From positions 124,001 through 188,000 of the forward strand of contig JAHHHK010000015.1 in assembly GCA_019359395.1 (NCBI GenBank): a stretch of DNA of 64,000 nt. Direction: 5' to 3'. This DNA is from Komarekiella atlantica HA4396-MV6. GTDB taxonomy: Bacteria; Cyanobacteriota; Cyanobacteriia; Cyanobacteriales; Nostocaceae. Below the pieces are notes generated by a model that worked only from the letters and a program-made list of their open reading frames with translations, did no database searches and had not been told where the DNA came from. Positions 1-64,000 of the stretch are shown piece after piece. Both the position numbers and the translations under genes were made by a program. Every line of letters begins with the position of its first letter. Position 1 is the first letter of the stretch.

Positions 1-1
1 G

Positions 2-691
2 ACCAATCTCGGTACATTGAGCGGCAATGACGAATACGATTACAGTGCGGCTCTTGATATTAATGATTCGGGTCAAGTGGTAGGGTACTCTGCTAATAGT
101 GCCTTCTCATGGACTAGTAATAATGGTATGACCAGGCTCAACACCGTATTTGGAAATAGAAATAGTAGCGTTGCTATTGCCATTAATAATGTCGGAGACA
201 TAGCGGGTAGCACCTATGACTATACTGGCCCTTATTTCAGTAACGCCTTTGTGTTGAACAGCAATGGTGATGTGATTGACCTGGGATCTACTATCCCAGC
301 CCCAGGTACAGACGAAAATTTTTATACTGGTATAGCCGCCTATGACATCAATGATGCAGGTCAGGTGATAGGAAATGGATTCAACTACCGTTTTACATAT
401 GGCCCCTTTATCTGGACTAGTACTACTGGCGTTAGAGACCTCAACACATTGATCGACCCTAGTCTAGGTTGGAGCTTATCTGCTGTAAAAGCCATTAATA
501 ACAAAGGGCAAATTGTTGTACAAGGTAGGAATGAGGATGGTTACGCAGGAGCTTTCTTGCTGACTCCAAGGTCTGCCGAACCTGTACCGGAACCGTTGAC
601 AATAGGCGCTACGCTGTTGGCAGGGGCAGGGTTAACCTCTCTACGCTATCGTCAGCGTCAGTTGCATCGTTCGGCAAAGGTTGCAAAATAA
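2..691 (+). CDS. HAF-repeat PEP-CTERM protein, 5' end outside window
   Basis: The frame is open from base 2, so the N-terminus and presumably the signal peptide lie upstream of the window. The visible part carries several degenerate HAF-type repeats (INDSGQVVGYS, INNVGDIAGS, INDAGQVIGNG, INNKGQIVV) spaced about 40-60 residues apart. The C-terminus has a VPEP motif, a hydrophobic stretch of about 17 residues and a basic tail (RYRQRQ), which is the PEP-CTERM sorting signal processed by exosortase in the families where this is known. The inferred role is an exported, surface-associated protein; the actual function is unknown. No exosortase gene is in this window. Confidence 0.8.
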   Translation, partial: TNLGTLSGNDEYDYSAALDINDSGQVVGYSANSAFSWTSNNGMTRLNTVFGNRNSSVAIAINNVGDIAGSTYDYTGPYFSNAFVLNSNGDVIDLGSTIPAPGTDENFYTGIAAYDINDAGQVIGNGFNYRFTYGPFIWTSTTGVRDLNTLIDPSLGWSLSAVKAINNKGQIVVQGRNEDGYAGAFLLTPRSAEPVPEPLTIGATLLAGAGLTSLRYRQRQLHRSAKVAK

Positions 692-901
692 TTTGTAACT
701 AAATAATGCCATGTTTTGGCACTGCTTAGTACTTGTTCTACGACTGTTCTACACAGCGACAAAATTTATATGTGTGACGATCGCACAATCACGATCGCCT
801 CGAATATGCCTGTCATACCATGTTTACAATGGGGATAAGGACACACTTCTTTGAAAGCACCCTTATAATTATTTCTTTAGGGCGATCGCAGGAGGCGAAA
901 T

Positions 902-1639
902 ATGGGCTTGGCTGGGTTAAGAATTGTGTTGGTAGAGCCAGCTGGGCCCTTAAATGTCGGGGCGATCGCACGGGTAATGAAAAATTTTGGGCTACATCAC
1001 TTAGTATTGGTAAATCCACGATGCGATCCGCTGTCGGTGGAAGCTTTAAAGATGGCAGTCCATGCTAAAGAAATTTTAGAATCTGCGGTATTAGTAGCAA
1101 CTTTACCAGAAGCGTTGCAGGGATGTGTACGGGCGATCGCCACCACCGGCCGCGTTCGGAGTTGGGAAATGCCCTTAGAAAACCCTCGGACTGCGCTACC
1201 CTGGTTACTGGAGGAACCAGAAAAACCCGCAGCTTTAATTTTTGGCAGAGAAGACCGGGGATTGAGCAATGAAGAATTAAACTATGCTCAGCGGTTTGTT
1301 TGCATTCCCACAAGTCAGGATTATATATCTCTGAATTTGGCTACTGCTGTGGCAATCTGCTGTTATGAACTGGCACAATGTGCGGAACTACCTCAGACTC
1401 AGATATCCCAGCCTGATCTCGCCCCTTTGGATGTTGTGGAATCATACTACCAACAACTAGAATCGCTACTGTTGAAAATAGGTTATCTTTATCCGCATAC
1501 GGTAGCTAGTCGTATGGAAAAATTCCGCCAACTGTACAATCGCGCTCACCTGGAAACAGGCGAAGTAGCAATGCTCCGCGGGATTGTGCATCAGGTTGAA
1601 TGGGCACTTAAAAACCAGATTGATAGTGAAAACTTGTAA
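902..1639 (+). CDS. trmJ: TrmJ-type SPOUT RNA methyltransferase
   Basis: The 245-residue product is an RNA 2'-O-methyltransferase of the SpoU/TrmJ group, which in characterised members modifies position 32 of tRNAs using S-adenosylmethionine. All three SPOUT motifs are visible: NVGAIARVMKNFGL near residue 17, IFGREDRGLSNEEL near residue 114 and SLNLATAVAICCYE near residue 140. The start at 902 is set by a strong GGAGG ribosome site just upstream. The length fits the group. It stands alone, with no obvious operon partner. The exact RNA target cannot be told from sequence. Confidence 0.85.
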   Translation: MGLAGLRIVLVEPAGPLNVGAIARVMKNFGLHHLVLVNPRCDPLSVEALKMAVHAKEILESAVLVATLPEALQGCVRAIATTGRVRSWEMPLENPRTALPWLLEEPEKPAALIFGREDRGLSNEELNYAQRFVCIPTSQDYISLNLATAVAICCYELAQCAELPQTQISQPDLAPLDVVESYYQQLESLLLKIGYLYPHTVASRMEKFRQLYNRAHLETGEVAMLRGIVHQVEWALKNQIDSENL

Positions 1640-1814
1640 CTCATTGTTTAATATGTATCCAATCATCTCCCAAAACGATGAATATGGCTTAAACTTATAA
1701 ACACAAAAATGCTACTTAGTAGCAAAGGGCAATTTGAGTATCAAAGTGTTTGAAGATTGAGTTTTGGGTCAGGAGTTTGCAAAGAAAAAGTTGAGTGGGT
1801 AACAAGGAGTAGCG

Positions 1815-3383
1815 GTGTCAGAGTCGAGTGACAAACTAACAGCTTTCTCGCGGCGTCAACCCTTAAATAGTCGCCAGCGTCCACTCATTCAAAAAGTGGC
1901 ACAGAAGAAAGTGAAAAACCAGCAGCACTCTGCTACTGGTGGAGATATAGGGTTAACACGCCCAAAAAATGATGTCAGTCCTCCCTCAATCCCTACTGGT
2001 ACACGCAGGGTTAAGGGGTTAGTCATGCCAGTAGCAGTAAAACCAATTCCGACTGCGAAGGGAAAGATTCCACCCTTGAAACCGGGTGCTGTCAAGTCAA
2101 AAACGGTGCGTGTAGAAAAACAGTTGTTGCCGAAAAAAGGCAGACCAGTATCGCGTAAAACGCGGTTAAAGCCAATGGCAAGAACTATGTTGTATATCCT
2201 GCGATTATTAATTGTGGGAGTTGGTATTGGCGCGATCATCGGCACAGTATTGTCAATATTAGACCCTGCTAATCGCATCAACACAACTTCGTCGGGGCAA
2301 TCTAATCCTAATGTTGGTGTTGGGCGATCGCAACCACAACCTACCCAAAATCCATCAGTTTCGAGCTTATATCTCACCCAAGAAATAACTCCCCTAAAAA
2401 ATGCTGTGCAAAATCTGGCAGCAGCCAACTCAGATCTAACACCTGGAGCATTCTTAGTAGATTTGGATACTGGGGCTTACGTGGATTTGAATGGTTCCGC
2501 TAGTTTTCCGGCGGCTAGCACGATTAAAGTGCCGATTTTGGTTGCTTTTTTCCAGGATGTGGATGCCGGGAAAATCCGCCTAGATGAAATGCTGACCATG
2601 CAACAAGAAATGATGGCTGGCGGCTCAGGAAATCTGCAATACAAACCAGCAGGAACGAAATTTTCAGCTTTGGAAGTCGCAACTAAAATGATTACCATCA
2701 GCGACAACACAGCGACAAATATGTTGATTGCCCACATGGGAGGTGCGGAAACACTGAACCAACGTTTCCGAAGTTGGGGATTGACAACCACAACAATTCG
2801 TAATCAACTCCCAGATTTACAAGGAACAAACACTACCAGTCCCAAAGAATTGGGGAATTTGATCACTATTGTAAATCAAGGTAATTTGGTGAGTATGCGA
2901 TCGCGCGATCTAATCCTTGATATCATGCGCCGAACTGAGAAAGATAATTTACTGCCATCTGGTTTAGGCACAGGTGCAAGAATATACCACAAAACGGGCG
3001 ATATTGGAACAATGCTGGCAGATGCCGGTTTGGTTGATATCCCAACTGGCAAGCGCTACATAGCCGCTGTTATGGTACAACGCCCTACCAACGATCCTCG
3101 CGCCGAGAAACTGATTAGCTCAATTTCTCGTGCTGCTTACGAACAGTTTAGCCAAAATGCTGTCACGCCTAGTAATACGACAAGCCCTATACCCGGAGCT
3201 AGTTATCAACCCCCAATCATCACTCCTGCTGTACCTAACAACACAACAACTAATATGCCCATAAGCGGTTATCAGTCTCCAATAATCGCTCCTCCACCCA
3301 ACAGCATGGGAAGTACTAGTACTACACCCGCAAACGGTTATCCATCGCCAGTGACGAATCCTCAATACTATCCCCCAAGATAA
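1815..3383 (+). CDS. membrane-anchored class A beta-lactamase-like serine hydrolase
   Basis: The 522-residue protein has a long basic N-terminal region (1-122), one membrane segment (about 125-148) and an extracytoplasmic beta-lactamase/transpeptidase-like domain. The active-site triads are present: STIK at 235-238, SDN at 296-298 and KTG at 393-395. I do not see a clear class A Glu166 equivalent in the omega-loop region (TNTTSPKEL), so true beta-lactamase activity is doubtful and a peptidoglycan-related role is as likely. The last 80 residues are Pro/Asn/Thr-rich with three degenerate copies of a Y-Q/P-S/P-P-I/V-I unit. Start is GTG at 1815 behind AAGGAG. Confidence 0.75.
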   Translation: MSESSDKLTAFSRRQPLNSRQRPLIQKVAQKKVKNQQHSATGGDIGLTRPKNDVSPPSIPTGTRRVKGLVMPVAVKPIPTAKGKIPPLKPGAVKSKTVRVEKQLLPKKGRPVSRKTRLKPMARTMLYILRLLIVGVGIGAIIGTVLSILDPANRINTTSSGQSNPNVGVGRSQPQPTQNPSVSSLYLTQEITPLKNAVQNLAAANSDLTPGAFLVDLDTGAYVDLNGSASFPAASTIKVPILVAFFQDVDAGKIRLDEMLTMQQEMMAGGSGNLQYKPAGTKFSALEVATKMITISDNTATNMLIAHMGGAETLNQRFRSWGLTTTTIRNQLPDLQGTNTTSPKELGNLITIVNQGNLVSMRSRDLILDIMRRTEKDNLLPSGLGTGARIYHKTGDIGTMLADAGLVDIPTGKRYIAAVMVQRPTNDPRAEKLISSISRAAYEQFSQNAVTPSNTTSPIPGASYQPPIITPAVPNNTTTNMPISGYQSPIIAPPPNSMGSTSTTPANGYPSPVTNPQYYPPR

Positions 3384-3420
3384 TTTAGGATTTGAGATTG
3401 TGGAATTATATTTTTGTCTT

Positions 3421-4539
3421 TTAACTTTTCTGATACCGCATTCCTGGGAGTTGGGAAACTAAACCCATAAGTTCTAACTGCAACAAAGCGCTGGAAACTG
3501 AGCCAGCAGCCATGCTTGTTTGTTGGACAATGATATCGAAAGTCAAAGCATCAAAAGTTAACACATCTATTATTCTTTGTAGTTCTGGTGATAAATTAGG
3601 CAAACTCAACTGTTCAGATGTCCGGGATATCTCCACTACATCAAGTTGTGGAACAGCTCCCAACATGCTTAACAGTTCGTCTATTTCCTTGAGAATAAAA
3701 GAAGCTCCTTGATTTAGTAACTTTAAACAACCTTGAGACGGGTTGTCGTCTAGTCTTCCAGGTAATGCATAGACATCTCTGCCAAATTCATTTGCATAGG
3801 TAGCTGTAATTAACGCACCAGATTTTAAAGGTGCTTCCATTACCAGAATGGCGCGGCTTAAACCTGCAATAATTCGATTGCGGCGAGGAAAGTGGGTGCG
3901 ATCAGGTGGTGTTTTTGCTGGATATTCACTCACAACTAACCCAGCAGTCAAAATCTGTTTGTACAGATCTCGATTTTTATGTGGATAGATAACATCTACA
4001 CCTGTTCCTAAAACTGCGATCGTGCGTCCACCTGCTTGCATCGCGGCGCTATGGCTTATTGTATCAATTCCCTCCGCCATACCAGAAACAACTGTAAAAC
4101 CATTTTTAGCCAAAGCTGTGCTAATTTGGCGAGTCCAACGGATACCATACTCCGATGGTTGGCGTGTCCCCACAATCCCAACCAGTGGTTTTTGTCCCAG
4201 ATTTTCTTGTAGTTCAACTTCACCGCGATAGTACAAAATTGGTGGTGGACTGGGAGTTTCCAGCAACAAGCGGGGATAATCCGTATCTGCTGGTGTCCAG
4301 AAATGCGAGTTTTCTTGCTGGTGTTTGGTGAATAGGTTTTCTGGGTGTAGACGCGATCGCTGTTGTACTACTTTTTCCAATGTCTGAAAACCAAAACCCT
4401 CAACTTCTCCCAATTGAGCCTTGCTAGCTTTCCAAGCTATTGCAAGAGTACCGAAATGCTGTTGCAACCGTTGCAGCAATACTGGGCCAATCCCAGAAAT
4501 TTGCGACCAAGCTAGCCAATACGCGCGTTCATCTACCAC
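3421..4539 (-). CDS. dprA: DNA-processing protein DprA
   Basis: DprA protects incoming single-stranded DNA and loads RecA during natural transformation. The 372-residue product has an N-terminal helix-hairpin-helix-like segment, then the Rossmann core with VGTRQPSEYG, VVSGMAEGIDTISH, TGVDVIYP, FPRRNRIIAGLS and GALITATYA, and a C-terminal winged-helix domain. Length is typical. It converges with the serine hydrolase gene upstream, with only about 37 bases between stops. Many cyanobacteria keep dprA for competence; no other competence gene is nearby. Confidence 0.92.
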   Translation of the reverse strand: MVDERAYWLAWSQISGIGPVLLQRLQQHFGTLAIAWKASKAQLGEVEGFGFQTLEKVVQQRSRLHPENLFTKHQQENSHFWTPADTDYPRLLLETPSPPPILYYRGEVELQENLGQKPLVGIVGTRQPSEYGIRWTRQISTALAKNGFTVVSGMAEGIDTISHSAAMQAGGRTIAVLGTGVDVIYPHKNRDLYKQILTAGLVVSEYPAKTPPDRTHFPRRNRIIAGLSRAILVMEAPLKSGALITATYANEFGRDVYALPGRLDDNPSQGCLKLLNQGASFILKEIDELLSMLGAVPQLDVVEISRTSEQLSLPNLSPELQRIIDVLTFDALTFDIIVQQTSMAAGSVSSALLQLELMGLVSQLPGMRYQKS

Positions 4540-4659
4540 AATTCCATCCTCACGCCTACTGGTTTGAGTATTCCCAAATTTAGAACTTGAAAAGGGTAGT
4601 CTTTACCCTCAACGTTTTGCTGGCAAAATTTGTTTAGTTTGGATGCGATCGCCTATCTG

Positions 4660-5034
4660 TCACCCATCTATGGGCATTTTCAGATAATTGGTAAATTTTT
4701 CCCCCCTATCTCTGCTAGCTGTACCAGGGGAAAGAACTTCGGCAATTATTTTTGAATTTTGAATACATTTGCGAGCATTCTGGTCTTGCGGGTCGCAACT
4801 GACGATAACATCAGGGTAATAGTATGGGCTTTTGGGGGTAACTTGCACCTTTATATCCAACATATTCACCCGACAACCCCTAGCACGTAAGTGTGGATAT
4901 AGGTTTCTGTACAAGTTTAGCGCCATATCGTTGTGGTGAATTGTACCACCAGTCATGGCAAAGACTTCGCCGTTGAAATATTCGTAACGAAGTTCTTGAA
5001 GGGGTTCCCATGCGAGATATTCCTCAATGGTCAT
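4660..5034 (-). pseudogene. Uma2-family nuclease fragment, C-terminally truncated
   Basis: This 124-codon frame matches the Uma2 family of PD-(D/E)XK-fold nucleases, widespread in cyanobacteria. Visible are the N-terminal EEYLAWE segment, YEYFNGEVFAMTGG, the catalytic-type YYPDVIVSCDP and the IAEVLSPGTASRDRGEKF motif. Full-length members run to about 190 residues; here the frame stops soon after NYLKM, where the conserved C-terminal strand-helix region should follow. The frame is open a little upstream of the ATG, so the start is not certain. I infer a 3' deletion and loss of function. Confidence 0.7.
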
Positions 5035-5300
5035 TTTTTGCGGTTCTTGGGAGATGGCTACTATAGCAAGATTTTTCCAGTTTGTTCTGATTTTAGCGAA
5101 TCGGATGAGATGGTTAAGTTGATTTCTAGCGAAAGCGTCCGATCGCAGGTGGGGTTACTAATATAAAATTGGGATTAATGCCACTTTGGGATATTAACGC
5201 CATATTTGGATAGACGCGATCGCGAGTATTCATCTACACTCCTTTTTGACTCAGTTGACAATCTTACGCAACAATTTAATTCATTAGTGTGGAGAGTAGT

Positions 5301-5787
5301 GTGAAAAAGTTGATATTTCTGCCAAGTATGCGTTTGTGGTTAGGGGTTAGTTTATTCGGATATTTTATTAGTTATGGGATACTGATTGAGAGTCGCTGTG
5401 CGATCGCTCAACCTATTTTAACTGAGGTGGAAGCAAAGAATAAAAATAGAGACATTATTGAACTGAGCGAGTTTGCATCCCCTGTCACCAATATTAGTGG
5501 TTTGCTTTCCCAATCTCCCACACCAACAAACCCCCCCTTCCGTCCCTCCTTCGCAAGGGGGGAAACAGGCAGGTGTCACAATTACGGGTGTGAAAGCCAA
5601 TCCTACCGACAAGGGTGTGGAGATAATTTTAGAGACAAACCAAGGAGATAAACTGCAAGTTACGAATCGCACTACGGGTAATAATTTTATTGCAGATATC
5701 ACGGGTGGACAGTTGCGTTTAGCGAATGGTGATGCTTTCGCGTTTCAGTCGGAAAATGCGATCGCCAATAGCTACACAAATTGTTAA
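5301..5787 (+). pseudogene. TonB-dependent siderophore receptor remnant (signal peptide plus AMIN domain), frameshifted
   Basis: A GTG at 5301 behind GGAG opens a signal-peptide-like N-terminus (KKLIFLPSMRLWLGV... CAIAQ) followed by a linker. At a run of seven C (5531-5537) the reading must slip by one base to continue into an AMIN-like domain (VTITGVKANPTDKGVEIILE ... QLRLANGDAFAF). That order is typical of cyanobacterial TonB-dependent siderophore receptors of about 800 residues. The plug and barrel are missing: the sequence runs at a GCGATCGCC site straight into an iron-binding-protein gene in a third frame. It cannot make a receptor. Confidence 0.7.
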
Positions 5788-6616
5788 TCATGCTCTCGGA
5801 AAAGTCGAAATTCCAGTTGCACCACAGCGCGTTATTGTATTACACGACAGTATTCTCGATTGTGTATTAGCTTTGGATGTGAAGCCAGTCGGTGTCGCTT
5901 ATTATCCATATTATCAGTTTGCAGGAGAGCGTTTTCGGGGGATACCGCCAGATTTAGTCGCTAATATCCCCGAAGTGGGTAGTATTAGCCAACCTTCCCT
6001 AGAAAAGATTCTTAGCTTAAAACCAGATTTAATTTTGGGGTTAACATTTCAAAAAAACTCTTATCAACTGCTGTCGGCGATCGCACCTACTGTAATGTTT
6101 GATTTATACGAGTCACATGATTTCAAGGAAAGATTACGATATTTTGCTCAACTTCTGGGAAAGCAGGAACAAGCAAAAAAAGCCCTAACAAATTATCACC
6201 AGCGCGTTCAACAGTTACAGCAGCAATTAGGAGAAAAGTTGCAGAAAACCACCATATCTGTGATTATTCTGCAAGGGCAAAATTTTTATACCTATAGCTC
6301 AAACCATGTACTGGAAGCTCAAGTTATTCGAGATATAGGTTTACGTCGTCCACCTATTCAACAAAATCAAAAAAGCTCTTATTTGGCATCAAGTATTGAA
6401 ATGTTACCCCACCATGATGCAGATGTCTTATTTGTTAAGGCAGACTGGACAAAGGAAAATCCTGAACCTTTATCTTTTTTGAAACAACCGATTTGGTCAA
6501 CATTAAATGCTGTTAAAAACAATCAAGTTTATGAGGTAAACTGCTCTTTTTGTGGGCCTTTGGCAGCTAATAAAATAATTGATGATTTCTATAAATATCT
6601 CGTCAATACCTCTTAA
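5726..6616 (+). pseudogene. FecB/FhuD-like iron-siderophore substrate-binding protein lacking its signal peptide
   Basis: From about residue 16 (ATQIVNHALGKVEIPVAPQR) to the stop this is a complete periplasmic binding protein of the iron-siderophore/cobalamin ABC class, with VIVLHDSILDCVLALDVKPVG, PSLEKILSLKPDLILG and a normal C-terminus. The usual N-terminal export signal or lipobox is absent; instead the frame emerges from the receptor remnant upstream. Any product from ATG 5726 or 5756 would stay in the cytoplasm. In Nostoc-type iron loci a receptor gene is commonly followed by such a binding protein, so one internal deletion explains the chimera. It could be a recent pseudogene. Confidence 0.7.
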
Positions 6617-6773
6617 ACTCATCCATATCGCTGGGAAATTAGGGATAGCTAAATATCTTCACCCCCAAGTGCTTTTAAGCAAACCAGCTAAAATATTAAT
6701 GCGATCGCTGCGGGAGCAAACCGCCTTCGGCATCGCGCTAAAGTAACGATAGAGTTCGTGCTCTGCTCTTTTC

Positions 6774-7463
6774 CTATGCTTTCCAATTGAAAAACCGAGC
6801 ATAAATATAAGCGATAGTTTCAGACATGATTGTTCGCACACCTTCGCTAGAAACCCACCATTTACTTGGATCGTAATTATTGTTTTTGGCTGCAATTACA
6901 CCCACTGGAATTTTGGGAGCAAGTATTTGTTTGAATAACAGCCAACTCCTGCGGGAATGAACGTCCCAGGAAAGGAGATTAATTGATTTTATCTTGACAT
7001 CTGAACTAAATAGCCAACGGCGAAATTCGGTAGCAGATGCATAACTACGATCCTTAATTACCGAAGGCGTAGGAACGGCTATGACTTTCTCTGCTGCTAA
7101 ACCGAGCTTTTTGAAGGTAGCGGCTGAAACTTCTGCAAAGTTTTTGTATCCAATCAGATAACTACCTCTCTCTATACTGCTTCCTGTAGTAATAATTAGG
7201 CGATAAGAACCACTATTAAATTCAGTCAAAGCTTGTTCTATTCCATAGTCTGGTACCCATCCTTCCACAACTAATGCATCTGCTGTTTTGATAGGAGAAT
7301 TTACGGCTAGAAATGGGTGGATATGAGTGATTGTCAAGAACGTTAAATAAGCAGTAGTAACCAGAAAAATAAACCATCCCTGAGCCGTAAAAGTCCAGAT
7401 TTGTTGGCGTTTGAGCAGCCGGAATTTGGGAAGTTTTAAAAACTGGCGATATCTTCTCTGCAT
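6774..7463 (-). CDS. YdcF/SanA/ElyC-family membrane protein (DUF218)
   Basis: The 229-residue protein has an N-terminal membrane segment (about 29-45, TAQGWFIFLVTTAYLTFL) and then a DUF218 domain: ADALVVEGWVPDYGIEQAL, IITTGSSIERGSY, TRDRSYASA-like KDRSYASATEFRRWL and a C-terminal SETIAYIYARF. Family members are envelope proteins of largely unknown activity, some linked to cell-wall or polysaccharide metabolism. Its ATG overlaps the stop of the DUF2301 gene by one base (TAATG), indicating translational coupling. Confidence 0.8.
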   Translation of the reverse strand: MQRRYRQFLKLPKFRLLKRQQIWTFTAQGWFIFLVTTAYLTFLTITHIHPFLAVNSPIKTADALVVEGWVPDYGIEQALTEFNSGSYRLIITTGSSIERGSYLIGYKNFAEVSAATFKKLGLAAEKVIAVPTPSVIKDRSYASATEFRRWLFSSDVKIKSINLLSWDVHSRRSWLLFKQILAPKIPVGVIAAKNNNYDPSKWWVSSEGVRTIMSETIAYIYARFFNWKA

Positions 7464-8119
7464 TAAACCTTTTCTAAGCTTTGTTGTTTCAAATAAGCAA
7501 ATACAGATTTATCGCCAATATCAGGTGGAATTGCTTGCAGTGTTTTACGCAAAGCGAATACTATAAACAAAATCGCCCAAACTCCTAATAAAATCTGTTC
7601 TGCTTGAGTTGGTAAAATACCCACTAAATGTCCTAACAATAGTAACGGTACAGTAACGGTTAATACTTTAGTTTCTAGACGATTAAAGCAGAAGGCTTCT
7701 TTGAAATAAATGCCTGTCAAAGCAACGAAAGTAAAACCAACTCCGAATAAGGTAACAGGGTGATTGTAAACAGTCACAGCCAATGGTTCACTACTAGATA
7801 GTGCGAAGGCTACGGCTGCAATGCTACCGATCGCCCAAAAAAGCTGCAACAATCGGTGTAGTGATGCCATGTAAATATGAATGGTAAATAAACTCACACC
7901 GAGAGCAAGACTAAAACAAGCATATAAAGGCGTCAGTGTGGTGAAAACAGTCGGGTTATTGTTGAGCAAAACCAAAGCGCTGCCGATGGCAAAGCTCAGT
8001 GCAGCTACCATTAAACCAGCACGGTAGATAATTACGCCAGTGCGATCGCTCTGAGTAATTGTAAATTCCCCGAACTGACCTTGATAAACTTCTGGTGCAG
8101 ATAGTGTTTGCGTAGTCAT
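7463..8119 (-). CDS. DUF2301 multi-pass membrane protein
   Basis: This integral membrane protein has about six hydrophobic segments and belongs by pattern to the DUF2301 family of cyanobacterial membrane proteins. The frame extends to 8194, but I prefer the ATG at 8119 (MTTQTLSAPEVYQGQFGE), because the preceding 25 residues look like untranslated leader and the shorter protein of 218 residues matches the family pattern. It is coupled by a one-base overlap to the YdcF-type gene. The function is unknown. Confidence 0.75.
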   Translation of the reverse strand: MTTQTLSAPEVYQGQFGEFTITQSDRTGVIIYRAGLMVAALSFAIGSALVLLNNNPTVFTTLTPLYACFSLALGVSLFTIHIYMASLHRLLQLFWAIGSIAAVAFALSSSEPLAVTVYNHPVTLFGVGFTFVALTGIYFKEAFCFNRLETKVLTVTVPLLLLGHLVGILPTQAEQILLGVWAILFIVFALRKTLQAIPPDIGDKSVFAYLKQQSLEKV

Positions 8120-8318
8120 ATAAAAGCAATGAGTAAGGATAGCCAGTAGTTTGCGTCGCTGGTAGGCAGACAGTAGTGATGATTCCCTTGTCAAGTGCGA
8201 AGGAAATTTGCTGACTGGTTACTTTTATTATGATGGGCAATAAGACTAACGTAGCATCACAATACTTCTTCGCCTTCAACAGCTATGAGCAACAGGCACT
8301 TGAGATCTGAGTGATTTC

Positions 8319-9119
8319 TCATAAAAACAAGACTTGTAACGCATTTTGCCAGTTGATCTGTAACTGTAAATGAGCATTACCACTATTAATGGCAATTTCT
8401 ACCCAGCCATGACTGCCAACTAAAGCGATCGCTTCTCCAACATTGACATCAGTGTAAGTTTCACACCCAGGTATAGTCAATCCAGCGGCTTGTACACACC
8501 AGGTTTTGCTTTGCACGTAACTCCCTGGAATGTTGCTCACTAAGTTACCAAAGTGATCAATATATTGAATGTAACCCGCCACACCTGTTGTTGTTTCGTT
8601 ACAATAGTTGACATTTAGTTGTACTAAATCTGTGGGATTGATTTCTCGTCCAAGCTGTTTGAGAGGAACACCACTAGCAAGATTGGCTCCTACTGGTGCA
8701 AAGATATCCCTACCGTGAAAAGTCTTGCTTGGTTGACGCGTTCTCCAATAATCAGGGTTTGTGAGTTCAACGGTGGCGCTCGCGGGGCTTTGACTTAGTA
8801 CCCCACTGAAGATACCATTATCTGGGCCTACTAAAAAACCTTGAGCAAATTCTACTGCGATCGCCCTTCGCCTGCCTCCCACACCTGGATCTACTATAGC
8901 CACATGTACCGTTCCAACTGGGAAATATGCATAAGCATTCATCAAACAAAACCTTGCTGCGGCAATGTTTTGCGGTGGAATTTGGTGCGTTAAGTCTACC
9001 ACAGTTAAATTGGGATTGATTTGAGCTATGACTCCTTTGATCACGCCTACATACACATCGCGATCGCCAAAATCGCTTAGCAGCGTGAGGAGTGGTTGAT
9101 TTATCTGCTTTTCGGACAC
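8319..9119 (-). CDS. SAM hydroxide adenosyltransferase (DUF62 family)
   Basis: Members of this family hydrolyse S-adenosylmethionine to adenosine and methionine and are relatives of the fluorinase and chlorinase enzymes. The 266-residue product shows LLSDFGDRDVYVGVIKG at the N-terminus, VDLTHQIPPQNI, FPVGTVHVAIVDPGVGG, LVGPDNGIFSGVL and the C-terminal beta domain with GYIQYIDHFGNLVSNIP. The chlorinase-specific loop is not evident, so a hydroxide-using enzyme is inferred. It ends about 200 bases upstream of the DUF2301 gene on the same strand. Confidence 0.85.
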   Translation of the reverse strand: MSEKQINQPLLTLLSDFGDRDVYVGVIKGVIAQINPNLTVVDLTHQIPPQNIAAARFCLMNAYAYFPVGTVHVAIVDPGVGGRRRAIAVEFAQGFLVGPDNGIFSGVLSQSPASATVELTNPDYWRTRQPSKTFHGRDIFAPVGANLASGVPLKQLGREINPTDLVQLNVNYCNETTTGVAGYIQYIDHFGNLVSNIPGSYVQSKTWCVQAAGLTIPGCETYTDVNVGEAIALVGSHGWVEIAINSGNAHLQLQINWQNALQVLFL

Positions 9120-9156
9120 AGCTTACTCAAAAAATTACAATAAATCAGATTTTTCT

Positions 9157-9170
9157 GTAACAACAGCTAC
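9157..9170 (+). promoter_or_regulatory. NtcA binding site, exact GTA-N8-TAC
   Basis: The bases match the NtcA consensus exactly (GTA, eight bases, TAC). A TAGGAT element follows 16 bases later at 9187, closer than the 20-24 bases of classical NtcA-activated promoters. The site may therefore overlap the -35 region and act in repression. It sits 60 bases before the start of the 51-codon gene. Confidence 0.6.
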
Positions 9171-9229
9171 TAAATTTATGTTATGTTAGGATTACGAGAC
9201 ATAAAGATAAAATTAAAGAGGTAATCATT

Positions 9230-9385
9230 ATGGCCAACAGCAGACTGCAAGCTACAAGAAAAGCAAAAGAAGTTCACAGAGTGAATATTCAAAGAAGCCT
9301 AGAGCATCGCTTACAAGTTGCTAGAGCACAGGGTAACGAAAGCCTGATTCGTCAACTCGAAGCTGAAATGAAGTATTTCAGCTAA
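9230..9385 (+). CDS. pirA: 51-residue protein, candidate PII-interacting arginine regulator PirA
   Basis: An intact 51-codon gene starts at ATG 9230 behind AGAGG and ends at 9385, followed by a clear terminator. The product is basic at the N-terminus and helical (KAKEVHRVNIQRSLEHRLQ, then ARAQGNESLIRQLEAE). Size, charge pattern and NtcA site agree with what I recall of PirA, a cyanobacterial protein of about 51 residues that sequesters PII and lowers N-acetylglutamate kinase activity. I recognise it from memory only, so the name is tentative; that it is a real expressed gene is much safer. Confidence 0.6.
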   Translation: MANSRLQATRKAKEVHRVNIQRSLEHRLQVARAQGNESLIRQLEAEMKYFS

Positions 9386-9421
9386 CTCAAGTTTTCATTG
9401 TTCATAGTTTTGTTTATGTTT

Positions 9422-9443
9422 AACCCGCTAAACCGGGTTTTTT
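9422..9443 (+). terminator. intrinsic terminator of the 51-codon gene
   Basis: A six-pair stem (AACCCG/CGGGTT) with a six-base loop is followed by a run of T, 37 bases after the stop codon of the small gene. The direction fits that gene. Confidence 0.8.
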
Positions 9444-9705
9444 GTTTTTAGGGGTAGGGAACTAGTTTCATGCCCCTTTTTTTAATTAAGTCCCTTCGGG
9501 GCGGGAACAGGGAATAAGGAACAGAGGAAAAACAGCCCCGAAAATCAGTTTTAAACCATACTTCGTCCAAAAATCCTTGCATTTGGAGAAGATAAAAACC
9601 CCGCACGCCACTTGCTCCTCTTGGCTACAAGCCAAGACCGTAGTGGCTCCCCTTGTGGGCGGCTTGGCTTTTTTGTACCCTATACCCTGTACACTTTTAT
9701 GTAAA
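9444..9705. other. intergenic region without a supported gene
   Basis: The stretch between the small-gene terminator and the acyltransferase stop holds GC-rich inverted segments (around 9621-9635, TTGGCTACAAGCCAA, and 9650-9675) that look like degraded dispersed repeats. The open frame across it has no recognisable protein features. Confidence 0.5.
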
Positions 9706-10773
9706 TTATTTAGCTTCACCAATTGAATATCGGAAAAGTTTACTTCTTTTGTGTAAGAAGCTGTAAATCAATATAGGCCCTAACGTGGAAGCGATATATC
9801 CAAAAGTAAATTGTATTAATGGGTCAGTTATGCCAAATTTTACCAAAATGGTTCTCGTAGTTGAGCCAACAAGTATGTGAAGTAAATAGATGGTCATACT
9901 AAGCAGACCGAAGTAAACGAAAACGTCTGCAATCGATTGCAAAGACCGATTTAGCCACTGAAACATAGGAAATGGTTGATTCCAAGTGGCAAGTATATAC
10001 ATAAAGGTAAAACCTATGATGCCATTCATAAACTTTATAACTAAGCCATATTCGCTACCTAGAAAATAGTTAATGCTGAGCATCAAGAAAGTACAAGTTA
10101 ACAAGAGTAAGAAAGTTAAACTAGATGGTGCTTTCTCTAGCTTGAAACGAATATTTGTAATATATGGTGCAATAGCAATTCCAAAAGCATAGAAGATATT
10201 GAAATAGCAAATTTCTACCAATGGTTCTTTTAGGTTAAATGAAAGTGCAAACAGGGCAATTGAAATGGCGTAATAAACTAATTGGGAACCAAGTTTTTTT
10301 ATTGTCAGAAAAGATAAAAGTGTGGCTAATAATAATGCATGGAAGAACCAGAAAATAAAGTTAGGATAAATTACTGATTGAATAAAACCGATGAAAGAGA
10401 ATTTGATAATACCAGATAAAGAGCGAAAAATATAATAAATTGGGGCCCAACAAACTAAAGGAATAAGTATCCTAGTAAACTTAGAATTGATAAATTTGGT
10501 ATAACTATTGTTGCTACTACTAAAAATCCTAAAGGAAATACCAGAAATAATAAAAAATATTGGCATGTGAAAAGTATAAATAAAATTATATATCCACCTC
10601 ATGTATGGTATATCTTGTTCATACAATTGACGAATACCGGAATCTCGATTTCCAATTACATGACCTAGAGCTACAAGAGCGATCGCAATTCCTCGGATAA
10701 AATATAAATCTTTTGACAGTGTTTCTTTGATATTAGAATTAGCTTCTGATTGGATAACTAAAGATTTGTTCAT
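9706..10773 (-). CDS. acyltransferase family 3 membrane protein (glycan O-acetylation)
   Basis: The 355-residue protein has about ten membrane segments and the acyltransferase-3 signature: an N-terminal FIRGIAIALVALGHVIG, where the histidine is the catalytic type, and FHMPIFFIISGISF followed by an arginine-rich loop (FTRILIPL). Such proteins move acetyl groups across the membrane onto sugars of surface polysaccharides. It is the last gene of the exopolysaccharide locus and probably decorates its product. The specific sugar acceptor is unknown. Confidence 0.85.
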   Translation of the reverse strand: MNKSLVIQSEANSNIKETLSKDLYFIRGIAIALVALGHVIGNRDSGIRQLYEQDIPYMRWIYNFIYTFHMPIFFIISGISFRIFSSSNNSYTKFINSKFTRILIPLVCWAPIYYIFRSLSGIIKFSFIGFIQSVIYPNFIFWFFHALLLATLLSFLTIKKLGSQLVYYAISIALFALSFNLKEPLVEICYFNIFYAFGIAIAPYITNIRFKLEKAPSSLTFLLLLTCTFLMLSINYFLGSEYGLVIKFMNGIIGFTFMYILATWNQPFPMFQWLNRSLQSIADVFVYFGLLSMTIYLLHILVGSTTRTILVKFGITDPLIQFTFGYIASTLGPILIYSFLHKRSKLFRYSIGEAK

Positions 10774-10919
10774 GTTTTTATCTGTCGGTGAAAAATACCG
10801 ATTTTTAAGTTTAATATTTCAACAGCAAAAATTTGATGATAATTTATTTATCTAAAAGAACATGCGATCGCTTCTTTCTAAATAGTTAGCGATCGCATCT
10901 TATAGTTATACTTGGCTAA

Positions 10920-12347
10920 TTAGTAAGCGCCAGTCTTTTGCAGTACAACGCTCACAGTTTTCAGCAAAATCTTCAGATCTAGCCAAAGCGACCAATTTTC
11001 AATGTAGGTGATATCTAATTTCACCCCATCTTCAAAGTTTTCAATATTAGAGCGACCAGAAACCTGCCACAATCCAGAGATTCCAGGCAGAACTTCTTGT
11101 CTGATGAAGTGAGTTGTTTGAAACCTTTCTACATCTCTAACAGGGAGAGGGCGGGGCCCAACTAGGCTCATTTCGCCAATTAGAACATTAAACAGTTGCG
11201 GCAATTCGTCTAGACTGTAACGACGTAGAAATTTGCCAACTCGTGTCACACGAGGGTCATCTTTGAGTTTAAACAAGACGCCATCTTTAATTTCATTCTT
11301 TGCTTCTAGAGAAGCTTGTAACTTTTCTGCATTTGCAACCATTGTGCGGAATTTCCAGATTTTGAACTCCTTGCAATGCAGACCAATTCGCTTCTGCTTA
11401 AACAAGATTGGCCCAGGAGAATCTAACTTAATCAGCAGGGAAATCAACAAATAGATAGGTGCTAGCAGCAATAGCAAAATAGTTGCACAACAAAGATCAA
11501 AGCCACGCTTAACCCAAAAATCACTACCTGCAATAATTGGTGCAGGAATTGTCAGACATGGCACTTCCCCAATCATCCACAATACAGTTTTAGGCGGTAA
11601 AACTTCCCTTTCTGTAGGCAAAATGCGAAGGGTAATACCAGCACTCATGAAATGCCAAGAAATATACAGGCGGTTTTTAATCGCATTCCAAGAAACAAAA
11701 GCCTCAACAATGCCTTGATTGCGAAGGAACTCTAAGGTTGACTCTCGTTTATATCTATCTAAAGAGCTAGCCTCAGCTACTCCCATTAGGTTGTAGCAAT
11801 TCTCTTTTTCAATTAATCTGATGCTGCTTTGTTGATCTTCTGCATCTGTGATCAGAAAAACTGGATAACGAATTGCTCCTTTTTTTCGCACCAAGTTGGT
11901 AGCAACATCAAAACTCAAACGAGCCACACAGATGAAGCCTACAGAAAACAACCAAAATAGAATAAAACTTGAGCGTGAGACATAACGACTTGGTTCATAA
12001 AGAAACGCAATCAGCAAGAGGAAAAATTCTGACAGAGAAACTGCTTTGATCAGGCGAGCATAATTACGGCGGTGAATGCCTGCCTCATATAGGCCTTGAG
12101 CTGCCATCATTCCTATTGCTACTGCGAGAGTTAGTAATTGAAAAGATGATCTTTCAGTCCAAGGAGAATCTAATGGTGTTCCATAAAATATTGCTAACTT
12201 CCATGCAAAGGTTAGAGATATAGCATCAAGTAGGATAAGTGTGATTACCCGAAGTACTTTAAGAGCTAGCCCTCTCTGTATCCTCGTGCCTTTGGCTGAT
12301 CTTAAGTCTGGTTTGAAGTCTATTAATGGGAGGTATCTGGATGTCAT
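10920..12347 (-). CDS. polyprenyl-phosphate sugar-1-phosphate transferase (WbaP/WcaJ type)
   Basis: This enzyme starts repeat-unit synthesis by moving a sugar-1-phosphate to undecaprenyl phosphate. The 475-residue protein has four or five N-terminal membrane segments, a CoA-binding-like middle domain and the C-terminal bacterial sugar transferase domain with [40 protein letters not shown] and [10 protein letters not shown]. Which sugar is used (glucose or galactose being the usual ones) cannot be read off. It lies near the promoter-distal end of the locus. Confidence 0.92.
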
Positions 12348-12647
12348 TGTTCCTATACTCTCTGCGTTTCAGATGGAACTGCACTCTGGATTTGATAGAT
12401 GATTCAGTCATGATTGACTGGCAAAGTCTATTGAAGTAGACTGCAATGCTTTACAAAGCTAGTTTCAACGTTTTAGAGCATGGTCAAACGCTTTCGTTAT
12501 AGCATTCCATATCAACTTGGGTTTGAGCTTTGAGTCTAGTAGTAAGGAATGCGCTGGCAGAAAAGTATATGTGGAATAGACATAGCGCTATCGCTACTCC
12601 CAGTTAACACTGCAATCATGAGAACTCGCCTAGTCACTAATAGGTTA
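12348..12647. other. 300-base intergenic stretch inside the polysaccharide locus
   Basis: No gene is supported here. It contains a perfect six-pair hairpin (12405-12420, CAGTCA-TGAT-TGACTG). The gap is one of the largest in the locus and may hold an internal promoter for the downstream transferase and acyltransferase genes. Confidence 0.4.
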
Positions 12648-13400
12648 TTAAGCACTGAGAATTTCCTGTAATAAGAGTCTGACTACAAACCAAGGTTCTA
12701 GTAAGTAACGCCTCCAGAGCCTTCGTGGCTCACTAAACAGGCGATACAACCACTCCAAACCCAACTTACCCATCCAGCGAGGTGGAGTGGGAACAACTCC
12801 GGCTACATAGTCAATACAGGCTCCACTAGTCAGAATGGCATTGGTCTGGATATGCTCTAGGTTGTCTAGAATCCAGTGTTCTTGACGTGGCATACCCATA
12901 CCTACCATTAATATGTGGGGTTGATAATCGTTAATTGCTGCCAGGGTTGCAAGGTTTTCTTGATTACCTTCCATATTGATGTAACCGTGAGCTGTAGCAA
13001 TCTGTAAACCAGCAAACTTCTCCCGCAAAATCCTAGCTCCTTTTTCTGCTACTCCTGGCTTAGAGCCAAGATAGAATACACGCCAACCTTGCTGAGCTGC
13101 TTGCGACATCAAAGGCCATACCCAGTCAGCATAGGTAACTCTTTGCTCTCGCTTGAGTGGAAAACCAAGTAATTTTCCCAGGAATATCAAAGGCATACCA
13201 TCGATGTGAACATAGTCTGCTTTGCCATAAAAAGCTCGCATTTTATGGCTGTGATGATAAAGATAAAGACTATGGAGATTGTGATTAGCAATGATCCATT
13301 TTTTATCTTGCTCGATAGATTCTGTAATCAATGAATTTAGTTCAGGTATGGCAAGTGCGTCTACTTGAACCCCAAGAAATTTGTATGGCGATCGCTTCAT
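12648..13400 (-). CDS. WecG/TagA/CpsF-family glycosyltransferase
   Basis: The 250-residue protein carries the GT26 hallmarks: NHNLHSLYLYHHSHKMRAFY, ADYVHIDGMPLIFLGKLLG, RVFYLGSKPGVAEKGA, MVGMGMPRQEHW and the C-terminal PEWLYRLFSEPRR-like EWLYRLFSEPRRLWRRYL. Characterised members add the second sugar (ManNAc or ManNAcA) to a lipid-linked primer. It probably follows the sugar-1-phosphate transferase in assembling the repeat unit. Length is typical. Confidence 0.9.
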   Translation of the reverse strand: MKRSPYKFLGVQVDALAIPELNSLITESIEQDKKWIIANHNLHSLYLYHHSHKMRAFYGKADYVHIDGMPLIFLGKLLGFPLKREQRVTYADWVWPLMSQAAQQGWRVFYLGSKPGVAEKGARILREKFAGLQIATAHGYINMEGNQENLATLAAINDYQPHILMVGMGMPRQEHWILDNLEHIQTNAILTSGACIDYVAGVVPTPPRWMGKLGLEWLYRLFSEPRRLWRRYLLEPWFVVRLLLQEILSA

Positions 13401-13538
13401 GGTAAATTGTTCTAAATTAGCAAAGGCAAAAAAATTGCCCTTAAAAAAGTTATGGGTAAACTTTGCTCTAAGGACTACTTAAATGGATAGATTCTTTTTA
13501 ATTGATAACTTTTAATAAACAACAGGTTTTCTCAACTA

Positions 13539-14687
13539 TTACTTGACTGACTGTAGAAGCACCTCAGCAACCATTTGTGCTTTTGCACTCCAAGAATATC
13601 TATCTTGAATTAGGTTATGTGCAGTTTCTACAAGCGGCTCGTATTTGTTTAAATTCAAAGTTGCCTCTAGAACTGTATTAGCTAGCTCTTGGGCAGAGTC
13701 TCCTGAAATCAACAGATGTTTTTGGTGATGAAATTCCTCTAAACCTCTCAAGCCTTCAGGTGTAGATACAACTAACTTTTTACTAGCAAAATAATCTAGT
13801 GCCTTATTACGCGCTCCTCCAGCAACCGCTTGCTTAGGAAATGGTAGAAGACCTATATCTGCATATTTGAGATGCATAATAAAATCATTTCGCTTTGGCA
13901 GAAAGCCTACAAACGTTATGTTTGATGGTAGTACTTCTTCTACTTCCTTGGCATCACGCCCAATAACAATAAAATGTACTTTTTCTTGATGAGTTTCTAG
14001 ATATTTAGCTGCCTCAATAGTCATAGATACAGACATGTCGTTGCTGGGAAACTGAAATGTTTTTGGAGCTACAACAACAACTATTTTTGCTGGTCGCAGT
14101 GCATGATATGGATCTTTCTCAGGAGCATTTTTAGCATTTACTATATCTTCAGTAACACCATTTCCTATGCAATAAATTTTATGCGATTTCTTCCCATACC
14201 ACTGTTTAATTAATTGTGGAGTTGACTCACCAGCAGCAATAATTGGATTACCAGAAAATATAAGCACACCCTGAGCAATGTATGTCTTAATAAATTGCAG
14301 AAATTCTTTAAATGGATTAGCAACAGAAGATAAACGGCTCCAGTACTCAAAAGCAGAAAAAGTATGAAAGTCTAATACAAGAGAGCAGTTTTTCTGCTTA
14401 TTAAAGGTGAGTGAAATTAGAGCAGCTAATCCTGGCAGTGTTTCTTGAGCATATACTATATCTGGATGAAAATTTTCTATACACTTTTGTACTGCTCTAA
14501 TATATAAACCCAAATTTCTTGAACCAACAGATACAGAAGGCGCATAATCAACTGCGGAACAATTTAAGCCCAAGTGATAAACCTCAAAATACTTGAGGAG
14601 ATATTGTCCAAGATAGAAAGGTCTAGTAAACGCACCAAATGGTTGAGTTGAATCAAGAGTAGAGACTATTAATAAGCGTTTACCCAT
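13539..14687 (-). CDS. glycosyltransferase family 4-like protein
   Basis: The 382-residue product has a GT-B layout. The N-terminal domain begins KRLLIVSTLDSTQPFGAF and has the DIVYAQETLPGLAALIS strand; the C-terminal domain has VIGRDAKEVEEV, FVGFLPKRNDF and ADIGLLPFPKQAVAGGARNKALDYFASKK, which is the nucleotide-sugar binding region. It is one of several transferases that would determine the glycan structure. Donor and linkage cannot be predicted. Confidence 0.75.
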   Translation of the reverse strand: MGKRLLIVSTLDSTQPFGAFTRPFYLGQYLLKYFEVYHLGLNCSAVDYAPSVSVGSRNLGLYIRAVQKCIENFHPDIVYAQETLPGLAALISLTFNKQKNCSLVLDFHTFSAFEYWSRLSSVANPFKEFLQFIKTYIAQGVLIFSGNPIIAAGESTPQLIKQWYGKKSHKIYCIGNGVTEDIVNAKNAPEKDPYHALRPAKIVVVVAPKTFQFPSNDMSVSMTIEAAKYLETHQEKVHFIVIGRDAKEVEEVLPSNITFVGFLPKRNDFIMHLKYADIGLLPFPKQAVAGGARNKALDYFASKKLVVSTPEGLRGLEEFHHQKHLLISGDSAQELANTVLEATLNLNKYEPLVETAHNLIQDRYSWSAKAQMVAEVLLQSVK

Positions 14688-14757
14688 ATTGAGTAGATAT
14701 CCTTATTTATTAAAAATATGTGTTCTTAAACTATAAGTTTTACCACAGTAGAACAAA

Positions 14758-15924
14758 CTAATTTAAGATTTTAGGCTTATTCAATACTTCATTTAAAAAT
14801 CGAGTAATATTCCTACTTTGAGATTCAAAAGAATAAGATGTATGAACATTCTCCATATTCAAGCGAAGTGAAGCAAGCATTTGCTTATTGCGAAGAGATT
14901 GGGCTAAGTCGTCAACATCAGAAAAAGTAAATCCGAAAGGCTTATCTTTCCAATGTTCTTCAACAAATTTACTGGTTTTAGTCACAGCTAATGGGGTAGT
15001 AGAAGTTAGAGAAGAAGCAAAGCGAGTAGATAAACCTGAAGTAACCCAATTACGCATTGTACTGTTGTACTCGTTGTACATAACCAGATGGGCATCAAAT
15101 TGTGAAATATATTCAGCAAATTGGCCTTCAAATATTTCATCATTAGAGAAGTCAGGGTACAGGTGAAGATTAGGAATATTTTTTGTATTTGCTTGTGATG
15201 GAAGAAAAATATGAATACCTGTCTTTGCTAATTGCTGGAAAAACGAACCTAAAGCATCCCGACAACTATGAGCTTTAAAACCGAAATAAGAATTTTTGTG
15301 CCATAGTTCGCTTGCTCGTCCAGTAAAGATAACATGAGGATTATCATCAAATCGATGGAGTATTGGTATATTATCAGACTTAATATTAATGCAAGAATAG
15401 GCTTTTTTAAAGAATGGCTCAACCATTATTAAATAAGGCTTATTCTCTGTATTAGTAATAGCTTTGATAAACATATTTCTTTGTGTATGCGAATAAAATA
15501 TATAACTGTCAATCAGTGAACTAACATTACGATAGCGCCAATTCATGCGAATCTCAGTTAATTTATTAACGGCATTAGGATAAGTATTCACACAATGAAC
15601 AATTTTTGTCCTAGGGTATATTTTTTTCACCATTTGCAGAGGTTTTAAAATCAATGCACCCTCCCAAGAAAATAAAATATCGGGTGCTCCTCCAAGGAAA
15701 TTCTCTACCTTTTGTTGCTTCTCTATAGAAAAATCATCCCAAAAATTAAATATAGGGATTTCATTTTCTTTCAATCCCCAATTTTTAATTTCACTCTGGG
15801 TTGCCGCAGACTGTTTCCAGTCTAAAACTGCAACGTTTAAGCCTAAATTTTTAAGCCCTTGTATCCAATTTGTACAAGTTGGATTTGCTAGAAAGGCTAT
15901 AACAAGAATTTTGATTTCAGACAT
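14758..15924 (-). CDS. putative GT-B glycosyltransferase, divergent
   Basis: The frame opens at 15945, but the ATG at 15924 (MSEIKILVIAFL) is the likelier start, giving 388 residues. A Rossmann-like N-terminus (ILVIAFLANPTCTNWIQGLK) and PDILFSWEGALILKP precede a C-terminal part with a HVIFTGRASELWHK segment and FASSLTSTTPLAVTK. The overall fold looks like a GT-B transferase but classical EX7E-type motifs are weak, so the assignment rests partly on its place in the locus. It is notably AT-rich. Confidence 0.55.
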   Translation of the reverse strand: MSEIKILVIAFLANPTCTNWIQGLKNLGLNVAVLDWKQSAATQSEIKNWGLKENEIPIFNFWDDFSIEKQQKVENFLGGAPDILFSWEGALILKPLQMVKKIYPRTKIVHCVNTYPNAVNKLTEIRMNWRYRNVSSLIDSYIFYSHTQRNMFIKAITNTENKPYLIMVEPFFKKAYSCINIKSDNIPILHRFDDNPHVIFTGRASELWHKNSYFGFKAHSCRDALGSFFQQLAKTGIHIFLPSQANTKNIPNLHLYPDFSNDEIFEGQFAEYISQFDAHLVMYNEYNSTMRNWVTSGLSTRFASSLTSTTPLAVTKTSKFVEEHWKDKPFGFTFSDVDDLAQSLRNKQMLASLRLNMENVHTSYSFESQSRNITRFLNEVLNKPKILN

Positions 15925-16076
15925 TTGTTCTATGTATTTAATCAAATTAATCAGAATTTATGCAAACTTAGGTTATTTACGTATGTAAAAGATTAGAGAG
16001 AAACCCTAAATTATGGATATTATCCTTGAATTTACAGCGAATTAAGTAATTACAGTTGTGAAACCTATGTTTTTAT

Positions 16077-16949
16077 TTAGTTAATTTCCTCACTAAAAGT
16101 AGAAGATGCACTCAAATTTCTATAACCCATTACTGCACGTAAATAAGGCAAGAACCAATAAAGAAACCAAAAATAGCCAGAATGCCGCATGGTAAAAACA
16201 GTCCATGCCTTTACCGGAAAACTTTTGATGCCAAACGCTCTTTTTAAGCGTTCATTAATCGGGAGATTAGCATCCACCCAACTACCTCTAACAGAGTTTT
16301 TCGAGCAAGTACCTACATATCCTGGCGTTATCCATACTGAACACCCTAGCTTACGTGCTCTAAGTCCATAATCAAGATCCCCTAGATTATGAATAAAAGC
16401 AGGATCTAAATTACCTACTCTTTCTGCAACAGAACGGGGAATAAGGATGCAGTTTCCATACATAGTGTCGCATTCTTGAAGTTTCTGACTAGGCTTCACA
16501 AATTCATACTTATTCGAGTACCAATGCTTAGAACGTACAGCACCACCGTAAGTCGGTTTCCCTGTAACTGCATCTTGGGTTGAACCAACAATTATAGAAT
16601 TTGGCTTATCATGTTCTGTGAGGTAATGGTGAGTAGCAAGCAGTTTACTCAGGGCATTTGGTTCAATTAGAGTGTCGTCATTAAGCCAAAGGTAATAATC
16701 ATAATTCTTTTTCAAAGCCTCAGCAAAGGCTAATCTCATACCTCCAACCCAAAATAAATTTCCATCACCTTTCAGAACTTGAACTTGTGGATAAGAAGCC
16801 TTGATTGCATCTGAAGTACCGTCAGAACTTCCATCATCGGTTAAATAAATATCAAAAGGTTTTGTTTGCTGATATAGCGCAGACAGACAGGCAAGAGTTG
16901 TATCACGCCTGTTGTAACAAGTCATAATGACTGCCAATTCATGCTTCAT
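16077..16949 (-). CDS. family 2 glycosyltransferase (rhamnosyltransferase-like)
   Basis: The 290-residue protein is a GT-A enzyme. It starts LAVIMTCYNRRDTTLACLSAL, has the DDGSSDGTSDAI nucleotide-binding segment, the metal-binding YYLWLNDDTLIEP (DDT in place of DXD) and a HNLGDLDYGLRARKLG segment carrying the probable catalytic acid. The pattern resembles rhamnosyl- and related transferases. A short hydrophobic region near the C-terminus (SGYFWFLYWFLPYL) suggests membrane association. Confidence 0.85.
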   Translation of the reverse strand: MKHELAVIMTCYNRRDTTLACLSALYQQTKPFDIYLTDDGSSDGTSDAIKASYPQVQVLKGDGNLFWVGGMRLAFAEALKKNYDYYLWLNDDTLIEPNALSKLLATHHYLTEHDKPNSIIVGSTQDAVTGKPTYGGAVRSKHWYSNKYEFVKPSQKLQECDTMYGNCILIPRSVAERVGNLDPAFIHNLGDLDYGLRARKLGCSVWITPGYVGTCSKNSVRGSWVDANLPINERLKRAFGIKSFPVKAWTVFTMRHSGYFWFLYWFLPYLRAVMGYRNLSASSTFSEEIN

Positions 16950-17043
16950 AAGTTCATTAGTCGTAGAGTTAAATCTGGTCTAAATAGACTTGGAATGCAA
17001 AACAAAGCAAATGTTTAAAGTAGAAATTTTATTATTAAATACT

Positions 17044-18060
17044 TTAAAGGTTGGCAATGCGTTTTATCAAACCACTTAAGTTAACATCTATATTAAAGCT
17101 ACGTAATTTTTTCTCAATTCTTATAAGTTCCAATATATGTCGATGCAAGACTGATTTATATGGCATTTTGTGTTTAAAAATTCCTTCTATTAGCCATTGA
17201 TATTTCTCTGAAATACTATCAAAATTACTTAAGTTTGCTAGTTGTTTATTCCAATCTTTATAAGCAAACATATTGAAATAATGAATAGATACAATTTCGT
17301 CAAAACTATTTAGTTTATATTCTTTAGCTAGACGATTGTGTAAAGGTAAAGGATAGCTATAAGATGGAGAAAATGTATATAAACTTTCTGCCATTGAGCA
17401 GGCAGTAGCAGATAGTACAGCCATCTCTGTAAAGTAATTTCCTTGAGGTGGCTCAAGCTTTTGTCGCATAACTTTTTCAAAATTATTTTTCCAAGCCGTA
17501 AAAAATCCAGCTTCTTTTCTTGCGGCTACTATTCCACTATTCCAATAGCCTCTAATCTTCTTGTTAGCAATTGGGGTTCTGACAAATATTTCTTGATTGA
17601 TATCAAGTAATTTATAAAGTTTTTGCCAGTAATCGTCTTGAATATCGTTTTTACCTTCAGAGCCAATACCTTTTCCATATTCAGGACGTAGCCCTATATT
17701 GTAATTTGGTGGTAATAAAAACTCTTTTGGCTCAGCAAAAACGCACTTGTCGCTATCTAAAAAAACTAAAAACTTTGCATCTATATTTTCTTCCGCGTAA
17801 GCAGAAGTTAAAATTTTATTTGCTAAGTAATAGTCATGATACTCTAGGTTAAGTATGATTTGTTGGTGAGAAACTTCTAAAGAATCAAATAGCTTTGTAG
17901 TTTGGCTAGAAATAGACTCGCCTTTCCGAGGATGAAAACTAGATATACGAGTGTCTTTCAAGTGACCACCGAATTTACGAATACTTTCTACCAATAGTAA
18001 AGATTGCTGCTCTAGACGACCAGGTTCAGTACAAATTAAAAAAACTATATCATTTGACAT
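17044..18060 (-). CDS. putative GT-A fold transferase of unknown specificity
   Basis: The preferred start is ATG 18060 (MSNDIVFLICTEPGRLEQQS), not the upstream codon at 18081. The protein has KFLVFLDSDKCVFAEP, a DSD motif in the position of a metal-binding DXD, and RGYWNSGIVAARKEAGFF, typical of nucleotide-diphospho-sugar transferases of the GT8-like type. I cannot assign a family with certainty. Its place between the polymerase gene and a GT2 gene supports a role in the same glycan. Confidence 0.55.
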   Translation of the reverse strand: MSNDIVFLICTEPGRLEQQSLLLVESIRKFGGHLKDTRISSFHPRKGESISSQTTKLFDSLEVSHQQIILNLEYHDYYLANKILTSAYAEENIDAKFLVFLDSDKCVFAEPKEFLLPPNYNIGLRPEYGKGIGSEGKNDIQDDYWQKLYKLLDINQEIFVRTPIANKKIRGYWNSGIVAARKEAGFFTAWKNNFEKVMRQKLEPPQGNYFTEMAVLSATACSMAESLYTFSPSYSYPLPLHNRLAKEYKLNSFDEIVSIHYFNMFAYKDWNKQLANLSNFDSISEKYQWLIEGIFKHKMPYKSVLHRHILELIRIEKKLRSFNIDVNLSGLIKRIANL

Positions 18061-18106
18061 ATCTATTATGTGAAATCTCAAATAACTAATTTAAAAAAAT
18101 TTGTTT

Positions 18107-19330
18107 TTAATTATTTACATGAGTTAAAGTTTTATTTTTTATCTGTTCAAGCTCTAAAACAAGGGATAGCGATATTGATATATAGTAAACCCATAAAAAA
18201 TTGGGAGTTAACAGTGTATTAAGTTCAAAAATATTGAAACATAACATTAAAAATATCATATTAAACATCCAAAAACACTCTAATTTTTTACTTATGAACA
18301 ATAAATGTATAGCCTTGTAAATAACTTTTAAAAAATTAAATAATAATAATATTAATCCCACTATACCCAATTGAAGAAACATATCAATAAAACCATTATG
18401 AGAATGATTTGCATTCACTTCTTGACGTATCCATAAACCTTTAGCAACTTCTAAAGAGATAGGCGAACTCCAAAAACCAGCATACCCATATCCAAACCAA
18501 GGTTGACCACAGCCAACTTCAATCGCTCTTTGCCATAGAGGTAAGCGTCCATTGAACTCTAGGTCTTTACCCATCATGTCAACTACTATGGTTTCTAGAT
18601 TACCTAGAATCAACATAGCGACAGTAGCGTTAAGCATAAAAGCTACAGCCAAAATTGTTTCCCGAATTCTGAATTTTTGTTTGGCTATTTTATAAAGAGG
18701 CATAATATATATGCATAGTAAAAGAAATCCTATACCTGTTCTACTAGTACTCTTCCAGAGTAGTAATAACATAATGAATAGTATTACCAGTTTGAGCCAC
18801 CAATACTTTCTACTCACTAATAAAGCTATGAGAAAAACCATAGAGCCTACGGTCATAGCTCTCGCTAAATATTGCTTATGTGCATATATACCTTGCCACA
18901 CAAAAACATTATTTGAGATAGCAGTACCGTAGGACGGCATTGCTACAGCAAATACTAGACTTAGAATTGCTGCTATACCTACTACCCAACTTAGCAAGCG
19001 CATTTGTTCTCTAGGAGAGTAGCGTACAGCTAAATACGTACCGAGCAAAGTTGTACGAAATAAAGATTTAAGTTGAGTTGCGGTTTCTTGTGTATTCTCA
19101 GTCCAAAAGATTGAAGAACAGGCAAAGAGGCATAATATTATTAAAGACCAATCTCTTGTAACGACATATGCTACTCTTCCCAATGGTTGTCTAATAATTA
19201 ATAATGCCACTGTTGGATAACTGGCAATTTTAACAAGTTGATCTAATAGTGGATGTAATCTACAATCGCTAGTTAAAATTAATAAAATAACACTAAATGT
19301 TTCTAACCATTTTATTATAGAATTTTTCAA
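18107..19330 (-). CDS. wzy: O-antigen/exopolysaccharide polymerase (Wzy/WaaL superfamily)
   Basis: The 407-residue protein has about eleven hydrophobic segments and the characteristic periplasmic loop motif NANHSHNGFIDMFLQLGIVG near residue 305. In the Wzx/Wzy route this enzyme links lipid-carried repeat units in the periplasm. As usual for the family, sequence outside the loop is poorly conserved. Its presence with wzx and wzc in the same locus supports polymerase over ligase. Confidence 0.85.
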   Translation of the reverse strand: MKNSIIKWLETFSVILLILTSDCRLHPLLDQLVKIASYPTVALLIIRQPLGRVAYVVTRDWSLIILCLFACSSIFWTENTQETATQLKSLFRTTLLGTYLAVRYSPREQMRLLSWVVGIAAILSLVFAVAMPSYGTAISNNVFVWQGIYAHKQYLARAMTVGSMVFLIALLVSRKYWWLKLVILFIMLLLLWKSTSRTGIGFLLLCIYIMPLYKIAKQKFRIRETILAVAFMLNATVAMLILGNLETIVVDMMGKDLEFNGRLPLWQRAIEVGCGQPWFGYGYAGFWSSPISLEVAKGLWIRQEVNANHSHNGFIDMFLQLGIVGLILLLFNFLKVIYKAIHLLFISKKLECFWMFNMIFLMLCFNIFELNTLLTPNFLWVYYISISLSLVLELEQIKNKTLTHVNN

Positions 19331-19444
19331 ACTTTATTCTCCAATTATTTTCTACTTAACAAAAAATGTGTAAGAAAAAAGTCATTTTATTAAATTGTTT
19401 CTAAATTTATTGATTAATTGTTATTTTTTTGAATTTATTCAAAT

Positions 19445-20701
19445 TTAATTCGAGTTTAGAAGTTCGTTAAAGATAGATAAGTAACGATTTGCTTGAATTT
19501 CTAACGTGAATTCTTTTTCTGCTTTTTGACGGGCCCAGTAAGATAGTTTTTGATACCTATCATGATTTTCTAGTATCCAAATAATACCTTGAGCTAAATC
19601 TTCAACTTTATAAGCTTGAGCTAAATAACCATTTTTTTGATGCTCAATCATATCTGGCATACCGCCAATATTGAAGGCAACACAGGGGATACCACAAGCA
19701 GTTGCCTCCATCACAGTATTCGCTAAGTTTTCCTGAGTAGAAGGCAGAACAAATATATCTGCTGCTGAATACAATAAAGCCAAAGATAAATCATCATTCA
19801 ACGTACCTAGATAATGAGATTTAAAACCAAACTCAGGAGGATTCTTAGGCTGAGATGAGCCGAAAATAACTATTTCTAATCTATCTGACCAGCCAGCTTC
19901 GCTAAGATTTTGTAGAGATGCTTGCAGCAAATGAAATCCCTTACGTTTATCACTAGTTGACTGTAGCGAACCGAATAGAATTAGTTGTTTATCTTGAGGT
20001 AAATTTAGTAGTTCTCGTGCTACTTGTTTATTAATAGGTTTATACGTTTGAGTATTAATCCCATTTGGAATTACTTCTATTCGTAGATCCTTAAAAAGTG
20101 AGCTAGCACTGGCACACTTAGCTAACCAGAAGCTAGGCGTAACTATAGTCAGGTTAAGATTTTTCCAAGCTTTAGCTTTGCGTTGCCACACCCAACGAGA
20201 TAAATCCCAATCTTGGGAACTATGAAGTTGCGGACATTTCCCACAAGCATCAGTGTAACGAGTACAGTCTTGACTGTAGTGGCATCCCCCTGTAAAAGCC
20301 CACATATCATGAAGAGTCCAAACGATTGGTTTAGCTAATTTAGCTACTGATTCAATTAGTAAATATCCATTATTGACCCAATGTAGATTGATGATATTTG
20401 GATTCAATTGGCTAATTTTAGAAACGAGGGTATCTGGAAGCCATTGAGGCGAATGAGTAGCTTGATCCCGATTAGTGTAAAACTTTAACGGTAGCTGGTC
20501 TAAAGTTAATCTCAAACCAGTAACAGCTTGTGCAACTCCAGATGAAGCTCGTGAGCCAATGACATCTCTATCATCACTTTTTTTAAGTTGTACAAGCATC
20601 TGTGTAGATATATCAAGATTCTGAAGACCTTGATGTAATCGATATGCAGCACGAGCGGCTCCACCTTCAATATCAGAACTATTAAGTAATAAAACTTTCA
20701 T
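19445..20701 (-). CDS. family 4 glycosyltransferase
   Basis: This 418-residue GT-B enzyme begins MKVLLLNSSDIEGGAARAAYRL, then has a Cys-rich loop (GGCHYSQDCTRYTDACGKCP) typical of a GT4 subgroup found in polysaccharide loci, and VIPNGINTQTYKP. The C-terminal EX7E region is VLPSTQENLANTVMEATACG followed by PCVAFNIGGMPDMI. All expected donor-binding elements are present, so it is probably active. Sugar specificity is unknown. Confidence 0.9.
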   Translation of the reverse strand: MKVLLLNSSDIEGGAARAAYRLHQGLQNLDISTQMLVQLKKSDDRDVIGSRASSGVAQAVTGLRLTLDQLPLKFYTNRDQATHSPQWLPDTLVSKISQLNPNIINLHWVNNGYLLIESVAKLAKPIVWTLHDMWAFTGGCHYSQDCTRYTDACGKCPQLHSSQDWDLSRWVWQRKAKAWKNLNLTIVTPSFWLAKCASASSLFKDLRIEVIPNGINTQTYKPINKQVARELLNLPQDKQLILFGSLQSTSDKRKGFHLLQASLQNLSEAGWSDRLEIVIFGSSQPKNPPEFGFKSHYLGTLNDDLSLALLYSAADIFVLPSTQENLANTVMEATACGIPCVAFNIGGMPDMIEHQKNGYLAQAYKVEDLAQGIIWILENHDRYQKLSYWARQKAEKEFTLEIQANRYLSIFNELLNSN

Positions 20702-20761
20702 TATTAATTTAATTATATATAAATAGTACTATCGTGTAATTCAAAATTATCCGTTAGTTAC

Positions 20762-21376
20762 CTATAATTGATAACTAAGATTTTCAGACTTATAATAATT
20801 GATATCCTTAATTTTTTTAGCTGGTACACCAGCCCACACCTCATTAGCTGGAATAGATTTAGTGACGACACTTCCAGCCCCAATTACTGAATTTTTTCCA
20901 ATACGACAACCAGGAAGAATAGTTACACCGCAACCAATCCAAACATTTTCATCTATAAATATACCCGTTTTATCTTCATTCCAAGGTAAGTCTCTATATG
21001 GCTTTTCAGACGATATTGTATGATTACAGGCAATCAGAGATACATGCTGTGCAATAATGCAATTTTGCCCTATGTATATTTCTCCTCCAGCAGCACGAAT
21101 ATTAGCATGTGAACCAATAACAGCACGTTTTTCGATAATTAATCGCCCTGGAGTATTACTATATGGAGATTTCGCTACGACAACAACTTCTACAAATTCT
21201 CCTATATTAACTTCCGGGCTAATCTTGATAGCATTAATATCGTCGTATTGCAAAACTACAGATAAAGGTATATCTATACCTTTATTTTGCTGTAGGATAT
21301 GTAAGTAGTTTAGCCAATTTCTTACTAATTTTTGAAATACTTTAATGACTATTTTTAAAAATTGCAAAATAAACAT
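20762..21376 (-). CDS. left-handed beta-helix acyltransferase
   Basis: The 204-residue protein has the hexapeptide-repeat pattern of LbH acetyltransferases: IYIGQNCIIAQHVSLIACNH, then VWIGCGVTILPGCRIGKNSV and IGAGSVVTKSIPANEVWAGV. It ends with VPAKKIK. An N-terminal hydrophobic stretch of about 20 residues may only be a helix. It probably O- or N-acetylates a sugar of the glycan made by this locus. It is the second acyltransferase of the locus and unrelated to the membrane one. Confidence 0.85.
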   Translation of the reverse strand: MFILQFLKIVIKVFQKLVRNWLNYLHILQQNKGIDIPLSVVLQYDDINAIKISPEVNIGEFVEVVVVAKSPYSNTPGRLIIEKRAVIGSHANIRAAGGEIYIGQNCIIAQHVSLIACNHTISSEKPYRDLPWNEDKTGIFIDENVWIGCGVTILPGCRIGKNSVIGAGSVVTKSIPANEVWAGVPAKKIKDINYYKSENLSYQL

Positions 21377-21400
21377 AAGTTTTCATATTACCTAAAATAT

Positions 21401-22264
21401 TTAGTTTTTCTTTTGTAAAACCAGGCTTTTCAAAGCTTGATAACTCGATTGAGATATACTCAAAAATGGGAATACGGCTTTGGATATTTTTTCTTGAGTG
21501 CGGATTTTTTTCCAATTGACTGGTTCTTGGCTCATTCTCTTATATATAGTGGCGTGACTACCATTGCATGAACCAATAGTATCAAGTCCCATAAGATTAG
21601 TAAATTGATTAAAGCTATAGCGAAGATGAAAAGTTTCAGGTAAGTGGCACTTAATTACAGGATAAAAACAGTTGGCAATTATTAAATAACCATCAACTTT
21701 AACGCTCTCAATCATTTCAGCCAATAAGCTTAAAGGATCAGGAACGTGTTCTAAAACATCTGTGCAGACTAGACAGTCATATTGTTTTTTTAGAGAACTA
21801 ATAAAATTCACGTTAGAGTAAGCTTTTATTTTCTCAAGAGCAAGCTTACTAGGATGTGGTTCGTAAATATCAACTACTACTTCTTGATTTTTATCTGCAA
21901 TTAAACGAGCAAGTGTACCAAAACCGCCGCCATAATCTAGAACCGATATAATGTCCCTATTATTTAGATTAATCCAATCAGCGATCGCGTGGCGGTGGAG
22001 AATGGAAACATCATGCTGCTCAATAAATAAACCATTCAGTAGCCAAACTGGATGACTATAAAATAAACTAACTTTTTCTGGATCATTTTTTATGTTATCG
22101 CATCCTAAACTATCCCAAACTTTATCCATTAGCTGCCAAATTTCTTCAACTTCTATTGGTTGACGTTCAGCATCTAAAAGTATGTTTTCAATTTCTTGTT
22201 GGATATCATCTGACAGGTTGGGTAAATCTATGTTCTTTTTCATGGCATTTTTTAAATGTTTCAA
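21401..22264 (-). CDS. class I SAM-dependent methyltransferase
   Basis: The 287-residue product contains the SAM-binding motif I VLDYGGGFGTLARLI, motif II VDIYEPHPSKLAL and a CLVCTDVLEHVPDP segment as in many sugar and small-molecule methyltransferases. It starts only a few bases after the HlpA-like gene ends, so the two are probably cotranscribed. A role in methylating a sugar of the repeat unit is inferred from context only. Confidence 0.8.
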   Translation of the reverse strand: MKHLKNAMKKNIDLPNLSDDIQQEIENILLDAERQPIEVEEIWQLMDKVWDSLGCDNIKNDPEKVSLFYSHPVWLLNGLFIEQHDVSILHRHAIADWINLNNRDIISVLDYGGGFGTLARLIADKNQEVVVDIYEPHPSKLALEKIKAYSNVNFISSLKKQYDCLVCTDVLEHVPDPLSLLAEMIESVKVDGYLIIANCFYPVIKCHLPETFHLRYSFNQFTNLMGLDTIGSCNGSHATIYKRMSQEPVNWKKIRTQEKISKAVFPFLSISQSSYQALKSLVLQKKN

Positions 22265-22273
22265 TTCAAATAA

Positions 22274-23191
22274 TTAATTAGATAGCTTATTAGCAAGATG
22301 TTTAATTTTTTGTTGAAGAACTACAGATATTCTAGAATCATAAAAATTATTTCTTTGAGTAAAGAGATCTGCTGGAGAATTACGAATCATAAATAGTGGA
22401 TGCTGAAGTGGAAAATCTATAGCTTCTACTGGCATATTGGCAAAATCATTATAATTTTTAACTGTGTGAGTTGCCTCTAAAGAATATCCAATATTAGAGA
22501 CTAGATTTACGTTAGGCAGAATACTTAAGCCGTTTTGAATCCAGCAGCTAAACGTCCATACATAAGCCCAACTATTAATCTTTTCTTCATAGGTATATTG
22601 AAAAATACTCTGCCAAAATTTTACTGCCGAAAGGTCTAACAGGATGTCTTTTAGCCAGTTTTCATCGCGAATTTTAGGCCACAGTTTCATTTGATGATCA
22701 TAGTGTTGCCATGCTCGTCGCCAAGTAGCCCATCCCCAGCAGTGATTGTAGCGTGAAAAATAGTAACTATCTTGATTCCGAACTCGACCATACTGAAAAT
22801 TATTACCTGCTACAACCATGATTCTATTGTCATCTCGATATTTATCGAGCAATTCATCACAAAATTGGAAAAAAGTAGGATGTGGTAAACAATCATCCTC
22901 AAGAATTATGGCTTCCTCAACCTGACTAAATACCCAATCTAAGCCACTAGAAACACGCAATCTACAACCTAAATTAATGTCAGAGTAATTAGTTATAACT
23001 TCGCAATTCCAATCGACTTGCTCAATAATTGCACGCGTAGCTTCGCAATTTTCTGCCTCACCAGGACGGTCGGCACGTGGCCCATCTGCAATTACAAAAA
23101 GTTTCGGTGGTTTTGCTTGACGAATTGCTTCAAATACTTTTTCAGTGGTATTTGGTCGTTTAAAAATTATCAAAACTACCGGAGTTTTCAT
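22274..23191 (-). CDS. HlpA-like family 2-type glycosyltransferase
   Basis: The ATG at 23191 (MKTPVVLIIFKRPNTTEKV) is preferred to the upstream TTG at 23197. The protein has the GT-A elements KLFVIADGPRADRPGE, NLGCRLRVSSGLDWVF and EEAIILEDDCLPHPTFF, where EDD stands for DXD, and YYFSRYNHCWGWATWRRAW. This pattern belongs to a transferase group often annotated as hemolytic-protein-like. It is likely a sugar transferase of the locus. Confidence 0.75.
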   Translation of the reverse strand: MKTPVVLIIFKRPNTTEKVFEAIRQAKPPKLFVIADGPRADRPGEAENCEATRAIIEQVDWNCEVITNYSDINLGCRLRVSSGLDWVFSQVEEAIILEDDCLPHPTFFQFCDELLDKYRDDNRIMVVAGNNFQYGRVRNQDSYYFSRYNHCWGWATWRRAWQHYDHQMKLWPKIRDENWLKDILLDLSAVKFWQSIFQYTYEEKINSWAYVWTFSCWIQNGLSILPNVNLVSNIGYSLEATHTVKNYNDFANMPVEAIDFPLQHPLFMIRNSPADLFTQRNNFYDSRISVVLQQKIKHLANKLSN

Positions 23192-23208
23192 AATCAATAC
23201 TTTAATTG

Positions 23209-24306
23209 CTAATATTTAATGCCTAAACATTGTTGATAAACATTTAAGGTTTGCTCAGAGACGTAATTCCAATTCCATTTCTCGGCAATCGTGAGATTAT
23301 GTCTGCCCATTTCTGCTAACCTACATTTATTGTCTATAGTGGATTTCATTGCCTGTAATAACCCATCTTCATGATTTGAATCATAGAGAAAAGAACCATA
23401 TTCATCCAATACATCATTAAAGAATCCCATGTTTGGAGCAATGCAAGCTCGACTGTATGACATTCCTAATATAGCTACACCAGAAGTGGTAAATACTTTA
23501 TAAGGAACTACAAAACAATCACATGCATTTATATAAACTTGAATTTCATCATTTGGAATGACTTGATGAAAAAATAAAATATTTTCATGCCCCTGAATTT
23601 TTTCCAGTATTGTTTCTTCTAATTGCGTCTCGTAAGACTTCCCTGCAATTAATAGATATGTTTCAGGCTGTTGTAGTTTTTTAAAAGCTTCAATTGCTTC
23701 TAAAACCCCTTTATAACGATAAATACTGCCAAAAATCAGAAAATTTAGGCTTTCTAAGGAGATACCTAAAATTTTTCGAGCTTCTATCTGACTAATTTTA
23801 TTTTCGTAAGTGCCTATGTAGTTGCCATGTGGAATTACAAAAACTTTATTTTTATTTTCTAGCTTAAATGCTCTAGTAATTTCGTTTTTAGTTGTTTCAC
23901 AATGAGTAATAATAGCATCAAGAAATTTCCCAATAACTGCTGATTGGGTTGAAGATATATTTTTCTGACCATCATCCATCTTGTCATGCCATTCGTGTAC
24001 AGTCCAAACAACTTTGACATCCAGCAGGTTGAGGATGAATATCTGGCTAGTAAATATTAAAAGTTTTATTAATCGAGAAAAGGAGTTTTTGCCAAGAATG
24101 AAAGGATGCAAGGTATGAAAGTGTAAGATATCAAACTTACCTTGTCTCAAAACTAATGGTAGAAAAAAGATTCGTCCAAAAACATTTTCTACCTTGGGTA
24201 AACATTCTTTTACCTCAACTCCTTTAGAGTTTAAATTATTAATTAATAGATTTTTATAGGGATTGCCAAACCAATCAGATACGAAAATTGCGTTCAACTG
24301 CTTCAT
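23209..24306 (-). CDS. family 4 glycosyltransferase
   Basis: The 365-residue GT-B protein shows HFHTLHPFILGKNSF and VKVVWTVHEWHDKM in the acceptor domain, then VFVIPHGNY, LNFLIFGSIYRYKGVLEAI, ETYLLIAGK and CDCFVVPYKVFTTSGVAILG in the donor domain. The last segment replaces the usual EX7E by a related form found in glucuronosyl- and mannosyl-type enzymes. Donor sugar is unknown. It lies 72 bases after the pyruvyltransferase gene. Confidence 0.85.
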   Translation of the reverse strand: MKQLNAIFVSDWFGNPYKNLLINNLNSKGVEVKECLPKVENVFGRIFFLPLVLRQGKFDILHFHTLHPFILGKNSFSRLIKLLIFTSQIFILNLLDVKVVWTVHEWHDKMDDGQKNISSTQSAVIGKFLDAIITHCETTKNEITRAFKLENKNKVFVIPHGNYIGTYENKISQIEARKILGISLESLNFLIFGSIYRYKGVLEAIEAFKKLQQPETYLLIAGKSYETQLEETILEKIQGHENILFFHQVIPNDEIQVYINACDCFVVPYKVFTTSGVAILGMSYSRACIAPNMGFFNDVLDEYGSFLYDSNHEDGLLQAMKSTIDNKCRLAEMGRHNLTIAEKWNWNYVSEQTLNVYQQCLGIKY

Positions 24307-24378
24307 ACCAATTATTTATTATTAAATCACTGCTGTTATGACAAGTAATCAATTAAGCTAATTGGAAAAAGTTGAGTT

Positions 24379-25587
24379 TTACTTCAAGATTTCCACAATC
24401 ATATCGAAGTTATTCACAGCATCCTGTCTCACGCGGGGTAATGCCTCTTTAAGTTGTTCACTGACCTCTTGACGACGGTGCCAAGCGGTACGGATCGTCG
24501 CGCAGGCTGAGTCAGAATCGATAAACTGTTCAATTGAGATTAGTAAGCCATTGTTGACTGACTCATTTCCTAGTAGATCAGTCATAATCCCTTCCGCTTT
24601 AACAGAATAACCGACGACAACAGTACAGATATTGCTGGAAAGTCCAGCGATCGCAGCATGCATACGCTCAGCAATCAACAGATCACAGCTACTAATTAAC
24701 CCCTTAAATTCTGAGGCAGAGTGGTCTGCACCAGCAAGATGAACCCTAGGATGAAAATCAAGGCTTTTATGTAGGTTGGTGGCAATGAAGCGATCGTCAT
24801 TACCCAGGTTGGTACTTTGTGCATGGGGGATAAGCAGCACTTGAGCATCGAATTCATTAAGGATCATATTGATCACCTGAAACCAACTCTTTAAGTGCTG
24901 CTCCTCATCACATTTAGAGAATCTAGTTATACCTTGACTAGGAGCAATTGCCACAACTGGGCGATCTGGCGTAACTCCGTAAGATTTTAGTAAGTTACTG
25001 ACCTGATCTGGTGGTGGTGGTTCAAGCAGAAACGCTACATCAGCGGTATGTTTTACTAGATTTGGCGAAAGACCTAGGTCTTTTGTCAAATACTTGTAGG
25101 AAAATTCTTCTCTAACAGTAATCAACTTAGAACGACGGGCAACACCTAACCATTGCTGTGCATCATTATTGGTCTTAAATGCGATTGATTGACCTAGAAA
25201 AACTACAGGTATTTCAGCGTGTAATGCTAATTCCAATGGGCGGAGGTGAAAACCGAGCGCTCCAGGATAATCAGAAGTGAATAGATCTCCACCGGAAGCA
25301 ATAACGATTGATGCCTCTTTAAATAGACTGTATTCAGGAGCTAGAGACTTGTTAAATTTAGAACCTTTAGCACGCAACTTTTGCATCAAATCCTTGTGTT
25401 TAGTTGCCATATTGAGCAGTTTGACATTATCTTGCTGTAATCGCTTTTGGTCATAATCTGGCGTTTCAGTAAGAATGTCTATGGTTAGATTGGGGTGTCT
25501 TTTGAATAATTGGTCAACAGTAGTTGTTAGTAGTGCTTCGACACCTCGATTGCGTAGTCCTGTTACTCCTGTAATTAATGCTTTCAT
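24379..25587 (-). CDS. polysaccharide pyruvyl transferase family protein
   Basis: Members transfer pyruvate from phosphoenolpyruvate to sugars as ketals and add negative charge to the polymer. The 402-residue protein begins ALITGVTGLRNRGVEALL, has IVIASGGDLFTSDYPG, PVVFLGQSIAF, SKLITVREEFSYKYL, HTADVAFLLEPP, VAIAPSQGI, the LIPHAQ segment and LLIAERMHAAIAGLSS with the conserved ERxH. It neighbours the F420-dehydrogenase-like gene, a pairing often seen in polysaccharide loci. Confidence 0.88.
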   Translation of the reverse strand: MKALITGVTGLRNRGVEALLTTTVDQLFKRHPNLTIDILTETPDYDQKRLQQDNVKLLNMATKHKDLMQKLRAKGSKFNKSLAPEYSLFKEASIVIASGGDLFTSDYPGALGFHLRPLELALHAEIPVVFLGQSIAFKTNNDAQQWLGVARRSKLITVREEFSYKYLTKDLGLSPNLVKHTADVAFLLEPPPPDQVSNLLKSYGVTPDRPVVAIAPSQGITRFSKCDEEQHLKSWFQVINMILNEFDAQVLLIPHAQSTNLGNDDRFIATNLHKSLDFHPRVHLAGADHSASEFKGLISSCDLLIAERMHAAIAGLSSNICTVVVGYSVKAEGIMTDLLGNESVNNGLLISIEQFIDSDSACATIRTAWHRRQEVSEQLKEALPRVRQDAVNNFDMIVEILK

Positions 25588-25641
25588 GCGAAACTAACTT
25601 TCCTGACTGGCTAAAGAGAATAAAAAGGTGGTGCTTAATAC

Positions 25642-27105
25642 TTATTTATGTGATGTTTTCCTACCTGTTAGGAGATTTTTCACAAACCCCTTGATCTGCC
25701 AAACCATTCTCTTCCAGAGAGGATCATCGTACAAGGCGCGATACTTACGAAGTAATGGCTCAATATTCTGGGTAAAGACGGAAAAATCCCAATCTCTAAC
25801 TGCATCTTTAAAGGCAATGTGGCTCTCTGCTGCCATTAATATCCGTAATGCCTGGCGCTTTTGAAAATTTTTACTTAAACCCTTTAGGCTTGCCTTGACT
25901 CGTTTTGGGGGATGCCACTCACCCTTTTTTTCAATTAAGTGTAGACGGTATGCTAGACCCTCACGTCGATGGCGAAATCCCGAATTTTGTGAACGAGCAA
26001 CCTCTTGAGCATCGATGCGCTCAAGATGTAAGCGACCTTTAACTACAGCTTCCTCAAGCATGTCGTGAATTATTGGGTGACGCACAACAATCACATTCGT
26101 ACCCTGGCTATCCTGAACGTATTGAGGTAGCCAAGCGTCACCAACAACGACATCTGCTGTTTCAGCAATCACATCATCGCAGTAGTCACATGCTTTGTAC
26201 TTGAAAAAACCAAGTCCCCAATCGTAACCGTACATAACATTAACCGGACTGGTTTTTGTGACTACTTGACCATCTATGATGCCAGTCACCTCAACACCAT
26301 ACTTACTAGCATCTCTACCAGGTAGTTTTTTCCGAAAGTCGATCGCTAAGAGTTTACCAGGCTCTATGCCACACTGCCAAGCAAACATCTCTGCAAAGTG
26401 TATGCTTTTGAGATGTCCACAAACCAAACCTATACAGAATTGGATACGTTCTGCTAGTACAGAATCAGCTTGCATTAACAAGCGGACTGCCTTAATAAAA
26501 CAAGGAATACCAACGATCGCATAGCGTCCAGGTTGAGTGCGAACCAACTGCATTACTTCGGACATCTCAATGGGGTAATATCGAGACTTAGCACCATCGC
26601 GTACCTGTTCTGGAGTTGTAGACAAATGGTATTGAAACAGCCTGGGATCACTTTCTGAAGGACGGCGTTGATGGATGTGAATTACACCATCGACCAAACC
26701 TTGAGTAAGAAGATTGCTGACAATCCAGGTTCCCATACCACCAGAACTACCGCGATCGCGAAAATCATCCTCAGATACATAGCCTGCATATGTTGCCAGA
26801 TGATAGCCAATTTTGTCGTGGTATTCGCATTTGCTACCAAACAATTCCTGCCCAATCTGAGTCTCGTTTAAACTACTACTTGAGAATGGACACACACTTT
26901 GTACCGAGGTGCTTAGAGAAGACTGAACGGCAGATTGATCAACCGTAGCCTTGAATCGACCATAATCGTCTAACTTCATCTGAATAGGTGAGCCGCTTAC
27001 TGAAGCACAAGCACCACAGCCGATGCAGTAGCCGCCATCAACTACGGTATTAAATAATGTGGCGATCTCTCCAATGTGGTCTTGAGTTATTTCTTTAGTC
27101 ACCAT
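25642..27105 (-). CDS. F420 hydrogenase/dehydrogenase beta-subunit family protein in polysaccharide locus
   Basis: The start is taken at ATG 27105 (MVTKEITQDHIG), six codons inside the longest frame. An N-terminal ferredoxin-like cysteine cluster (GGYCIGCGACASVSG), CPFSSSSLNE, GSSGGMGTWIVSNLL, IGIPCFIKAVR-like VGIPCFIKAVRLL and the later CDYCDDVIAETADVVVGDAW identify the FrhB/FdhB-like domain pair with Fe-S ligands. Cyanobacteria are not known for general F420 use in this setting; family members in glycan loci have unknown substrates. A redox modification of a sugar or carrier is inferred. Confidence 0.8.
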   Translation of the reverse strand: MVTKEITQDHIGEIATLFNTVVDGGYCIGCGACASVSGSPIQMKLDDYGRFKATVDQSAVQSSLSTSVQSVCPFSSSSLNETQIGQELFGSKCEYHDKIGYHLATYAGYVSEDDFRDRGSSGGMGTWIVSNLLTQGLVDGVIHIHQRRPSESDPRLFQYHLSTTPEQVRDGAKSRYYPIEMSEVMQLVRTQPGRYAIVGIPCFIKAVRLLMQADSVLAERIQFCIGLVCGHLKSIHFAEMFAWQCGIEPGKLLAIDFRKKLPGRDASKYGVEVTGIIDGQVVTKTSPVNVMYGYDWGLGFFKYKACDYCDDVIAETADVVVGDAWLPQYVQDSQGTNVIVVRHPIIHDMLEEAVVKGRLHLERIDAQEVARSQNSGFRHRREGLAYRLHLIEKKGEWHPPKRVKASLKGLSKNFQKRQALRILMAAESHIAFKDAVRDWDFSVFTQNIEPLLRKYRALYDDPLWKRMVWQIKGFVKNLLTGRKTSHK

Positions 27106-27157
27106 AAAGTTAAGTACACACAAGTAATTGTACGTAAAAATAATTTATAATCATAGT

Positions 27158-28645
27158 TCAATTTTTTATTTTCAAGACAGACTGTGGTAAAAACGAACGA
27201 AAAACATCTATAAATTGCCGAAATTCTTTGGGGGCAATTAAGATAATTGTGACTGGATATACTATGGCCCCAACTAATATAGAAATTAGCAGTAAAATAG
27301 GCAAATTTATGAAATTGCTTAGGAAATATTTAGTCCCTAAAATAGCAGCGACCATTGCTACTGAGCCGACCATCGGAGCAATATATTGTTGTAGATAAGT
27401 AATCAAATTAATCCGAATTGTCTTTTTTAAAAACCACAAAGTCATACCTGACATCAGATAACCAGTTATTACATATCCTGCTGCAACAGCTACTATTCCC
27501 CAACGAACCGCTATGGCAAAAGCAAGAAAGTATCCGATAGTTTTAATAAAATCTAGCCGCAATTTCCAGGCAGATTTTCCAACAGCCATCATCACCGGGC
27601 CGTTAAAGTAAAAGCCAGTATACAAGATACCAATAAGATTTAAAATTTGCATTACAGGTATGCTTGATATCCATTTTTCCCCAAAAACAACAATTACTAG
27701 CTCAGAAGATAAAGCAGATAAACCCAAAAATATAGGAATCCCAATAAAATTGCTTAACTGAACTGCTCTATAAAACGCTAAGCGAGTTTTTTCTATATCC
27801 TGTTGCAAGCGAGAAAATAGAGGCAATGCAATTGGAGTAATAACCCCAATAAATAGTTGTGTTACTATCTCCAGAAGTCGGTAAGCAATGGTGTAATAAC
27901 CTAATGCTACAGGGCCAAGGAAGTAAGCAATTAAAAGGTTATCACTTCGAGTGCTGATAAAAGAAAGTAGATTAATACCAACTACATTGATTCCAAAGGA
28001 GAACAGTTCTCGAAAGTGCTTATATGAAAAACTAAGTCTTGGTCGCCAATCGCTAGCCCACCAGATAAGCAAAACCCGAACCAAACCATTCACTAACTGC
28101 TGACTAACAAGGCTCCAAATTCCAAAGCCTATATAAGCCATAGTCACGCCAACCAAGCCACTAGCAGATACCCCTACAAGTTCTCGTACCGCTAAAGGTT
28201 TGAAATCAAGCTTACGTTGGAAAATTGCCTCCTGTGTACTGCTTAAGGAAGTAATTATAAAACTGAGGGATAACCAGCGAATGACTGGTGTTAACTCTGG
28301 TAGTTTAAAAAAGTTGGCAACTCCTCCAGCCATAGTCATGCTCAAAACTGTCATTATTAAGCCGATGCTAATGTTAGTCCAGAAGGCAGTATCTAAGTGT
28401 TCTGGTTCCAGTTCCTTACGTTGTATGAGAGCTGCTGAAAATCCTTGGTCAAGGAAAATTCCAATCAAACCCAGGAAGATACTAGCCGCAGCGACTAGAC
28501 CGAAAGCCTTTGGCCCAAGCAGGCGAGCAAGCAGAAAGAAAACGATAAAAGCGATCGCTTGGCGACCCCAATTCTGAATTGCAGACCAAACTACACCTCT
28601 AATTGCCTTTTGTCGAAAACTTGATGACTCTTTAGGTGATTCCAT
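27158..28645 (-). CDS. wzx: lipid-linked oligosaccharide flippase (Wzx/MOP family)
   Basis: The 495-residue protein has 12-14 hydrophobic segments and the polysaccharide-synthase pattern of MOP exporters: GVVWSAIQNWGRQAIAFIVF at the N-terminus, ARLLGPKAFGLVAAASIFLG, DQGFSAALIQRKEL and SFGINVVGINLLSFISTRSD. It would move undecaprenyl-linked repeat units to the periplasmic face for the polymerase. It sits directly after the wzc-like gene (about 30 bases apart), consistent with one operon. Confidence 0.9.
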   Translation of the reverse strand: MESPKESSSFRQKAIRGVVWSAIQNWGRQAIAFIVFFLLARLLGPKAFGLVAAASIFLGLIGIFLDQGFSAALIQRKELEPEHLDTAFWTNISIGLIMTVLSMTMAGGVANFFKLPELTPVIRWLSLSFIITSLSSTQEAIFQRKLDFKPLAVRELVGVSASGLVGVTMAYIGFGIWSLVSQQLVNGLVRVLLIWWASDWRPRLSFSYKHFRELFSFGINVVGINLLSFISTRSDNLLIAYFLGPVALGYYTIAYRLLEIVTQLFIGVITPIALPLFSRLQQDIEKTRLAFYRAVQLSNFIGIPIFLGLSALSSELVIVVFGEKWISSIPVMQILNLIGILYTGFYFNGPVMMAVGKSAWKLRLDFIKTIGYFLAFAIAVRWGIVAVAAGYVITGYLMSGMTLWFLKKTIRINLITYLQQYIAPMVGSVAMVAAILGTKYFLSNFINLPILLLISILVGAIVYPVTIILIAPKEFRQFIDVFRSFLPQSVLKIKN

Positions 28646-28676
28646 TTAGAGGAAGTTTTAATTAAATGAGATTAAT

Positions 28677-30872
28677 TTATTTTTGTCTGCTGATAGCTGG
28701 AGATTTTTCTGACACAGAAACAGACTCAACTGATTCTCTAGAATAGTAAAAGTAGCTGTCAGGCTCTAGTTTGATATTCACACCGTTAATTACCATACCC
28801 AACACTTGTTGGCCTGACTGTTTGAGGAACTCTTGAGCCGCATTAGCACTGGCATAGTTAATTACTCCAGGGCGAACCACTAATAAGATGCCGTCAGCCA
28901 ACTTGCTTAACACAGCTGCATCTGCCGTTCCCGCTAATGTTGGTGTATCAAAAATTACAAAATCATAATTCTTTGTAAAAGAGGCAACTAATGCAGCCAT
29001 CCGCTTGGAATCTAATAGTGCTACTGGGTTAGGAGGTACAACCCCAGACGGAAGAACGTAAAGATTGAACATTACTTCCTGTACGGCCGCATCAAGAGTA
29101 ACTCGGTCAACGATGACATTTGATAACCCTACGGCATTTGTAATTTCCCAGATATGATGCTGGACTGGATGGCGCATATCGGCATCTACCAGCAGCACCC
29201 GCCGCCCTAACTGAGCCATTGTCACAGCTAAATTTGCAGCTACCTCTGACTTGCCCTCTTTGGCCACAGAACTGGTAACTACAATCGCCTTAAGCTTTTT
29301 ATCTGAACTCAAGAAGTTCAAGTTGGCTTGCAGCATTTGGTATGCATCACCAACAGGGAAGTGCGGAATGTCTCTGCCAATTACTCTCGGAATCTGTTTA
29401 TCTACTTGCGGATAAGAACTCTTTTTAGCATTCTTACTGACTGAAGGAATCACCCCTAGCAAGGTATATTGGAACAATTCTCTAGCTTCTTTGACTGTCT
29501 TTATTGAGCGGTCAATCAAATCTAAAGTGAAAGCAGCAGCTATACCCAGCATCACACCGAAAACTCCTCCACCCCCGACAATTAGAAGCTTGCCAGAACC
29601 AATTGATTTATCTGGAACTAAGGCAGGAGAGATGACACGAGCATTCCCAATATTTTGATTCTCAGCTACTTGGACTTCTTGCAGTTTTGTTAAAAGTGCT
29701 TCATAAGTTGCTTGAGCCGCTTTTCGCTTCCGCTCAAGCTGTCTTTGTACCTGTTCTAGCCTGGGCAAAACATTTGCTCTTTCTTTGTAAGCAGACCACT
29801 CATTCGATAATGTGGTGATTTGTTCAATTAAACCAAGTCGTTGTGCCTCCGTGCGGGCAAAATCTTCAATGAGGTTTTGTCGCAATTCTCCAATCTGGAC
29901 ATTTCCCATTGAGACTTGTTCATTACTAACAACTGCTTGCTCTATTCGCCCTTCTAGCAAGCTTTTGAGAGCAACAATTTTTTCTTGCAAATTGACAATA
30001 GTAGGGTGCTCTGCCTGCAAACGGGTTTGCTCAACCGTCAGCTGGCTTTGCGCTTCTTGGAGTTGAGCAAGCACTTGCTGAATTCCAGGTATTTGACTCA
30101 ACGAGGCAACGCTCACAGATTGTTGCGAATCAATGTTGGCCTGATTTTGTAACTTTTGTGATTGAGCCGTGACATAAACTAATTGAGCTTGAGCTTGATA
30201 AATTTGTTGTTCTAAACTAGAAATTGTCTGGACTGCTACCTCTGATTCGGCTTCTAAAGTGATTATTTTGTGTTCTTCTTTGAACTGACGCAGAGTTGAC
30301 TCAGCGTCTCTTACTGCTTTTTCAGTGCCAGGTATTTCTTCTAAAATAAACTTGCGGGCTGAGACTGCTTCAGCTCGATTTGCCTCTATATTATTCCTGA
30401 TATAAACTTTCATCAGTTGGTTGACAACTGTTGCAGCCAAAACTGGATCTTTATCTGTATAGGAGATTTGCAAAATCTCAGTTCCTTTGGCATTTTCTAT
30501 CTTCAGCTTTTTCGTCAAATCCTGTATTGTAAAGGGTTCACCTTTACTATCTTTTAAGTTAAGCGTTCTAATGGTTTCCTGAATAACTGGAACAGATGTA
30601 ACTATCTTTGCTTGAGTTTCTAAAGGATTGTTTGTAGTAGTTAAAGAATCCAGTCGCCCTATAGCTTCCCCCAAACCTGTTAGTGAAGAGGTACGATTTG
30701 TCTTGATTAACAAACTTCCCTCTGCTTTATATGAGGGTTTTAATGAGAATGCATACAAGAATGTAAGGGTAACAACTACTCCAAAGAGTCCTACTGCTGG
30801 CATCCAGCGTCGTTGCACAATAAGTAGGTATTTTTGAAAATCTACCTCTTCCAAATTTGATTTAGATTCCAT
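28677..30872 (-). CDS. wzc: Wzc-type chain-length regulator and tyrosine autokinase
   Basis: The 731-residue protein joins an N-terminal Wzz domain (membrane segment about 30-50 and a second near 435-455 flanking a long periplasmic coiled coil) to a cytoplasmic BY-kinase. The kinase has Walker A SSVAKEGKSEVAANLA, Walker A' VLLVDADMRHP and Walker B FVIFDTPTLAG. The C-terminal tail has only a few tyrosines (SYFYYSRES). Such kinases control export and polymer length through cyclic autophosphorylation. It is the first large gene of the locus on the promoter side. Confidence 0.93.
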   Translation of the reverse strand: MESKSNLEEVDFQKYLLIVQRRWMPAVGLFGVVVTLTFLYAFSLKPSYKAEGSLLIKTNRTSSLTGLGEAIGRLDSLTTTNNPLETQAKIVTSVPVIQETIRTLNLKDSKGEPFTIQDLTKKLKIENAKGTEILQISYTDKDPVLAATVVNQLMKVYIRNNIEANRAEAVSARKFILEEIPGTEKAVRDAESTLRQFKEEHKIITLEAESEVAVQTISSLEQQIYQAQAQLVYVTAQSQKLQNQANIDSQQSVSVASLSQIPGIQQVLAQLQEAQSQLTVEQTRLQAEHPTIVNLQEKIVALKSLLEGRIEQAVVSNEQVSMGNVQIGELRQNLIEDFARTEAQRLGLIEQITTLSNEWSAYKERANVLPRLEQVQRQLERKRKAAQATYEALLTKLQEVQVAENQNIGNARVISPALVPDKSIGSGKLLIVGGGGVFGVMLGIAAAFTLDLIDRSIKTVKEARELFQYTLLGVIPSVSKNAKKSSYPQVDKQIPRVIGRDIPHFPVGDAYQMLQANLNFLSSDKKLKAIVVTSSVAKEGKSEVAANLAVTMAQLGRRVLLVDADMRHPVQHHIWEITNAVGLSNVIVDRVTLDAAVQEVMFNLYVLPSGVVPPNPVALLDSKRMAALVASFTKNYDFVIFDTPTLAGTADAAVLSKLADGILLVVRPGVINYASANAAQEFLKQSGQQVLGMVINGVNIKLEPDSYFYYSRESVESVSVSEKSPAISRQK

Positions 30873-30935
30873 AATGGCAGATATTGATTGATCGTACTAA
30901 TACATTCAATTTCGACTGCAACTGGCTTAATTTCT

Positions 30936-31352
30936 TCACTGGAAATACTTACTATTGTTGTTGCCAGCCATCCGGGCTTGCGTGCGAGTAAACTCTCCTA
31001 CAGAAGGATTTCCTGCGGGATGAATGACTCCGCTTGCTTGTTGCCAAAGTTCTACAGATGCAACTGAAACTTCATAGGTGCGATCGCATTTTTTGACGTG
31101 ATACCAATTTGTTTGCTCACATTGATCACACCAGAATGCTTCCAACCATTCACCCTCTAGAGAAACTGCGGTCTTGGTTGCCACTAAAATTAGTGCTCTT
31201 TGCCGCCCTATCCCTCTTTCCTGCAATTGTCCAGCACTATCGGCATACAAATTGTACTTTTGACTCACGCTATGCAAGTAGCATTTATGAACTGGACAAT
31301 AGATAGCCCGCCGCTTTGAACGTTTCCGATTTTGGTGACACTTATTCTGCAA
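30936..31352 (-). CDS. putative zinc-ribbon protein upstream of the polysaccharide locus
   Basis: I do not recognise a named family. The longest frame starts at 31439 but has no ribosome site; TTG at 31352, five bases after GAGGT, gives a 138-residue basic protein (QNKCHQNRKRSKRRAIYCPVH). Two cysteine pairs, CPVHKC near residue 18 and CDQC near residue 71, could form a zinc ribbon around a small beta domain. It lies just upstream of wzc on the same strand, so a regulatory role in the locus is possible but unproven. Confidence 0.55.
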   Translation of the reverse strand: MQNKCHQNRKRSKRRAIYCPVHKCYLHSVSQKYNLYADSAGQLQERGIGRQRALILVATKTAVSLEGEWLEAFWCDQCEQTNWYHVKKCDRTYEVSVASVELWQQASGVIHPAGNPSVGEFTRTQARMAGNNNSKYFQ

Positions 31353-32545
31353 TTCGACCTCACTTATCAGTAGATACACCACAGACAAGGACAAGGTTGT
31401 GTTGGAGGGACTGAGATCTAAAAGATCATCAAAGCCCAACTCCTAAATCCAATATCAGCTATTTAATTAAAGTGAGATTGAGTGATTAATTAAAATCAAT
31501 CCACTATCAATGTTTGAAGTGTTTTTACCTTAGTCTCATAAAAGAGTTAAAGTTTAACTTTTCAACTCCAGTTTTAAGCGAAAACTGTTTGGTAAAAGCA
31601 CTTTATATAGAGCTTAGACAGAGTATAAATCTTGGTGCTTACTATTATTGACTATTCAGCACGCTCCTATAAGTAGATGACAGCCTAGTGAGATATCACA
31701 TTGATTTTGATTAGTAATTAAATTCCAAAACTTTTGAAATTAATTTACTTTGGCAATTTGTAACTCATCAAAATTAATACGACAAAGCACTACTCGGTAG
31801 GGAGATTGATCAACAGTACAAAGTACTGCACTCATACAAATTATTTGAACATTGTAATTACTCGTCACTTGATAACTAGACCTAGTTCGTCAGTAAAACT
31901 TTCCTGACACATGTTTCTCCTAATAGTAGAGTATTTGGGGTATTGTTTATCACAACTTTTTCAAAGCTAGTAGCGCTTTGATATGTAAGTATACAACAAG
32001 TTATGTTTTTTTGGAAGTATTTAGATTAACTTAATTTTCAAAATGTTTCAGCACTTACCCAAGAGAGTACTAACAGGGTATTATATGGTGCGATAGCTAT
32101 AGCTATCACTATCAATCGCTAAATTCAGCTTAAGAGCATAACTAATTAGTTGGAGTTTTTAATGTAACGCTTAAAATTTATACTACTTAACGCTAATCAT
32201 CCACAGTACAAAACGTAATCTTTTGTGTTACTTATACTTAAGTATGATTATCAATACAATACTTAAGTAGTATTTCGTAATTCAGGACTGATGCAGCTTA
32301 AGATATATCGGACTTACACAAGATGTAACCGAAATGATTCTTCCGTACAGTAATTCATGAATTACCGCTATGTATAGCCAATGAAGAGTGGCGATTGGAA
32401 CTAATTGCTGAAGGACTAGGAAAAGCGATCGCTCCTCTGTTTTTTTCCAATTACACAATATGATGATTTAAGATTAATTTACTCAAATCATAAAATTCAG
32501 TAAATAAACTTTACCTAGGGACACTTGAGTTTACTTTTTTAATAA
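31353..32545. other. long AT-rich non-coding region upstream of the polysaccharide locus
   Basis: Nearly 1.2 kb has no supported gene. It must contain the promoter of the leftward locus. Visible structures are a perfect 16-base palindrome at 32093-32108 (GATAGCTATAGCTATC) and two copies of ATACTTAAGTA 25 bases apart at 32234 and 32259, the first part of a perfect 12-base palindrome. These could be operators. Confidence 0.5.
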
Positions 32546-32592
32546 ATGCCAGGAACCAGACTTGAACTGGTGACACGAGGATTTTCAGTCCT
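32546..32592 (-). repeat. distal attachment site (partial tRNA-Phe copy)
   Basis: The 47 bases are identical to 36978-37024 and correspond to tRNA-Phe from the anticodon loop to the discriminator base. Beyond base 32592 the tRNA similarity ends abruptly, so this is an attachment-site half and not a tRNA gene. Confidence 0.9.
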
Positions 32593-32663
32593 ATCTCAAA
32601 TATCCTTAGAACCGTTGCAAATCATGAGTTATCTTTAAAGATTCTCTTTTGACTCTTTAATTT

Positions 32664-32681
32664 ATGCCAGGTTTATGCCAG
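32664..32681 (+). promoter_or_regulatory. candidate integrase arm-type sites near the left end
   Basis: Two ATGCCAG heptamers start 11 bases apart (32664, 32675) between the attachment core and the integrase gene. The same motif recurs at the other end of the element, so it is a good candidate for recognition by the integrase N-terminal domain. Confidence 0.45.
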
Positions 32682-32706
32682 TATACGGTCATAAAACAAG
32701 GCAGAT

Positions 32707-33885
32707 GTGGTAAAGATGCAAGAGATTACACCTAGAGATAACAACGGTTCCATAATCCTCAGATTCTCTTTTGGGGGTAAAAGATATAGTTTCAATCCCG
32801 TACCCGGTGGCAACTACGACGATAAACTAGCGATCGCTAAAGCAGAGGAGATAGCTAACCGTATTTACCAAGACTGCATAGCCGGATACTTTGACTCCAC
32901 ACTTACCAAATACAAACCTCACTCCCTCAAGAGAAGAAGTGCAAGTGATGCCTTAGCAGATCTCGAAGAGGCAAGGGCAACTATCGCAGCCCGTGAGTCT
33001 GTTAATGCCGTTGACCTGCTAAAGCTGTTTGAAGACTACACCCAATTTAAGTCTAAAACCCTCAAAGCGAATAGCATGATTGACTATGACCGCATTAAAA
33101 ACAAACTCAAGAGATGCCCTTACAAGTTAGCAAAAGAAGCTGCGAATATAATGCGCTGGTTAGTGGATGACCATAAAGGTACGTCAACAAGTAGCCTTGA
33201 GAAACAATGGAAGTTAATCAACGCTTGTTGTAAGTGGGGTGTTGCTGACGAGAAACTACAATCTAATCCGTTCGATGGGGTAAAAAATTTAATCCCACTA
33301 ACAAAGAGTTCTGGAACCAAGGAAGACATAAATCCATTTACGGATGATGAAAGAAAACGGATTATTGAAGCCTTTCAGTCTAGCAACGCTTATAGTTATT
33401 ACGCGCAACTAGTAGAGTTCCTGTTTATCACGGGATGCCGTCCAGAGGAAGCCTTGGCACTGCAATGGAAACATGTAAAAGGCAACAAGATTACATTCTC
33501 TCAAAAGCTTACAGCAAGCGGCGAGATCGAAGCGGGTACAAAAACTCAATCAAAGCGTTCTATTACCGTAAACAGTCGATTGAAATCTGTTATTAGCACC
33601 GTCAAACCTGAAAAATACTCTGCTGATGATTTTGTGTTTCCCGCAAAAAAGGGGGGGCTTATTGACTGGCACAATTTTGCAAATAGGGCTTGGAAAACCG
33701 TACTTGAAAGTCTACCGGATATTGAATACAGAAACCCTTATCAGATGAGGCACACAGCAATAACAATGATGGTTAGAAGCGGTATTGACAGCGTAATGAT
33801 AGCTAAATGGGTAGGCAATTCTCCCAACATGATTTCCAAAAGATATTTGGGTGATGTTGGTGATATTGCAATGCCAGAAATTTAG
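32707..33885 (+). CDS. int: tyrosine recombinase (integrase)
   Basis: The 392-residue protein has an N-terminal arm-type DNA-binding part, a SAM-like core-binding domain (about 103-185) and the catalytic domain. Catalytic residues that can be seen are Arg245 in TGCRPEEALALQW, a lysine near 278-283, Arg348-His349 in YQMRHTAITMM, where a tyrosine replaces the usual first histidine, and nucleophile Tyr380 in SKRYLG. GTG 32707 or ATG 32716 may be the start. It lies inside the distal attachment site and presumably inserts and excises the element at tRNA-Phe. Confidence 0.88.
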   Translation: MVKMQEITPRDNNGSIILRFSFGGKRYSFNPVPGGNYDDKLAIAKAEEIANRIYQDCIAGYFDSTLTKYKPHSLKRRSASDALADLEEARATIAARESVNAVDLLKLFEDYTQFKSKTLKANSMIDYDRIKNKLKRCPYKLAKEAANIMRWLVDDHKGTSTSSLEKQWKLINACCKWGVADEKLQSNPFDGVKNLIPLTKSSGTKEDINPFTDDERKRIIEAFQSSNAYSYYAQLVEFLFITGCRPEEALALQWKHVKGNKITFSQKLTASGEIEAGTKTQSKRSITVNSRLKSVISTVKPEKYSADDFVFPAKKGGLIDWHNFANRAWKTVLESLPDIEYRNPYQMRHTAITMMVRSGIDSVMIAKWVGNSPNMISKRYLGDVGDIAMPEI

Positions 33886-33890
33886 GATGT

Positions 33891-33969
33891 TATACCCTTA
33901 TAAATTTCATGTCATAAAATATGACACAGGATATGACATAGAATATGTCATATATTTTACAAGGGTATG
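33891..33969. repeat. TGTCATA array A with inverted ACCCTT borders
   Basis: Four heptamers (TGTCATA or its complement) start at 33910(+), 33920(-), 33932(-) and 33946(+), so spacings are 10, 12 and 14. Outer borders are TATACCCTTATAAATTT on the left and, inverted, CATACCCTTGTAAAAT on the right, the last 17 bases after the start of the last heptamer. It begins five bases after the integrase stop. Confidence 0.75.
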
Positions 33970-34125
33970 GACAGTGCATTGCTTTTTCAAAAAGGGATTA
34001 TCGCTTGTCTTTCTTTACAGCTTGCCGTCTGTGATCAGCTTTGATTTAAGTCGATTTTTTTATGGAGCCGTATAAGGTTCCTGGGCAAAAAAGCAGGCTA
34101 ACAGCGCGTTCCAGAACAAAAAGAT

Positions 34126-34151
34126 TTTTTAATACCTTAAGGTATTAAAAA
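34126..34151. repeat. perfect 26-base palindrome
   Basis: Two 13-base arms (TTTTTAATACCTT and its complement) meet without a loop around CCTTAAGG. It may be a bidirectional terminator-like hairpin, given T-runs on both strands, or a dimer binding site. It lies between arrays A and B. Confidence 0.7.
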
Positions 34152-34264
34152 GACGTTATTAGTTAGTCGCTACCGATAAGGCGTGTTTTGGGAAAATGAG
34201 GTTTAAGGCTGAATACTTTAAGGCTGATTAATTAGATCACTTTCTTTTTATTTATTGGCAGTGT

Positions 34265-34423
34265 TATACCCTTATAAATTTCATGTCATAAAATATGACA
34301 TTCGCTATGACACAGTAAATGTCATAGCTTTTTTATTGGTATATTACAAAAGAAAATGCGCTATGTCATTTTGCATGTCATAACGCGTGTCATATTCTAT
34401 GTCATATATTTTGTAAGGGTGTG
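34265..34423. repeat. TGTCATA array B, longest copy
   Basis: The first half repeats array A exactly in geometry: heptamers at 34284(+), 34294(-), 34306(-), 34320(+). A second half adds four same-direction heptamers at 34364, 34376, 34388 and 34400, a strict 12-base period (the first is TGTCATT). Left border TATACCCTTATAAATTT is identical to that of array A, and the right border (GTAAGGGTGTG) is 17 bases from the last heptamer. Confidence 0.75.
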
Positions 34424-34442
34424 TCACCGTCTTTTGAATCGC

Positions 34443-34577
34443 CTACACTTTCGATAAAATTTCCTTCCATTGTTCCTTAGTTCTTGCGGGGTAATGCTTT
34501 GCAAGGTATTGAGCATCAAGATCGATATTCCCGGTAATGGTTTTGCGAGTCCTTGAGTTATTCTTGAGTGTTATCAT
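34443..34577 (-). CDS. 44-residue hypothetical protein of the element
   Basis: A short frame starts at ATG 34577 behind AAGGA (nine bases upstream) and ends at TAG 34443. The product is basic (MITLKNNSRTRKTITGNIDL ... YPARTKEQWKEILSKV) and reads like a compact folded or DNA-binding peptide. It lies directly beside array B and reads toward it. I recognise no family; the ribosome site and amino-acid composition are the evidence. Confidence 0.45.
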   Translation of the reverse strand: MITLKNNSRTRKTITGNIDLDAQYLAKHYPARTKEQWKEILSKV

Positions 34578-34738
34578 GATGTTAAATCCTTAATTGTTTT
34601 GATTTTGTTTTCCCCTCGTTAGTTCGCAGCTATTGAGGGGAGTTGAGTTTTAAGTTGATAGATAAGACTCTCTTCTGTTACTGAGAACTACCCTAGAGAA
34701 CCCTATCGGGATATACCTTGTTGATTACCGTTAGGCTG

Positions 34739-35467
34739 TTACAGGGTATTTTTTTCCTTATGTGCATCTTTTATTGCCCTGGTAATACGTTCCGCTACAG
34801 TGCCTTTACGGTAACGGGAAAAGTGATATTTCACTCTTGCGACATGCTTAAGTGTGTCGATATCTTCAATATGGTTTAATCCCACACCTTTATCACCACA
34901 TACTTTTTCTAACTTCCGTAACTCACGAGCGGTCATCCCACACGCGGCGATAGCTAAAGCATCATGTGTTCTAGCAGGAGAGAACCCATAATCATCACAA
35001 GCGCGAGTAAATCCATTGTGTTGCTCTGAGAGATATTGTCTAGTCTGTTGCCACTTCTCAAACCAGTCAGCAGTCTGTTGCTCATATTGATGCTCTGTCT
35101 TGGTGATACAAAAAACATTGTCACATCGACGTTGCAAGGTTTCCTCCATACACGCAGATATCAAGGCTAAAGCCTTGATATTCCCCTTCATAGCCCGTTC
35201 AAGCCAGAATTTTCTAACCATTTCAATGGGTACGATGCTAACTCGTGAATTAAGTCCATCTACAGCTAGGCTGTAACACTCAGAACTATTACTAGGCAAT
35301 GAGTTCACGCTTATTGACCTGATAAAACGTAACACTGAATTTCGATGCTCATCTACTGCTCTCGCAACTTGTGCTTGATTCATCACATACTCACCATCGG
35401 GTAATTGAAATACTTCAATTTCGATACCAGCAAGGCTTATTAATTCTCTTTTTGCTTTAGTGGTCAT
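34739..35467 (-). CDS. element protein with antirepressor-like N-terminus, unknown function
   Basis: The 242-residue product begins with a segment of the type seen in phage regulatory proteins (VFQLPDGEYVMNQAQVARAV, then EHRNSVLRFIRS), suggesting a DNA-binding domain, and has a basic helical C-terminus (YHFSRYRKGTVAERITRAIK). No named family is certain. A strong GAGGAGG lies five bases before ATG 35467, within the end of the preceding gene, so the three minus-strand genes from 36058 to 34739 look like one operon. Confidence 0.6.
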   Translation of the reverse strand: MTTKAKRELISLAGIEIEVFQLPDGEYVMNQAQVARAVDEHRNSVLRFIRSISVNSLPSNSSECYSLAVDGLNSRVSIVPIEMVRKFWLERAMKGNIKALALISACMEETLQRRCDNVFCITKTEHQYEQQTADWFEKWQQTRQYLSEQHNGFTRACDDYGFSPARTHDALAIAACGMTARELRKLEKVCGDKGVGLNHIEDIDTLKHVARVKYHFSRYRKGTVAERITRAIKDAHKEKNTL

Positions 35468-35469
35468 AA

Positions 35470-35784
35470 TTAATCCTCCTCACTGTTTTGTTTGTTGTTA
35501 GCGTAAATATGAGCAGTATTTATTCCTACCCTGTTCAGTAAACCTCTGAGTATACTTACGAGCTTACGTGCTTGCTCATAGCGTGGTGAGGTACTTTTCT
35601 CTTCACAGATTTGTTCCCACTTTGTAATTTCTGCATCAAGTTCTAGCAAGAAAGGATAGATATCATCTATTTTTTCCGCAAGAACCACGGGCATCCGCTT
35701 GCGAACTGTAGGACTGTCAAACTTCTTTTTTCTGCCACCTCCCGGTTTGCGTGTACCCGTCTTAGGAATGCCTCTAGCAGCCAT
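35470..35784 (-). CDS. 104-residue basic protein, possible ribbon-helix-helix type
   Basis: The N-terminus is very basic and glycine-rich (KTGTRKPGGGRKKKFD), followed by TVRKRMPVVLAEKIDDIYPF, which has the strand-helix pattern of small plasmid or phage DNA-binding proteins, and a helical C-terminal half. It ends two bases before the start of the next gene. Function is not recognised; DNA binding is an inference from charge and pattern. Confidence 0.5.
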   Translation of the reverse strand: MAARGIPKTGTRKPGGGRKKKFDSPTVRKRMPVVLAEKIDDIYPFLLELDAEITKWEQICEEKSTSPRYEQARKLVSILRGLLNRVGINTAHIYANNKQNSEED

Positions 35785-35818
35785 AATTTATATCCTTTTC
35801 TTGATGTGAATAATTTAG

Positions 35819-36058
35819 TCAATACATGAACAGATGACGGTCAGGGTCTTGACCATCGTCGATGCTTTGCTGTATCGATTCAATGCGATTTTTTAGGGTT
35901 TGATAGCGTTTATCCAGTTCGGCAAATTGCTCAAGTATCGACTGAGGTGTTACTTCATCAGTTAAGCCAAAAAGAAATGTGGTTAGCCTTGTTGATTCAG
36001 CATTCAACTCTAAAGCACGAGTCTGGATGGTATTCAAGCTGTAATTGGCTGGTTTCAT
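35819..36058 (-). CDS. 79-residue hypothetical helical protein
   Basis: The frame reaches 36076, but ATG 36058 (MKPANYSLNTIQTRALELNA) is preferred. The product is mostly helix with a coiled-coil-like middle (EQFAELDKRYQTLKNRIESIQQ). It is the first gene of the leftward trio in the element, with array C in the divergent intergenic region upstream. No family is recognised. Confidence 0.5.
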   Translation of the reverse strand: MKPANYSLNTIQTRALELNAESTRLTTFLFGLTDEVTPQSILEQFAELDKRYQTLKNRIESIQQSIDDGQDPDRHLFMY

Positions 36059-36287
36059 AAATCTGTGTCGATGCAACTTAAACGTTTATTGACAGTAATA
36101 ACGCTATGGAAGTGAGAATCTCTAAATCCCTTGCTGTTACTGCCTTTTCTTATTTATAGCCAAGAAATAAGAGAACGTCAATTATTTTGGGACAAAAATA
36201 AGAACATAAGCTAAAACGCTTACCGTGTCTGGTAAGTTCTATCTTTGTGGATATTGAGCGCTGGATGAATGCTTTGTAGTGAGATGC

Positions 36288-36390
36288 TATACCCTCTTGA
36301 ATTCCATGACATAGGATATGACACTCAAAATGACATAAAACATGTCATATTCCATGTCACATTGCATGTCATAAACTTTGTAAGCATATA
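36288..36390. repeat. TGTCATA array C, near-perfect dyad upstream of the BRO-N gene
   Basis: Three minus-direction heptamers start at 36305, 36317 and 36329 and three plus-direction ones at 36343, 36355 and 36367: spacing 12-12-14-12-12, symmetric about the centre. Two are degenerate (AATGACA, TGTCACA). The left border is TATACCCTCTTGAA; the right one (GCATATA at 36384) is degenerate but again 17 bases after the last heptamer start. The array ends 18 bases before an ATG. Confidence 0.75.
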
Positions 36391-36407
36391 ACACCGTCGG
36401 TAAAACA

Positions 36408-36806
36408 ATGACTAACAACTTATCAATCTTTAACTTTGAGTCTCATGAAGTGCGTTTTGTTGGTACAGCAGATGAGCCGTGGTGGGTAGCGAACGATATC
36501 TGTAAAGTGCTTGAAATAACAAATTCGTCTATGGCGATCGCCAACCTGGATTCTGATGAAAAAACACATGACATCAGTATTGTTGATGTCAGTGGTAAAT
36601 TCGCGGGTAAGAGAGAACAGAGAGTATGGTGTATTAACGAGTCTGGCTTGTACTCTCTTGTGCTTACCAGTCGCAAGCCACAAGCAAAGCGCTTCAAGAA
36701 GTGGCTAGCATTTGAAGTGATTCCTAGTATTCGCAAAACAGGGAATTATTCAGTAAAGCCCCCACAGCAAATTGACATAAACTGGCATAAAAATATTTTG
36801 CTCTAA
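36408..36806 (+). CDS. BRO-N domain protein (phage antirepressor-like)
   Basis: The 132-residue protein is almost only a BRO-N domain: FNFESHEVRFVGTADEPWWV, ANDICKVLEITNSSMAIANL, then the conserved RVWCINESGLYSLVLTSRKP and AKRFKKWLAFEVIPSIRKTG. BRO proteins of phages and large DNA viruses bind DNA or antagonise repressors and usually carry a second C-terminal domain, which is absent here. Array C lies immediately upstream, so autoregulation is a simple hypothesis. Confidence 0.8.
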   Translation: MTNNLSIFNFESHEVRFVGTADEPWWVANDICKVLEITNSSMAIANLDSDEKTHDISIVDVSGKFAGKREQRVWCINESGLYSLVLTSRKPQAKRFKKWLAFEVIPSIRKTGNYSVKPPQQIDINWHKNILL

Positions 36807-36920
36807 TGTACTGATGTACCAGGCAACTGCTCAATTTAACGACCATAAACGGTTTATGTTGATCGTCAGTAGTTAACGCAGAACCGTAATCATACATAGT
36901 TGGTATAAGACTTTTGCTTT

Positions 36921-36955
36921 ATGCCAGATTTATGTCAGCTTATGCCTTATGCCAG
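36921..36955 (+). promoter_or_regulatory. candidate integrase arm-type sites near the right end
   Basis: ATGCCAG occurs at 36921 and 36949, with one-mismatch and weaker copies at 36932 (ATGTCAG) and 36942 (ATGCCTT). The cluster mirrors the pair at the left end and lies just inside the attachment core. Confidence 0.45.
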
Positions 36956-36977
36956 TGAGGTTATTTTGCTGTAATGT

Positions 36978-37051
<74 letters not shown>

Positions 37052-37128
37052 GGCTGGGACTTATATTAGCCACGATTAATTAATGTAGCAAACATATAAG
37101 AATTTAGCAAGAGCTTGAAGAAAAAAAA

Positions 37129-38013
37129 TTATGCTGCTTTCATCCTCAGCTTCACCCAAATGAAAACCGCGACAAATAGCAAAAATTGGACAAGAACGAT
37201 ACTAGGGCCAGAGGCTAGGTTAAAAAGACCTGATACTATCATCCCAGCAATGCTGCTGCCAGAACCGACAATCACCGACAAGATAAGAAAGCGGCTAAAG
37301 TGGTGACTCATCAGTTTAGCTGTAGAAGCGGGAATTACTAAAAAAGCGTTCACTAGTAAGACACCAACAGCTTTAATCGCTACAGCCACAGCTAGTGATA
37401 GCAAAACCACAAACCCATAACGATATAATTGAACTGGAATACCTTGAACCTGGGCAACATCGGGGTTAAGTGTCAATAAAATTTGCTGCCGCAGAGTTGA
37501 TAATAAAAATATGCTGCCTCCCACAAGTATGAGCAGCGTCAAAATTAAATCTGTGGTATCTATGGCCAGAATATCGCCAAACAGCACTGCCATCAAGTTG
37601 CCGCGATACCCTTTAATCAAGCTAGTGAGAATCACGCCGATCGCTAATGCTCCTGATAGCACTATACTAAGTACGCTATCGCTACCTAAATCGGTTTTGT
37701 CGATAAAGTAGAGGACAACAACGCCAAAAACTAAGGTAAAAGGTAACAGCATCCAAGTGGGATTAAACTGGAGTAGCACACCTAATGCTACGCCTACTAA
37801 TGCTGCATGACCGACGGCATGGCTGAAAAAGGATAGTTGACGTAAGGTGACAAAACTACCTAACATCCCGCCCAGTATTCCCATTAATATAGCACCTGCG
37901 ATCGCCCGCTGCATGAAGGGGAATTGCAACAATTCCAATAAGTCATTACTATTAGTGATGGCTAGCCAAATTATCTGGCAACTATTGAATATATACATAT
38001 ATAATATTTTCAA
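37129..38013 (-). CDS. znuB: zinc/manganese ABC transporter permease (ZnuB type)
   Basis: The 294-residue protein is an ABC-3 family permease with about eight membrane segments: FPFMQRAIAGAILMGILGGM, SFFSHAVGHAALVGVALGVL, the cytoplasmic coupling loop near QQILLTLNPDVAQVQGIP and VLLVNAFLVIPASTAKL. It moves metal ions through the inner membrane with the ZnuA and ZnuC proteins encoded nearby. It is divergent from the SmtB-like regulator gene (about 120 bases apart). Upstream residues 1-20 are atypical, so the start may be later. Confidence 0.88.
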   Translation of the reverse strand: MKILYMYIFNSCQIIWLAITNSNDLLELLQFPFMQRAIAGAILMGILGGMLGSFVTLRQLSFFSHAVGHAALVGVALGVLLQFNPTWMLLPFTLVFGVVVLYFIDKTDLGSDSVLSIVLSGALAIGVILTSLIKGYRGNLMAVLFGDILAIDTTDLILTLLILVGGSIFLLSTLRQQILLTLNPDVAQVQGIPVQLYRYGFVVLLSLAVAVAIKAVGVLLVNAFLVIPASTAKLMSHHFSRFLILSVIVGSGSSIAGMIVSGLFNLASGPSIVLVQFLLFVAVFIWVKLRMKAA

Positions 38014-38132
38014 CTTATTAGCAGTTATGCTGATAGTAAATAGTCTTTATTTTTAACTTATAGCAGGGAGTATTTCCCATGCTTTTGCCATAAATCCTGT
38101 AATTTTCTGTTACCACTAATTTAATTTATAAA

Positions 38133-38513
38133 ATGGGAATAATTCAGTATAATCCGAGATGCACTATAGATAGTAATATTGTGCAACCCCTCTCAGATAA
38201 AGTTCTCAGCAGCGAAAAGGCTCAGCGCATGGCAGAGTTTTTTAGCTTCTTAGGAGATGCTAATCGCCTGCGAATTCTCTCTTTTTTGGCTACAAAAGAA
38301 CTGTGTGTTAGTGATTTAGCAACATTATTGGATATGAGTGAATCTGCTGTATCACATCAATTACGAAACTTAAGGGCGATGCGCTTAGTAAGTTATCGCA
38401 AGCAAGGCCGTAATGTATTCTATCGCCTACACGATAGCCATATTTTCCAACTTTATCAGGCTGTTGCCGAACACTTAGATGAAAGTGAGGAGAGAATTGA
38501 GAGTGAAGAATAA
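38133..38513 (+). CDS. ArsR/SmtB-family zinc-sensing repressor
   Basis: The 126-residue winged-helix protein has [26 protein letters not shown] as its recognition unit (quoted parts: [23 protein letters not shown]). The alpha-5 zinc site is intact, Asp101-x-His103 and His114-x2-Glu117, with the same spacing as in SmtB, and Cys10 with Cys58/Asp61 could form an alpha-3N site. Such repressors leave DNA when zinc binds. It sits between znuB and znuC on the opposite strand, so it may control efflux elsewhere or oppose uptake here. Confidence 0.87.
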
Positions 38514-38537
38514 AAATATTAACTCTTGACTCTCTAC

Positions 38538-39332
38538 TTAATTGTGGTGATGCTGATAGCGACTGAATCCCGGGCCGTAAGTTGCTAAAAGGTTTTGCGG
38601 TGAAAGAGCAATTTCGGGCTTACCAGCACAAACAACGGTTTGATTGAGGCAAAGAACGCGATCGCAATGACGGCTTACCATATCAATATCATGGGAAATC
38701 TGCAACACCGTCCAACCCTCCTCCCGTTTTAATTCATTTAGCAAAGCATAAAAATCTGCTGTACCTTGGACATCAATCCCAGCAAAGGCTTCATCAAGTA
38801 TCAAAAGTTTCCGAGGTCTAACTAGACAGTAAGCTAGCAGCACCCGCTTCAGTTGACCACCACTCAAAGTCCCAATAGCTTGGTGTCGCAGATGATAAGC
38901 ATCGGTTCGCCGTAAAGCTTCTATTACTGCTGCTGATTTTTCCCTGTCTTTTCTCCACAGGCTAGAGACAAATAAATTCTTTCTTTTCCCTTTTCCGTTT
39001 TCCCTTTCTCCTTTAATTACCCATCCCAGTCCGACTAATTCGCTGACACAAATAGGAAAACTGCGGTCAAAGATAAAGTTTTGCGGCATGTAGCCCAAAA
39101 AATGACGTAAATGCCCCAGCCTGACAATTGGACAACCAAATATTTCAATCTTACCAGCACTTCGAGGTATCAAATCTAAAACCGCTTTTACCAGAGTACT
39201 TTTACCTGCACCATTAGGGCCAACTATGGCTGTATCTGTTCCTGACAACAATTCAAAGGATACATCTCGAACAGCTAAATAGTTGCCTTGATATACAGTT
39301 AATCCCTCAACTTTTAAAATAGGCGATGTCAT
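38538..39332 (-). CDS. znuC: zinc/manganese ABC transporter ATP-binding protein (ZnuC type)
   Basis: The 264-residue ATPase has Walker A VGPNGAGKSTLVKAVL (residues 38-53), the signature LSGGQLKRVLLAYCLVRP (156-173), Walker B LLILDEAFAGID (176-187) and the switch histidine in QISHDID. Residues about 106-125 (GERENGKGKRKNLF region) form a basic low-complexity insert that interrupts the domain and comes from a purine-rich DNA stretch. It is 35 bases downstream of znuA, likely one operon. Confidence 0.9.
   Translation of the reverse strand: MTSPILKVEGLTVYQGNYLAVRDVSFELLSGTDTAIVGPNGAGKSTLVKAVLDLIPRSAGKIEIFGCPIVRLGHLRHFLGYMPQNFIFDRSFPICVSELVGLGWVIKGERENGKGKRKNLFVSSLWRKDREKSAAVIEALRRTDAYHLRHQAIGTLSGGQLKRVLLAYCLVRPRKLLILDEAFAGIDVQGTADFYALLNELKREEGWTVLQISHDIDMVSRHCDRVLCLNQTVVCAGKPEIALSPQNLLATYGPGFSRYQHHHN
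38958..39017 (-). repeat. low-complexity purine-rich insert inside znuC
   Basis: On the coding strand the DNA is built of GGGAAAA/GGAAAAG-like units, close to a heptamer periodicity, and has no counterpart in the ABC ATPase fold at this point. It keeps the frame. The exact borders are my estimate. Confidence 0.5.
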
Positions 39333-39366
39333 TTAAGTAATTCAAAATGAAGAAGTTCAATTAAAC

Positions 39367-40386
39367 CTATTTACAAGCAGTTTCCAGAGTTTGCAAATTA
39401 GCTCTCATTGCTTTGAAATAATATTGCGGATCTGTTTCACCAGTTTCTAGAGAATCCAAGGGACGCAGAGTTAATTTTAAGTCTTGAGAAAGACTGGTTA
39501 GCAATTTGTTATCTACTCCAGGTTCGCTAAATAAAGCTTTAACTTGATACTTTTTTACAGCATTCACTGCATTTTGCACATCTGTCGGTGAAAGTTGATC
39601 TTCAGGAACTTTTACCACAGCAACTTGCTTGAGTTTATATCTTTGGGCTAGGTATGGAAACGCATCATGAAAGGTAATAAAAGTGCAGTTAGGATTTTTC
39701 TGCAAAGTCTGTTGAAATTCGCCGTTTAAAGTGTCTAATTCTTTAATATAAGTAGCAGCATTTGCCTCATAAGCAGCTTTATTCGCCGGATCAGATGCAA
39801 TTAACCCATCACGTATATTTATTACCTGCTGTTTTGCCAAAACTGGATCTAACCAAACGTGAGGATTACCATCTGCGTGGTCGTGGTCGTGATCTTTTTC
39901 TGCTTTCGCTGTTTCCTCAACTGGTGAAATTTCATTTAAGGGCTTAATACCTTTGCTGGTATCAATTTCAGTCAATTTAGGATTCTGGGCATTTTTGACA
40001 GTATCTTCCAGAAATTCCTCTAACCCCAAGCCATTTTTTACTAACACATTTGCAGTGGCGATCGCTTTGACATTTTCTGGTGTTGCTTGGTACTCGTGTA
40101 CTTCAGTACCCGGTGGAACTAAAATTTCTACGTCTGCGACATTTCCGGCTACTGCTTTGGTAAACAAATACATTGGCAAAAACGTCGTCACCACTTTAGT
40201 TTTTTCTGCTTGCACTGACGGGGTTGATGCAGCCTCTTGTGCTTGCGGTGACTGTTGGGAAGTTGTTCCTTGATTAGTGTTCGATTGGTTACAGCCAGCC
40301 GCAATTGACAACATGAGCAGAGCAATTAGAGTCAGAATGCTGCTTCCTTGTCTACCTGTTTTACGTCCTATACGAGTCCAAATCAC
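39367..40386 (-). CDS. znuA: zinc ABC transporter substrate-binding lipoprotein (ZnuA type)
   Basis: The 339-residue protein has a signal peptide and probable lipobox (LLMLSIAAGC), so it is likely lipid-anchored. The metal ligands of the cluster A-I binding proteins are present: His in EVHEYQATPENV, a His/Asp-rich flexible loop KDHDHDHADGNPHVWLD with the second histidine, the third in FITFHDAFPYLAQRY and the acidic ligand in FSEPGVDNKL. A His-rich loop favours zinc over manganese. It is the first gene of the znuA-znuC pair. Confidence 0.92.
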   Translation of the reverse strand: MIWTRIGRKTGRQGSSILTLIALLMLSIAAGCNQSNTNQGTTSQQSPQAQEAASTPSVQAEKTKVVTTFLPMYLFTKAVAGNVADVEILVPPGTEVHEYQATPENVKAIATANVLVKNGLGLEEFLEDTVKNAQNPKLTEIDTSKGIKPLNEISPVEETAKAEKDHDHDHADGNPHVWLDPVLAKQQVINIRDGLIASDPANKAAYEANAATYIKELDTLNGEFQQTLQKNPNCTFITFHDAFPYLAQRYKLKQVAVVKVPEDQLSPTDVQNAVNAVKKYQVKALFSEPGVDNKLLTSLSQDLKLTLRPLDSLETGETDPQYYFKAMRANLQTLETACK

Positions 40387-40470
40387 GGTGTTTTCTCCTC
40401 CAAAAGGATGCCTAATCTGCCTTTGGCAAAATTTTTATTGGCAATAAGACTTATTCTACATTTTATACTA

Positions 40471-40488
40471 TAATAATTCTCATTCTCA
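40471..40488. promoter_or_regulatory. Fur/Zur-like box between znuA and the porin gene
   Basis: Read on the minus strand the 18 bases are TGAGAATGAGAATTATTA and match the classical TGATAATGATAATCATTA pattern at 15 positions. The site lies about 85 bases before znuA and 230 bases before the porin start. It could serve either promoter or both. Confidence 0.5.
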
Positions 40489-40721
40489 TGCAATCCAAGC
40501 AAGATTATTCTTACGTTTATTGTGTAAGAAATGACAAGGTAATTATTTAGGGGGTTCTAGTGTCTACTATTTAGCTTTTCCTAAATAATTAGGATTTCTT
40601 GACTTCTTTTTGTTATAAAATTTGCCTAATTCTGATAAGATTATTGAAAAACTTTCTCATAAGATACGCGTTTAAAAAAGCGCAGTGTGGGTGTGAATTG
40701 TAATTGAGTGTGAGGAAAAAA

Positions 40722-42317
40722 ATGCAAAAATTCTGTAAATATTTGCTGGCTAGTCCAGTAATTTATGCTGCAATACTTTTTGTTAATACTGCTGCATTTG
40801 CAGGTGAAACATCAACTACAGCGGAAATTAATCAAACTGAAGTTACACAAAACAAGGTAATGGCGCAAGTTACCTCGGTGTCTCAGTTGTCGGATGTACA
40901 ACCTACAGACTGGGCATTCCAAGCATTGCAATCGCTGGTAGAACGTTACGGCTGTATTGCGGGATATCCAAATGGGACTTATCGCGGTAATCGAGCAATG
41001 ACGCGATATGAGTTTGCTGCTGGTTTGAATGCTTGTCTTGATCGGGTTAACGAACTCATTGCTACCGCTACTGGTGAACTGGTAACAAAAGAAGATTTAG
41101 CTCAACTGCAAAAGCTACAAGAAGAATTTTCAGCAGAACTAACGACACTACGAGGTCGAGTTGATGCAGTAGAAGCACGCGCTGCTGAGTTGGAAGCGAA
41201 TCAGTTCTCAACCACAACCAAACTGCAAGGACAAGTTGTTACAGTAATTAGCGATGTTTTGTCAGGTGAAAACGTCAACGGTGCCGAAATTGTAGACACA
41301 AATACAACTCTGGGAGTGCGGGCGCGTGTTGAACTCGTAACTAGCTTCACAGGCGAAGATACGCTGTTCACCAGAATCCAAACTAATAATATTGTTAGCC
41401 CTAACATTAATACTCCAGAAGGCAATTTGTTTTTTGCCAGTGGTAATAGTGGTGCAGAAGCTAACAACGATGCTGGCATAGATGCGCTGTGGTATAAATT
41501 TCCTTTGGGCAAAAATACTCAGGCGATCGCTATTGCTAATGCTGGTGCAGCAGATGACCTAACCAGTACTATCAATATCTTTGATGGTGATGGTGCTTAT
41601 GGTGCTTTGTCAACTTTTGGTACACGTAACCCAATTTATAACCAGATAGGTGGTGCAGGATTGGGAATAACCCACGAGTTTGGTGATAAATTAGCACTCA
41701 GTTTAGGCTATTTGAGTGGTACAGCGAATAACCCTGCTCCTAGTAATGGTTTGTTTGATGGTGCTTATGGGGCGCTGGCTCAGTTGACCGTGAAACCAAG
41801 CGATCGCATTTCTGTTGGTTTAACTTACATAAATTCCTACAAACAGCCACTACTGACGGGTAGTAATGCCGCAACTTTCACGAATTTAGCAGCTGACCAA
41901 GGTTTAGAAGAAGTAGCATTTTCCAGCAATTCTTATGGTATCCAAGCATCCATCGGCATCAGTGATAGATTAGTCTTAGGTGGTTGGGCTGGGTACACAA
42001 ACAGCCGTACCTTGAGTGGAAATCGTGGAGATGTTGACATTTGGAACTATGCTGTAACTCTCGGCTTCCCCGACCTTGGTAAAAAAGGTAATTTGGCTGG
42101 TATTATTGCCGGAGTAGAGCCGAGGGTAACAAGTTCCAGCGTTGCCGGATTAGCAGAAGATGATGATACTTCCTATCATATTGAGGCATTCTACCAGTAC
42201 AAATTGAGTGACAATATCACCATTACCCCAGGAGTCATCTGGTTAACATCCCCAGATCATAACAATGACAACGATGATGTTGTGATTGGTGCGCTCAGAA
42301 CCACATTCAGTTTCTAA
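40722..42317 (+). CDS. SLH-domain OprB-type outer-membrane porin
   Basis: ATG 40722 behind GTGAGG is preferred to the TTG at 40704. After a signal peptide (ending near TAAFAG) comes an SLH domain (DVQPTDWAFQALQSLVERYG, GYPNGTYRGNRAMTRYEFAA), a coiled-coil linker (LTTLRGRVDAVEARAAELEA) and an OprB-type beta-barrel ending in the outer-membrane C-terminal phenylalanine (TTFSF). Such porins are the main cyanobacterial outer-membrane channels and some are linked to iron or zinc uptake. Its position opposite znuA across a Fur/Zur-like box suggests metal control. Confidence 0.9.
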   Translation: MQKFCKYLLASPVIYAAILFVNTAAFAGETSTTAEINQTEVTQNKVMAQVTSVSQLSDVQPTDWAFQALQSLVERYGCIAGYPNGTYRGNRAMTRYEFAAGLNACLDRVNELIATATGELVTKEDLAQLQKLQEEFSAELTTLRGRVDAVEARAAELEANQFSTTTKLQGQVVTVISDVLSGENVNGAEIVDTNTTLGVRARVELVTSFTGEDTLFTRIQTNNIVSPNINTPEGNLFFASGNSGAEANNDAGIDALWYKFPLGKNTQAIAIANAGAADDLTSTINIFDGDGAYGALSTFGTRNPIYNQIGGAGLGITHEFGDKLALSLGYLSGTANNPAPSNGLFDGAYGALAQLTVKPSDRISVGLTYINSYKQPLLTGSNAATFTNLAADQGLEEVAFSSNSYGIQASIGISDRLVLGGWAGYTNSRTLSGNRGDVDIWNYAVTLGFPDLGKKGNLAGIIAGVEPRVTSSSVAGLAEDDDTSYHIEAFYQYKLSDNITITPGVIWLTSPDHNNDNDDVVIGALRTTFSF

Positions 42318-42333
42318 TTCTCATAATTTTACG

Positions 42334-42367
42334 AAAAGACGTGAAGGAGAACTTCGCGTCTTTTTTG
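42334..42367 (+). terminator. intrinsic terminator of the porin gene
   Basis: A 13-pair stem with one G-T pair (AAAAGACGTGAAG and its partner) and a five-base loop is followed by T residues, 17 bases after the porin stop. Confidence 0.85.
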
Positions 42368-42460
42368 TGCATAATATTAAAATTAAAACCCAGCATTGTT
42401 GCCAGGTTTGATATCTCAAAACAATATTTTAAACTTTTCAAATAGTCCGAACGGATGATT

Positions 42461-43174
42461 TTAAGCTGTCTTTGATTTCCGTTTCACAAATGACCCAGCA
42501 CTCAAAACACCGAAAGCTAGTAAACCCAACGTAGAACTAGATTCAGGAACACTAGCTAATCTGTAGCTATGGTTATCAGTTTCAAATGCGCGACCGGTCG
42601 ATCTCAAAACTACCTTGTCAAACGTTTCTCCTTTACTGGTATCAGCTAACAAATTAACGTAGACATTATTTGTGCTACCACTCTGTTCACCATTAGCTGG
42701 AGCACCGGGAACATCTGCGCCATTGAATGTTTTTAGCAGCGTACCCCCGCTATAAACATCCACAAAGTTATATGTGTCTATTGACCCCCAGTAGAAACCA
42801 AAGTAATCAAGATTCTGAGCAAAGTTAATAGTTACATCACCAGAGTTTCCTGCAAAATCATTACCACCTTCTTTATCACCTGTTGGGGAAATTGTGAGAT
42901 ATTTGCTGGTGTTATTAAAAGGGGTAGCGTATTGACCACCTACAGACCCTTGTACAATTCCATTAGTTGCGGAGTAAGTAACAACTCCAGAAAAAGGTGC
43001 TACACCGTCATTAAAGTTGATAGTTTGAGCGCCTTGAATATTAGTGTATTGACCTTCTCCTGCAACTGGTGTAGAACCTCCTTGTGTTAAGCTAACAGCA
43101 CCGGCTGGGTTAGCACCAATAAAAATAACTGCTGTTCCGACCAAAGCGAATGATAGTTTTTGTAGAGTAGACAT
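42461..43174 (-). CDS. PEP-CTERM sorted exported protein
   Basis: The 237-residue protein has an N-terminal signal peptide (LSFALVGTAVIFIGANPAGA), a beta-rich middle with DYFGFYWGSIDTYNFVDVYSG, and a C-terminal sorting signal: SVPESSSTLGLLAFGVLSAG followed by a basic tail (KRKSKTA). The middle resembles a group of PEP-CTERM proteins with a Npun_F0296-like exosortase-dependent pattern, as far as I recall. It is probably surface-exposed. The function is unknown. Confidence 0.82.
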   Translation of the reverse strand: MSTLQKLSFALVGTAVIFIGANPAGAVSLTQGGSTPVAGEGQYTNIQGAQTINFNDGVAPFSGVVTYSATNGIVQGSVGGQYATPFNNTSKYLTISPTGDKEGGNDFAGNSGDVTINFAQNLDYFGFYWGSIDTYNFVDVYSGGTLLKTFNGADVPGAPANGEQSGSTNNVYVNLLADTSKGETFDKVVLRSTGRAFETDNHSYRLASVPESSSTLGLLAFGVLSAGSFVKRKSKTA

Positions 43175-43611
43175 TGATTTATTTTCCTAATCATTTGATA
43201 TCCATAGACTGGCACGTCAGCTTAGTATTTGTGTAGTGATGAAGAGTTTTTTTTACTAAAACAATGTATTGGGTGAATGAATCTGAAGTTGAGGAAAAGC
43301 TTTTTAAAATAAAAGATTTTAAGACAATTATTTTATCTAGAATTTAAATATATATACGTAGGCAAAGTCTTAAGTTATATAGTTAATTAATTGTTTAAAG
43401 GCAATTTTTGAGTGAAGTTAGCTATTTTCAAATCCTATCAGGAGGAAGAAAAGTAAAATTTATAGTAGATTTAACGGAGTCGAAAAAGAGAAATTGTGGA
43501 AATTACTTAAAAATTTCCACAAAATGTATAATTCCCAGTGATTCAATCTTTTGGAAAATACTCTTTTGAGGCAGCAGTTTCAGAAAGTCTAAGATAGTTT
43601 TTCAGAGGCAA
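43175..43611. other. intergenic region, nothing recognised
   Basis: The 437 bases between the PEP-CTERM start and the true 3' end of the glycerate kinase gene are AT-rich. They must contain the promoter of the leftward PEP-CTERM gene. No gene, hairpin or repeat stands out. Confidence 0.4.
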
Positions 43612-44820
43612 CTATCGAATATTGTGTGCAAGTTGGGAAGGTGGTTGAGCTAAGTTTTGCCCAACTTTAATCAAGCGCATCACCCGTTCTGCTGCATACG
43701 TTAAAAGGTCAGGCGTGTTAGCGATCGCTTCAGGTAGGGTACAGGGTTCTCTGAGAATCGTTGAAAAAGAGTCAATACCGTAGTCAAAATTTACCCGCGC
43801 ATCTTGACCAATAGTACCAGCGATGTCTACGACGGGCTACGCCTACGCAATTACTGGTAGGTTATAGCGTTTGGCACGCTGGGCGACTTCCACGGGGATT
43901 TTGCCGCGTGGGGTTTGGAAATCAATACTGCCTTCGGCTGTAACTACTAAGTCACTGTTCTGGAGGAGGCTTTCTAACTCCAGATATTGCATCACAATGT
44001 CGTAGCGTGGATATAGAGTTGCATCGATAAATGCGTGCAAGCCAGTCCCCAATCCACCAGAAGCACCGCTTCCCGGCATTTCACACACATCAATTTCCAA
44101 ATATTGCTCAATCACCGCTGCATAATGATCTAACGCAGCTGCCATAGATTCAACTGTTTCCGGGGATGCGCCTTTTTGGGGGCCGAAAACCCTAGCCACT
44201 CCTTTGGAACCGCATAATAAATTGTGCCAGTTACAAGCCACATCGATTTGCACTTGTTCTAGACGGCGATCGCGATCGCTCATATCAATAGTATGGAGTT
44301 TGATCAGTTCACCACCGCCCCTGCCCAACTCTTTACCAGCTGCATCTAATAGATGTATTCCTAGGGCTTGCGCCATACCAGCCCCACCGTCGTTAGTTCC
44401 TGAATCACCACAGCCCACCAAAATTCTTTTTGCTCCTGCATCTAAAGCTGCTTTGATCAGTTCACCTACGCCATAAGTTGTCGTTTTCAGGGGGTCACGA
44501 GCATCGCGGGGAACCAGTCTCAACCCAGCCGCCGCAGCCATTTCCAGCACAGCAGTCTTGGTATCCGTATCTCCAAGTAAACCATAGTGGGCTTCTACAG
44601 GTTGTCCCACCGGCCCTGTTACTGTCACCAGATGCAAAGTTCCCCCTGTGGCTGCAACCAGCGCCTTGGCAAAACCTTCGCCACCATCTACCAGCGGAGC
44701 TTTCTGGATTTTGGCATCTGGAATTGCTCGCAGAATACCGTTAGCAATACAATCAGCGACTTCATCTGCTGCTAAACTTTCTTTGAAACCAGAGGGGGCT
44801 ATGAGAATTCTTAAAGTCAT
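43612..44820 (-). pseudogene. glxK: glycerate 2-kinase (GlxK/GarK family) interrupted by an in-frame stop-bearing 21-base insert
   Basis: Glycerate kinase phosphorylates D-glycerate. The first 325 residues are normal (LIAPSGFKESLAADEVADCI, VLVGCGDSGTNDGGAGMAQALG-like GCGDSGTNDGGAGMAQALG, VTAEGSIDFQTPRGKIPVEV). At 43825-43845 seven extra codons interrupt the gene, the first and third being TAG. The frame then continues with the correct family C-terminus (IAGTIGQDARVNFDYGIDSF and a proper stop at 43612). Removal of the 21 bases restores both the protein and a HIP1 octamer. Unless stops are read through, the gene is inactive or makes a shortened enzyme. Confidence 0.85.
43825..43845 (-). repeat. 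21-base dispersed repeat splitting a HIP1 site
   Basis: The insert lies between GCG and ATCGC (minus strand) or GCGAT and CGC (plus strand), so the ends join to GCGATCGC when it is removed. A related 21-base copy in the same arrangement occurs at 62955-62975. On the coding strand it reads TAG GCG TAG CCC and onward. Confidence 0.85.
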
Positions 44821-44893
44821 AAAAAGTTGCTCCTTTTTTAAGGTTATTTTTCTAAGTAGATAAACTCGGAGAAATATTTAAATGGCTAATTTT

Positions 44894-45385
44894 TTATTCT
44901 TCACGCCAAGGTAGCCGGATTTGAACATGTGTACCCAAACCTGGTTCACTATCAATCGTGAGACGACCGCCATGCTGTTCAACAATCGCTTTGGTTAGTC
45001 TTAGTCCCACGCTGGGGCGTTGGTTAACTGAGTCTTCAAAGGTAGCAAAAGCTCGATTAATCAACGGTTGCTCGCTACCTGTACCGTCATCGGCAACTTC
45101 AATGACTATTTCAGTGTGATGAATCACATCCTTATTAATTGATGACCGAATGCCTATACGTCCTCCTCGTTCTGGTAAAGCCGATAGTGCATTGCGTACC
45201 AACTCACCCAAAACTTCACGCAGCTTGAGGCGATCTACCACTGCATATTCAATTTCTGGTGCGATTTGTAACTCAACGCTGACCCCTCGTTGGATAAACA
45301 TGTCATGAAACCGCAGCAGCACTTCGTAAAGTAATGCCCGGATATCTGTACGAGCTAGATTGCCATTGCTGCAAGATGTAAGCAT
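44894..45385 (-). pseudogene. sensor histidine kinase C-terminal fragment (HATPase domain only)
   Basis: The frame has the catalytic ATPase domain: N-box VLGELVRNALSALPERGG, G1-like VIEVADDGTG, and the G2-type VGLRLTKAIVEQHGGRLTID. The sensor, HAMP and phospho-acceptor histidine regions are missing. Its first 28 codons overlap the end of the nucleoside hydrolase gene in another frame, so the 5' part was evidently lost in a deletion that joined the two genes. A functional kinase is unlikely. Confidence 0.75.
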
Positions 45386-46277
45386 AAAAAGCTGCTTTAT
45401 CTACCTGATGCATTGCAGAAATTTTACGACCGCCAGAAACTACTTGAGTGCGCCCCTGGCTAAGTCCTGTAGTGATAATTTTTGTTTCCCATTCTCGCAA
45501 TTGATAAAATTCTGGATGTCCCAAATAAGCTGTTGCCAATACATCCCAGAAATAATAATCTTGCGGGATAACCAATGCATAACATTGTCCTGCTAAATCA
45601 GAGATAGGGTAGTGGCGCTGTCGCCCCATTTTTTGGACTAATTCTGATGTGACTGGAACATTATTAGTTAGATCTAAAGGACACATAATCATTTCAATTT
45701 GAGTTTGCCACACTCGTGCGGCTGAGACTGGATCCCAATAAGCATTCCATTCTGCGGAACCATCTTGTCCTGCTTCTAAACTTTTTTCTACATTGCCAAA
45801 GACATTCAATGCACCGCCCATCCAGACTATTTTTTGAATCTTTGTTTCAATGTCTGGTGCTTTATCTAAAGCCACTGCAACCGTGGTTAGAGGGCCAGTT
45901 ACCATTAGCGTTACTGGTTGAGATGCTTCGCGCAACACCTTGATCATAAAATTTTGACCTGTGTCGGCAACTAGAGGGGTGTTGATAGTTTCGCTCTGAT
46001 TGAGAATGGGGAGATGATCAACGATAAAGGAATCGCGGCGATAGAGACTAGGAAATGGGTTGATACCACGCACAGTGCTTTCTGCAACTGGGATATGAGA
46101 AAATCCCATCAAATCGAGAATTTTACGTGTAGCGCTAACGGCTGGTTGAATATAACAATCGGCTGGAGTGACGACGACACCGAGAAGTTCGATATGATCC
46201 ATCGTTAACAGCAGCATAGTTGCTAGATAATCATCTACACCGCCATCATGATCCATTAATACGAGTTGTTTTGACAT
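45303..46277 (-). CDS. inosine-uridine-preferring nucleoside hydrolase with altered C-terminus
   Basis: The start is ATG 46277 (MSKQLVLMDHDGGVDDYLAT); upstream codons to 46442 overlap the divergent gene. The calcium-binding DHDGGVDD motif at the N-terminus and WNAYWDPVSAARVW, YYFWDVLATAYLG mark the IU-nucleoside hydrolase family, which cleaves nucleosides to ribose and base. The natural C-terminus (KAAFYAYILQQWQ) is followed by about 17 foreign residues read from the histidine-kinase fragment. The core enzyme appears intact and may be active. Confidence 0.85.
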   Translation of the reverse strand: MSKQLVLMDHDGGVDDYLATMLLLTMDHIELLGVVVTPADCYIQPAVSATRKILDLMGFSHIPVAESTVRGINPFPSLYRRDSFIVDHLPILNQSETINTPLVADTGQNFMIKVLREASQPVTLMVTGPLTTVAVALDKAPDIETKIQKIVWMGGALNVFGNVEKSLEAGQDGSAEWNAYWDPVSAARVWQTQIEMIMCPLDLTNNVPVTSELVQKMGRQRHYPISDLAGQCYALVIPQDYYFWDVLATAYLGHPEFYQLREWETKIITTGLSQGRTQVVSGGRKISAMHQVDKAAFYAYILQQWQSSSYRYPGITLRSAAAVS

Positions 46278-46292
46278 AAAAGGAGAATTAAT

Positions 46293-46724
46293 ATGGATGA
46301 GTTTATGGAAGTTGCGATCGCACAAGCAAAACAAGGCAGACAAGAAGGTGGAATTCCCATTGGTTCTGTTCTTGTTAAGGATGACCAAATTCTCGGCAAA
46401 GGACACAACAAACGTGTACAAGATGCCGATCCTGTTACCCATGCCGAAATTGATTGTCTCCGCAATGCTGGTAGAGTTGGTAGCTACAGAGGTACAACAC
46501 TCTATTCAACCTTAATGCCGTGTTACCTCTGCGCCGGAGCAGTAGTACAATTTGGGATAAAAAAAGTCATCGTCGGAGAATCAAGAACTTTTCCAGGTGC
46601 TAAAGAATTTATGGTATCTCATGGTGTGGAAGTAATTGATCTTAATCTTGACGAGTGCGAACAGATGATGAGCGAGTTTATTAAAACTAATCCAGAACTT
46701 TGGAATGAGGATATTGGGAAATAG
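46293..46724 (+). CDS. nucleoside/cytosine deaminase
   Basis: The 143-residue enzyme has the zinc site of the cytidine-deaminase fold: HAEIDC (His-Ala-Glu) near residue 50 and PCYLCAGA near 73. The sequence resembles fungal-type cytosine deaminases (GGIPIGSVLVKDD, GHNKRVQ) and ends with a typical NPELWNEDIG. It would convert cytosine, or a related base, released by the hydrolase. It starts 15 bases from the divergent hydrolase start with its own AGGAG. Confidence 0.85.
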   Translation: MDEFMEVAIAQAKQGRQEGGIPIGSVLVKDDQILGKGHNKRVQDADPVTHAEIDCLRNAGRVGSYRGTTLYSTLMPCYLCAGAVVQFGIKKVIVGESRTFPGAKEFMVSHGVEVIDLNLDECEQMMSEFIKTNPELWNEDIGK

Positions 46725-46809
46725 TCATTAATCATTAGTCATTTGTCATTAATTATTCTCTCCCTCTGCCCCTCTGCCTCCCCTGCTCCTCAGTTCCCCA
46801 GTCCCCAGT
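46723..46809. repeat. STRR-type tandem heptamers between deaminase and ribokinase
   Basis: Five heptamers (AGTCATT, AATCATT, AGTCATT, TGTCATT, AATTATT) run from 46723 to 46757, then a pyrimidine-rich stretch and two CCCCAGT copies at 46796-46809. The ribokinase stop codon and its last residues are inside this repeat. Confidence 0.8.
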
Positions 46810-47726
46810 CTCCTTTCTTTAAGAAAAGCATCAAACGTAAACCTATCTGGTAGCGAAGTTTGTGCGCCTGGTCTTGTTGTTGCTAAAGCACCCGCAGCCG
46901 CACCCCAAACAACTGCTTGTCTTAAAGAAAATCCTTCAAAAAGTGCCGCTGCTAAACCGCCATTAAAAGCATCGCCAGCGGCAACTGTGTCAATTGTATG
47001 AACTGGAAACGCGGGTACAAAGAATTTTTCCTCAGCAGTGGCACAGAAAACACCCTTAGCACCTAATTTGACGATCGCACATTTCACACCCCGTTGCAAT
47101 AAAACCGCAGCAGCTTTTGCCGCAGATTCCTCTCCATCTACAGAAAAACCCACCAACTGCCCTGCCTCAACTTCATTCGGTGTAATAATGTCTACCAACG
47201 GATAAAGTTCATCTGGTAAATCAGATTGTGCGGGTGCGGGGTCGAAAATTACTTTGATGTTTGCATTTCTTGCTGCTTTGGCTGCTGCAACCACGGCAGT
47301 AATAGGAATTTCTAATTGTAAAAGTAATGCTCTGCTTCCTGGTAATAAGTGAATCAATCGTTCTACATCTTCTTGATTGACGCGCCCATTTGCACCAGGA
47401 ATCACGATAATTTGATTTTCACCAGTACGACTGACGCTAATGATAGCAACTCCAGAACTAACAGTTTCATCTACAAAAATATTGCCAGTTTGCACACCAG
47501 ATGCTTGCAAATTGTTGATAAGTTCCTCACCAAAACTATCTGCGCCTACACGCCCCACCATCTGAGTAGGAATTCCCAATCGTGCTAGTGCTACGGCTTG
47601 ATTTGCCCCTTTACCTCCCGGTACTGTAAAAAAATTCTCCCCCAGCAGCGTTTCTCCAGCGACTGGCAACCGGGGTGTTGTCGCTACCAAGTCTATATTG
47701 ATGCTGCCAAAGACGATAATTCCCAT
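46749..47726 (-). CDS. rbsK: ribokinase with repeat-derived C-terminal extension
   Basis: Ribokinase phosphorylates D-ribose at O5. The 325-residue protein shows FGSINIDLVATTPRLPVAGE, PGGKGANQAVALARLG (N-terminal PfkB signature), FDPAPAQSDLPDE, TPNEVEAGQLVG and DTVAAGDAFNGGLAAALFEG with the catalytic aspartate. Family proteins end near FTFDAFLKER; the last 20 or so residues (GTGELRSRGGRGAEG) come from heptamer-repeat DNA. With the hydrolase and deaminase it forms a nucleoside salvage group. Confidence 0.9.
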   Translation of the reverse strand: MGIIVFGSINIDLVATTPRLPVAGETLLGENFFTVPGGKGANQAVALARLGIPTQMVGRVGADSFGEELINNLQASGVQTGNIFVDETVSSGVAIISVSRTGENQIIVIPGANGRVNQEDVERLIHLLPGSRALLLQLEIPITAVVAAAKAARNANIKVIFDPAPAQSDLPDELYPLVDIITPNEVEAGQLVGFSVDGEESAAKAAAVLLQRGVKCAIVKLGAKGVFCATAEEKFFVPAFPVHTIDTVAAGDAFNGGLAAALFEGFSLRQAVVWGAAAGALATTRPGAQTSLPDRFTFDAFLKERRLGTGELRSRGGRGAEGENN

Positions 47727-48244
47727 GATACTGCTTTATCTTTATCTTAAAGTCAGCTTTGTTGACGGTAGATGCTTCCATATGTTTTGGTTTTACCGTC
47801 ACAAATATTTGCTGACAAGGCTTGCTTTTTTACTCATTATCAGAATACCGTCTTTTTGAAAGAGCCACACTCAATTTTAATTACCTTGCAAGTTGTGCAA
47901 GAAAAAGTTTTGGTAGAAAGGTTATAATATACCAAATTAGTGTAAAAAATGACACTTTACTACTTTTTAGTAAGCAGTATCGATACTGATTTTTAAATAT
48001 CCAAATTGTATAAAATTTAGCATAAAAACACTAAAACTATTTGAGCCATCAACAGGATTGCGGTTAATAAAACATTAAATCGACTATTAATTTATGGTTC
48101 ATCAAGGATTTATCATTACTTAATAAATAAGTAAAATATACATTAAAGAAAATACATAAAATATAGAAACAGTAATTAGTATTTAGAATTTAAATGTTGT
48201 ATATTAAACATAAGATTTAAGTTTTTATCTAGGAGCATTAAGCG
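47727..48244. other. 518-base AT-rich intergenic promoter region
   Basis: It separates divergent genes (ribokinase leftward, protease rightward) and so carries two promoters. A TAGGAG ribosome site precedes ATG 48245. No RNA gene or clear repeat is recognised. Confidence 0.4.
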
Positions 48245-49393
48245 ATGAAACTCCACTTTGAAACGGATTTTTTCCTTAGCGTACTTGCTTCACTAAATGG
48301 ATTTACTCAGGCAGTTATTGCCCTTCAACCCGAAGCAATTTATCAAAAAGCTAATCCTGCTGTTGTGTTCATTGTTGCTCCACAAAATCCCAAGTTAGTC
48401 TCCTATGGTAGTGGTGTTATTATCTCTCCAACAGGATGGATTATTACAGCTAATCATGTCGTAGCAAATCAGCGAAATGTGACCGTTAAAGTGTCAGAGA
48501 AAGTTTATCGTGGAGCAGTAGTAGCACGAGATCAAAACAATGATTTAGCCTTGATAAAGCTTCAGTCTCAAGAAAGACTTCCAAGTTTAAGATTACAATC
48601 GCTTCCTCCTACAATTGGGCAAAAGATTTATGTCATTGGCAACCCGCTAACACTTGAGAAAAGCTTTGCGGATGGAATAGTCAGTCGCTTAGAAGATAAT
48701 GGAGTAATTCAATATACTGCACCAACAAACCCAGGTAATTCGGGTGGGCCATTGCTGAATGAAGATGGTGAGGTGATTGGGGTTGTCAGTCGAGGAACGC
48801 GAGAGGCTCGAACTGGAAATTTTGCTTCAGGAATTTACTTTGCGATTCCAGCCAGTAAGATACAGGTTCTTCTTTCCAATATGCAGCGAAATCCTGCTCC
48901 AACTAGACAAAGAGCCACTTACCATGCAGATGCCTTAGTTCAAGTGCGGAAGGGGAACTATCGCCGAGCCATTGAATATTACAATCAAGCTATTCGACTA
49001 GAGCCTCGCAATGCTAATATTTATGCTAACCGCGCCAGAGCTTACATAAGCCTCAAAGATTATCAAGGTGGGCTTGAAGATTATAACCAAGCCATTCAAA
49101 TTAATCCAAATTTCTCTGGTGTTTATTACAGTCGTGCTACTGTTTACCAATTGCTTAAAAATAAAAATAAAGCTCTTCAAGATTACAATTCAGCAATTCG
49201 CATTAATCGAAATTGGGGAAATCGCAGTATTGCTGATGCCTACTACCGTCGGGGACTGCTTCGAGTAAATCTAGGGGATAGGAAAGCCGCGATCGCAGAT
49301 CTTCAGACAGCAGCAGATTTATACTTAAAACAAGGAAAGACAACAGAATATCAACAGTCTCTTAACCAAATAATTAAGCTCAATCCTAGATAA
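48245..49393 (+). CDS. exported trypsin-like serine protease with C-terminal TPR repeats
   Basis: The 382-residue protein has an N-terminal hydrophobic segment, a trypsin-like protease domain with the triad His (TANHVV, near residue 74), Asp (NNDLALIK, near 99) and Ser (PGNSGGPL, near 163), then TPR units (ANIYANRARAYISLKDYQGG, SGVYYSRATVYQLLKN). A PDZ domain, as in HtrA, is absent. Proteases of this layout occur in many cyanobacteria; substrates are unknown. Confidence 0.87.
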   Translation: MKLHFETDFFLSVLASLNGFTQAVIALQPEAIYQKANPAVVFIVAPQNPKLVSYGSGVIISPTGWIITANHVVANQRNVTVKVSEKVYRGAVVARDQNNDLALIKLQSQERLPSLRLQSLPPTIGQKIYVIGNPLTLEKSFADGIVSRLEDNGVIQYTAPTNPGNSGGPLLNEDGEVIGVVSRGTREARTGNFASGIYFAIPASKIQVLLSNMQRNPAPTRQRATYHADALVQVRKGNYRRAIEYYNQAIRLEPRNANIYANRARAYISLKDYQGGLEDYNQAIQINPNFSGVYYSRATVYQLLKNKNKALQDYNSAIRINRNWGNRSIADAYYRRGLLRVNLGDRKAAIADLQTAADLYLKQGKTTEYQQSLNQIIKLNPR

Positions 49394-49455
49394 GAAATTA
49401 CATTAGCTTAAAACGTTAGTAAAACTTGGAAACCATCTTTGCAAACATAGGCGAT

Positions 49456-50994
49456 ATGCAAAACACAGATGTAGTCGTTATTGGTAGCGGTATTGGTGGT
49501 TTAAGTTGTGCCGCTCTTTTGGCACGCTACGGTTTTGATGTGATAGTCTGCGAAAGTCACTCCATCCCTGGTGGTGCCGCCCACGCTTTTGAGCGCAATG
49601 GATTCAAATTTGACTCAGGCCCGTCACTCTACTCTGGACTATCTTATAGTCCCTCTGCTAACCCCCTACGACAAGTGCTAGACGCCATTGGCTCTGAGCT
49701 ACCTTGCTTAACCTACGATACTTGGGGTTGCTGCCTACCAGAAGGTGATTTTAATACATCAGTGGGCGCAGAACAATTTTGTGAAGTCCTGATGCAATTT
49801 CGTGGTCATGATGCTGTAACCGAATGGCAGCGACTCCAGGGTGTTATGGAACCACTAGCTAGTGCTGCAACTGCCATACCACCAGCCGCACTACGCTTTG
49901 ATTTGGGTGCAGCTAAAACTGTGAGCCGATTTGCTCCATCTCTGGTAAAGCATATTGCAAATGTGCCTAAGCTAACGGGCCCTTTCAGCCGGATTATAAA
50001 TGGTGTTGTTAAAGACCCGTTTACACGCAACTGGCTTGACATGCTTTGTTTTTTACTTTCCGGGCTACCAGCAGATGGCACTAGTACAGCCGAAGTAGCA
50101 TTTATGTTTGCTGACTGGTATCGACCAGGTGTCGTGCTTGACTATCCGATTGGTGGCAGTGGTGCTTTAGTTGACGCTTTGGTACAAGGATTAGAGAGAC
50201 ATGGGGGGCGGTTGATGCTAGGCGCTCATGTGGAGCAAGTGCTTGTGGAAGGCAACCAAGCTGTAGGTGTACGTCTGCGTAATGGTAAGGAAATCCGGGT
50301 GCGTCGGGCAGTAGTTTGTAATACATCTGTTTGGGATACTTTGAAACTCCTACCAGAAAAAGCAGTACCAAAACAGTTTCGTGCCAAACGACAGGCGACA
50401 CCTGAGTGTGATAGTTTTATGCACCTGCACCTAGGTATTAACGCTCAAGCATTACAAAACCTCAAGTGTCACTACATCGTAGTCAACAACTGGGAAGCAG
50501 GCATCACAGCACCTCAGAACGTTGTGTTGATATCAATTCCTTCAATTCTCGACCCATCCTTAGCACCACCCGGCAAGCATGTGATTCATGTTTATACTCC
50601 TGGCAATGAGCCGTATGCTCTTTGGCAAGGAATGGACAGAAGAAGCCAGGAGTATGCCAAACAAAAGCTTTTACGTGCAGAAGTAATGTGGCAAGCTTTA
50701 GAGCGCATCATTCCAGATATTCGCTCGCGTTGCGAAGTTACACTTGTGGGTACACCTCTAACCCACGAGCGCTTTCTGCGTCGCCACCGAGGTTCCTATG
50801 GCCCGGCCATTAAGGCTGGAGTTAGCCTGTTTCCAGGCCCAAGCACACCCCTACCAGGGCTGATGTGCTGTGGAGATTCGACATTTCCTGGGATTGGTTT
50901 ACCAGCAGTCGCCGCCAGTGGCATGATTGCCGCGAATACGCTTGCACCTGTAAAGAAGCATTTGGCTATGCTTCAGGATATTACGTGTATTTAA
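49456..50994 (+). CDS. CrtISO/phytoene-desaturase-like FAD oxidoreductase
   Basis: ATG 49456 (MQNTDVVVIGSGIGGLSCAA) is preferred to TTG 49426. The FAD-binding VVVIGSGIGGLSCAALLARY, CESHSIPGGAAHAFERNGFK, FDSGPSLYSG and the C-terminal GLMCCGDSTFPGIGLPAVAA place it among carotenoid isomerase/desaturase-like flavoenzymes of about 510 residues. No other carotenoid gene is nearby, so the substrate is open. It converges with the next gene, overlapping by 14 bases. Confidence 0.82.
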   Translation: MQNTDVVVIGSGIGGLSCAALLARYGFDVIVCESHSIPGGAAHAFERNGFKFDSGPSLYSGLSYSPSANPLRQVLDAIGSELPCLTYDTWGCCLPEGDFNTSVGAEQFCEVLMQFRGHDAVTEWQRLQGVMEPLASAATAIPPAALRFDLGAAKTVSRFAPSLVKHIANVPKLTGPFSRIINGVVKDPFTRNWLDMLCFLLSGLPADGTSTAEVAFMFADWYRPGVVLDYPIGGSGALVDALVQGLERHGGRLMLGAHVEQVLVEGNQAVGVRLRNGKEIRVRRAVVCNTSVWDTLKLLPEKAVPKQFRAKRQATPECDSFMHLHLGINAQALQNLKCHYIVVNNWEAGITAPQNVVLISIPSILDPSLAPPGKHVIHVYTPGNEPYALWQGMDRRSQEYAKQKLLRAEVMWQALERIIPDIRSRCEVTLVGTPLTHERFLRRHRGSYGPAIKAGVSLFPGPSTPLPGLMCCGDSTFPGIGLPAVAASGMIAANTLAPVKKHLAMLQDITCI

Positions 50995-51658
50995 TTTTTT
51001 GAATACAAAACCTAGTTGCCAAAAGAGCCGCACCCGCTAGCAAAGTTGTTAGTACACTTTCAGGTTCAGGCACCGCAGCATCGGGGACAACTTGAGCATC
51101 AATTCGTGCAGTTCCACCCAATACACCTGCTAAGTTAGGGTTGCCAAGTACGCTAGCGAATTCTGGAGAAATTAGCAATTTAACATCAGCTAAGGTTAAA
51201 TCTTTGCCATCAAATGCCACACTTCCCGGAGCACTTAAATCAAACAAAACTTTATTTAGAGAGAATGTGTCTCTTAGAACGAGTCCGCTGGCATGATTAA
51301 CGGTACGTTTCAAAGCCAAATCAATTGAAAAATTACCAACACTGGTTTGATTATTAAAAGTAATAGTGCCAGTGTGTTTGATTGTACCTGAGAGCGGAGT
51401 AAAATCGTGTACGTTACTGAACTTGAAGTTAGTATCTGGGCTGATGCTGAAGCCAACTATAAAATTGCTGTTAATTGGTTGAGTTGTATTAGTGCCTGTT
51501 AAGTTTAACCCGATGCTGCTGAGAAAATTCAAGTCATGATAAACACTGGTGACTCCAGATTTTATCTGAAAAGTTGCGGCTTCTGACCGTATGGGCGCAA
51601 TTGATATAAAAGCTGCTGTTGTACAACCAACAATTGTCGCAATCTGATAAAAACGCAT
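50981..51658 (-). CDS. PEP-CTERM sorted exported protein
   Basis: The 225-residue protein has a signal peptide (IATIVGCTTAAFISIAPIRSEA) and a C-terminal PEP-CTERM signal (AAVPEPESVLTTLLAGAALL, then a basic tail with KIKYT). The region between is beta-rich with repeated FSISPDTNFKFSNVHDF-type strands and no known domain. The stop lies 14 bases inside the end of the oxidoreductase gene, in the opposite direction. Confidence 0.82.
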   Translation of the reverse strand: MRFYQIATIVGCTTAAFISIAPIRSEAATFQIKSGVTSVYHDLNFLSSIGLNLTGTNTTQPINSNFIVGFSISPDTNFKFSNVHDFTPLSGTIKHTGTITFNNQTSVGNFSIDLALKRTVNHASGLVLRDTFSLNKVLFDLSAPGSVAFDGKDLTLADVKLLISPEFASVLGNPNLAGVLGGTARIDAQVVPDAAVPEPESVLTTLLAGAALLATRFCIQKIKYT

Positions 51659-51904
51659 GGATGCTCCTTATTTTTCTGGTTAATTATATAAAGAAAAACA
51701 ATTTTTAAAAATTCCAGATTAGGTTACAGAAGGTTTTATCAGAATAGACCAAGTAGAGTGGATATTGTAATGCCTACCCTACTACCTAGCCAATAATACT
51801 ACATACTGAAGGCTTCCAAATTAGATTAAGGCAGAAGCGATCGCTTTTTCAACTGCCAGTGAATTTCTTGATATCTTGATAGAAAACCTCAAATTAAATC
51901 TCTG

Positions 51905-52604
51905 CTGACAATTACAGCCACTATTTCCCAACGGGCTATACTGCAAAACATTAGTTGGCAGACTTTTGAAAGCATCCTTGCAGAAATGGGGGATAATCGT
52001 GCCACGCGACTGGCTTGCGACCACGGGATATTAGAAGTCATGACACCTTTGATACCCCATGAACATATAGCGGTTCCCATTCAGATGCGGTACAACATTA
52101 CATCGTCAGGTGTAAGGGCACGGTAGTGCCCATACGTGTTAACCTTAGCTAAAAATAGCTTTACTGTTGGCCTCCTCATCCGCCAGAGAATAAATTCTCT
52201 GGCGGATGAGCGAAAGTCTACTTTAGTAGACTGAGGATTTTGGGAATATTTAGTCATCTTCAGATGACTTTTGCTATGAGCAAGGAACTTGGGTTCCTTG
52301 CGGAATGTGGATTTCACGTTAAGTTGACACGTATGGGCACTGCCGTGCCCCTACAGGTATACCTCACGTAAACGAGAACCGCTGCAACAAAAGATTAATA
52401 GAAAAGCTAATTGATAATTTAGCCGAGCAACTTAACCTAAACTTGAAAAGCACTGGTTCAGTTACTTGTAAGCGTCCAGACTTACTGCGGGGAGTAGAAC
52501 TAGATTCAAGTTTTTACATTCAGAATGAATCGGTAATGAGACAGAAGCAGAATCGTAGAGGCATAGATATGTTTTTCATTCATGAGGGTTGTAATTTGTC
52601 ATGA
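51905..52604 (+). pseudogene. Uma2-family nuclease pseudogene split by a MITE
   Basis: The first part reads TITATISQRAILQNISWQTF to DHGILEVMTPLIPHEH, the typical Uma2 N-terminus. The second part, after the insertion, resumes with KRLIEKLIDNLAEQLNLNLK, STGSVTCKRPDLLRGVELD and SSFYIQNESVMR. Between them lies 315 bases of foreign DNA. There is no ATG at the 5' end, only CTG, and the catalytic C-terminal half is missing after the QNESVMR segment. The gene is certainly dead. Confidence 0.85.
52069..52383. mobile_element. 315-base MITE with nested inverted repeats
   Basis: Ends are imperfect inverted repeats (AGCGGTTCCCATTCA and AGCGGTTCTCGTTTA, 12 of 15 matching). Inside are long inverted arms around 52115-52143 and 52318-52352, both containing GGGCAC...GTGCCCATACGTGT, and a 17-pair perfect hairpin with a two-base loop at 52175-52210 (CTCATCCGCCAGAGAAT arm), plus a GTCTACTTTAGTAGAC palindrome. 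No transposase is encoded. A target duplication is not clear (AACA is possible). Confidence 0.8.
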
Positions 52605-52768
52605 GTTATTAACCAAAAAGTATTTACAAAGGATAAAGGACTAATAACTAATGACAGCTTTAGCTAGTGAATCTGTAAATTGGATGCACATTAGTTTAAC
52701 AGCTTGTCGTCAGATATTGCTAAAAGGATGTATCATGTCAAAGTGCATTATACACAAGCCGTTGTTTT

Positions 52769-53149
52769 ATGCCTACTGTTGAACCAGACGAAAACCGAGA
52801 GCATCGCATTAAAACAGAAATCATTATCGATGCCGAAGACAAAGAAGAACGGGCAATGGGTTGGTATTACTACCTCGACGATTCTCTGAACGTACCTTTT
52901 ATGGCTAAGTGGACAAAAAAGGGACGTAAATCGACCTCTGTCGAGGAGAAACAAGTCGAAGTCCTGGGAATGGCACCAGACGATGAGTGTTTAAAAGATA
53001 TGTTTGTGGAAGTTGTTTATCCTGATGGCAAAGATGAAGATGTATTCTCTGCGAAGTTATCTGAAATCATAGCTATAGATGCTGATAGTGACACTCAAGA
53101 AGCACTGGCAGACTGGCACTATTGGCTTGCTAGAGGATATAAATTATAA
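52769..53149 (+). CDS. ccbP: calcium-binding protein CcbP homologue
   Basis: The 126-residue acidic protein matches what I recall of CcbP of Anabaena (ENREHRIKTEIIIDAEDKEE, RAMGWYYYLDDSLNVPFMAK, then VEVLGMAPDDECLKDMFVEV). CcbP binds calcium through surface acidic residues and its removal is needed for the calcium rise during heterocyst development. If correct, it supports a heterocyst-forming host. It starts at ATG 52769 without a strong ribosome site and has no operon partner. Confidence 0.75.
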   Translation: MPTVEPDENREHRIKTEIIIDAEDKEERAMGWYYYLDDSLNVPFMAKWTKKGRKSTSVEEKQVEVLGMAPDDECLKDMFVEVVYPDGKDEDVFSAKLSEIIAIDADSDTQEALADWHYWLARGYKL

Positions 53150-53183
53150 AATTAGCAATGAGCGATCGCATCGCAATTCAATT

Positions 53184-53744
53184 CTAGGACAAATCCCGAA
53201 TAATACGGCATGGATTGCCAGCAGCAACGACATTTTCAGGAATGTCTTTGACAACTACACTGCCAGCGCCAATGGTTGTATTATCACCAATTGTTACCCC
53301 TGGACAAATAATTGCACTGCCACCAATCCAGACATTATTGCCAATTTTAATCGGAGCAGCTAATTCTTTACCGGAAAGGCGAATTTCTGGTTCTACAGGA
53401 TGGTAGGCAGTGTAAATTTGCACATAAGGAGCACACAAAACATTTTCACCAATATGAACTGTGTTGCAATCTAAAATTACACAGCCATAGTTCATATATA
53501 ATCCGTTGCCAGCATAAATATTGTTGCCGTAGTCACAGTGAAAGGGTGGTACGATCAATACTTGTTGTCCAACTTTTCCAAATAATTCTTGCAAAATTTG
53601 CCGCCGCTGCTCTTGCTGTTCCTCAGTTGTAGAATTATACATTCGTAGAAGACGACTGGCTTGCTTATTTTCAGCAACTAATTCAGAATCATTTGCAAGA
53701 TATAACTCACCTGCGAGCATTTTCTGTTTTTCTGTTTTTTCCAT
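53184..53744 (-). CDS. maltose/galactoside O-acetyltransferase family protein
   Basis: The 186-residue protein has the N-terminal Mac domain (EKQKMLAGELYLANDSELVA) and an LbH domain with PPFHCDYGNNIYAGNGLYMN, YTAYHPVEPE (catalytic His), VWIGGSAIICPGVTIGDNTT and IGAGSVVVKDIPENVVAAGN. Length and motifs match LacA/Maa enzymes that acetylate sugars with acetyl-CoA. A physiological substrate is not evident from context. Confidence 0.9.
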   Translation of the reverse strand: MEKTEKQKMLAGELYLANDSELVAENKQASRLLRMYNSTTEEQQEQRRQILQELFGKVGQQVLIVPPFHCDYGNNIYAGNGLYMNYGCVILDCNTVHIGENVLCAPYVQIYTAYHPVEPEIRLSGKELAAPIKIGNNVWIGGSAIICPGVTIGDNTTIGAGSVVVKDIPENVVAAGNPCRIIRDLS

Positions 53745-54019
53745 GACATAATTTATAGATGCAATCGAATATATTTTAATTACAGAATTTGTTTGCCGAA
53801 TGCAAGCATTTATAATTGGCAGATTTTTATGTTTTTTAATAGAAGATAGTAGCTGTAATCAAATTCATATTACACCAGCTTATCACTAATTTGAAACTAA
53901 CTATTAACAAAAATGCATTCTAATAAACTTTCTAAAAAAACAAATTTTTGATACTAAATATAGTTGAGTTATATTAATTTGTATTAACTAACCAAAAATT
54001 GCAGAGAATTCGAGGAAAT

Positions 54020-55201
54020 ATGCCTTTTCGGATTTTAAGCTTAGACGGTGGTGGAATTCGGGGAGTAATTGCGGCCAGTATTTTGGCAGTGATTGAGAAG
54101 CAAATTGACCAACCCTTGAATAAGTATTTTAACTTAATTGCGGGAACTTCTACAGGCTCAATTCTAGCAGGTGCGATCGCAAGAGGATGCAGTAGCCAAG
54201 AAATTATTGAACTATACAAGCAAAAAAGCTCACTAATATTTCCTTACAAAAGTCGTTTTGCATTACAGCGAATTGGTTTATTGCTAAAGTATGGTTTATC
54301 TGCACCCAAGTTTTCTGATGCGGGTTTGATTCAAGCTATCAAAAGTGCTTTTGGTGATATAAAAATTCGTGATATTACTTCTACAATGTTGTTAATTGTT
54401 TCCTATGACACAATTAACCGAGAACCAATTATATTTAAAAGTTGGCGTCAAGACAAAAGTTATGGTGATGTCACTTTGTGGGAAGCTTGTGTCTGTTCGG
54501 CATCAGCTCCAACTTATTTCCCAGCACATAAACTAGACAAAACGGTAAACGGAATCACTAAAAATGCATTTGCGAATGGCATCATTTTAGATGATAATGC
54601 ATCCTCAATAGAAGACGTATATAAAGATACGCAGATTACAATTACTAGTGGTACAGGTAGTGGTCAAATTCGCAATCTCAAAAAATATGTAGGATCAATT
54701 CAACTTGCTTTGATAGACTCACCTTGGGAAAAAGTACCCGACAATACCTCTACTTACTCGATTAAATGTATATACTCTGCCATTGATGGCGGTGTTGCTG
54801 CGAATAATCCCTCTAGCTGTGCTGTTGCTGAAGCTCTCAGATTGGGTTATCCAGTTGAAAAAATTTCTATCCTTTCCATCGGAACTGGCGATCGTACCCG
54901 AATCATACCATATGAACAAGCTCGACAGTGGGGCCTAATAGAATGGGCACAACCCCTAATTGGTATTTTGTTTGATGGCTCATCAGGTATTTACGAATAT
55001 ATCACCAAGCAGATCATGGATGATCGTGTTTTACGATTACAATTCAAACTTGACCGACATTTAACTGGCAAACGTTTGAGTGATGATATTGATGATGTAA
55101 GTCAAGAGAATATTAGTAATTTGATTGAAGCTGGAGAGGTTTACATTAATCAGCCACAAGTGCAAGCCGCATTACAGAAATTTTTGCAGATTAGTCAATA
55201 A
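54020..55201 (+). CDS. patatin-like phospholipase with an inserted domain
   Basis: The start is ATG 54020 behind GAGGA. The patatin core shows the oxyanion loop LSLDGGGIRGV (residues 7-16), nucleophile Ser44 in GTSTG and catalytic Asp256 in AIDGGVAANNP. Between FPAHKLD (about 172) and the Asp motif, where family members have 10-20 residues, there are about 80 residues including ITSGTGSGQIRNLKKYVGS and WEKVPDNTSTYSI, a pattern I associate with phage structural proteins. The active site is intact, so acyl hydrolase activity is likely. Confidence 0.85.
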   Translation: MPFRILSLDGGGIRGVIAASILAVIEKQIDQPLNKYFNLIAGTSTGSILAGAIARGCSSQEIIELYKQKSSLIFPYKSRFALQRIGLLLKYGLSAPKFSDAGLIQAIKSAFGDIKIRDITSTMLLIVSYDTINREPIIFKSWRQDKSYGDVTLWEACVCSASAPTYFPAHKLDKTVNGITKNAFANGIILDDNASSIEDVYKDTQITITSGTGSGQIRNLKKYVGSIQLALIDSPWEKVPDNTSTYSIKCIYSAIDGGVAANNPSSCAVAEALRLGYPVEKISILSIGTGDRTRIIPYEQARQWGLIEWAQPLIGILFDGSSGIYEYITKQIMDDRVLRLQFKLDRHLTGKRLSDDIDDVSQENISNLIEAGEVYINQPQVQAALQKFLQISQ

Positions 55202-55261
55202 TCAAGAGTCAAGTTAAAAACGCGATTAATGGCGTCTGTAAATAGTCAATAGCATTAGACG

Positions 55262-55562
55262 AAGAACAAATGACAAAGCGCAAAGTTGTAGCTTGCTTTC
55301 CTACGGAACGCTACGCGAACCCGCAGGGTGCGCCGGATAGAGGCGAACAGACGCCAGTGACGCTCTGCATCGCTACCGCTACGCTCACGCACAAGTCTCT
55401 TAACCCTTTCCTTTGCAACTGGCTCAATTTTGTGAGACAAGCCACAGTGCGGCTCTGCCGCCCTTGTGGACTGGCGTTCGCCTTACAGCCCTTTGGGCAT
55501 CCTACGGCAGGCGTGCCGGAGGCATCACCCCGAAGGGGTAAGACAGGACAAATGACAAATAA
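55262..55562. repeat. cluster of GC-rich short dispersed repeats
   Basis: The 300 bases are much more GC-rich than the flanks and consist of short palindromic units (for example GGCAGGCGTGCC, ACCCCGAAGGGGT, GCTACCGCTACGC) of the kind scattered through Nostoc intergenic DNA. The open frame across it is repeat-derived and not a gene. Confidence 0.65.
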
Positions 55563-55566
55563 TTAA

Positions 55567-56850
55567 TTAACCAAATATGGCATAAGTAGCTTTTCCCTGC
55601 TGCTTAGCTTGGTACATCGCAATATCAGCATCCCTTAGCAGAGTTGCTGGCTCCTCGTAATGATTAAAACTTAAAGCAATACCAATACTGGCTGTAGTAG
55701 ATACTTGATGTCCATTCAGGCTCAGCGGTATCCTTAAGGCGTCCTGAATACGTTTGGCAACATTGGTAGCGTCAGTAACATCTTTAATATCTTCTAAAAG
55801 AACAGTAAATTCGTCGCCACCAAATCGTGCTACAGTGTCGCCACTGCGTAAGCATGACTCCAAGCGTCGGGCGATTTCGACCAAAAAATCATCCCCCATT
55901 GTATGCCCAAAACGATCATTAATTTCTTTAAAACCATCTAAATCCAAAAATAATACCGCAAAATAATAATCGTTTTTGCGTTTGCTACGCTCAATTGCTT
56001 GCTTGAGCCTATCCAAGAATAAGACGCGATTCGGTAATGCTGTCAACCCATCATAAAATGCATTACGGAGCAGTTGCGCCTCTGTCTGCTTACGTTTAGT
56101 AATTTCTTGAAAAATTAAAACTGCACCAGTAATGTTGCCATTATGATCACGGATGGGTGCAACATTATCTCCAATCGGTATTTCTTTACCATCTCTAGCA
56201 ATCAGCGTACAATTCTCTGGTAAATTCAAAACCTCCCCTGCTTCTACTGCGTGTGTAGCTAGATTTTTAATTGTTTCTTCGACATTTTTGTTAACTAAGC
56301 TGACGACTTCTACTAAATCTTTCCCAAGTGCTTCATCTTGCTTCCAACCAGTAAGGGTTTCTGCTATGGGATTCATCATTTGAATACAACCATTGGTATA
56401 TGTTACAACCACTGCACAGCCCATACTGTTGATAATTGCTACTAGTCTTTGTTTCTCTTCCTGTAATCTCTTTTCAATCTGGTGTTTGTACAAAGCCATT
56501 TCCACTGCAATGTATAAGTCTCTTTCAAGAAATGGTTTATTAATGTAGCTGAAAGGCTCACTTGCCCGCTTTTTATGTAATCTTGTATATTCCGAATTCT
56601 CTGTTAAATATAATACAGGCACATGGAAATGATTCTGGATAATATCTGCTGTTTGCTCACCATCAATTTCACCAGTTAGGCAGATATCAATTAACACTAA
56701 ATTTGGATTAGTCTCAGCTACTTTTTTGATTGCTTCTTCACCAGAATCAGTGGTTTCTGGAACAGAATAACCAAACTTTTGTAAACTTTTTCTAATATTT
56801 GAGGCTAGGGTCTTTTCATCCTCAACAACTAGGATTCTGCGTGCGAACAT
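55567..56850 (-). CDS. response regulator with PAS and GGDEF (diguanylate cyclase) domains
   Basis: The 427-residue protein has a receiver domain (RILVVEDEKTLASNIRKSL, phospho-acceptor Asp in LVLIDICLTG, Lys in NKPF), a PAS domain (INSMGCAVVVTYTNG to ITGAVLIFQEITKRK) and a GGDEF domain with ARFGGDEFTVLLED. The intact GGDEF signature predicts cyclic di-GMP synthesis controlled by phosphorylation and possibly a PAS ligand. No partner kinase is adjacent. Confidence 0.9.
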   Translation of the reverse strand: MFARRILVVEDEKTLASNIRKSLQKFGYSVPETTDSGEEAIKKVAETNPNLVLIDICLTGEIDGEQTADIIQNHFHVPVLYLTENSEYTRLHKKRASEPFSYINKPFLERDLYIAVEMALYKHQIEKRLQEEKQRLVAIINSMGCAVVVTYTNGCIQMMNPIAETLTGWKQDEALGKDLVEVVSLVNKNVEETIKNLATHAVEAGEVLNLPENCTLIARDGKEIPIGDNVAPIRDHNGNITGAVLIFQEITKRKQTEAQLLRNAFYDGLTALPNRVLFLDRLKQAIERSKRKNDYYFAVLFLDLDGFKEINDRFGHTMGDDFLVEIARRLESCLRSGDTVARFGGDEFTVLLEDIKDVTDATNVAKRIQDALRIPLSLNGHQVSTTASIGIALSFNHYEEPATLLRDADIAMYQAKQQGKATYAIFG

Positions 56851-57800
56851 GTTACAATAACCTGTTTGCTAAGGTTAAGATGCTGTTGTCCGTATCAACT
56901 AAATCTGAAAGTCAATATTCTTATAATAGTCAATTTATAACTCCATATCTCCTTGCTTGGCGAAAATACTGAACTAATGATCAAATAGTATATTATTTAT
57001 CTATTATAGTCTGTGTGTTTGGCAAAGTTAATCTGATTAGCTTATGCAGTTAATATCAAGTTATTAACGTTTAATTGAAATTGCCGTTAAATTACTAACT
57101 GTTAAAGTGTGATTTTTAATAATATGCAATAGTTATTTTCTTAAAAAGCACAAACAAATGTGGTAATTACTTAAAATAAATTTGAGCTTAAAGGTTAATA
57201 AATAACAGTTAAACGCTTACATAGCACAGATAAAGTCTGTATGCAAGTATTACGGTTAATTAGGAAATTGGATTTTTGGCACGTCTCAATTACTGAGATT
57301 TTTTTTATAAAGGTACTTAGACAGTTTTATTGTTAATTGTCCTTTTAAATTACAGAAAAAACCTAAGTTTGGTTTGCCAGAAACCAGTTTTTAGTATAAA
57401 AAAATGCTTAGATAAGTAAGCATGTGTGAATAAACAGCAATAATTAATGAATAGTTAACAGTTGAAAACCCCTGTATCATTAGCTTTTAAATAGAGACCA
57501 GCAACTTTGCCACATATATGTTTATTTATGCCCAGTTATTTAGGAACTATTTATCACTTCTGTGCAAGACTTAGGCACAAAACCTGGCATTTTAAAAGAT
57601 GCAATTTAAATGTATATCAGTAAATAACATAATTTTTTTAGCTTTTGAGAACGAGCAAGTATAAGGGAGAAAATTAAAGAGAGGAGAATAGAGCGATGGA
57701 AGAGAAGATTCTGTTTGTTTAGATACTTCTACTCTCCAGATAAATCCACTCTCCCCGCTTGCTGGTAGGTCTAGTTTAAGAAGAAAAGTAAACTTAGGTT
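56851..57800. other. 950-base AT-rich intergenic region
   Basis: No protein gene is supported. The region must include the promoter of the GGDEF gene on the left. A terminator-like hairpin (57284-57306) and other weak stems near 57378-57395 leave room for a small RNA, but no known RNA family is recognised. Confidence 0.45.
57284..57306 (+). terminator. possible intrinsic terminator in a gene-free region
   Basis: A five-pair stem (TCTCA/TGAGA) with a five-base loop is followed by eight T. No upstream gene on the plus strand explains it. The stem is short, so chance in AT-rich DNA is possible. Confidence 0.35.
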
Positions 57801-58169
57801 TCAGAGACCGGATTTAGTTCTAGTCAGTTCAATGCTAATTTTGCCGCTAAAGTCTGGAATCGGTGCGGCGGGTTTGCTCAAAATAACTTGGACTTGTGTC
57901 ACACGATCGCACCCTTGAAGGATAGAATCTGCGATCGTGGCTACTAACCTTTCTACTAGGGCAAACTTGGATGTTTTCACCAGATGTTGTACTAAGCTAA
58001 TGACGCTGCGATAATCTAAAGTATCTGCGATCGCGTCTGTCTTGGCAGCAGTGGAGATATCCAGCCATAACTTCACATCCACCTCAAACCATTGCCCTAA
58101 AACTTGTTCTTCTGGCAAATAACCAGTGTAGCCATAGCAGCGAATTCCCGTTAAATGAATACAGTCCAT
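57801..58169 (-). CDS. folB: dihydroneopterin aldolase
   Basis: FolB converts dihydroneopterin to 6-hydroxymethyl-dihydropterin in folate synthesis. The 122-residue protein has the family pattern: IHLTGIRCYGYTGYLPEEQV at the N-terminus with the substrate-binding glutamate, DTLDYRSVISLVQHLV, FALVERLVATIADSI and the C-terminal VILSKPAAPIPDF with the conserved lysine. Length is typical. It is divergent from menD, about 195 bases apart. Confidence 0.92.
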   Translation of the reverse strand: MDCIHLTGIRCYGYTGYLPEEQVLGQWFEVDVKLWLDISTAAKTDAIADTLDYRSVISLVQHLVKTSKFALVERLVATIADSILQGCDRVTQVQVILSKPAAPIPDFSGKISIELTRTKSGL

Positions 58170-58364
58170 AAGAATTTGAGTGCGAATTTTATATCTTGCA
58201 GAAAATGTAGCCAGTCCTGTGAGATAATTTCCTGACTTGAATCAGCGCGTTGCCCTGATAACCAGAGTTATAGCGACTGGCTTAACTTTCAAGACGGATT
58301 TTAAATGGAAATATCCTAAACAAAATCTAAAATTTAAGATTGTTTTATAGCTTTATAGGATTGG

Positions 58365-60125
58365 ATGCTAATCGCCTTTAGGAATGTTAATCAACTTTGG
58401 GCTTATATTTTAACGGAGACGCTAAAGCGCCTGGGATTAACTTGTGCCATCGTTTGTCCTGGTTCTCGCTCCACACCCCTAGCAGTTGCCTTTGCCCAGC
58501 AAGTACCTGACATCGAAGCGATTTCCATACTCGATGAACGCTCCGCCGCCTTTTTTGCCTTGGGACAAGCGAAAGCAACCGGGCGTCCTGTGGCACTACT
58601 TTGTACCTCTGGTACAGCAGGGGCGAACTTTTACCCAGCGGTAATTGAAGCCTCATATAGTCGCGTACCATTGTTGGTATTAACCGCCGATAGACCGCAA
58701 GAATTGCGAGATTGCCACTCTGGACAAACTATAGACCAGTGTAAATTATATGGCGATTATCCAAACTGGCAAGTAGAGTTAGCCTTACCATCCTCTGACA
58801 TGGGAATGCTAGCTTATCTGCGACAAATAGTAATTCATGGCTGGGAGCAAGCGCAAACTCCCCAGAAGGGGCCAGTACATCTAAATATTCCCTTTCGCGA
58901 TCCTCTTGCACCCATTCCTGACCCAAAGACGTTTCATGAAACGTCTTTACAATTATTGCAGTCACAGTTTCACCCAGAAGACTTTTTTGCAGGAATAGCA
59001 AGCACCAGCCAATTATCTATTCCCAATTCCCAATTCCCCATTCCCCAAGAATGGCTAAAATGCGATCGCGGTATTATCATCGCTGGTGTTGATCAACCGC
59101 AGCAGCTACAAGAGTATTGTAAAGCGATCGCCCAACTGTCCCAAACTCTCAAATGGCCCGTACTAGCAGAAGGACTCTCCCCAGTCAGAAATTATGCCGA
59201 CCTCAACCCCTATTTAATTTCTACCTACGACCTGATTTTGCGAAATCAACAATTAGCAAAGCAATTAGCACCCGAAATGGTGATTCAGGTAGGTGAATTG
59301 CCCACAAGCAAGGAACTACGTAACTGGATAGATGCAACCCAACCGCGACGCTGGGTAATTGATAACAGTAATCAAAACCTTGACCCTTTGCATGGGAAAA
59401 CGACACATTTACGGATATCTGTAAAAGACATAAAGACAGAGAGAAATTTATCTTTCTCTTCAGACTATGTGCAGAAATGGTGTAATGCGGAAGCTAAGGT
59501 CAGGTTAGTTGTTGACCAGACTATGGAGAAAATAGATGAAATAATTGAGAGTAAAGCAGCTTGGTTAATTTCTCAGATTTTACCGCCCGGAACGCCTCTA
59601 TTTATTGCTAATAGTATGCCTGTGCGGGATGTGGAATATTTCTGGAAACCGAATAATTTAGGAGTGCGATCGCATTTTAATCGTGGTGCAAATGGCATTG
59701 ATGGCACACTATCCACAGCTTTAGGAATTGCCCATCGCCATCAAAGTTGTGTGATGTTAACCGGAGATTTAGCTCTGTTACATGACACCAATGGTTTTTT
59801 AATCCGCAATAAATTCGTCGGACATCTAACAATTTTGTTAATCAACAACAATGGCGGCGGGATTTTTGAAATGTTACCCATTGCCAAGTTTGACCTACCA
59901 TTTGAAGAATTTTTTGGCACTCCCCAGGATATTGATTTTGCTCAGTTGTGTGCTACTTATAATGTGCAGCATGAATTAATAACTTCTTGGCAGCACTTGC
60001 AGCAAAGATTAAACCCGCTACCAGTTACAGGAATTCGGGTTCTGGAGTTGCAGACAAATCGCAAAGCAGATGCGAAGTGGCGACAGGATAATTTGAGAAA
60101 GTTTGCCGCAGATATTGTAATTTAA
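58365..60125 (+). CDS. menD: 2-succinyl-5-enolpyruvyl-6-hydroxy-3-cyclohexene-1-carboxylate synthase (MenD)
   Basis: MenD is the thiamine-diphosphate enzyme joining isochorismate and 2-oxoglutarate on the way to phylloquinone, the quinone of photosystem I. The 586-residue protein has VCPGSRSTPLAVAFAQ, ISILDERSAAFFALGQAKAT, LLCTSGTAGANFYPAVIEAS, the TPP-binding MLTGDLALLHDTNGF and INNNGGGIFEMLPIAK. Around residues 217-230 (SIPNSQFPIPQ) the linker is encoded by heptamer repeats. The start ATG 58365 matches the family N-terminus (AFRNVNQLW). Confidence 0.94.
   Translation: MLIAFRNVNQLWAYILTETLKRLGLTCAIVCPGSRSTPLAVAFAQQVPDIEAISILDERSAAFFALGQAKATGRPVALLCTSGTAGANFYPAVIEASYSRVPLLVLTADRPQELRDCHSGQTIDQCKLYGDYPNWQVELALPSSDMGMLAYLRQIVIHGWEQAQTPQKGPVHLNIPFRDPLAPIPDPKTFHETSLQLLQSQFHPEDFFAGIASTSQLSIPNSQFPIPQEWLKCDRGIIIAGVDQPQQLQEYCKAIAQLSQTLKWPVLAEGLSPVRNYADLNPYLISTYDLILRNQQLAKQLAPEMVIQVGELPTSKELRNWIDATQPRRWVIDNSNQNLDPLHGKTTHLRISVKDIKTERNLSFSSDYVQKWCNAEAKVRLVVDQTMEKIDEIIESKAAWLISQILPPGTPLFIANSMPVRDVEYFWKPNNLGVRSHFNRGANGIDGTLSTALGIAHRHQSCVMLTGDLALLHDTNGFLIRNKFVGHLTILLINNNGGGIFEMLPIAKFDLPFEEFFGTPQDIDFAQLCATYNVQHELITSWQHLQQRLNPLPVTGIRVLELQTNRKADAKWRQDNLRKFAADIVI
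59020..59047 (+). repeat. four tandem heptamers inside menD
   Basis: TTCCCAA, TTCCCAA, TTCCCCA, TTCCCCA follow without gaps. They encode a Pro/Ser/Asn-rich linker between two MenD domains and keep the frame, though 28 bases is not a multiple of three. Confidence 0.8.
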
Positions 60126-60287
60126 CCATCTCATTAAGTGTTAATGAATAGGAGTATAAAAACATAGCATTTGTGGCATCAAATTTAAAAGTACTTTACC
60201 ACAAGCGTTTAAAGTACTGGTACTGCTGACCCTTGCAAAGGATTAAAATTAGTAGTACAATGACGACTCTAGCGAATTTAGCGACAA

Positions 60288-60521
60288 ATGCGACAAAATG
60301 CAAAACGTAACAATAATGATAGTGAAGAAGATATTTCATTTTTGAAAACTATTGAAGTAGCCGAACTTCTTCGTGTTCACCAAAGAACTGTACAAAGATG
60401 GATATCATCAAATAATCTTAAAGCCACAAAAGTGGGGCCAAGAATTTGGCGTATCAGAAAAAAAGACTTAAATGAGTTCTTACAAAGGAATAATAGTAGA
60501 AAACAAACAGAAGAAAATTAA
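60288..60521 (+). CDS. MerR/excisionase-type helix-turn-helix protein of the R-M cassette
   Basis: The 77-residue protein has one DNA-binding domain of the excisionase/MerR-like type: FLKTIEVAELLRVHQRTVQR, WISSNNLKATKVGPRIWRIR and KKDLNEFLQ. It ends five bases before the methyltransferase start and so is cotranscribed. In R-M systems such small proteins can act as control proteins that delay or balance enzyme expression; here that is inferred from position. A direct repeat (GCGACAAAT/GCGACAAAAT) covers its own start. Confidence 0.75.
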   Translation: MRQNAKRNNNDSEEDISFLKTIEVAELLRVHQRTVQRWISSNNLKATKVGPRIWRIRKKDLNEFLQRNNSRKQTEEN

Positions 60522-60526
60522 CTCAA

Positions 60527-61840
60527 ATGGCAACAGGAATACCTAGTAAAAATAGTCGTAAAAGTAAACAACAAAATGCAATTCCTTTTCGCTTAGAATA
60601 TGAAGGAAAAATTCCTGTAGAAGATATATTAAAAATTCCGGTAGCCAAGTTACACCGGATAATAAGTGTAGATAGAAATCCAAGAAACAGATTAATATAT
60701 GGAGAAAATTTAAGAGTTCTTAGTTCCTTTTTGCATGATGATACTGTCGCTGGTAAAGTTAGTTTAATTTATATTGACCCTCCCTATGCAACAGGGAGTA
60801 GTTTTGAATCTCGTCAAAGAGATCATGCTTACTACGACCTAATGGAAGGTGCAGAATACTTAGAGTTTTTACGTCAACGACTTGTTTTATTAAGAGAAGT
60901 TTTATCAGACGAAGGTTCTATTTATATACATTTAGATGACAAGATGGCTTGTGCTGCCAAAATTATAATGGATGAAATTTTTGGTTCTAAAAACTTTCGC
61001 AACTGGATTACCAGAAAAAAATGTAACCCAAAAAACTATACACGTAAACAGTATGGAAACACCTCTGACTACATTTTATTTTACACAAAAACAGATAATT
61101 ATATATGGAATCAGCCTTTTAACCCTTGGACTGAAACTACTGCAAAGAAAGAGTATCAATATCTTGAAAAGGATACTGGAAGAGTTTATAAGAAAGTTCC
61201 TGTTCATGCACCAGGTGTAAGAAAAGGTGCAACAGGTAAACCCTGGAGAGGAATGCTACCTCCTCCAGGTAAACACTGGCAATATACTCCAGAAACTTTA
61301 GACGAAATGGATGCACGCGGAGAGATTTACTGGTCACCAACAGGGAACCCAAGAAGAAAAGTTTATTTAGATAATAGTCAGGGTATTTCAGTTCAAGATA
61401 TTTGGCTTGATTTCAAGGATGCTCACAATCAAAATATTAAAATTACTGGCTATCCAACAGAAAAAAATCCAGATATGATCAAACAAATAATTCTAGCCTC
61501 ATCTAATGAGGGAGATATTGTGTTAGATGCATTTGCTGGAAGTGGAACTACTGCTGCTACAGCTGAAGAATTAGGAAGAAAATGGATAGCTATTGATAAT
61601 TCACAACTTGCTATAGCTACAATAGTTCATCGTTTAGTTAAAGGGACAGAAGTCATGGGTGACTTCATTAACGAAAATAGTTCGATTAAACATGAACCAA
61701 AATGCTTAATAGGTATAAACAGAGTTTTACGAAGCGGTCTAGATTTATATATTGAAGAAACACCAGAATTAGAATTTATCTCTGATAGTGTCATACATGA
61801 TTGGGATAGCAAACTCAACTTTCAAGCCAATCTTGTGTAA
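60527..61840 (+). CDS. DNA adenine- or N4-cytosine-specific methyltransferase
   Basis: The 437-residue enzyme has the catalytic motif IV DPPY at residues 84-87 (LIYIDPPYATGSSF) before the SAM-binding motif I DAFAGSGTTAATAEELG near 335, the beta-class order. ARKWIAIDNS-like GRKWIAIDNSQLA is motif II. The target recognition region lies between (about 140-290). It methylates A at N6 or C at N4; the sequence recognised is unknown. It converges on the presumed restriction enzyme gene with a 26-base overlap. Confidence 0.88.
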   Translation: MATGIPSKNSRKSKQQNAIPFRLEYEGKIPVEDILKIPVAKLHRIISVDRNPRNRLIYGENLRVLSSFLHDDTVAGKVSLIYIDPPYATGSSFESRQRDHAYYDLMEGAEYLEFLRQRLVLLREVLSDEGSIYIHLDDKMACAAKIIMDEIFGSKNFRNWITRKKCNPKNYTRKQYGNTSDYILFYTKTDNYIWNQPFNPWTETTAKKEYQYLEKDTGRVYKKVPVHAPGVRKGATGKPWRGMLPPPGKHWQYTPETLDEMDARGEIYWSPTGNPRRKVYLDNSQGISVQDIWLDFKDAHNQNIKITGYPTEKNPDMIKQIILASSNEGDIVLDAFAGSGTTAATAEELGRKWIAIDNSQLAIATIVHRLVKGTEVMGDFINENSSIKHEPKCLIGINRVLRSGLDLYIEETPELEFISDSVIHDWDSKLNFQANLV

Positions 61841-62759
61841 ATCTCTCATCAAGCATTTTCAGAGTGCATACCATTATTTTGCCATTACCATAGCTTTCTA
61901 GACGAGCGTAATCATTCCACATAGATCCTAGTAGTAATCCTGGGCCATCATTCAAAAAAAATACTTTTAAAGCCACTTTATAGGTATCAGCATACCTGAG
62001 AATATCAGTTGCTTTATCTCGATTTCCACCAGTTCGATCATCTTCTTGAGAACCTCCTCTATCAGAATCATAACGAGCAAATCCAACTACTAATGGGGTT
62101 CCATCTAATCGAGATATAAAAATATCTGCTGGAGTTTGAGCTTCCCAATTATTCAAAACCTTATCAAGCATTACATCTTTTCCAGCACGAACTGGCCCCT
62201 GAATTATATAGTTTTTACCAAATACTCTGTCAAACCATAAGAAAAACGCCTCTGTTAAGTCATAGCCTTTTTGCCCTCGTTTACTTTGTTCTAAAAGAAG
62301 ATCCATTAGAGTTTCATCAGGTACAGGACGGCTTTGCAAATTTCTTCTAACCTCTTCTAAGCTACGAAATCTATCACCAAAGTCGTTAATTATACTAGAG
62401 ATATCACGTTTTTTCTTAGTCATTTCTACTGTAGTATCTGGTGATACATACCTCCGAAATACTCTAAGAAGTTGAATACGTAAAGGATCAGGCTCTTTTG
62501 TAATAATTTCGAGTAAATTTGCAGAGCTTGTTGCTTCGTATACCAATTCTATAAAACGCTCCAAAACTTTCTCGTAAAGCATTTTAGCTTCATCTAAAGA
62601 ATCTGGGTAGAATGGTGAGTCAAATATGGTAATCCACTTAGATGCAGTTACTTTGTAGCTACTGAATGAAATCAAATGACAATCTCCATTTCGATAATCG
62701 ATACAAATTTTTAAGTATAAACTACATGATTCTATAAAAAAGTTCCTCAGCAATTTCAT
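61815..62759 (-). CDS. putative type II restriction endonuclease
   Basis: The 314-residue protein is assigned mainly by its tail-to-tail pairing with the methyltransferase. A region near residues 225-262 (PADIFISRLDGTPLVVGFAR then YDSDRGGSQEDDRTGG) is strongly acidic and basic in the manner of a restriction enzyme core, but I cannot identify a PD-(D/E)XK set with confidence. The rest is mostly helical. It is AT-rich relative to its neighbours, as is the methyltransferase gene, consistent with transfer. Confidence 0.6.
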   Translation of the reverse strand: MKLLRNFFIESCSLYLKICIDYRNGDCHLISFSSYKVTASKWITIFDSPFYPDSLDEAKMLYEKVLERFIELVYEATSSANLLEIITKEPDPLRIQLLRVFRRYVSPDTTVEMTKKKRDISSIINDFGDRFRSLEEVRRNLQSRPVPDETLMDLLLEQSKRGQKGYDLTEAFFLWFDRVFGKNYIIQGPVRAGKDVMLDKVLNNWEAQTPADIFISRLDGTPLVVGFARYDSDRGGSQEDDRTGGNRDKATDILRYADTYKVALKVFFLNDGPGLLLGSMWNDYARLESYGNGKIMVCTLKMLDERFTQDWLES

Positions 62760-62951
62760 TAAATAGTCGTTTTAAGAGTGAGAGGACAAGCGATCGCACT
62801 CTTTCTTCCATCGTTTCTGATATACCCGCGTGTCTGCAAATGCTTCTTCACTTCGGGAAACTTTATTTGTAGCCAGAATTATTTTACCGAAGTGCGATCG
62901 CCCTTCTTCTTTGCGCCTCTGTCTTTGTAAAGGCTTGAGACACCAATTTTA

Positions 62952-62980
62952 GCGTAGGCATAGCCCACCGCAGGTATCGC
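62952..62980 (+). repeat. second copy of the 21-base repeat splitting a HIP1 site
   Basis: GCG (62952-62954), 21 bases, then ATCGC (62976-62980). Deleting the 21 bases gives GCGATCGC. The insert differs from the glxK copy at six positions, all transitions. This copy is intergenic, upstream of menB. Confidence 0.8.
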
Positions 62981-63032
62981 TTGTCCCTACGTCCGCGATA
63001 AAATTCTCAAGCACAACAGCGCAGTTATTCCC

Positions 63033-63866
63033 ATGCAAATCAACTGGCAAATCGCCAAAACTTACGAAGACATCCTGTATCACAAAACCGATGGCATCGC
63101 CAAAATCACCATCAATCGTCCCCACAAACGTAATGCCTTCCGCCCTAAAACTGTTTTTGAACTGTACGACGCTTTCTGTGATGCCCGTGAAGATACTACT
63201 ATTGGCGTCGTTCTATTTACTGGTAGTGGGCCACATACTGATGGCAAATACGCCTTCTGCTCTGGTGGTGATCAAAGCGTCCGAGGACACGCTGGTTATG
63301 TAGATGATACTGGCATCCCCCGCTTGAACGTGTTGGACTTACAACGCCTGATTCGTTCCATGCCAAAAGTGGTAATTGCTTTAGTGGCTGGATATGCGAT
63401 CGGTGGTGGACATGTCCTGCACTTGATTTGTGACCTCACCATTGCCGCCGATAACGCCATTTTTGGACAGACTGGCCCCAAAGTTGGCAGTTTTGATGGT
63501 GGTTTTGGAGCTAGTTATCTTGCCCGCATTGTCGGACAAAAAAAAGCACGAGAAATTTGGTTTCTCTGCCGCCAATATAATGCACAACAAGCTCTAGAAA
63601 TGGGTTTAGTTAATTGCGTCGTTTCAGTTGCCCAACTAGAAGCCGAAGGTATTCAATGGGCACAAGAGATTTTAGAAAAAAGTCCGATCGCCATTCGTTG
63701 TCTCAAAGCCGCATTCAACGCTGATTGTGATGGACAAGCTGGTTTACAAGAACTCGCTGGCAATGCCACCTTACTCTATTACATGACACAAGAGGGGGCT
63801 GAAGGAAAACAAGCGTTTCTCGAAAAGCGTCCACCTAATTTTCGCGATTTTCCTTGGCTACCTTAA
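63033..63866 (+). CDS. menB: 1,4-dihydroxy-2-naphthoyl-CoA synthase (MenB)
   Basis: MenB closes the second ring of the naphthoquinone in phylloquinone/menaquinone synthesis. The 277-residue crotonase-fold protein shows [56 protein letters not shown], the family-typical [40 protein letters not shown] and the C-terminal [13 protein letters not shown]. Length and ends are those of cyanobacterial MenB. It is on the same strand as menD, separated by the restriction-modification cassette. Confidence 0.95.
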
Positions 63867-63869
63867 ATC

Positions 63870-63906
63870 GCAAAAATCGCACCTCACTGAAGGGTGCGAT
63901 TTTTGC
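63870..63906 (+). terminator. terminator after menB
   Basis: A perfect 14-pair stem (GCAAAAATCGCACC and its complement) with a nine-base loop starts four bases after the menB stop. The 3' arm contains five T, so it can work as an intrinsic terminator and, being near-symmetric, perhaps in both directions. Confidence 0.8.
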
Positions 63907-64000
63907 AAATGTCAAAATTTACAACATTAGAAATCTTAAAAGCAAATCTTATTTTTAGCAGACTACAAACTGATTAGAGTAATAATGGGTAGCTAAATAA

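Follow-up and report, generated by a model that had tools for sequence, protein, structure and literature searches.

The window, by which we mean the whole stretch of 64,000 nucleotides of Komarekiella atlantica HA4396-MV6 analysed here, carries a 4.4-kb mobile element that is inserted in a tRNA-Phe gene, bounded by 46-bp att repeats and equipped with a tyrosine integrase (Table 1). It is this element that hosts the TGTCATA arrays. The only recombinase detected in it is this integrase, which is of the tRNA type and has att repeats of its own; of six loci tested at tRNA-Phe, the window included, five had a 46-bp repeat of the 3' end of that gene. Pfam searches of the element's ORFs found no ParA-type ATPase and no RHH protein, and neither Pfam nor PHROGs gave a match to a Rep initiator. 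Array A begins 3 bp past the integrase stop codon, and its borders read TATACCC and GGGTAT.

Table 1. Features of the tRNA-Phe element in the window
Feature	Position	Strand	Evidence or remark
attL, 46-bp copy of the tRNA-Phe 3' end	32547..32592	-	identical 46-bp repeat
Tyrosine integrase, 392 aa	32707..33885	+	Pfam PF00589 E=1.6e-12; PHROG integrase 6.5e-45
Array A: 4 ATGWCAT sites, centres 33912, 33924, 33936, 33948	33888..33969	.	
Array B: two 4-site arrays, centres 34286-34322 and 34366-34402	34262..34424	.	
Possible small gene, 44 aa	34443..34577	-	one weak relative (E=0.004) among fetched loci
ORF242 (putative regulator)	34739..35467	-	N-terminal Bro-N/KilA-N-like predicted fold and helical C-terminal part
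ORF104	35470..35784	-	basic N-terminus and predicted two-helix hairpin
ORF85, predicted small protein	35819..36076	-	54% identity to part of an L079 gene
Array C: 6 sites, centres 36309-36369, 12-bp steps	36285..36393	.	
Bro-N (Ant-like) protein, 132 aa	36408..36806	+	PF02498 E=1.6e-24; PHROG anti-repressor Ant 5.1e-47
tRNA-Phe(GAA) with attR	36979..37051	-	ARAGORN; 46-bp repeat

The three TGTCATA arrays lie where a preliminary description of this DNA had placed them. Counting both strands, the heptamer occurs 20 times in the window as compared to a mean of 9.7 (largest 18) in shuffled sequences, and 14 of the 20 copies fall inside the arrays. These consist of 18 copies of the near-palindrome ATGWCAT in four runs of 4, 4, 4 and 6 sites, and once the sites were re-centred on TGWCA every step within the runs was exactly 12 bp. 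No run of four or more sites arose in 200 first-order Markov shuffles, which all together yielded a single run of three. The mixed orientation and the 10/12/14 and 12-12-14-12-12 spacings reported earlier are an artefact of the central A/T, the palindrome having an odd number of bases. The sites keep one uniform pitch, and array B, previously taken as one array, is actually two. The right border described as common to all arrays is degenerate in array C (AAGCAT, not AAGGGT), where its placement relative to the last site is kept. A reading of the GGGTAT borders as promoters is not supported, since a promoter scan of the element gave fewer matches than shuffles (7 sites against 13.0 expected) and arrays occur between convergent genes too.

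A profile of the arrays was searched against the 7.8-Mb genome of the host, and all seven matches at E<=1e-3 among the candidates scored lay inside the element; the filters were strict and 25 of 2223 first-look candidates were scored, so that weak arrays may escape. A two-site pattern allowing up to two mismatches gave 24 matches in the same genome, of which 16 were in this element and the other 8 single, and the reversed control of this pattern gave 12. The arrays are confined to one element, as had been proposed, and the genome-wide scatter that would have marked them as an ordinary repeat did not appear in the profile search.

Related elements of 4-20 kb carry arrays of the same unit type, with 2-6 dyad sites at 12- or 13-bp steps, often bordered by inverted TACC/GGTA and placed at gene boundaries, and the number of dispersed arrays in an element is usually two to eight. 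Step, gene-border and scoring statistics were drawn from 17 of 20 elements, leaving out L081 (mis-framed) and L084 and L150 (single array each). All 185 steps were either 12 (107) or 13 bp (78), using a site finder in which 11-bp steps were permitted, though penalised. In arrays of at least four sites outside the window, the outer steps measured 13 bp in 67 of 78 cases and the inner steps 12 bp in 61 of 67. Loss of spacing in relatives, which the preliminary description had held would speak against its proposed multimeric DNA-binding protein, was not seen; the exact pitch, the confinement and the shared geometry support the idea of such a protein acting on element-confined arrays.

What changes between elements is the word. 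The preliminary description could assign the TGTCATA layout to no described family; the arrays are real, and they belong to a family with many other words, among them TGWCA, AGTRNYACT, AACGWCGTT, TACTTWAAGTA and TTATYSRATAA. Within most elements the word is near-uniform, an exception being an element of genome G160 in which one array (L206:7159-7191) has TGWCA and the others AGTRNYACT. When each array was left out in turn and scored, its own element fitted best for 38 of 59 arrays, and the 21 misses all fell to elements that share the word class. L038, L039 and L082 have arrays at three syntenic positions, and nine of nine of these fitted the other arrays of their own element better than the counterpart arrays in the other two elements. 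A dispersed repeat or MITE was rejected on this result, in which arrays follow the element and not the position, together with the confinement. The array 3' of the F5 gene has TGWCA in L151 and AGTRNYACT in L152 and L158. The window element and L038 (C45), which inhabit one host, use different words, and a host protein setting the word is therefore disfavoured.

The gene borders occupied by the arrays were tandem in 27, divergent in 12 and convergent in 17 of the 56 usable arrays (of 59 listed) that had called neighbours on both sides, the automatic gene calls being noisy. The last centre of array C lies 39 bp upstream of the Bro-N start codon; the same distance was found in L080 and L151 (one identical module), and 40 bp in L146. 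Four of nine Bro genes (L079, L148, L152 and L158) had no detected array in the 100 bp ahead of them, a count that leaves out L145, whose start is unclear.

A Bro/KilA/Ant-type protein was encoded in 18 of 18 elements compared (single-linkage; ORF242 family in 10 and Bro/Ant cluster in 12, overlapping), 17 of which had been found using ORF242, ORF104 or Bro as query. The idea that the arrays always accompany one gene is thus borne out only loosely: what the elements share is this protein type, which may be ORF242-like or Bro-N-like, and not one orthologue. For the G182 elements, which the array profile brought in, the assignment to the Ant type is weak (P22_AR_N E=0.014). The AlphaFold2 model of ORF242 had a mean pLDDT of 80. 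Foldseek returned six viral matches at E<=1e-3, including the KilA-N protein of a Nodularia phage (3e-5) and a baculovirus Bro (4e-4), with low TM-scores of 0.26-0.43 by query length; against the PDB it gave nothing at E<=0.001 (best E=0.04), and the sequence had no Bro-N/KilA-N match in Pfam. The predicted fold of ORF242 resembles Bro-N/KilA-N DNA-binding proteins. Its relatives occur in 31 of 217 genomes of the family, the host included, with no match in viral contigs and phage records. ORF104, a candidate accessory or binding protein, has relatives in 12 of the 217 genomes, again counting the host; its model is of low confidence (pLDDT 70), with helices at 33-62 and 67-86. The F4 ATPase of the larger relatives, which is replication-like by our reading, gave one match against the PDB (E=0.81). 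Plasmid records gave no match to F4 or ORF104, and phage and plasmid records none to F5. RHH-type proteins were found in a G182 element (RHH_5 above cut-off) and, with scores slightly under the cut-offs, in the G160 element.

No single protein convincingly follows the word. Mantel tests against the word gave r=0.14 (p=0.18) for ORF242, r=0.21 (p=0.12) for its N-domain and r=0.10 (p=0.24) for its C-part, r=0.08 (p=0.30) for Bro, falling to r=-0.22 (p=0.87) without L151, and r=-0.12 (p=0.73) for the integrase; ORF104, for which 8 loci were available, gave r=0.59 (p=0.026 before any correction for the seven tests). The Bro proteins of L146 and L147 are 89% identical over 110 aa and their elements have different words, so that Bro-N is unlikely to be the sole determinant of specificity. 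The elements L082 and L083 of genome G231 share 97% identity over 8.2 kb and 91% over 1.0 kb. Not a letter differs between their four arrays in the stretches displayed, but the ORF242 proteins encoded between these blocks are only 52% identical. ORF242 was exchanged or diversified while the arrays stayed, which makes it a weaker candidate for the array binder. As a determinant of the word we rejected ORF242 on this ground, on the unsupportive Mantel tests and on its being missing from several array elements.

We give an even chance to the reading that the arrays are bound by an oligomeric DNA-binding protein which the element itself encodes, and that they serve as operators or as stoperator-like silencing sites. 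Each array would be a row of putative binding sites, numbering 4-6 in the window and 2-6 in relatives, and a homodimer encoded by the element would occupy them, with one dimer on each near-palindrome of about 9 bp. Neighbouring dimers would touch at the 12-13-bp pitch and form a short nucleoprotein filament, often bounded by inverted TACC/GGTA. Filaments at gene boundaries would silence the integrated element, acting as an operator when just upstream of a start codon and as a roadblock ('stoperator') after stop codons or between convergent genes, and proteins of the Bro/Ant type may be the binder or its antagonist. Among the three functions proposed in the preliminary description, operators spread over the element fit best, whereas an iteron origin and a ParABS site are without a partner protein in the 4.4-kb element. 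The latter two fit less well for this reason and because the arrays occur at scattered gene borders.

A close parallel is with Cluster A mycobacteriophages (L5, Bxb1), for which many repressor sites, mostly off promoters, are described over a temperate element, with a stoperator motif that differs between heteroimmune relatives (PMC6550527). The present arrays are likewise spread over the element, many of them away from promoters, and their word varies between relatives. Unlike the asymmetric 13-bp stoperators, which lie mostly in one orientation, the sites here are symmetric, grouped 2-6 per array at 12-13-bp pitch with inverted borders, and being near-palindromic they are not oriented with transcription. 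The repressor is here a candidate, and our small sample gives no convincing co-variation between word and protein.

That the arrays are centromere-like partition sites, which tether or segregate an excised plasmid-like form and perhaps also repress, seems unlikely. The parS heptads of pSM19035, bound by Omega, are described as short direct and inverted repeats at promoter regions with one dimer per repeat (PMC9499535), and several arrays of mixed-orientation short repeats per element recall that layout. A 20.7-kb circular Tolypothrix plasmid, moreover, has relatives of three L080-element genes (52%, 43% and 39% identity). Against this, the heptads are contiguous 7-bp repeats served by RHH and ParA proteins while the pitch here is 12-13 bp and the window element matches neither protein; it is also integrated, and the Tolypothrix plasmid showed no convincing array by eye.

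We regard it as quite unlikely that the bordered units serve as boundaries of recombination or of gene cassettes, letting elements shuffle genes between them. Arrays do flank single genes and have inverted borders, two near-identical elements have had their ORF242 gene exchanged, and in G161 a 100% identical Bro+Ant gene pair occurs with arrays in two different elements. However, words differ at the same position between elements, which would hinder exchange, and the sole recombinase found in the window element has its own att sites to act on.

Iteron plasmid replicons typically have phased short repeats near the origin, bound by an element-encoded protein. The phasing here resembles them, and the F4 ATPase adjoins an array in some elements; yet no initiator was found in the 4.4-kb element and the arrays are several and dispersed instead of forming one cluster, so an origin at which an initiator would control replication of the excised element is very unlikely. 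Sites for a host nucleoid or regulatory protein are highly improbable: silencers are generally drawn to foreign DNA, and nothing further speaks for them, while the profile search located no array outside the element in the host genome and co-resident elements use different words. The TAACTGA heptamer repeats of Beggiatoaceae and cyanobacteria are described as many sets per genome of mostly intergenic direct repeats with one fixed word (PMC4679880); arrays of the window type are element-confined, palindromic, phased and variable in word, and translational repeats of that kind were rejected on this different layout.

A further proposal, which we consider doubtful, is that elements regulate themselves through a portable 'filament operator' made of rows of phased dyad sites with outer borders. 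Its inner word, rewritten jointly in nearly all arrays of an element, would be a compatibility code, and ORF242 would be a second specificity that is exchanged separately. The word would then decide which elements, minis and large helpers control each other, over many integrative elements from 4-kb minis to 20-kb virus-like forms, some of which share the tRNA-Phe integrase type. It is made less probable by the near-identical elements with identical words that inhabit one genome. Simple word-based immunity would not lead one to expect that same-word elements co-exist, as they do in G231 and in G161 (L080/L151). If the arrays have the role that they suggest, the specificity class of an element could be read from DNA without phage culture, the mobile elements of these cyanobacteria that might cross-regulate could be predicted, and a link would be made between 20-kb elements and small tRNA-Phe islands, which may be satellites or remnants. 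One geometry with many words would provide natural variants as a test set for specificity change in a DNA-binding protein, and L082 and L083, alike save for ORF242, are a natural swap experiment for this regulator.

In five IMG/VR loci with Bro relatives no array of this type was seen by eye, two other repeats being listed; the status of several repeats in other loci was assigned in the same way. With a profile built from the TGWCA class, which does not count arrays with other words, and 25 candidates scored per genome, matches were obtained in at least 13 of the 217 family genomes, G161 having at least 25. The matches in G193 and G233 have E of about 1e-4, that in G222 falls within an open frame which encodes tandem peptide repeats, and that in G061 is an isolated array next to an element gene in a degraded state.

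Re-examination of the window element, an integrated element of 4.4 kb with a 46-bp copy of the tRNA-Phe(GAA) 3' end on either side, confirmed the presence of all three arrays (A, B and C) of the preliminary description. The pattern of spacing and orientation reported there for TGTCATA heptamers was a by-product of the central A/T in an odd palindrome, and the steps are uniformly 12 bp. Read by the TGWCA core, the sites form four runs spaced exactly 12 bp from centre to centre, with four sites in A, four plus four in B and six in C; in 200 shuffles no run of four was obtained. The element encodes a tyrosine integrase, ORF242, ORF104, ORF85 and a Bro-N protein of 132 aa. Two terminator-like features of this region are included in the table.

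In the element's own genome, a TGWCA-array sequence profile of 20 rows gave seven matches (strict filters, 25 candidates scored), all inside the window element, which bears out the earlier claim of confinement to one element. A two-site pattern allowing at most two mismatches gave 24 matches in this genome, of which 16 fell inside the window element and the remaining eight occurred singly; its reversed control gave 12. When the profile was searched in 217 genomes of the host family with the same filters and 25 candidates scored per genome, 13 were matched. The matches were grouped within elements in G161, G182, G184, G196, G179 and G170; G141 and G160 had one match each, at an element, and that of G061 lay in an element remnant. 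The match in G222 is probably unrelated, and those in G193 and G233 may be. Named loci from a parallel scan belong to Nostoc, Desmonostoc, Tolypothrix, Atlanticothrix and Dendronalium.

Relatives of ORF242, ORF104 and Bro (the last at E<=1e-15) were found in 31, 12 and 55 of the 217 genomes respectively, own genome included, and their regions were fetched selectively, top scores first. At least one array was present in each of the 12 loci whose ORF242 relatives are closest (L038-L040, L078-L086), that of L084 being weak, and some arrays were present in the fragment L101. By eye, no array of the window type was seen in L041-L049 and L087-L093, which are mostly distant relatives or fragments and contain other repeats; the tandem repeat of L045, near a distant ORF242 relative, is of a different kind. 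Among 14 fetched loci with ORF104 or Bro relatives, window-type arrays were present in L145-L148, L151, L152 and L158 and a single array in L150; L153-L155 had no arrays, and L149, L156 and L157 only repeats judged unrelated to this type. The lone array and degraded element gene of L197 lie near a znuB-like gene, the same one that comes after tRNA-Phe in the window, and may mark an old element at that locus.

A site finder accepting steps of 12 or 13 bp, and 11 bp with a penalty, was run on 20 elements, of which 17 were kept. All 185 steps in these were of 12 or 13 bp. Outside the window, arrays with four or more sites had an outer step of 13 in 67/78 cases, whereas their inner step was 12 in 61/67. 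The borders, TACC left of the outer sites or GGTA right of them, were found at 50 of 86 array sides in 13 elements (at displaced positions within these loci, 200 draws gave a mean of 9% and a maximum of 19.5%); 14 of these 43 arrays had a border on both sides and seven on neither.

The inner palindromic sequence of the sites, or word, differs between elements.

Positions of features and words of arrays
Feature	Element or locus	Position
46-bp tRNA-Phe(GAA) 3'-end repeat, copy 1	window	32547-32592
46-bp tRNA-Phe(GAA) 3'-end repeat, copy 2	window	36979-37024
Perfect 26-bp palindrome between arrays A and B, terminator-like	window	34126-34151
Last two sites of array B1 as hairpin, then T-run, terminator-like, + strand	window	34304-34338
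14-bp tandem unit, 16 copies	L045	1001-1228
Lone TGWCA array with degraded element gene	L197	8847-9629
ORF242 gene, G231 pair	L082	9030-9800
ORF242 gene, G231 pair	L083	8587-9387
Bro and Ant-type gene pair	L080	10832-12220
Bro and Ant-type gene pair	L151	7468-8856
Large element	G160:C12	about 124900-145000
Word YATGWCATR	window	
TGWCA forms	L079, L080, L085, L145, L148, L151	
Word GGTGWCACC	L147	
Word ASTRWYAST/AGTRNYACT	L146, L152, L158	
Word AACGWCGTT	L086	
Word TACTTWAAGTA	L082; L040 nearly so	
Word TASTYSRASTA	L039	
Word TTATYSRATAA	L038	

L038, L039 and L082 have a common backbone with arrays at three syntenic positions, and for all nine arrays the own element's other arrays outscored the corresponding position in either of the two remaining elements. 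On leaving out one array at a time, the own element was best for 38 of 59, and all 21 misses went to an element sharing the word class of the array. The G160 element, with one TGWCA array among otherwise AGTRNYACT arrays, is an exception to this uniformity.

As to the binder, an ORF242-like or Bro/Ant-type protein was present in all 18 elements compared, 17 of which had been found through ORF242, ORF104 or Bro queries; the assignment is weak for the G182 element. An AlphaFold2 model of ORF242 (pLDDT 80) matched KilA-N (E 3e-5) and Bro (E 4e-4) of a viral structure library with its N-terminal domain, at low TM-scores; the best PDB match had E=0.04, and no Pfam family was found. For ORF104 a low-confidence prediction gives a hairpin of helices together with a basic tail. 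Word distance did not track the distances of ORF242, Bro or integrase; for ORF104, r was 0.59 (uncorrected p=0.026, eight loci). RHH-type proteins occur in some larger elements. G231 harbours two co-resident elements that align in two blocks, one of 8.2 kb with 97% DNA identity and one of 1.0 kb with 91%, and in the stretches compared none of their four arrays differs. Between the two blocks lies the ORF242 gene, whose proteins are only 52% identical, and which looks exchanged or under diversifying selection. ORF242 thus changes by evolution or exchange independently of the arrays, which makes it a less likely binder than was first supposed.

We propose, at even chances, that the arrays would be filament-forming operator or stoperator sites for a dimeric protein encoded by the element; the G231 pair lowered this from slightly better than even. 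The closest precedents, the stoperators of Cluster A mycobacteriophages (PMC6550527) and the heptads of pSM19035 (PMC9499535), fit only partially. Since no description of such arrays was found in the literature searched on integrative elements of cyanobacteria, satellites, Bro/KilA proteins, phased repressor arrays and TGTCATA, which covered few subscription journals and included work on TAACTGA heptamer repeats (PMC4679880), they appear to be a novel form of known multi-site regulatory or segregation arrays. A segregation role as centromere-like sites is rather unlikely.

Arrays were located at gene boundaries, with tandem, divergent and convergent gaps all represented; that they delimit cassettes is improbable, and that they are replication origins a shade more so. 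Where an outer centre faced a stop codon, automatic gene calls put the median distance at 66 bp, with a quarter of these centres no more than 20 bp away; for outer centres facing a start codon the median was 144 bp, and a quarter were no more than about 32 bp away. The last centre of array C lies 39 bp upstream of the Bro ATG. The corresponding distance is 39 bp in L080 and in L151, whose module is identical, 40 in L146 and 60 in L147; the 100 bp upstream of Bro contained no detected array in L079, L148, L152 and L158, and L145 was excluded because of its unclear start codon. Within one host, the C45 element (L038) has another word than the window element, which points to a factor encoded by the element, and sites for a host factor are very improbable.

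The 46-bp att repeat was present in five of six tRNA-Phe loci tested; for the sixth, L158, the part retrieved showed none. At tRNA-Phe the elements of the window, L078, L086 and L146 measure 4.1-5.0 kb, and such mini-elements may be satellites or remnants. The G160 element is about 20 kb long, with its ends in L206 and L152, and encodes an ATPase (F4), a lectin-domain protein matching phage tail families and several large genes without assignment. One of its proteins reads as PD-(D/E)XK-like, and its 525-aa protein has relatives in 75 of the 217 genomes, many over the C-terminal part only. The large elements of G160 and of G182:C2 (L195, L196; two copies in G182), up to about 20 kb in length, encode an ATPase and a lectin-domain protein, and most of their genes lack an assignment. 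They possibly represent a family of integrating viruses or plasmids that has not been described.

The 20,757-bp circular plasmid of Tolypothrix sp. PCC 7601 (L164, NZ_CP064893.1) has relatives of three genes of the L080 element, those of 524, 561 and 262 aa (43, 39 and 52% identity), and no convincing array. Elements outside tRNA genes (L038, L039, L040, L079, L082, L145, L148, L151) have paired GAGCAT/ATGCTCA repeats near one end, several directly 5' of host genes, which are probably their attachment sites. L080 and L151 are different elements of one genome, and their Bro and Ant-type gene pair, flanked by arrays, is 100% identical, a recent exchange.
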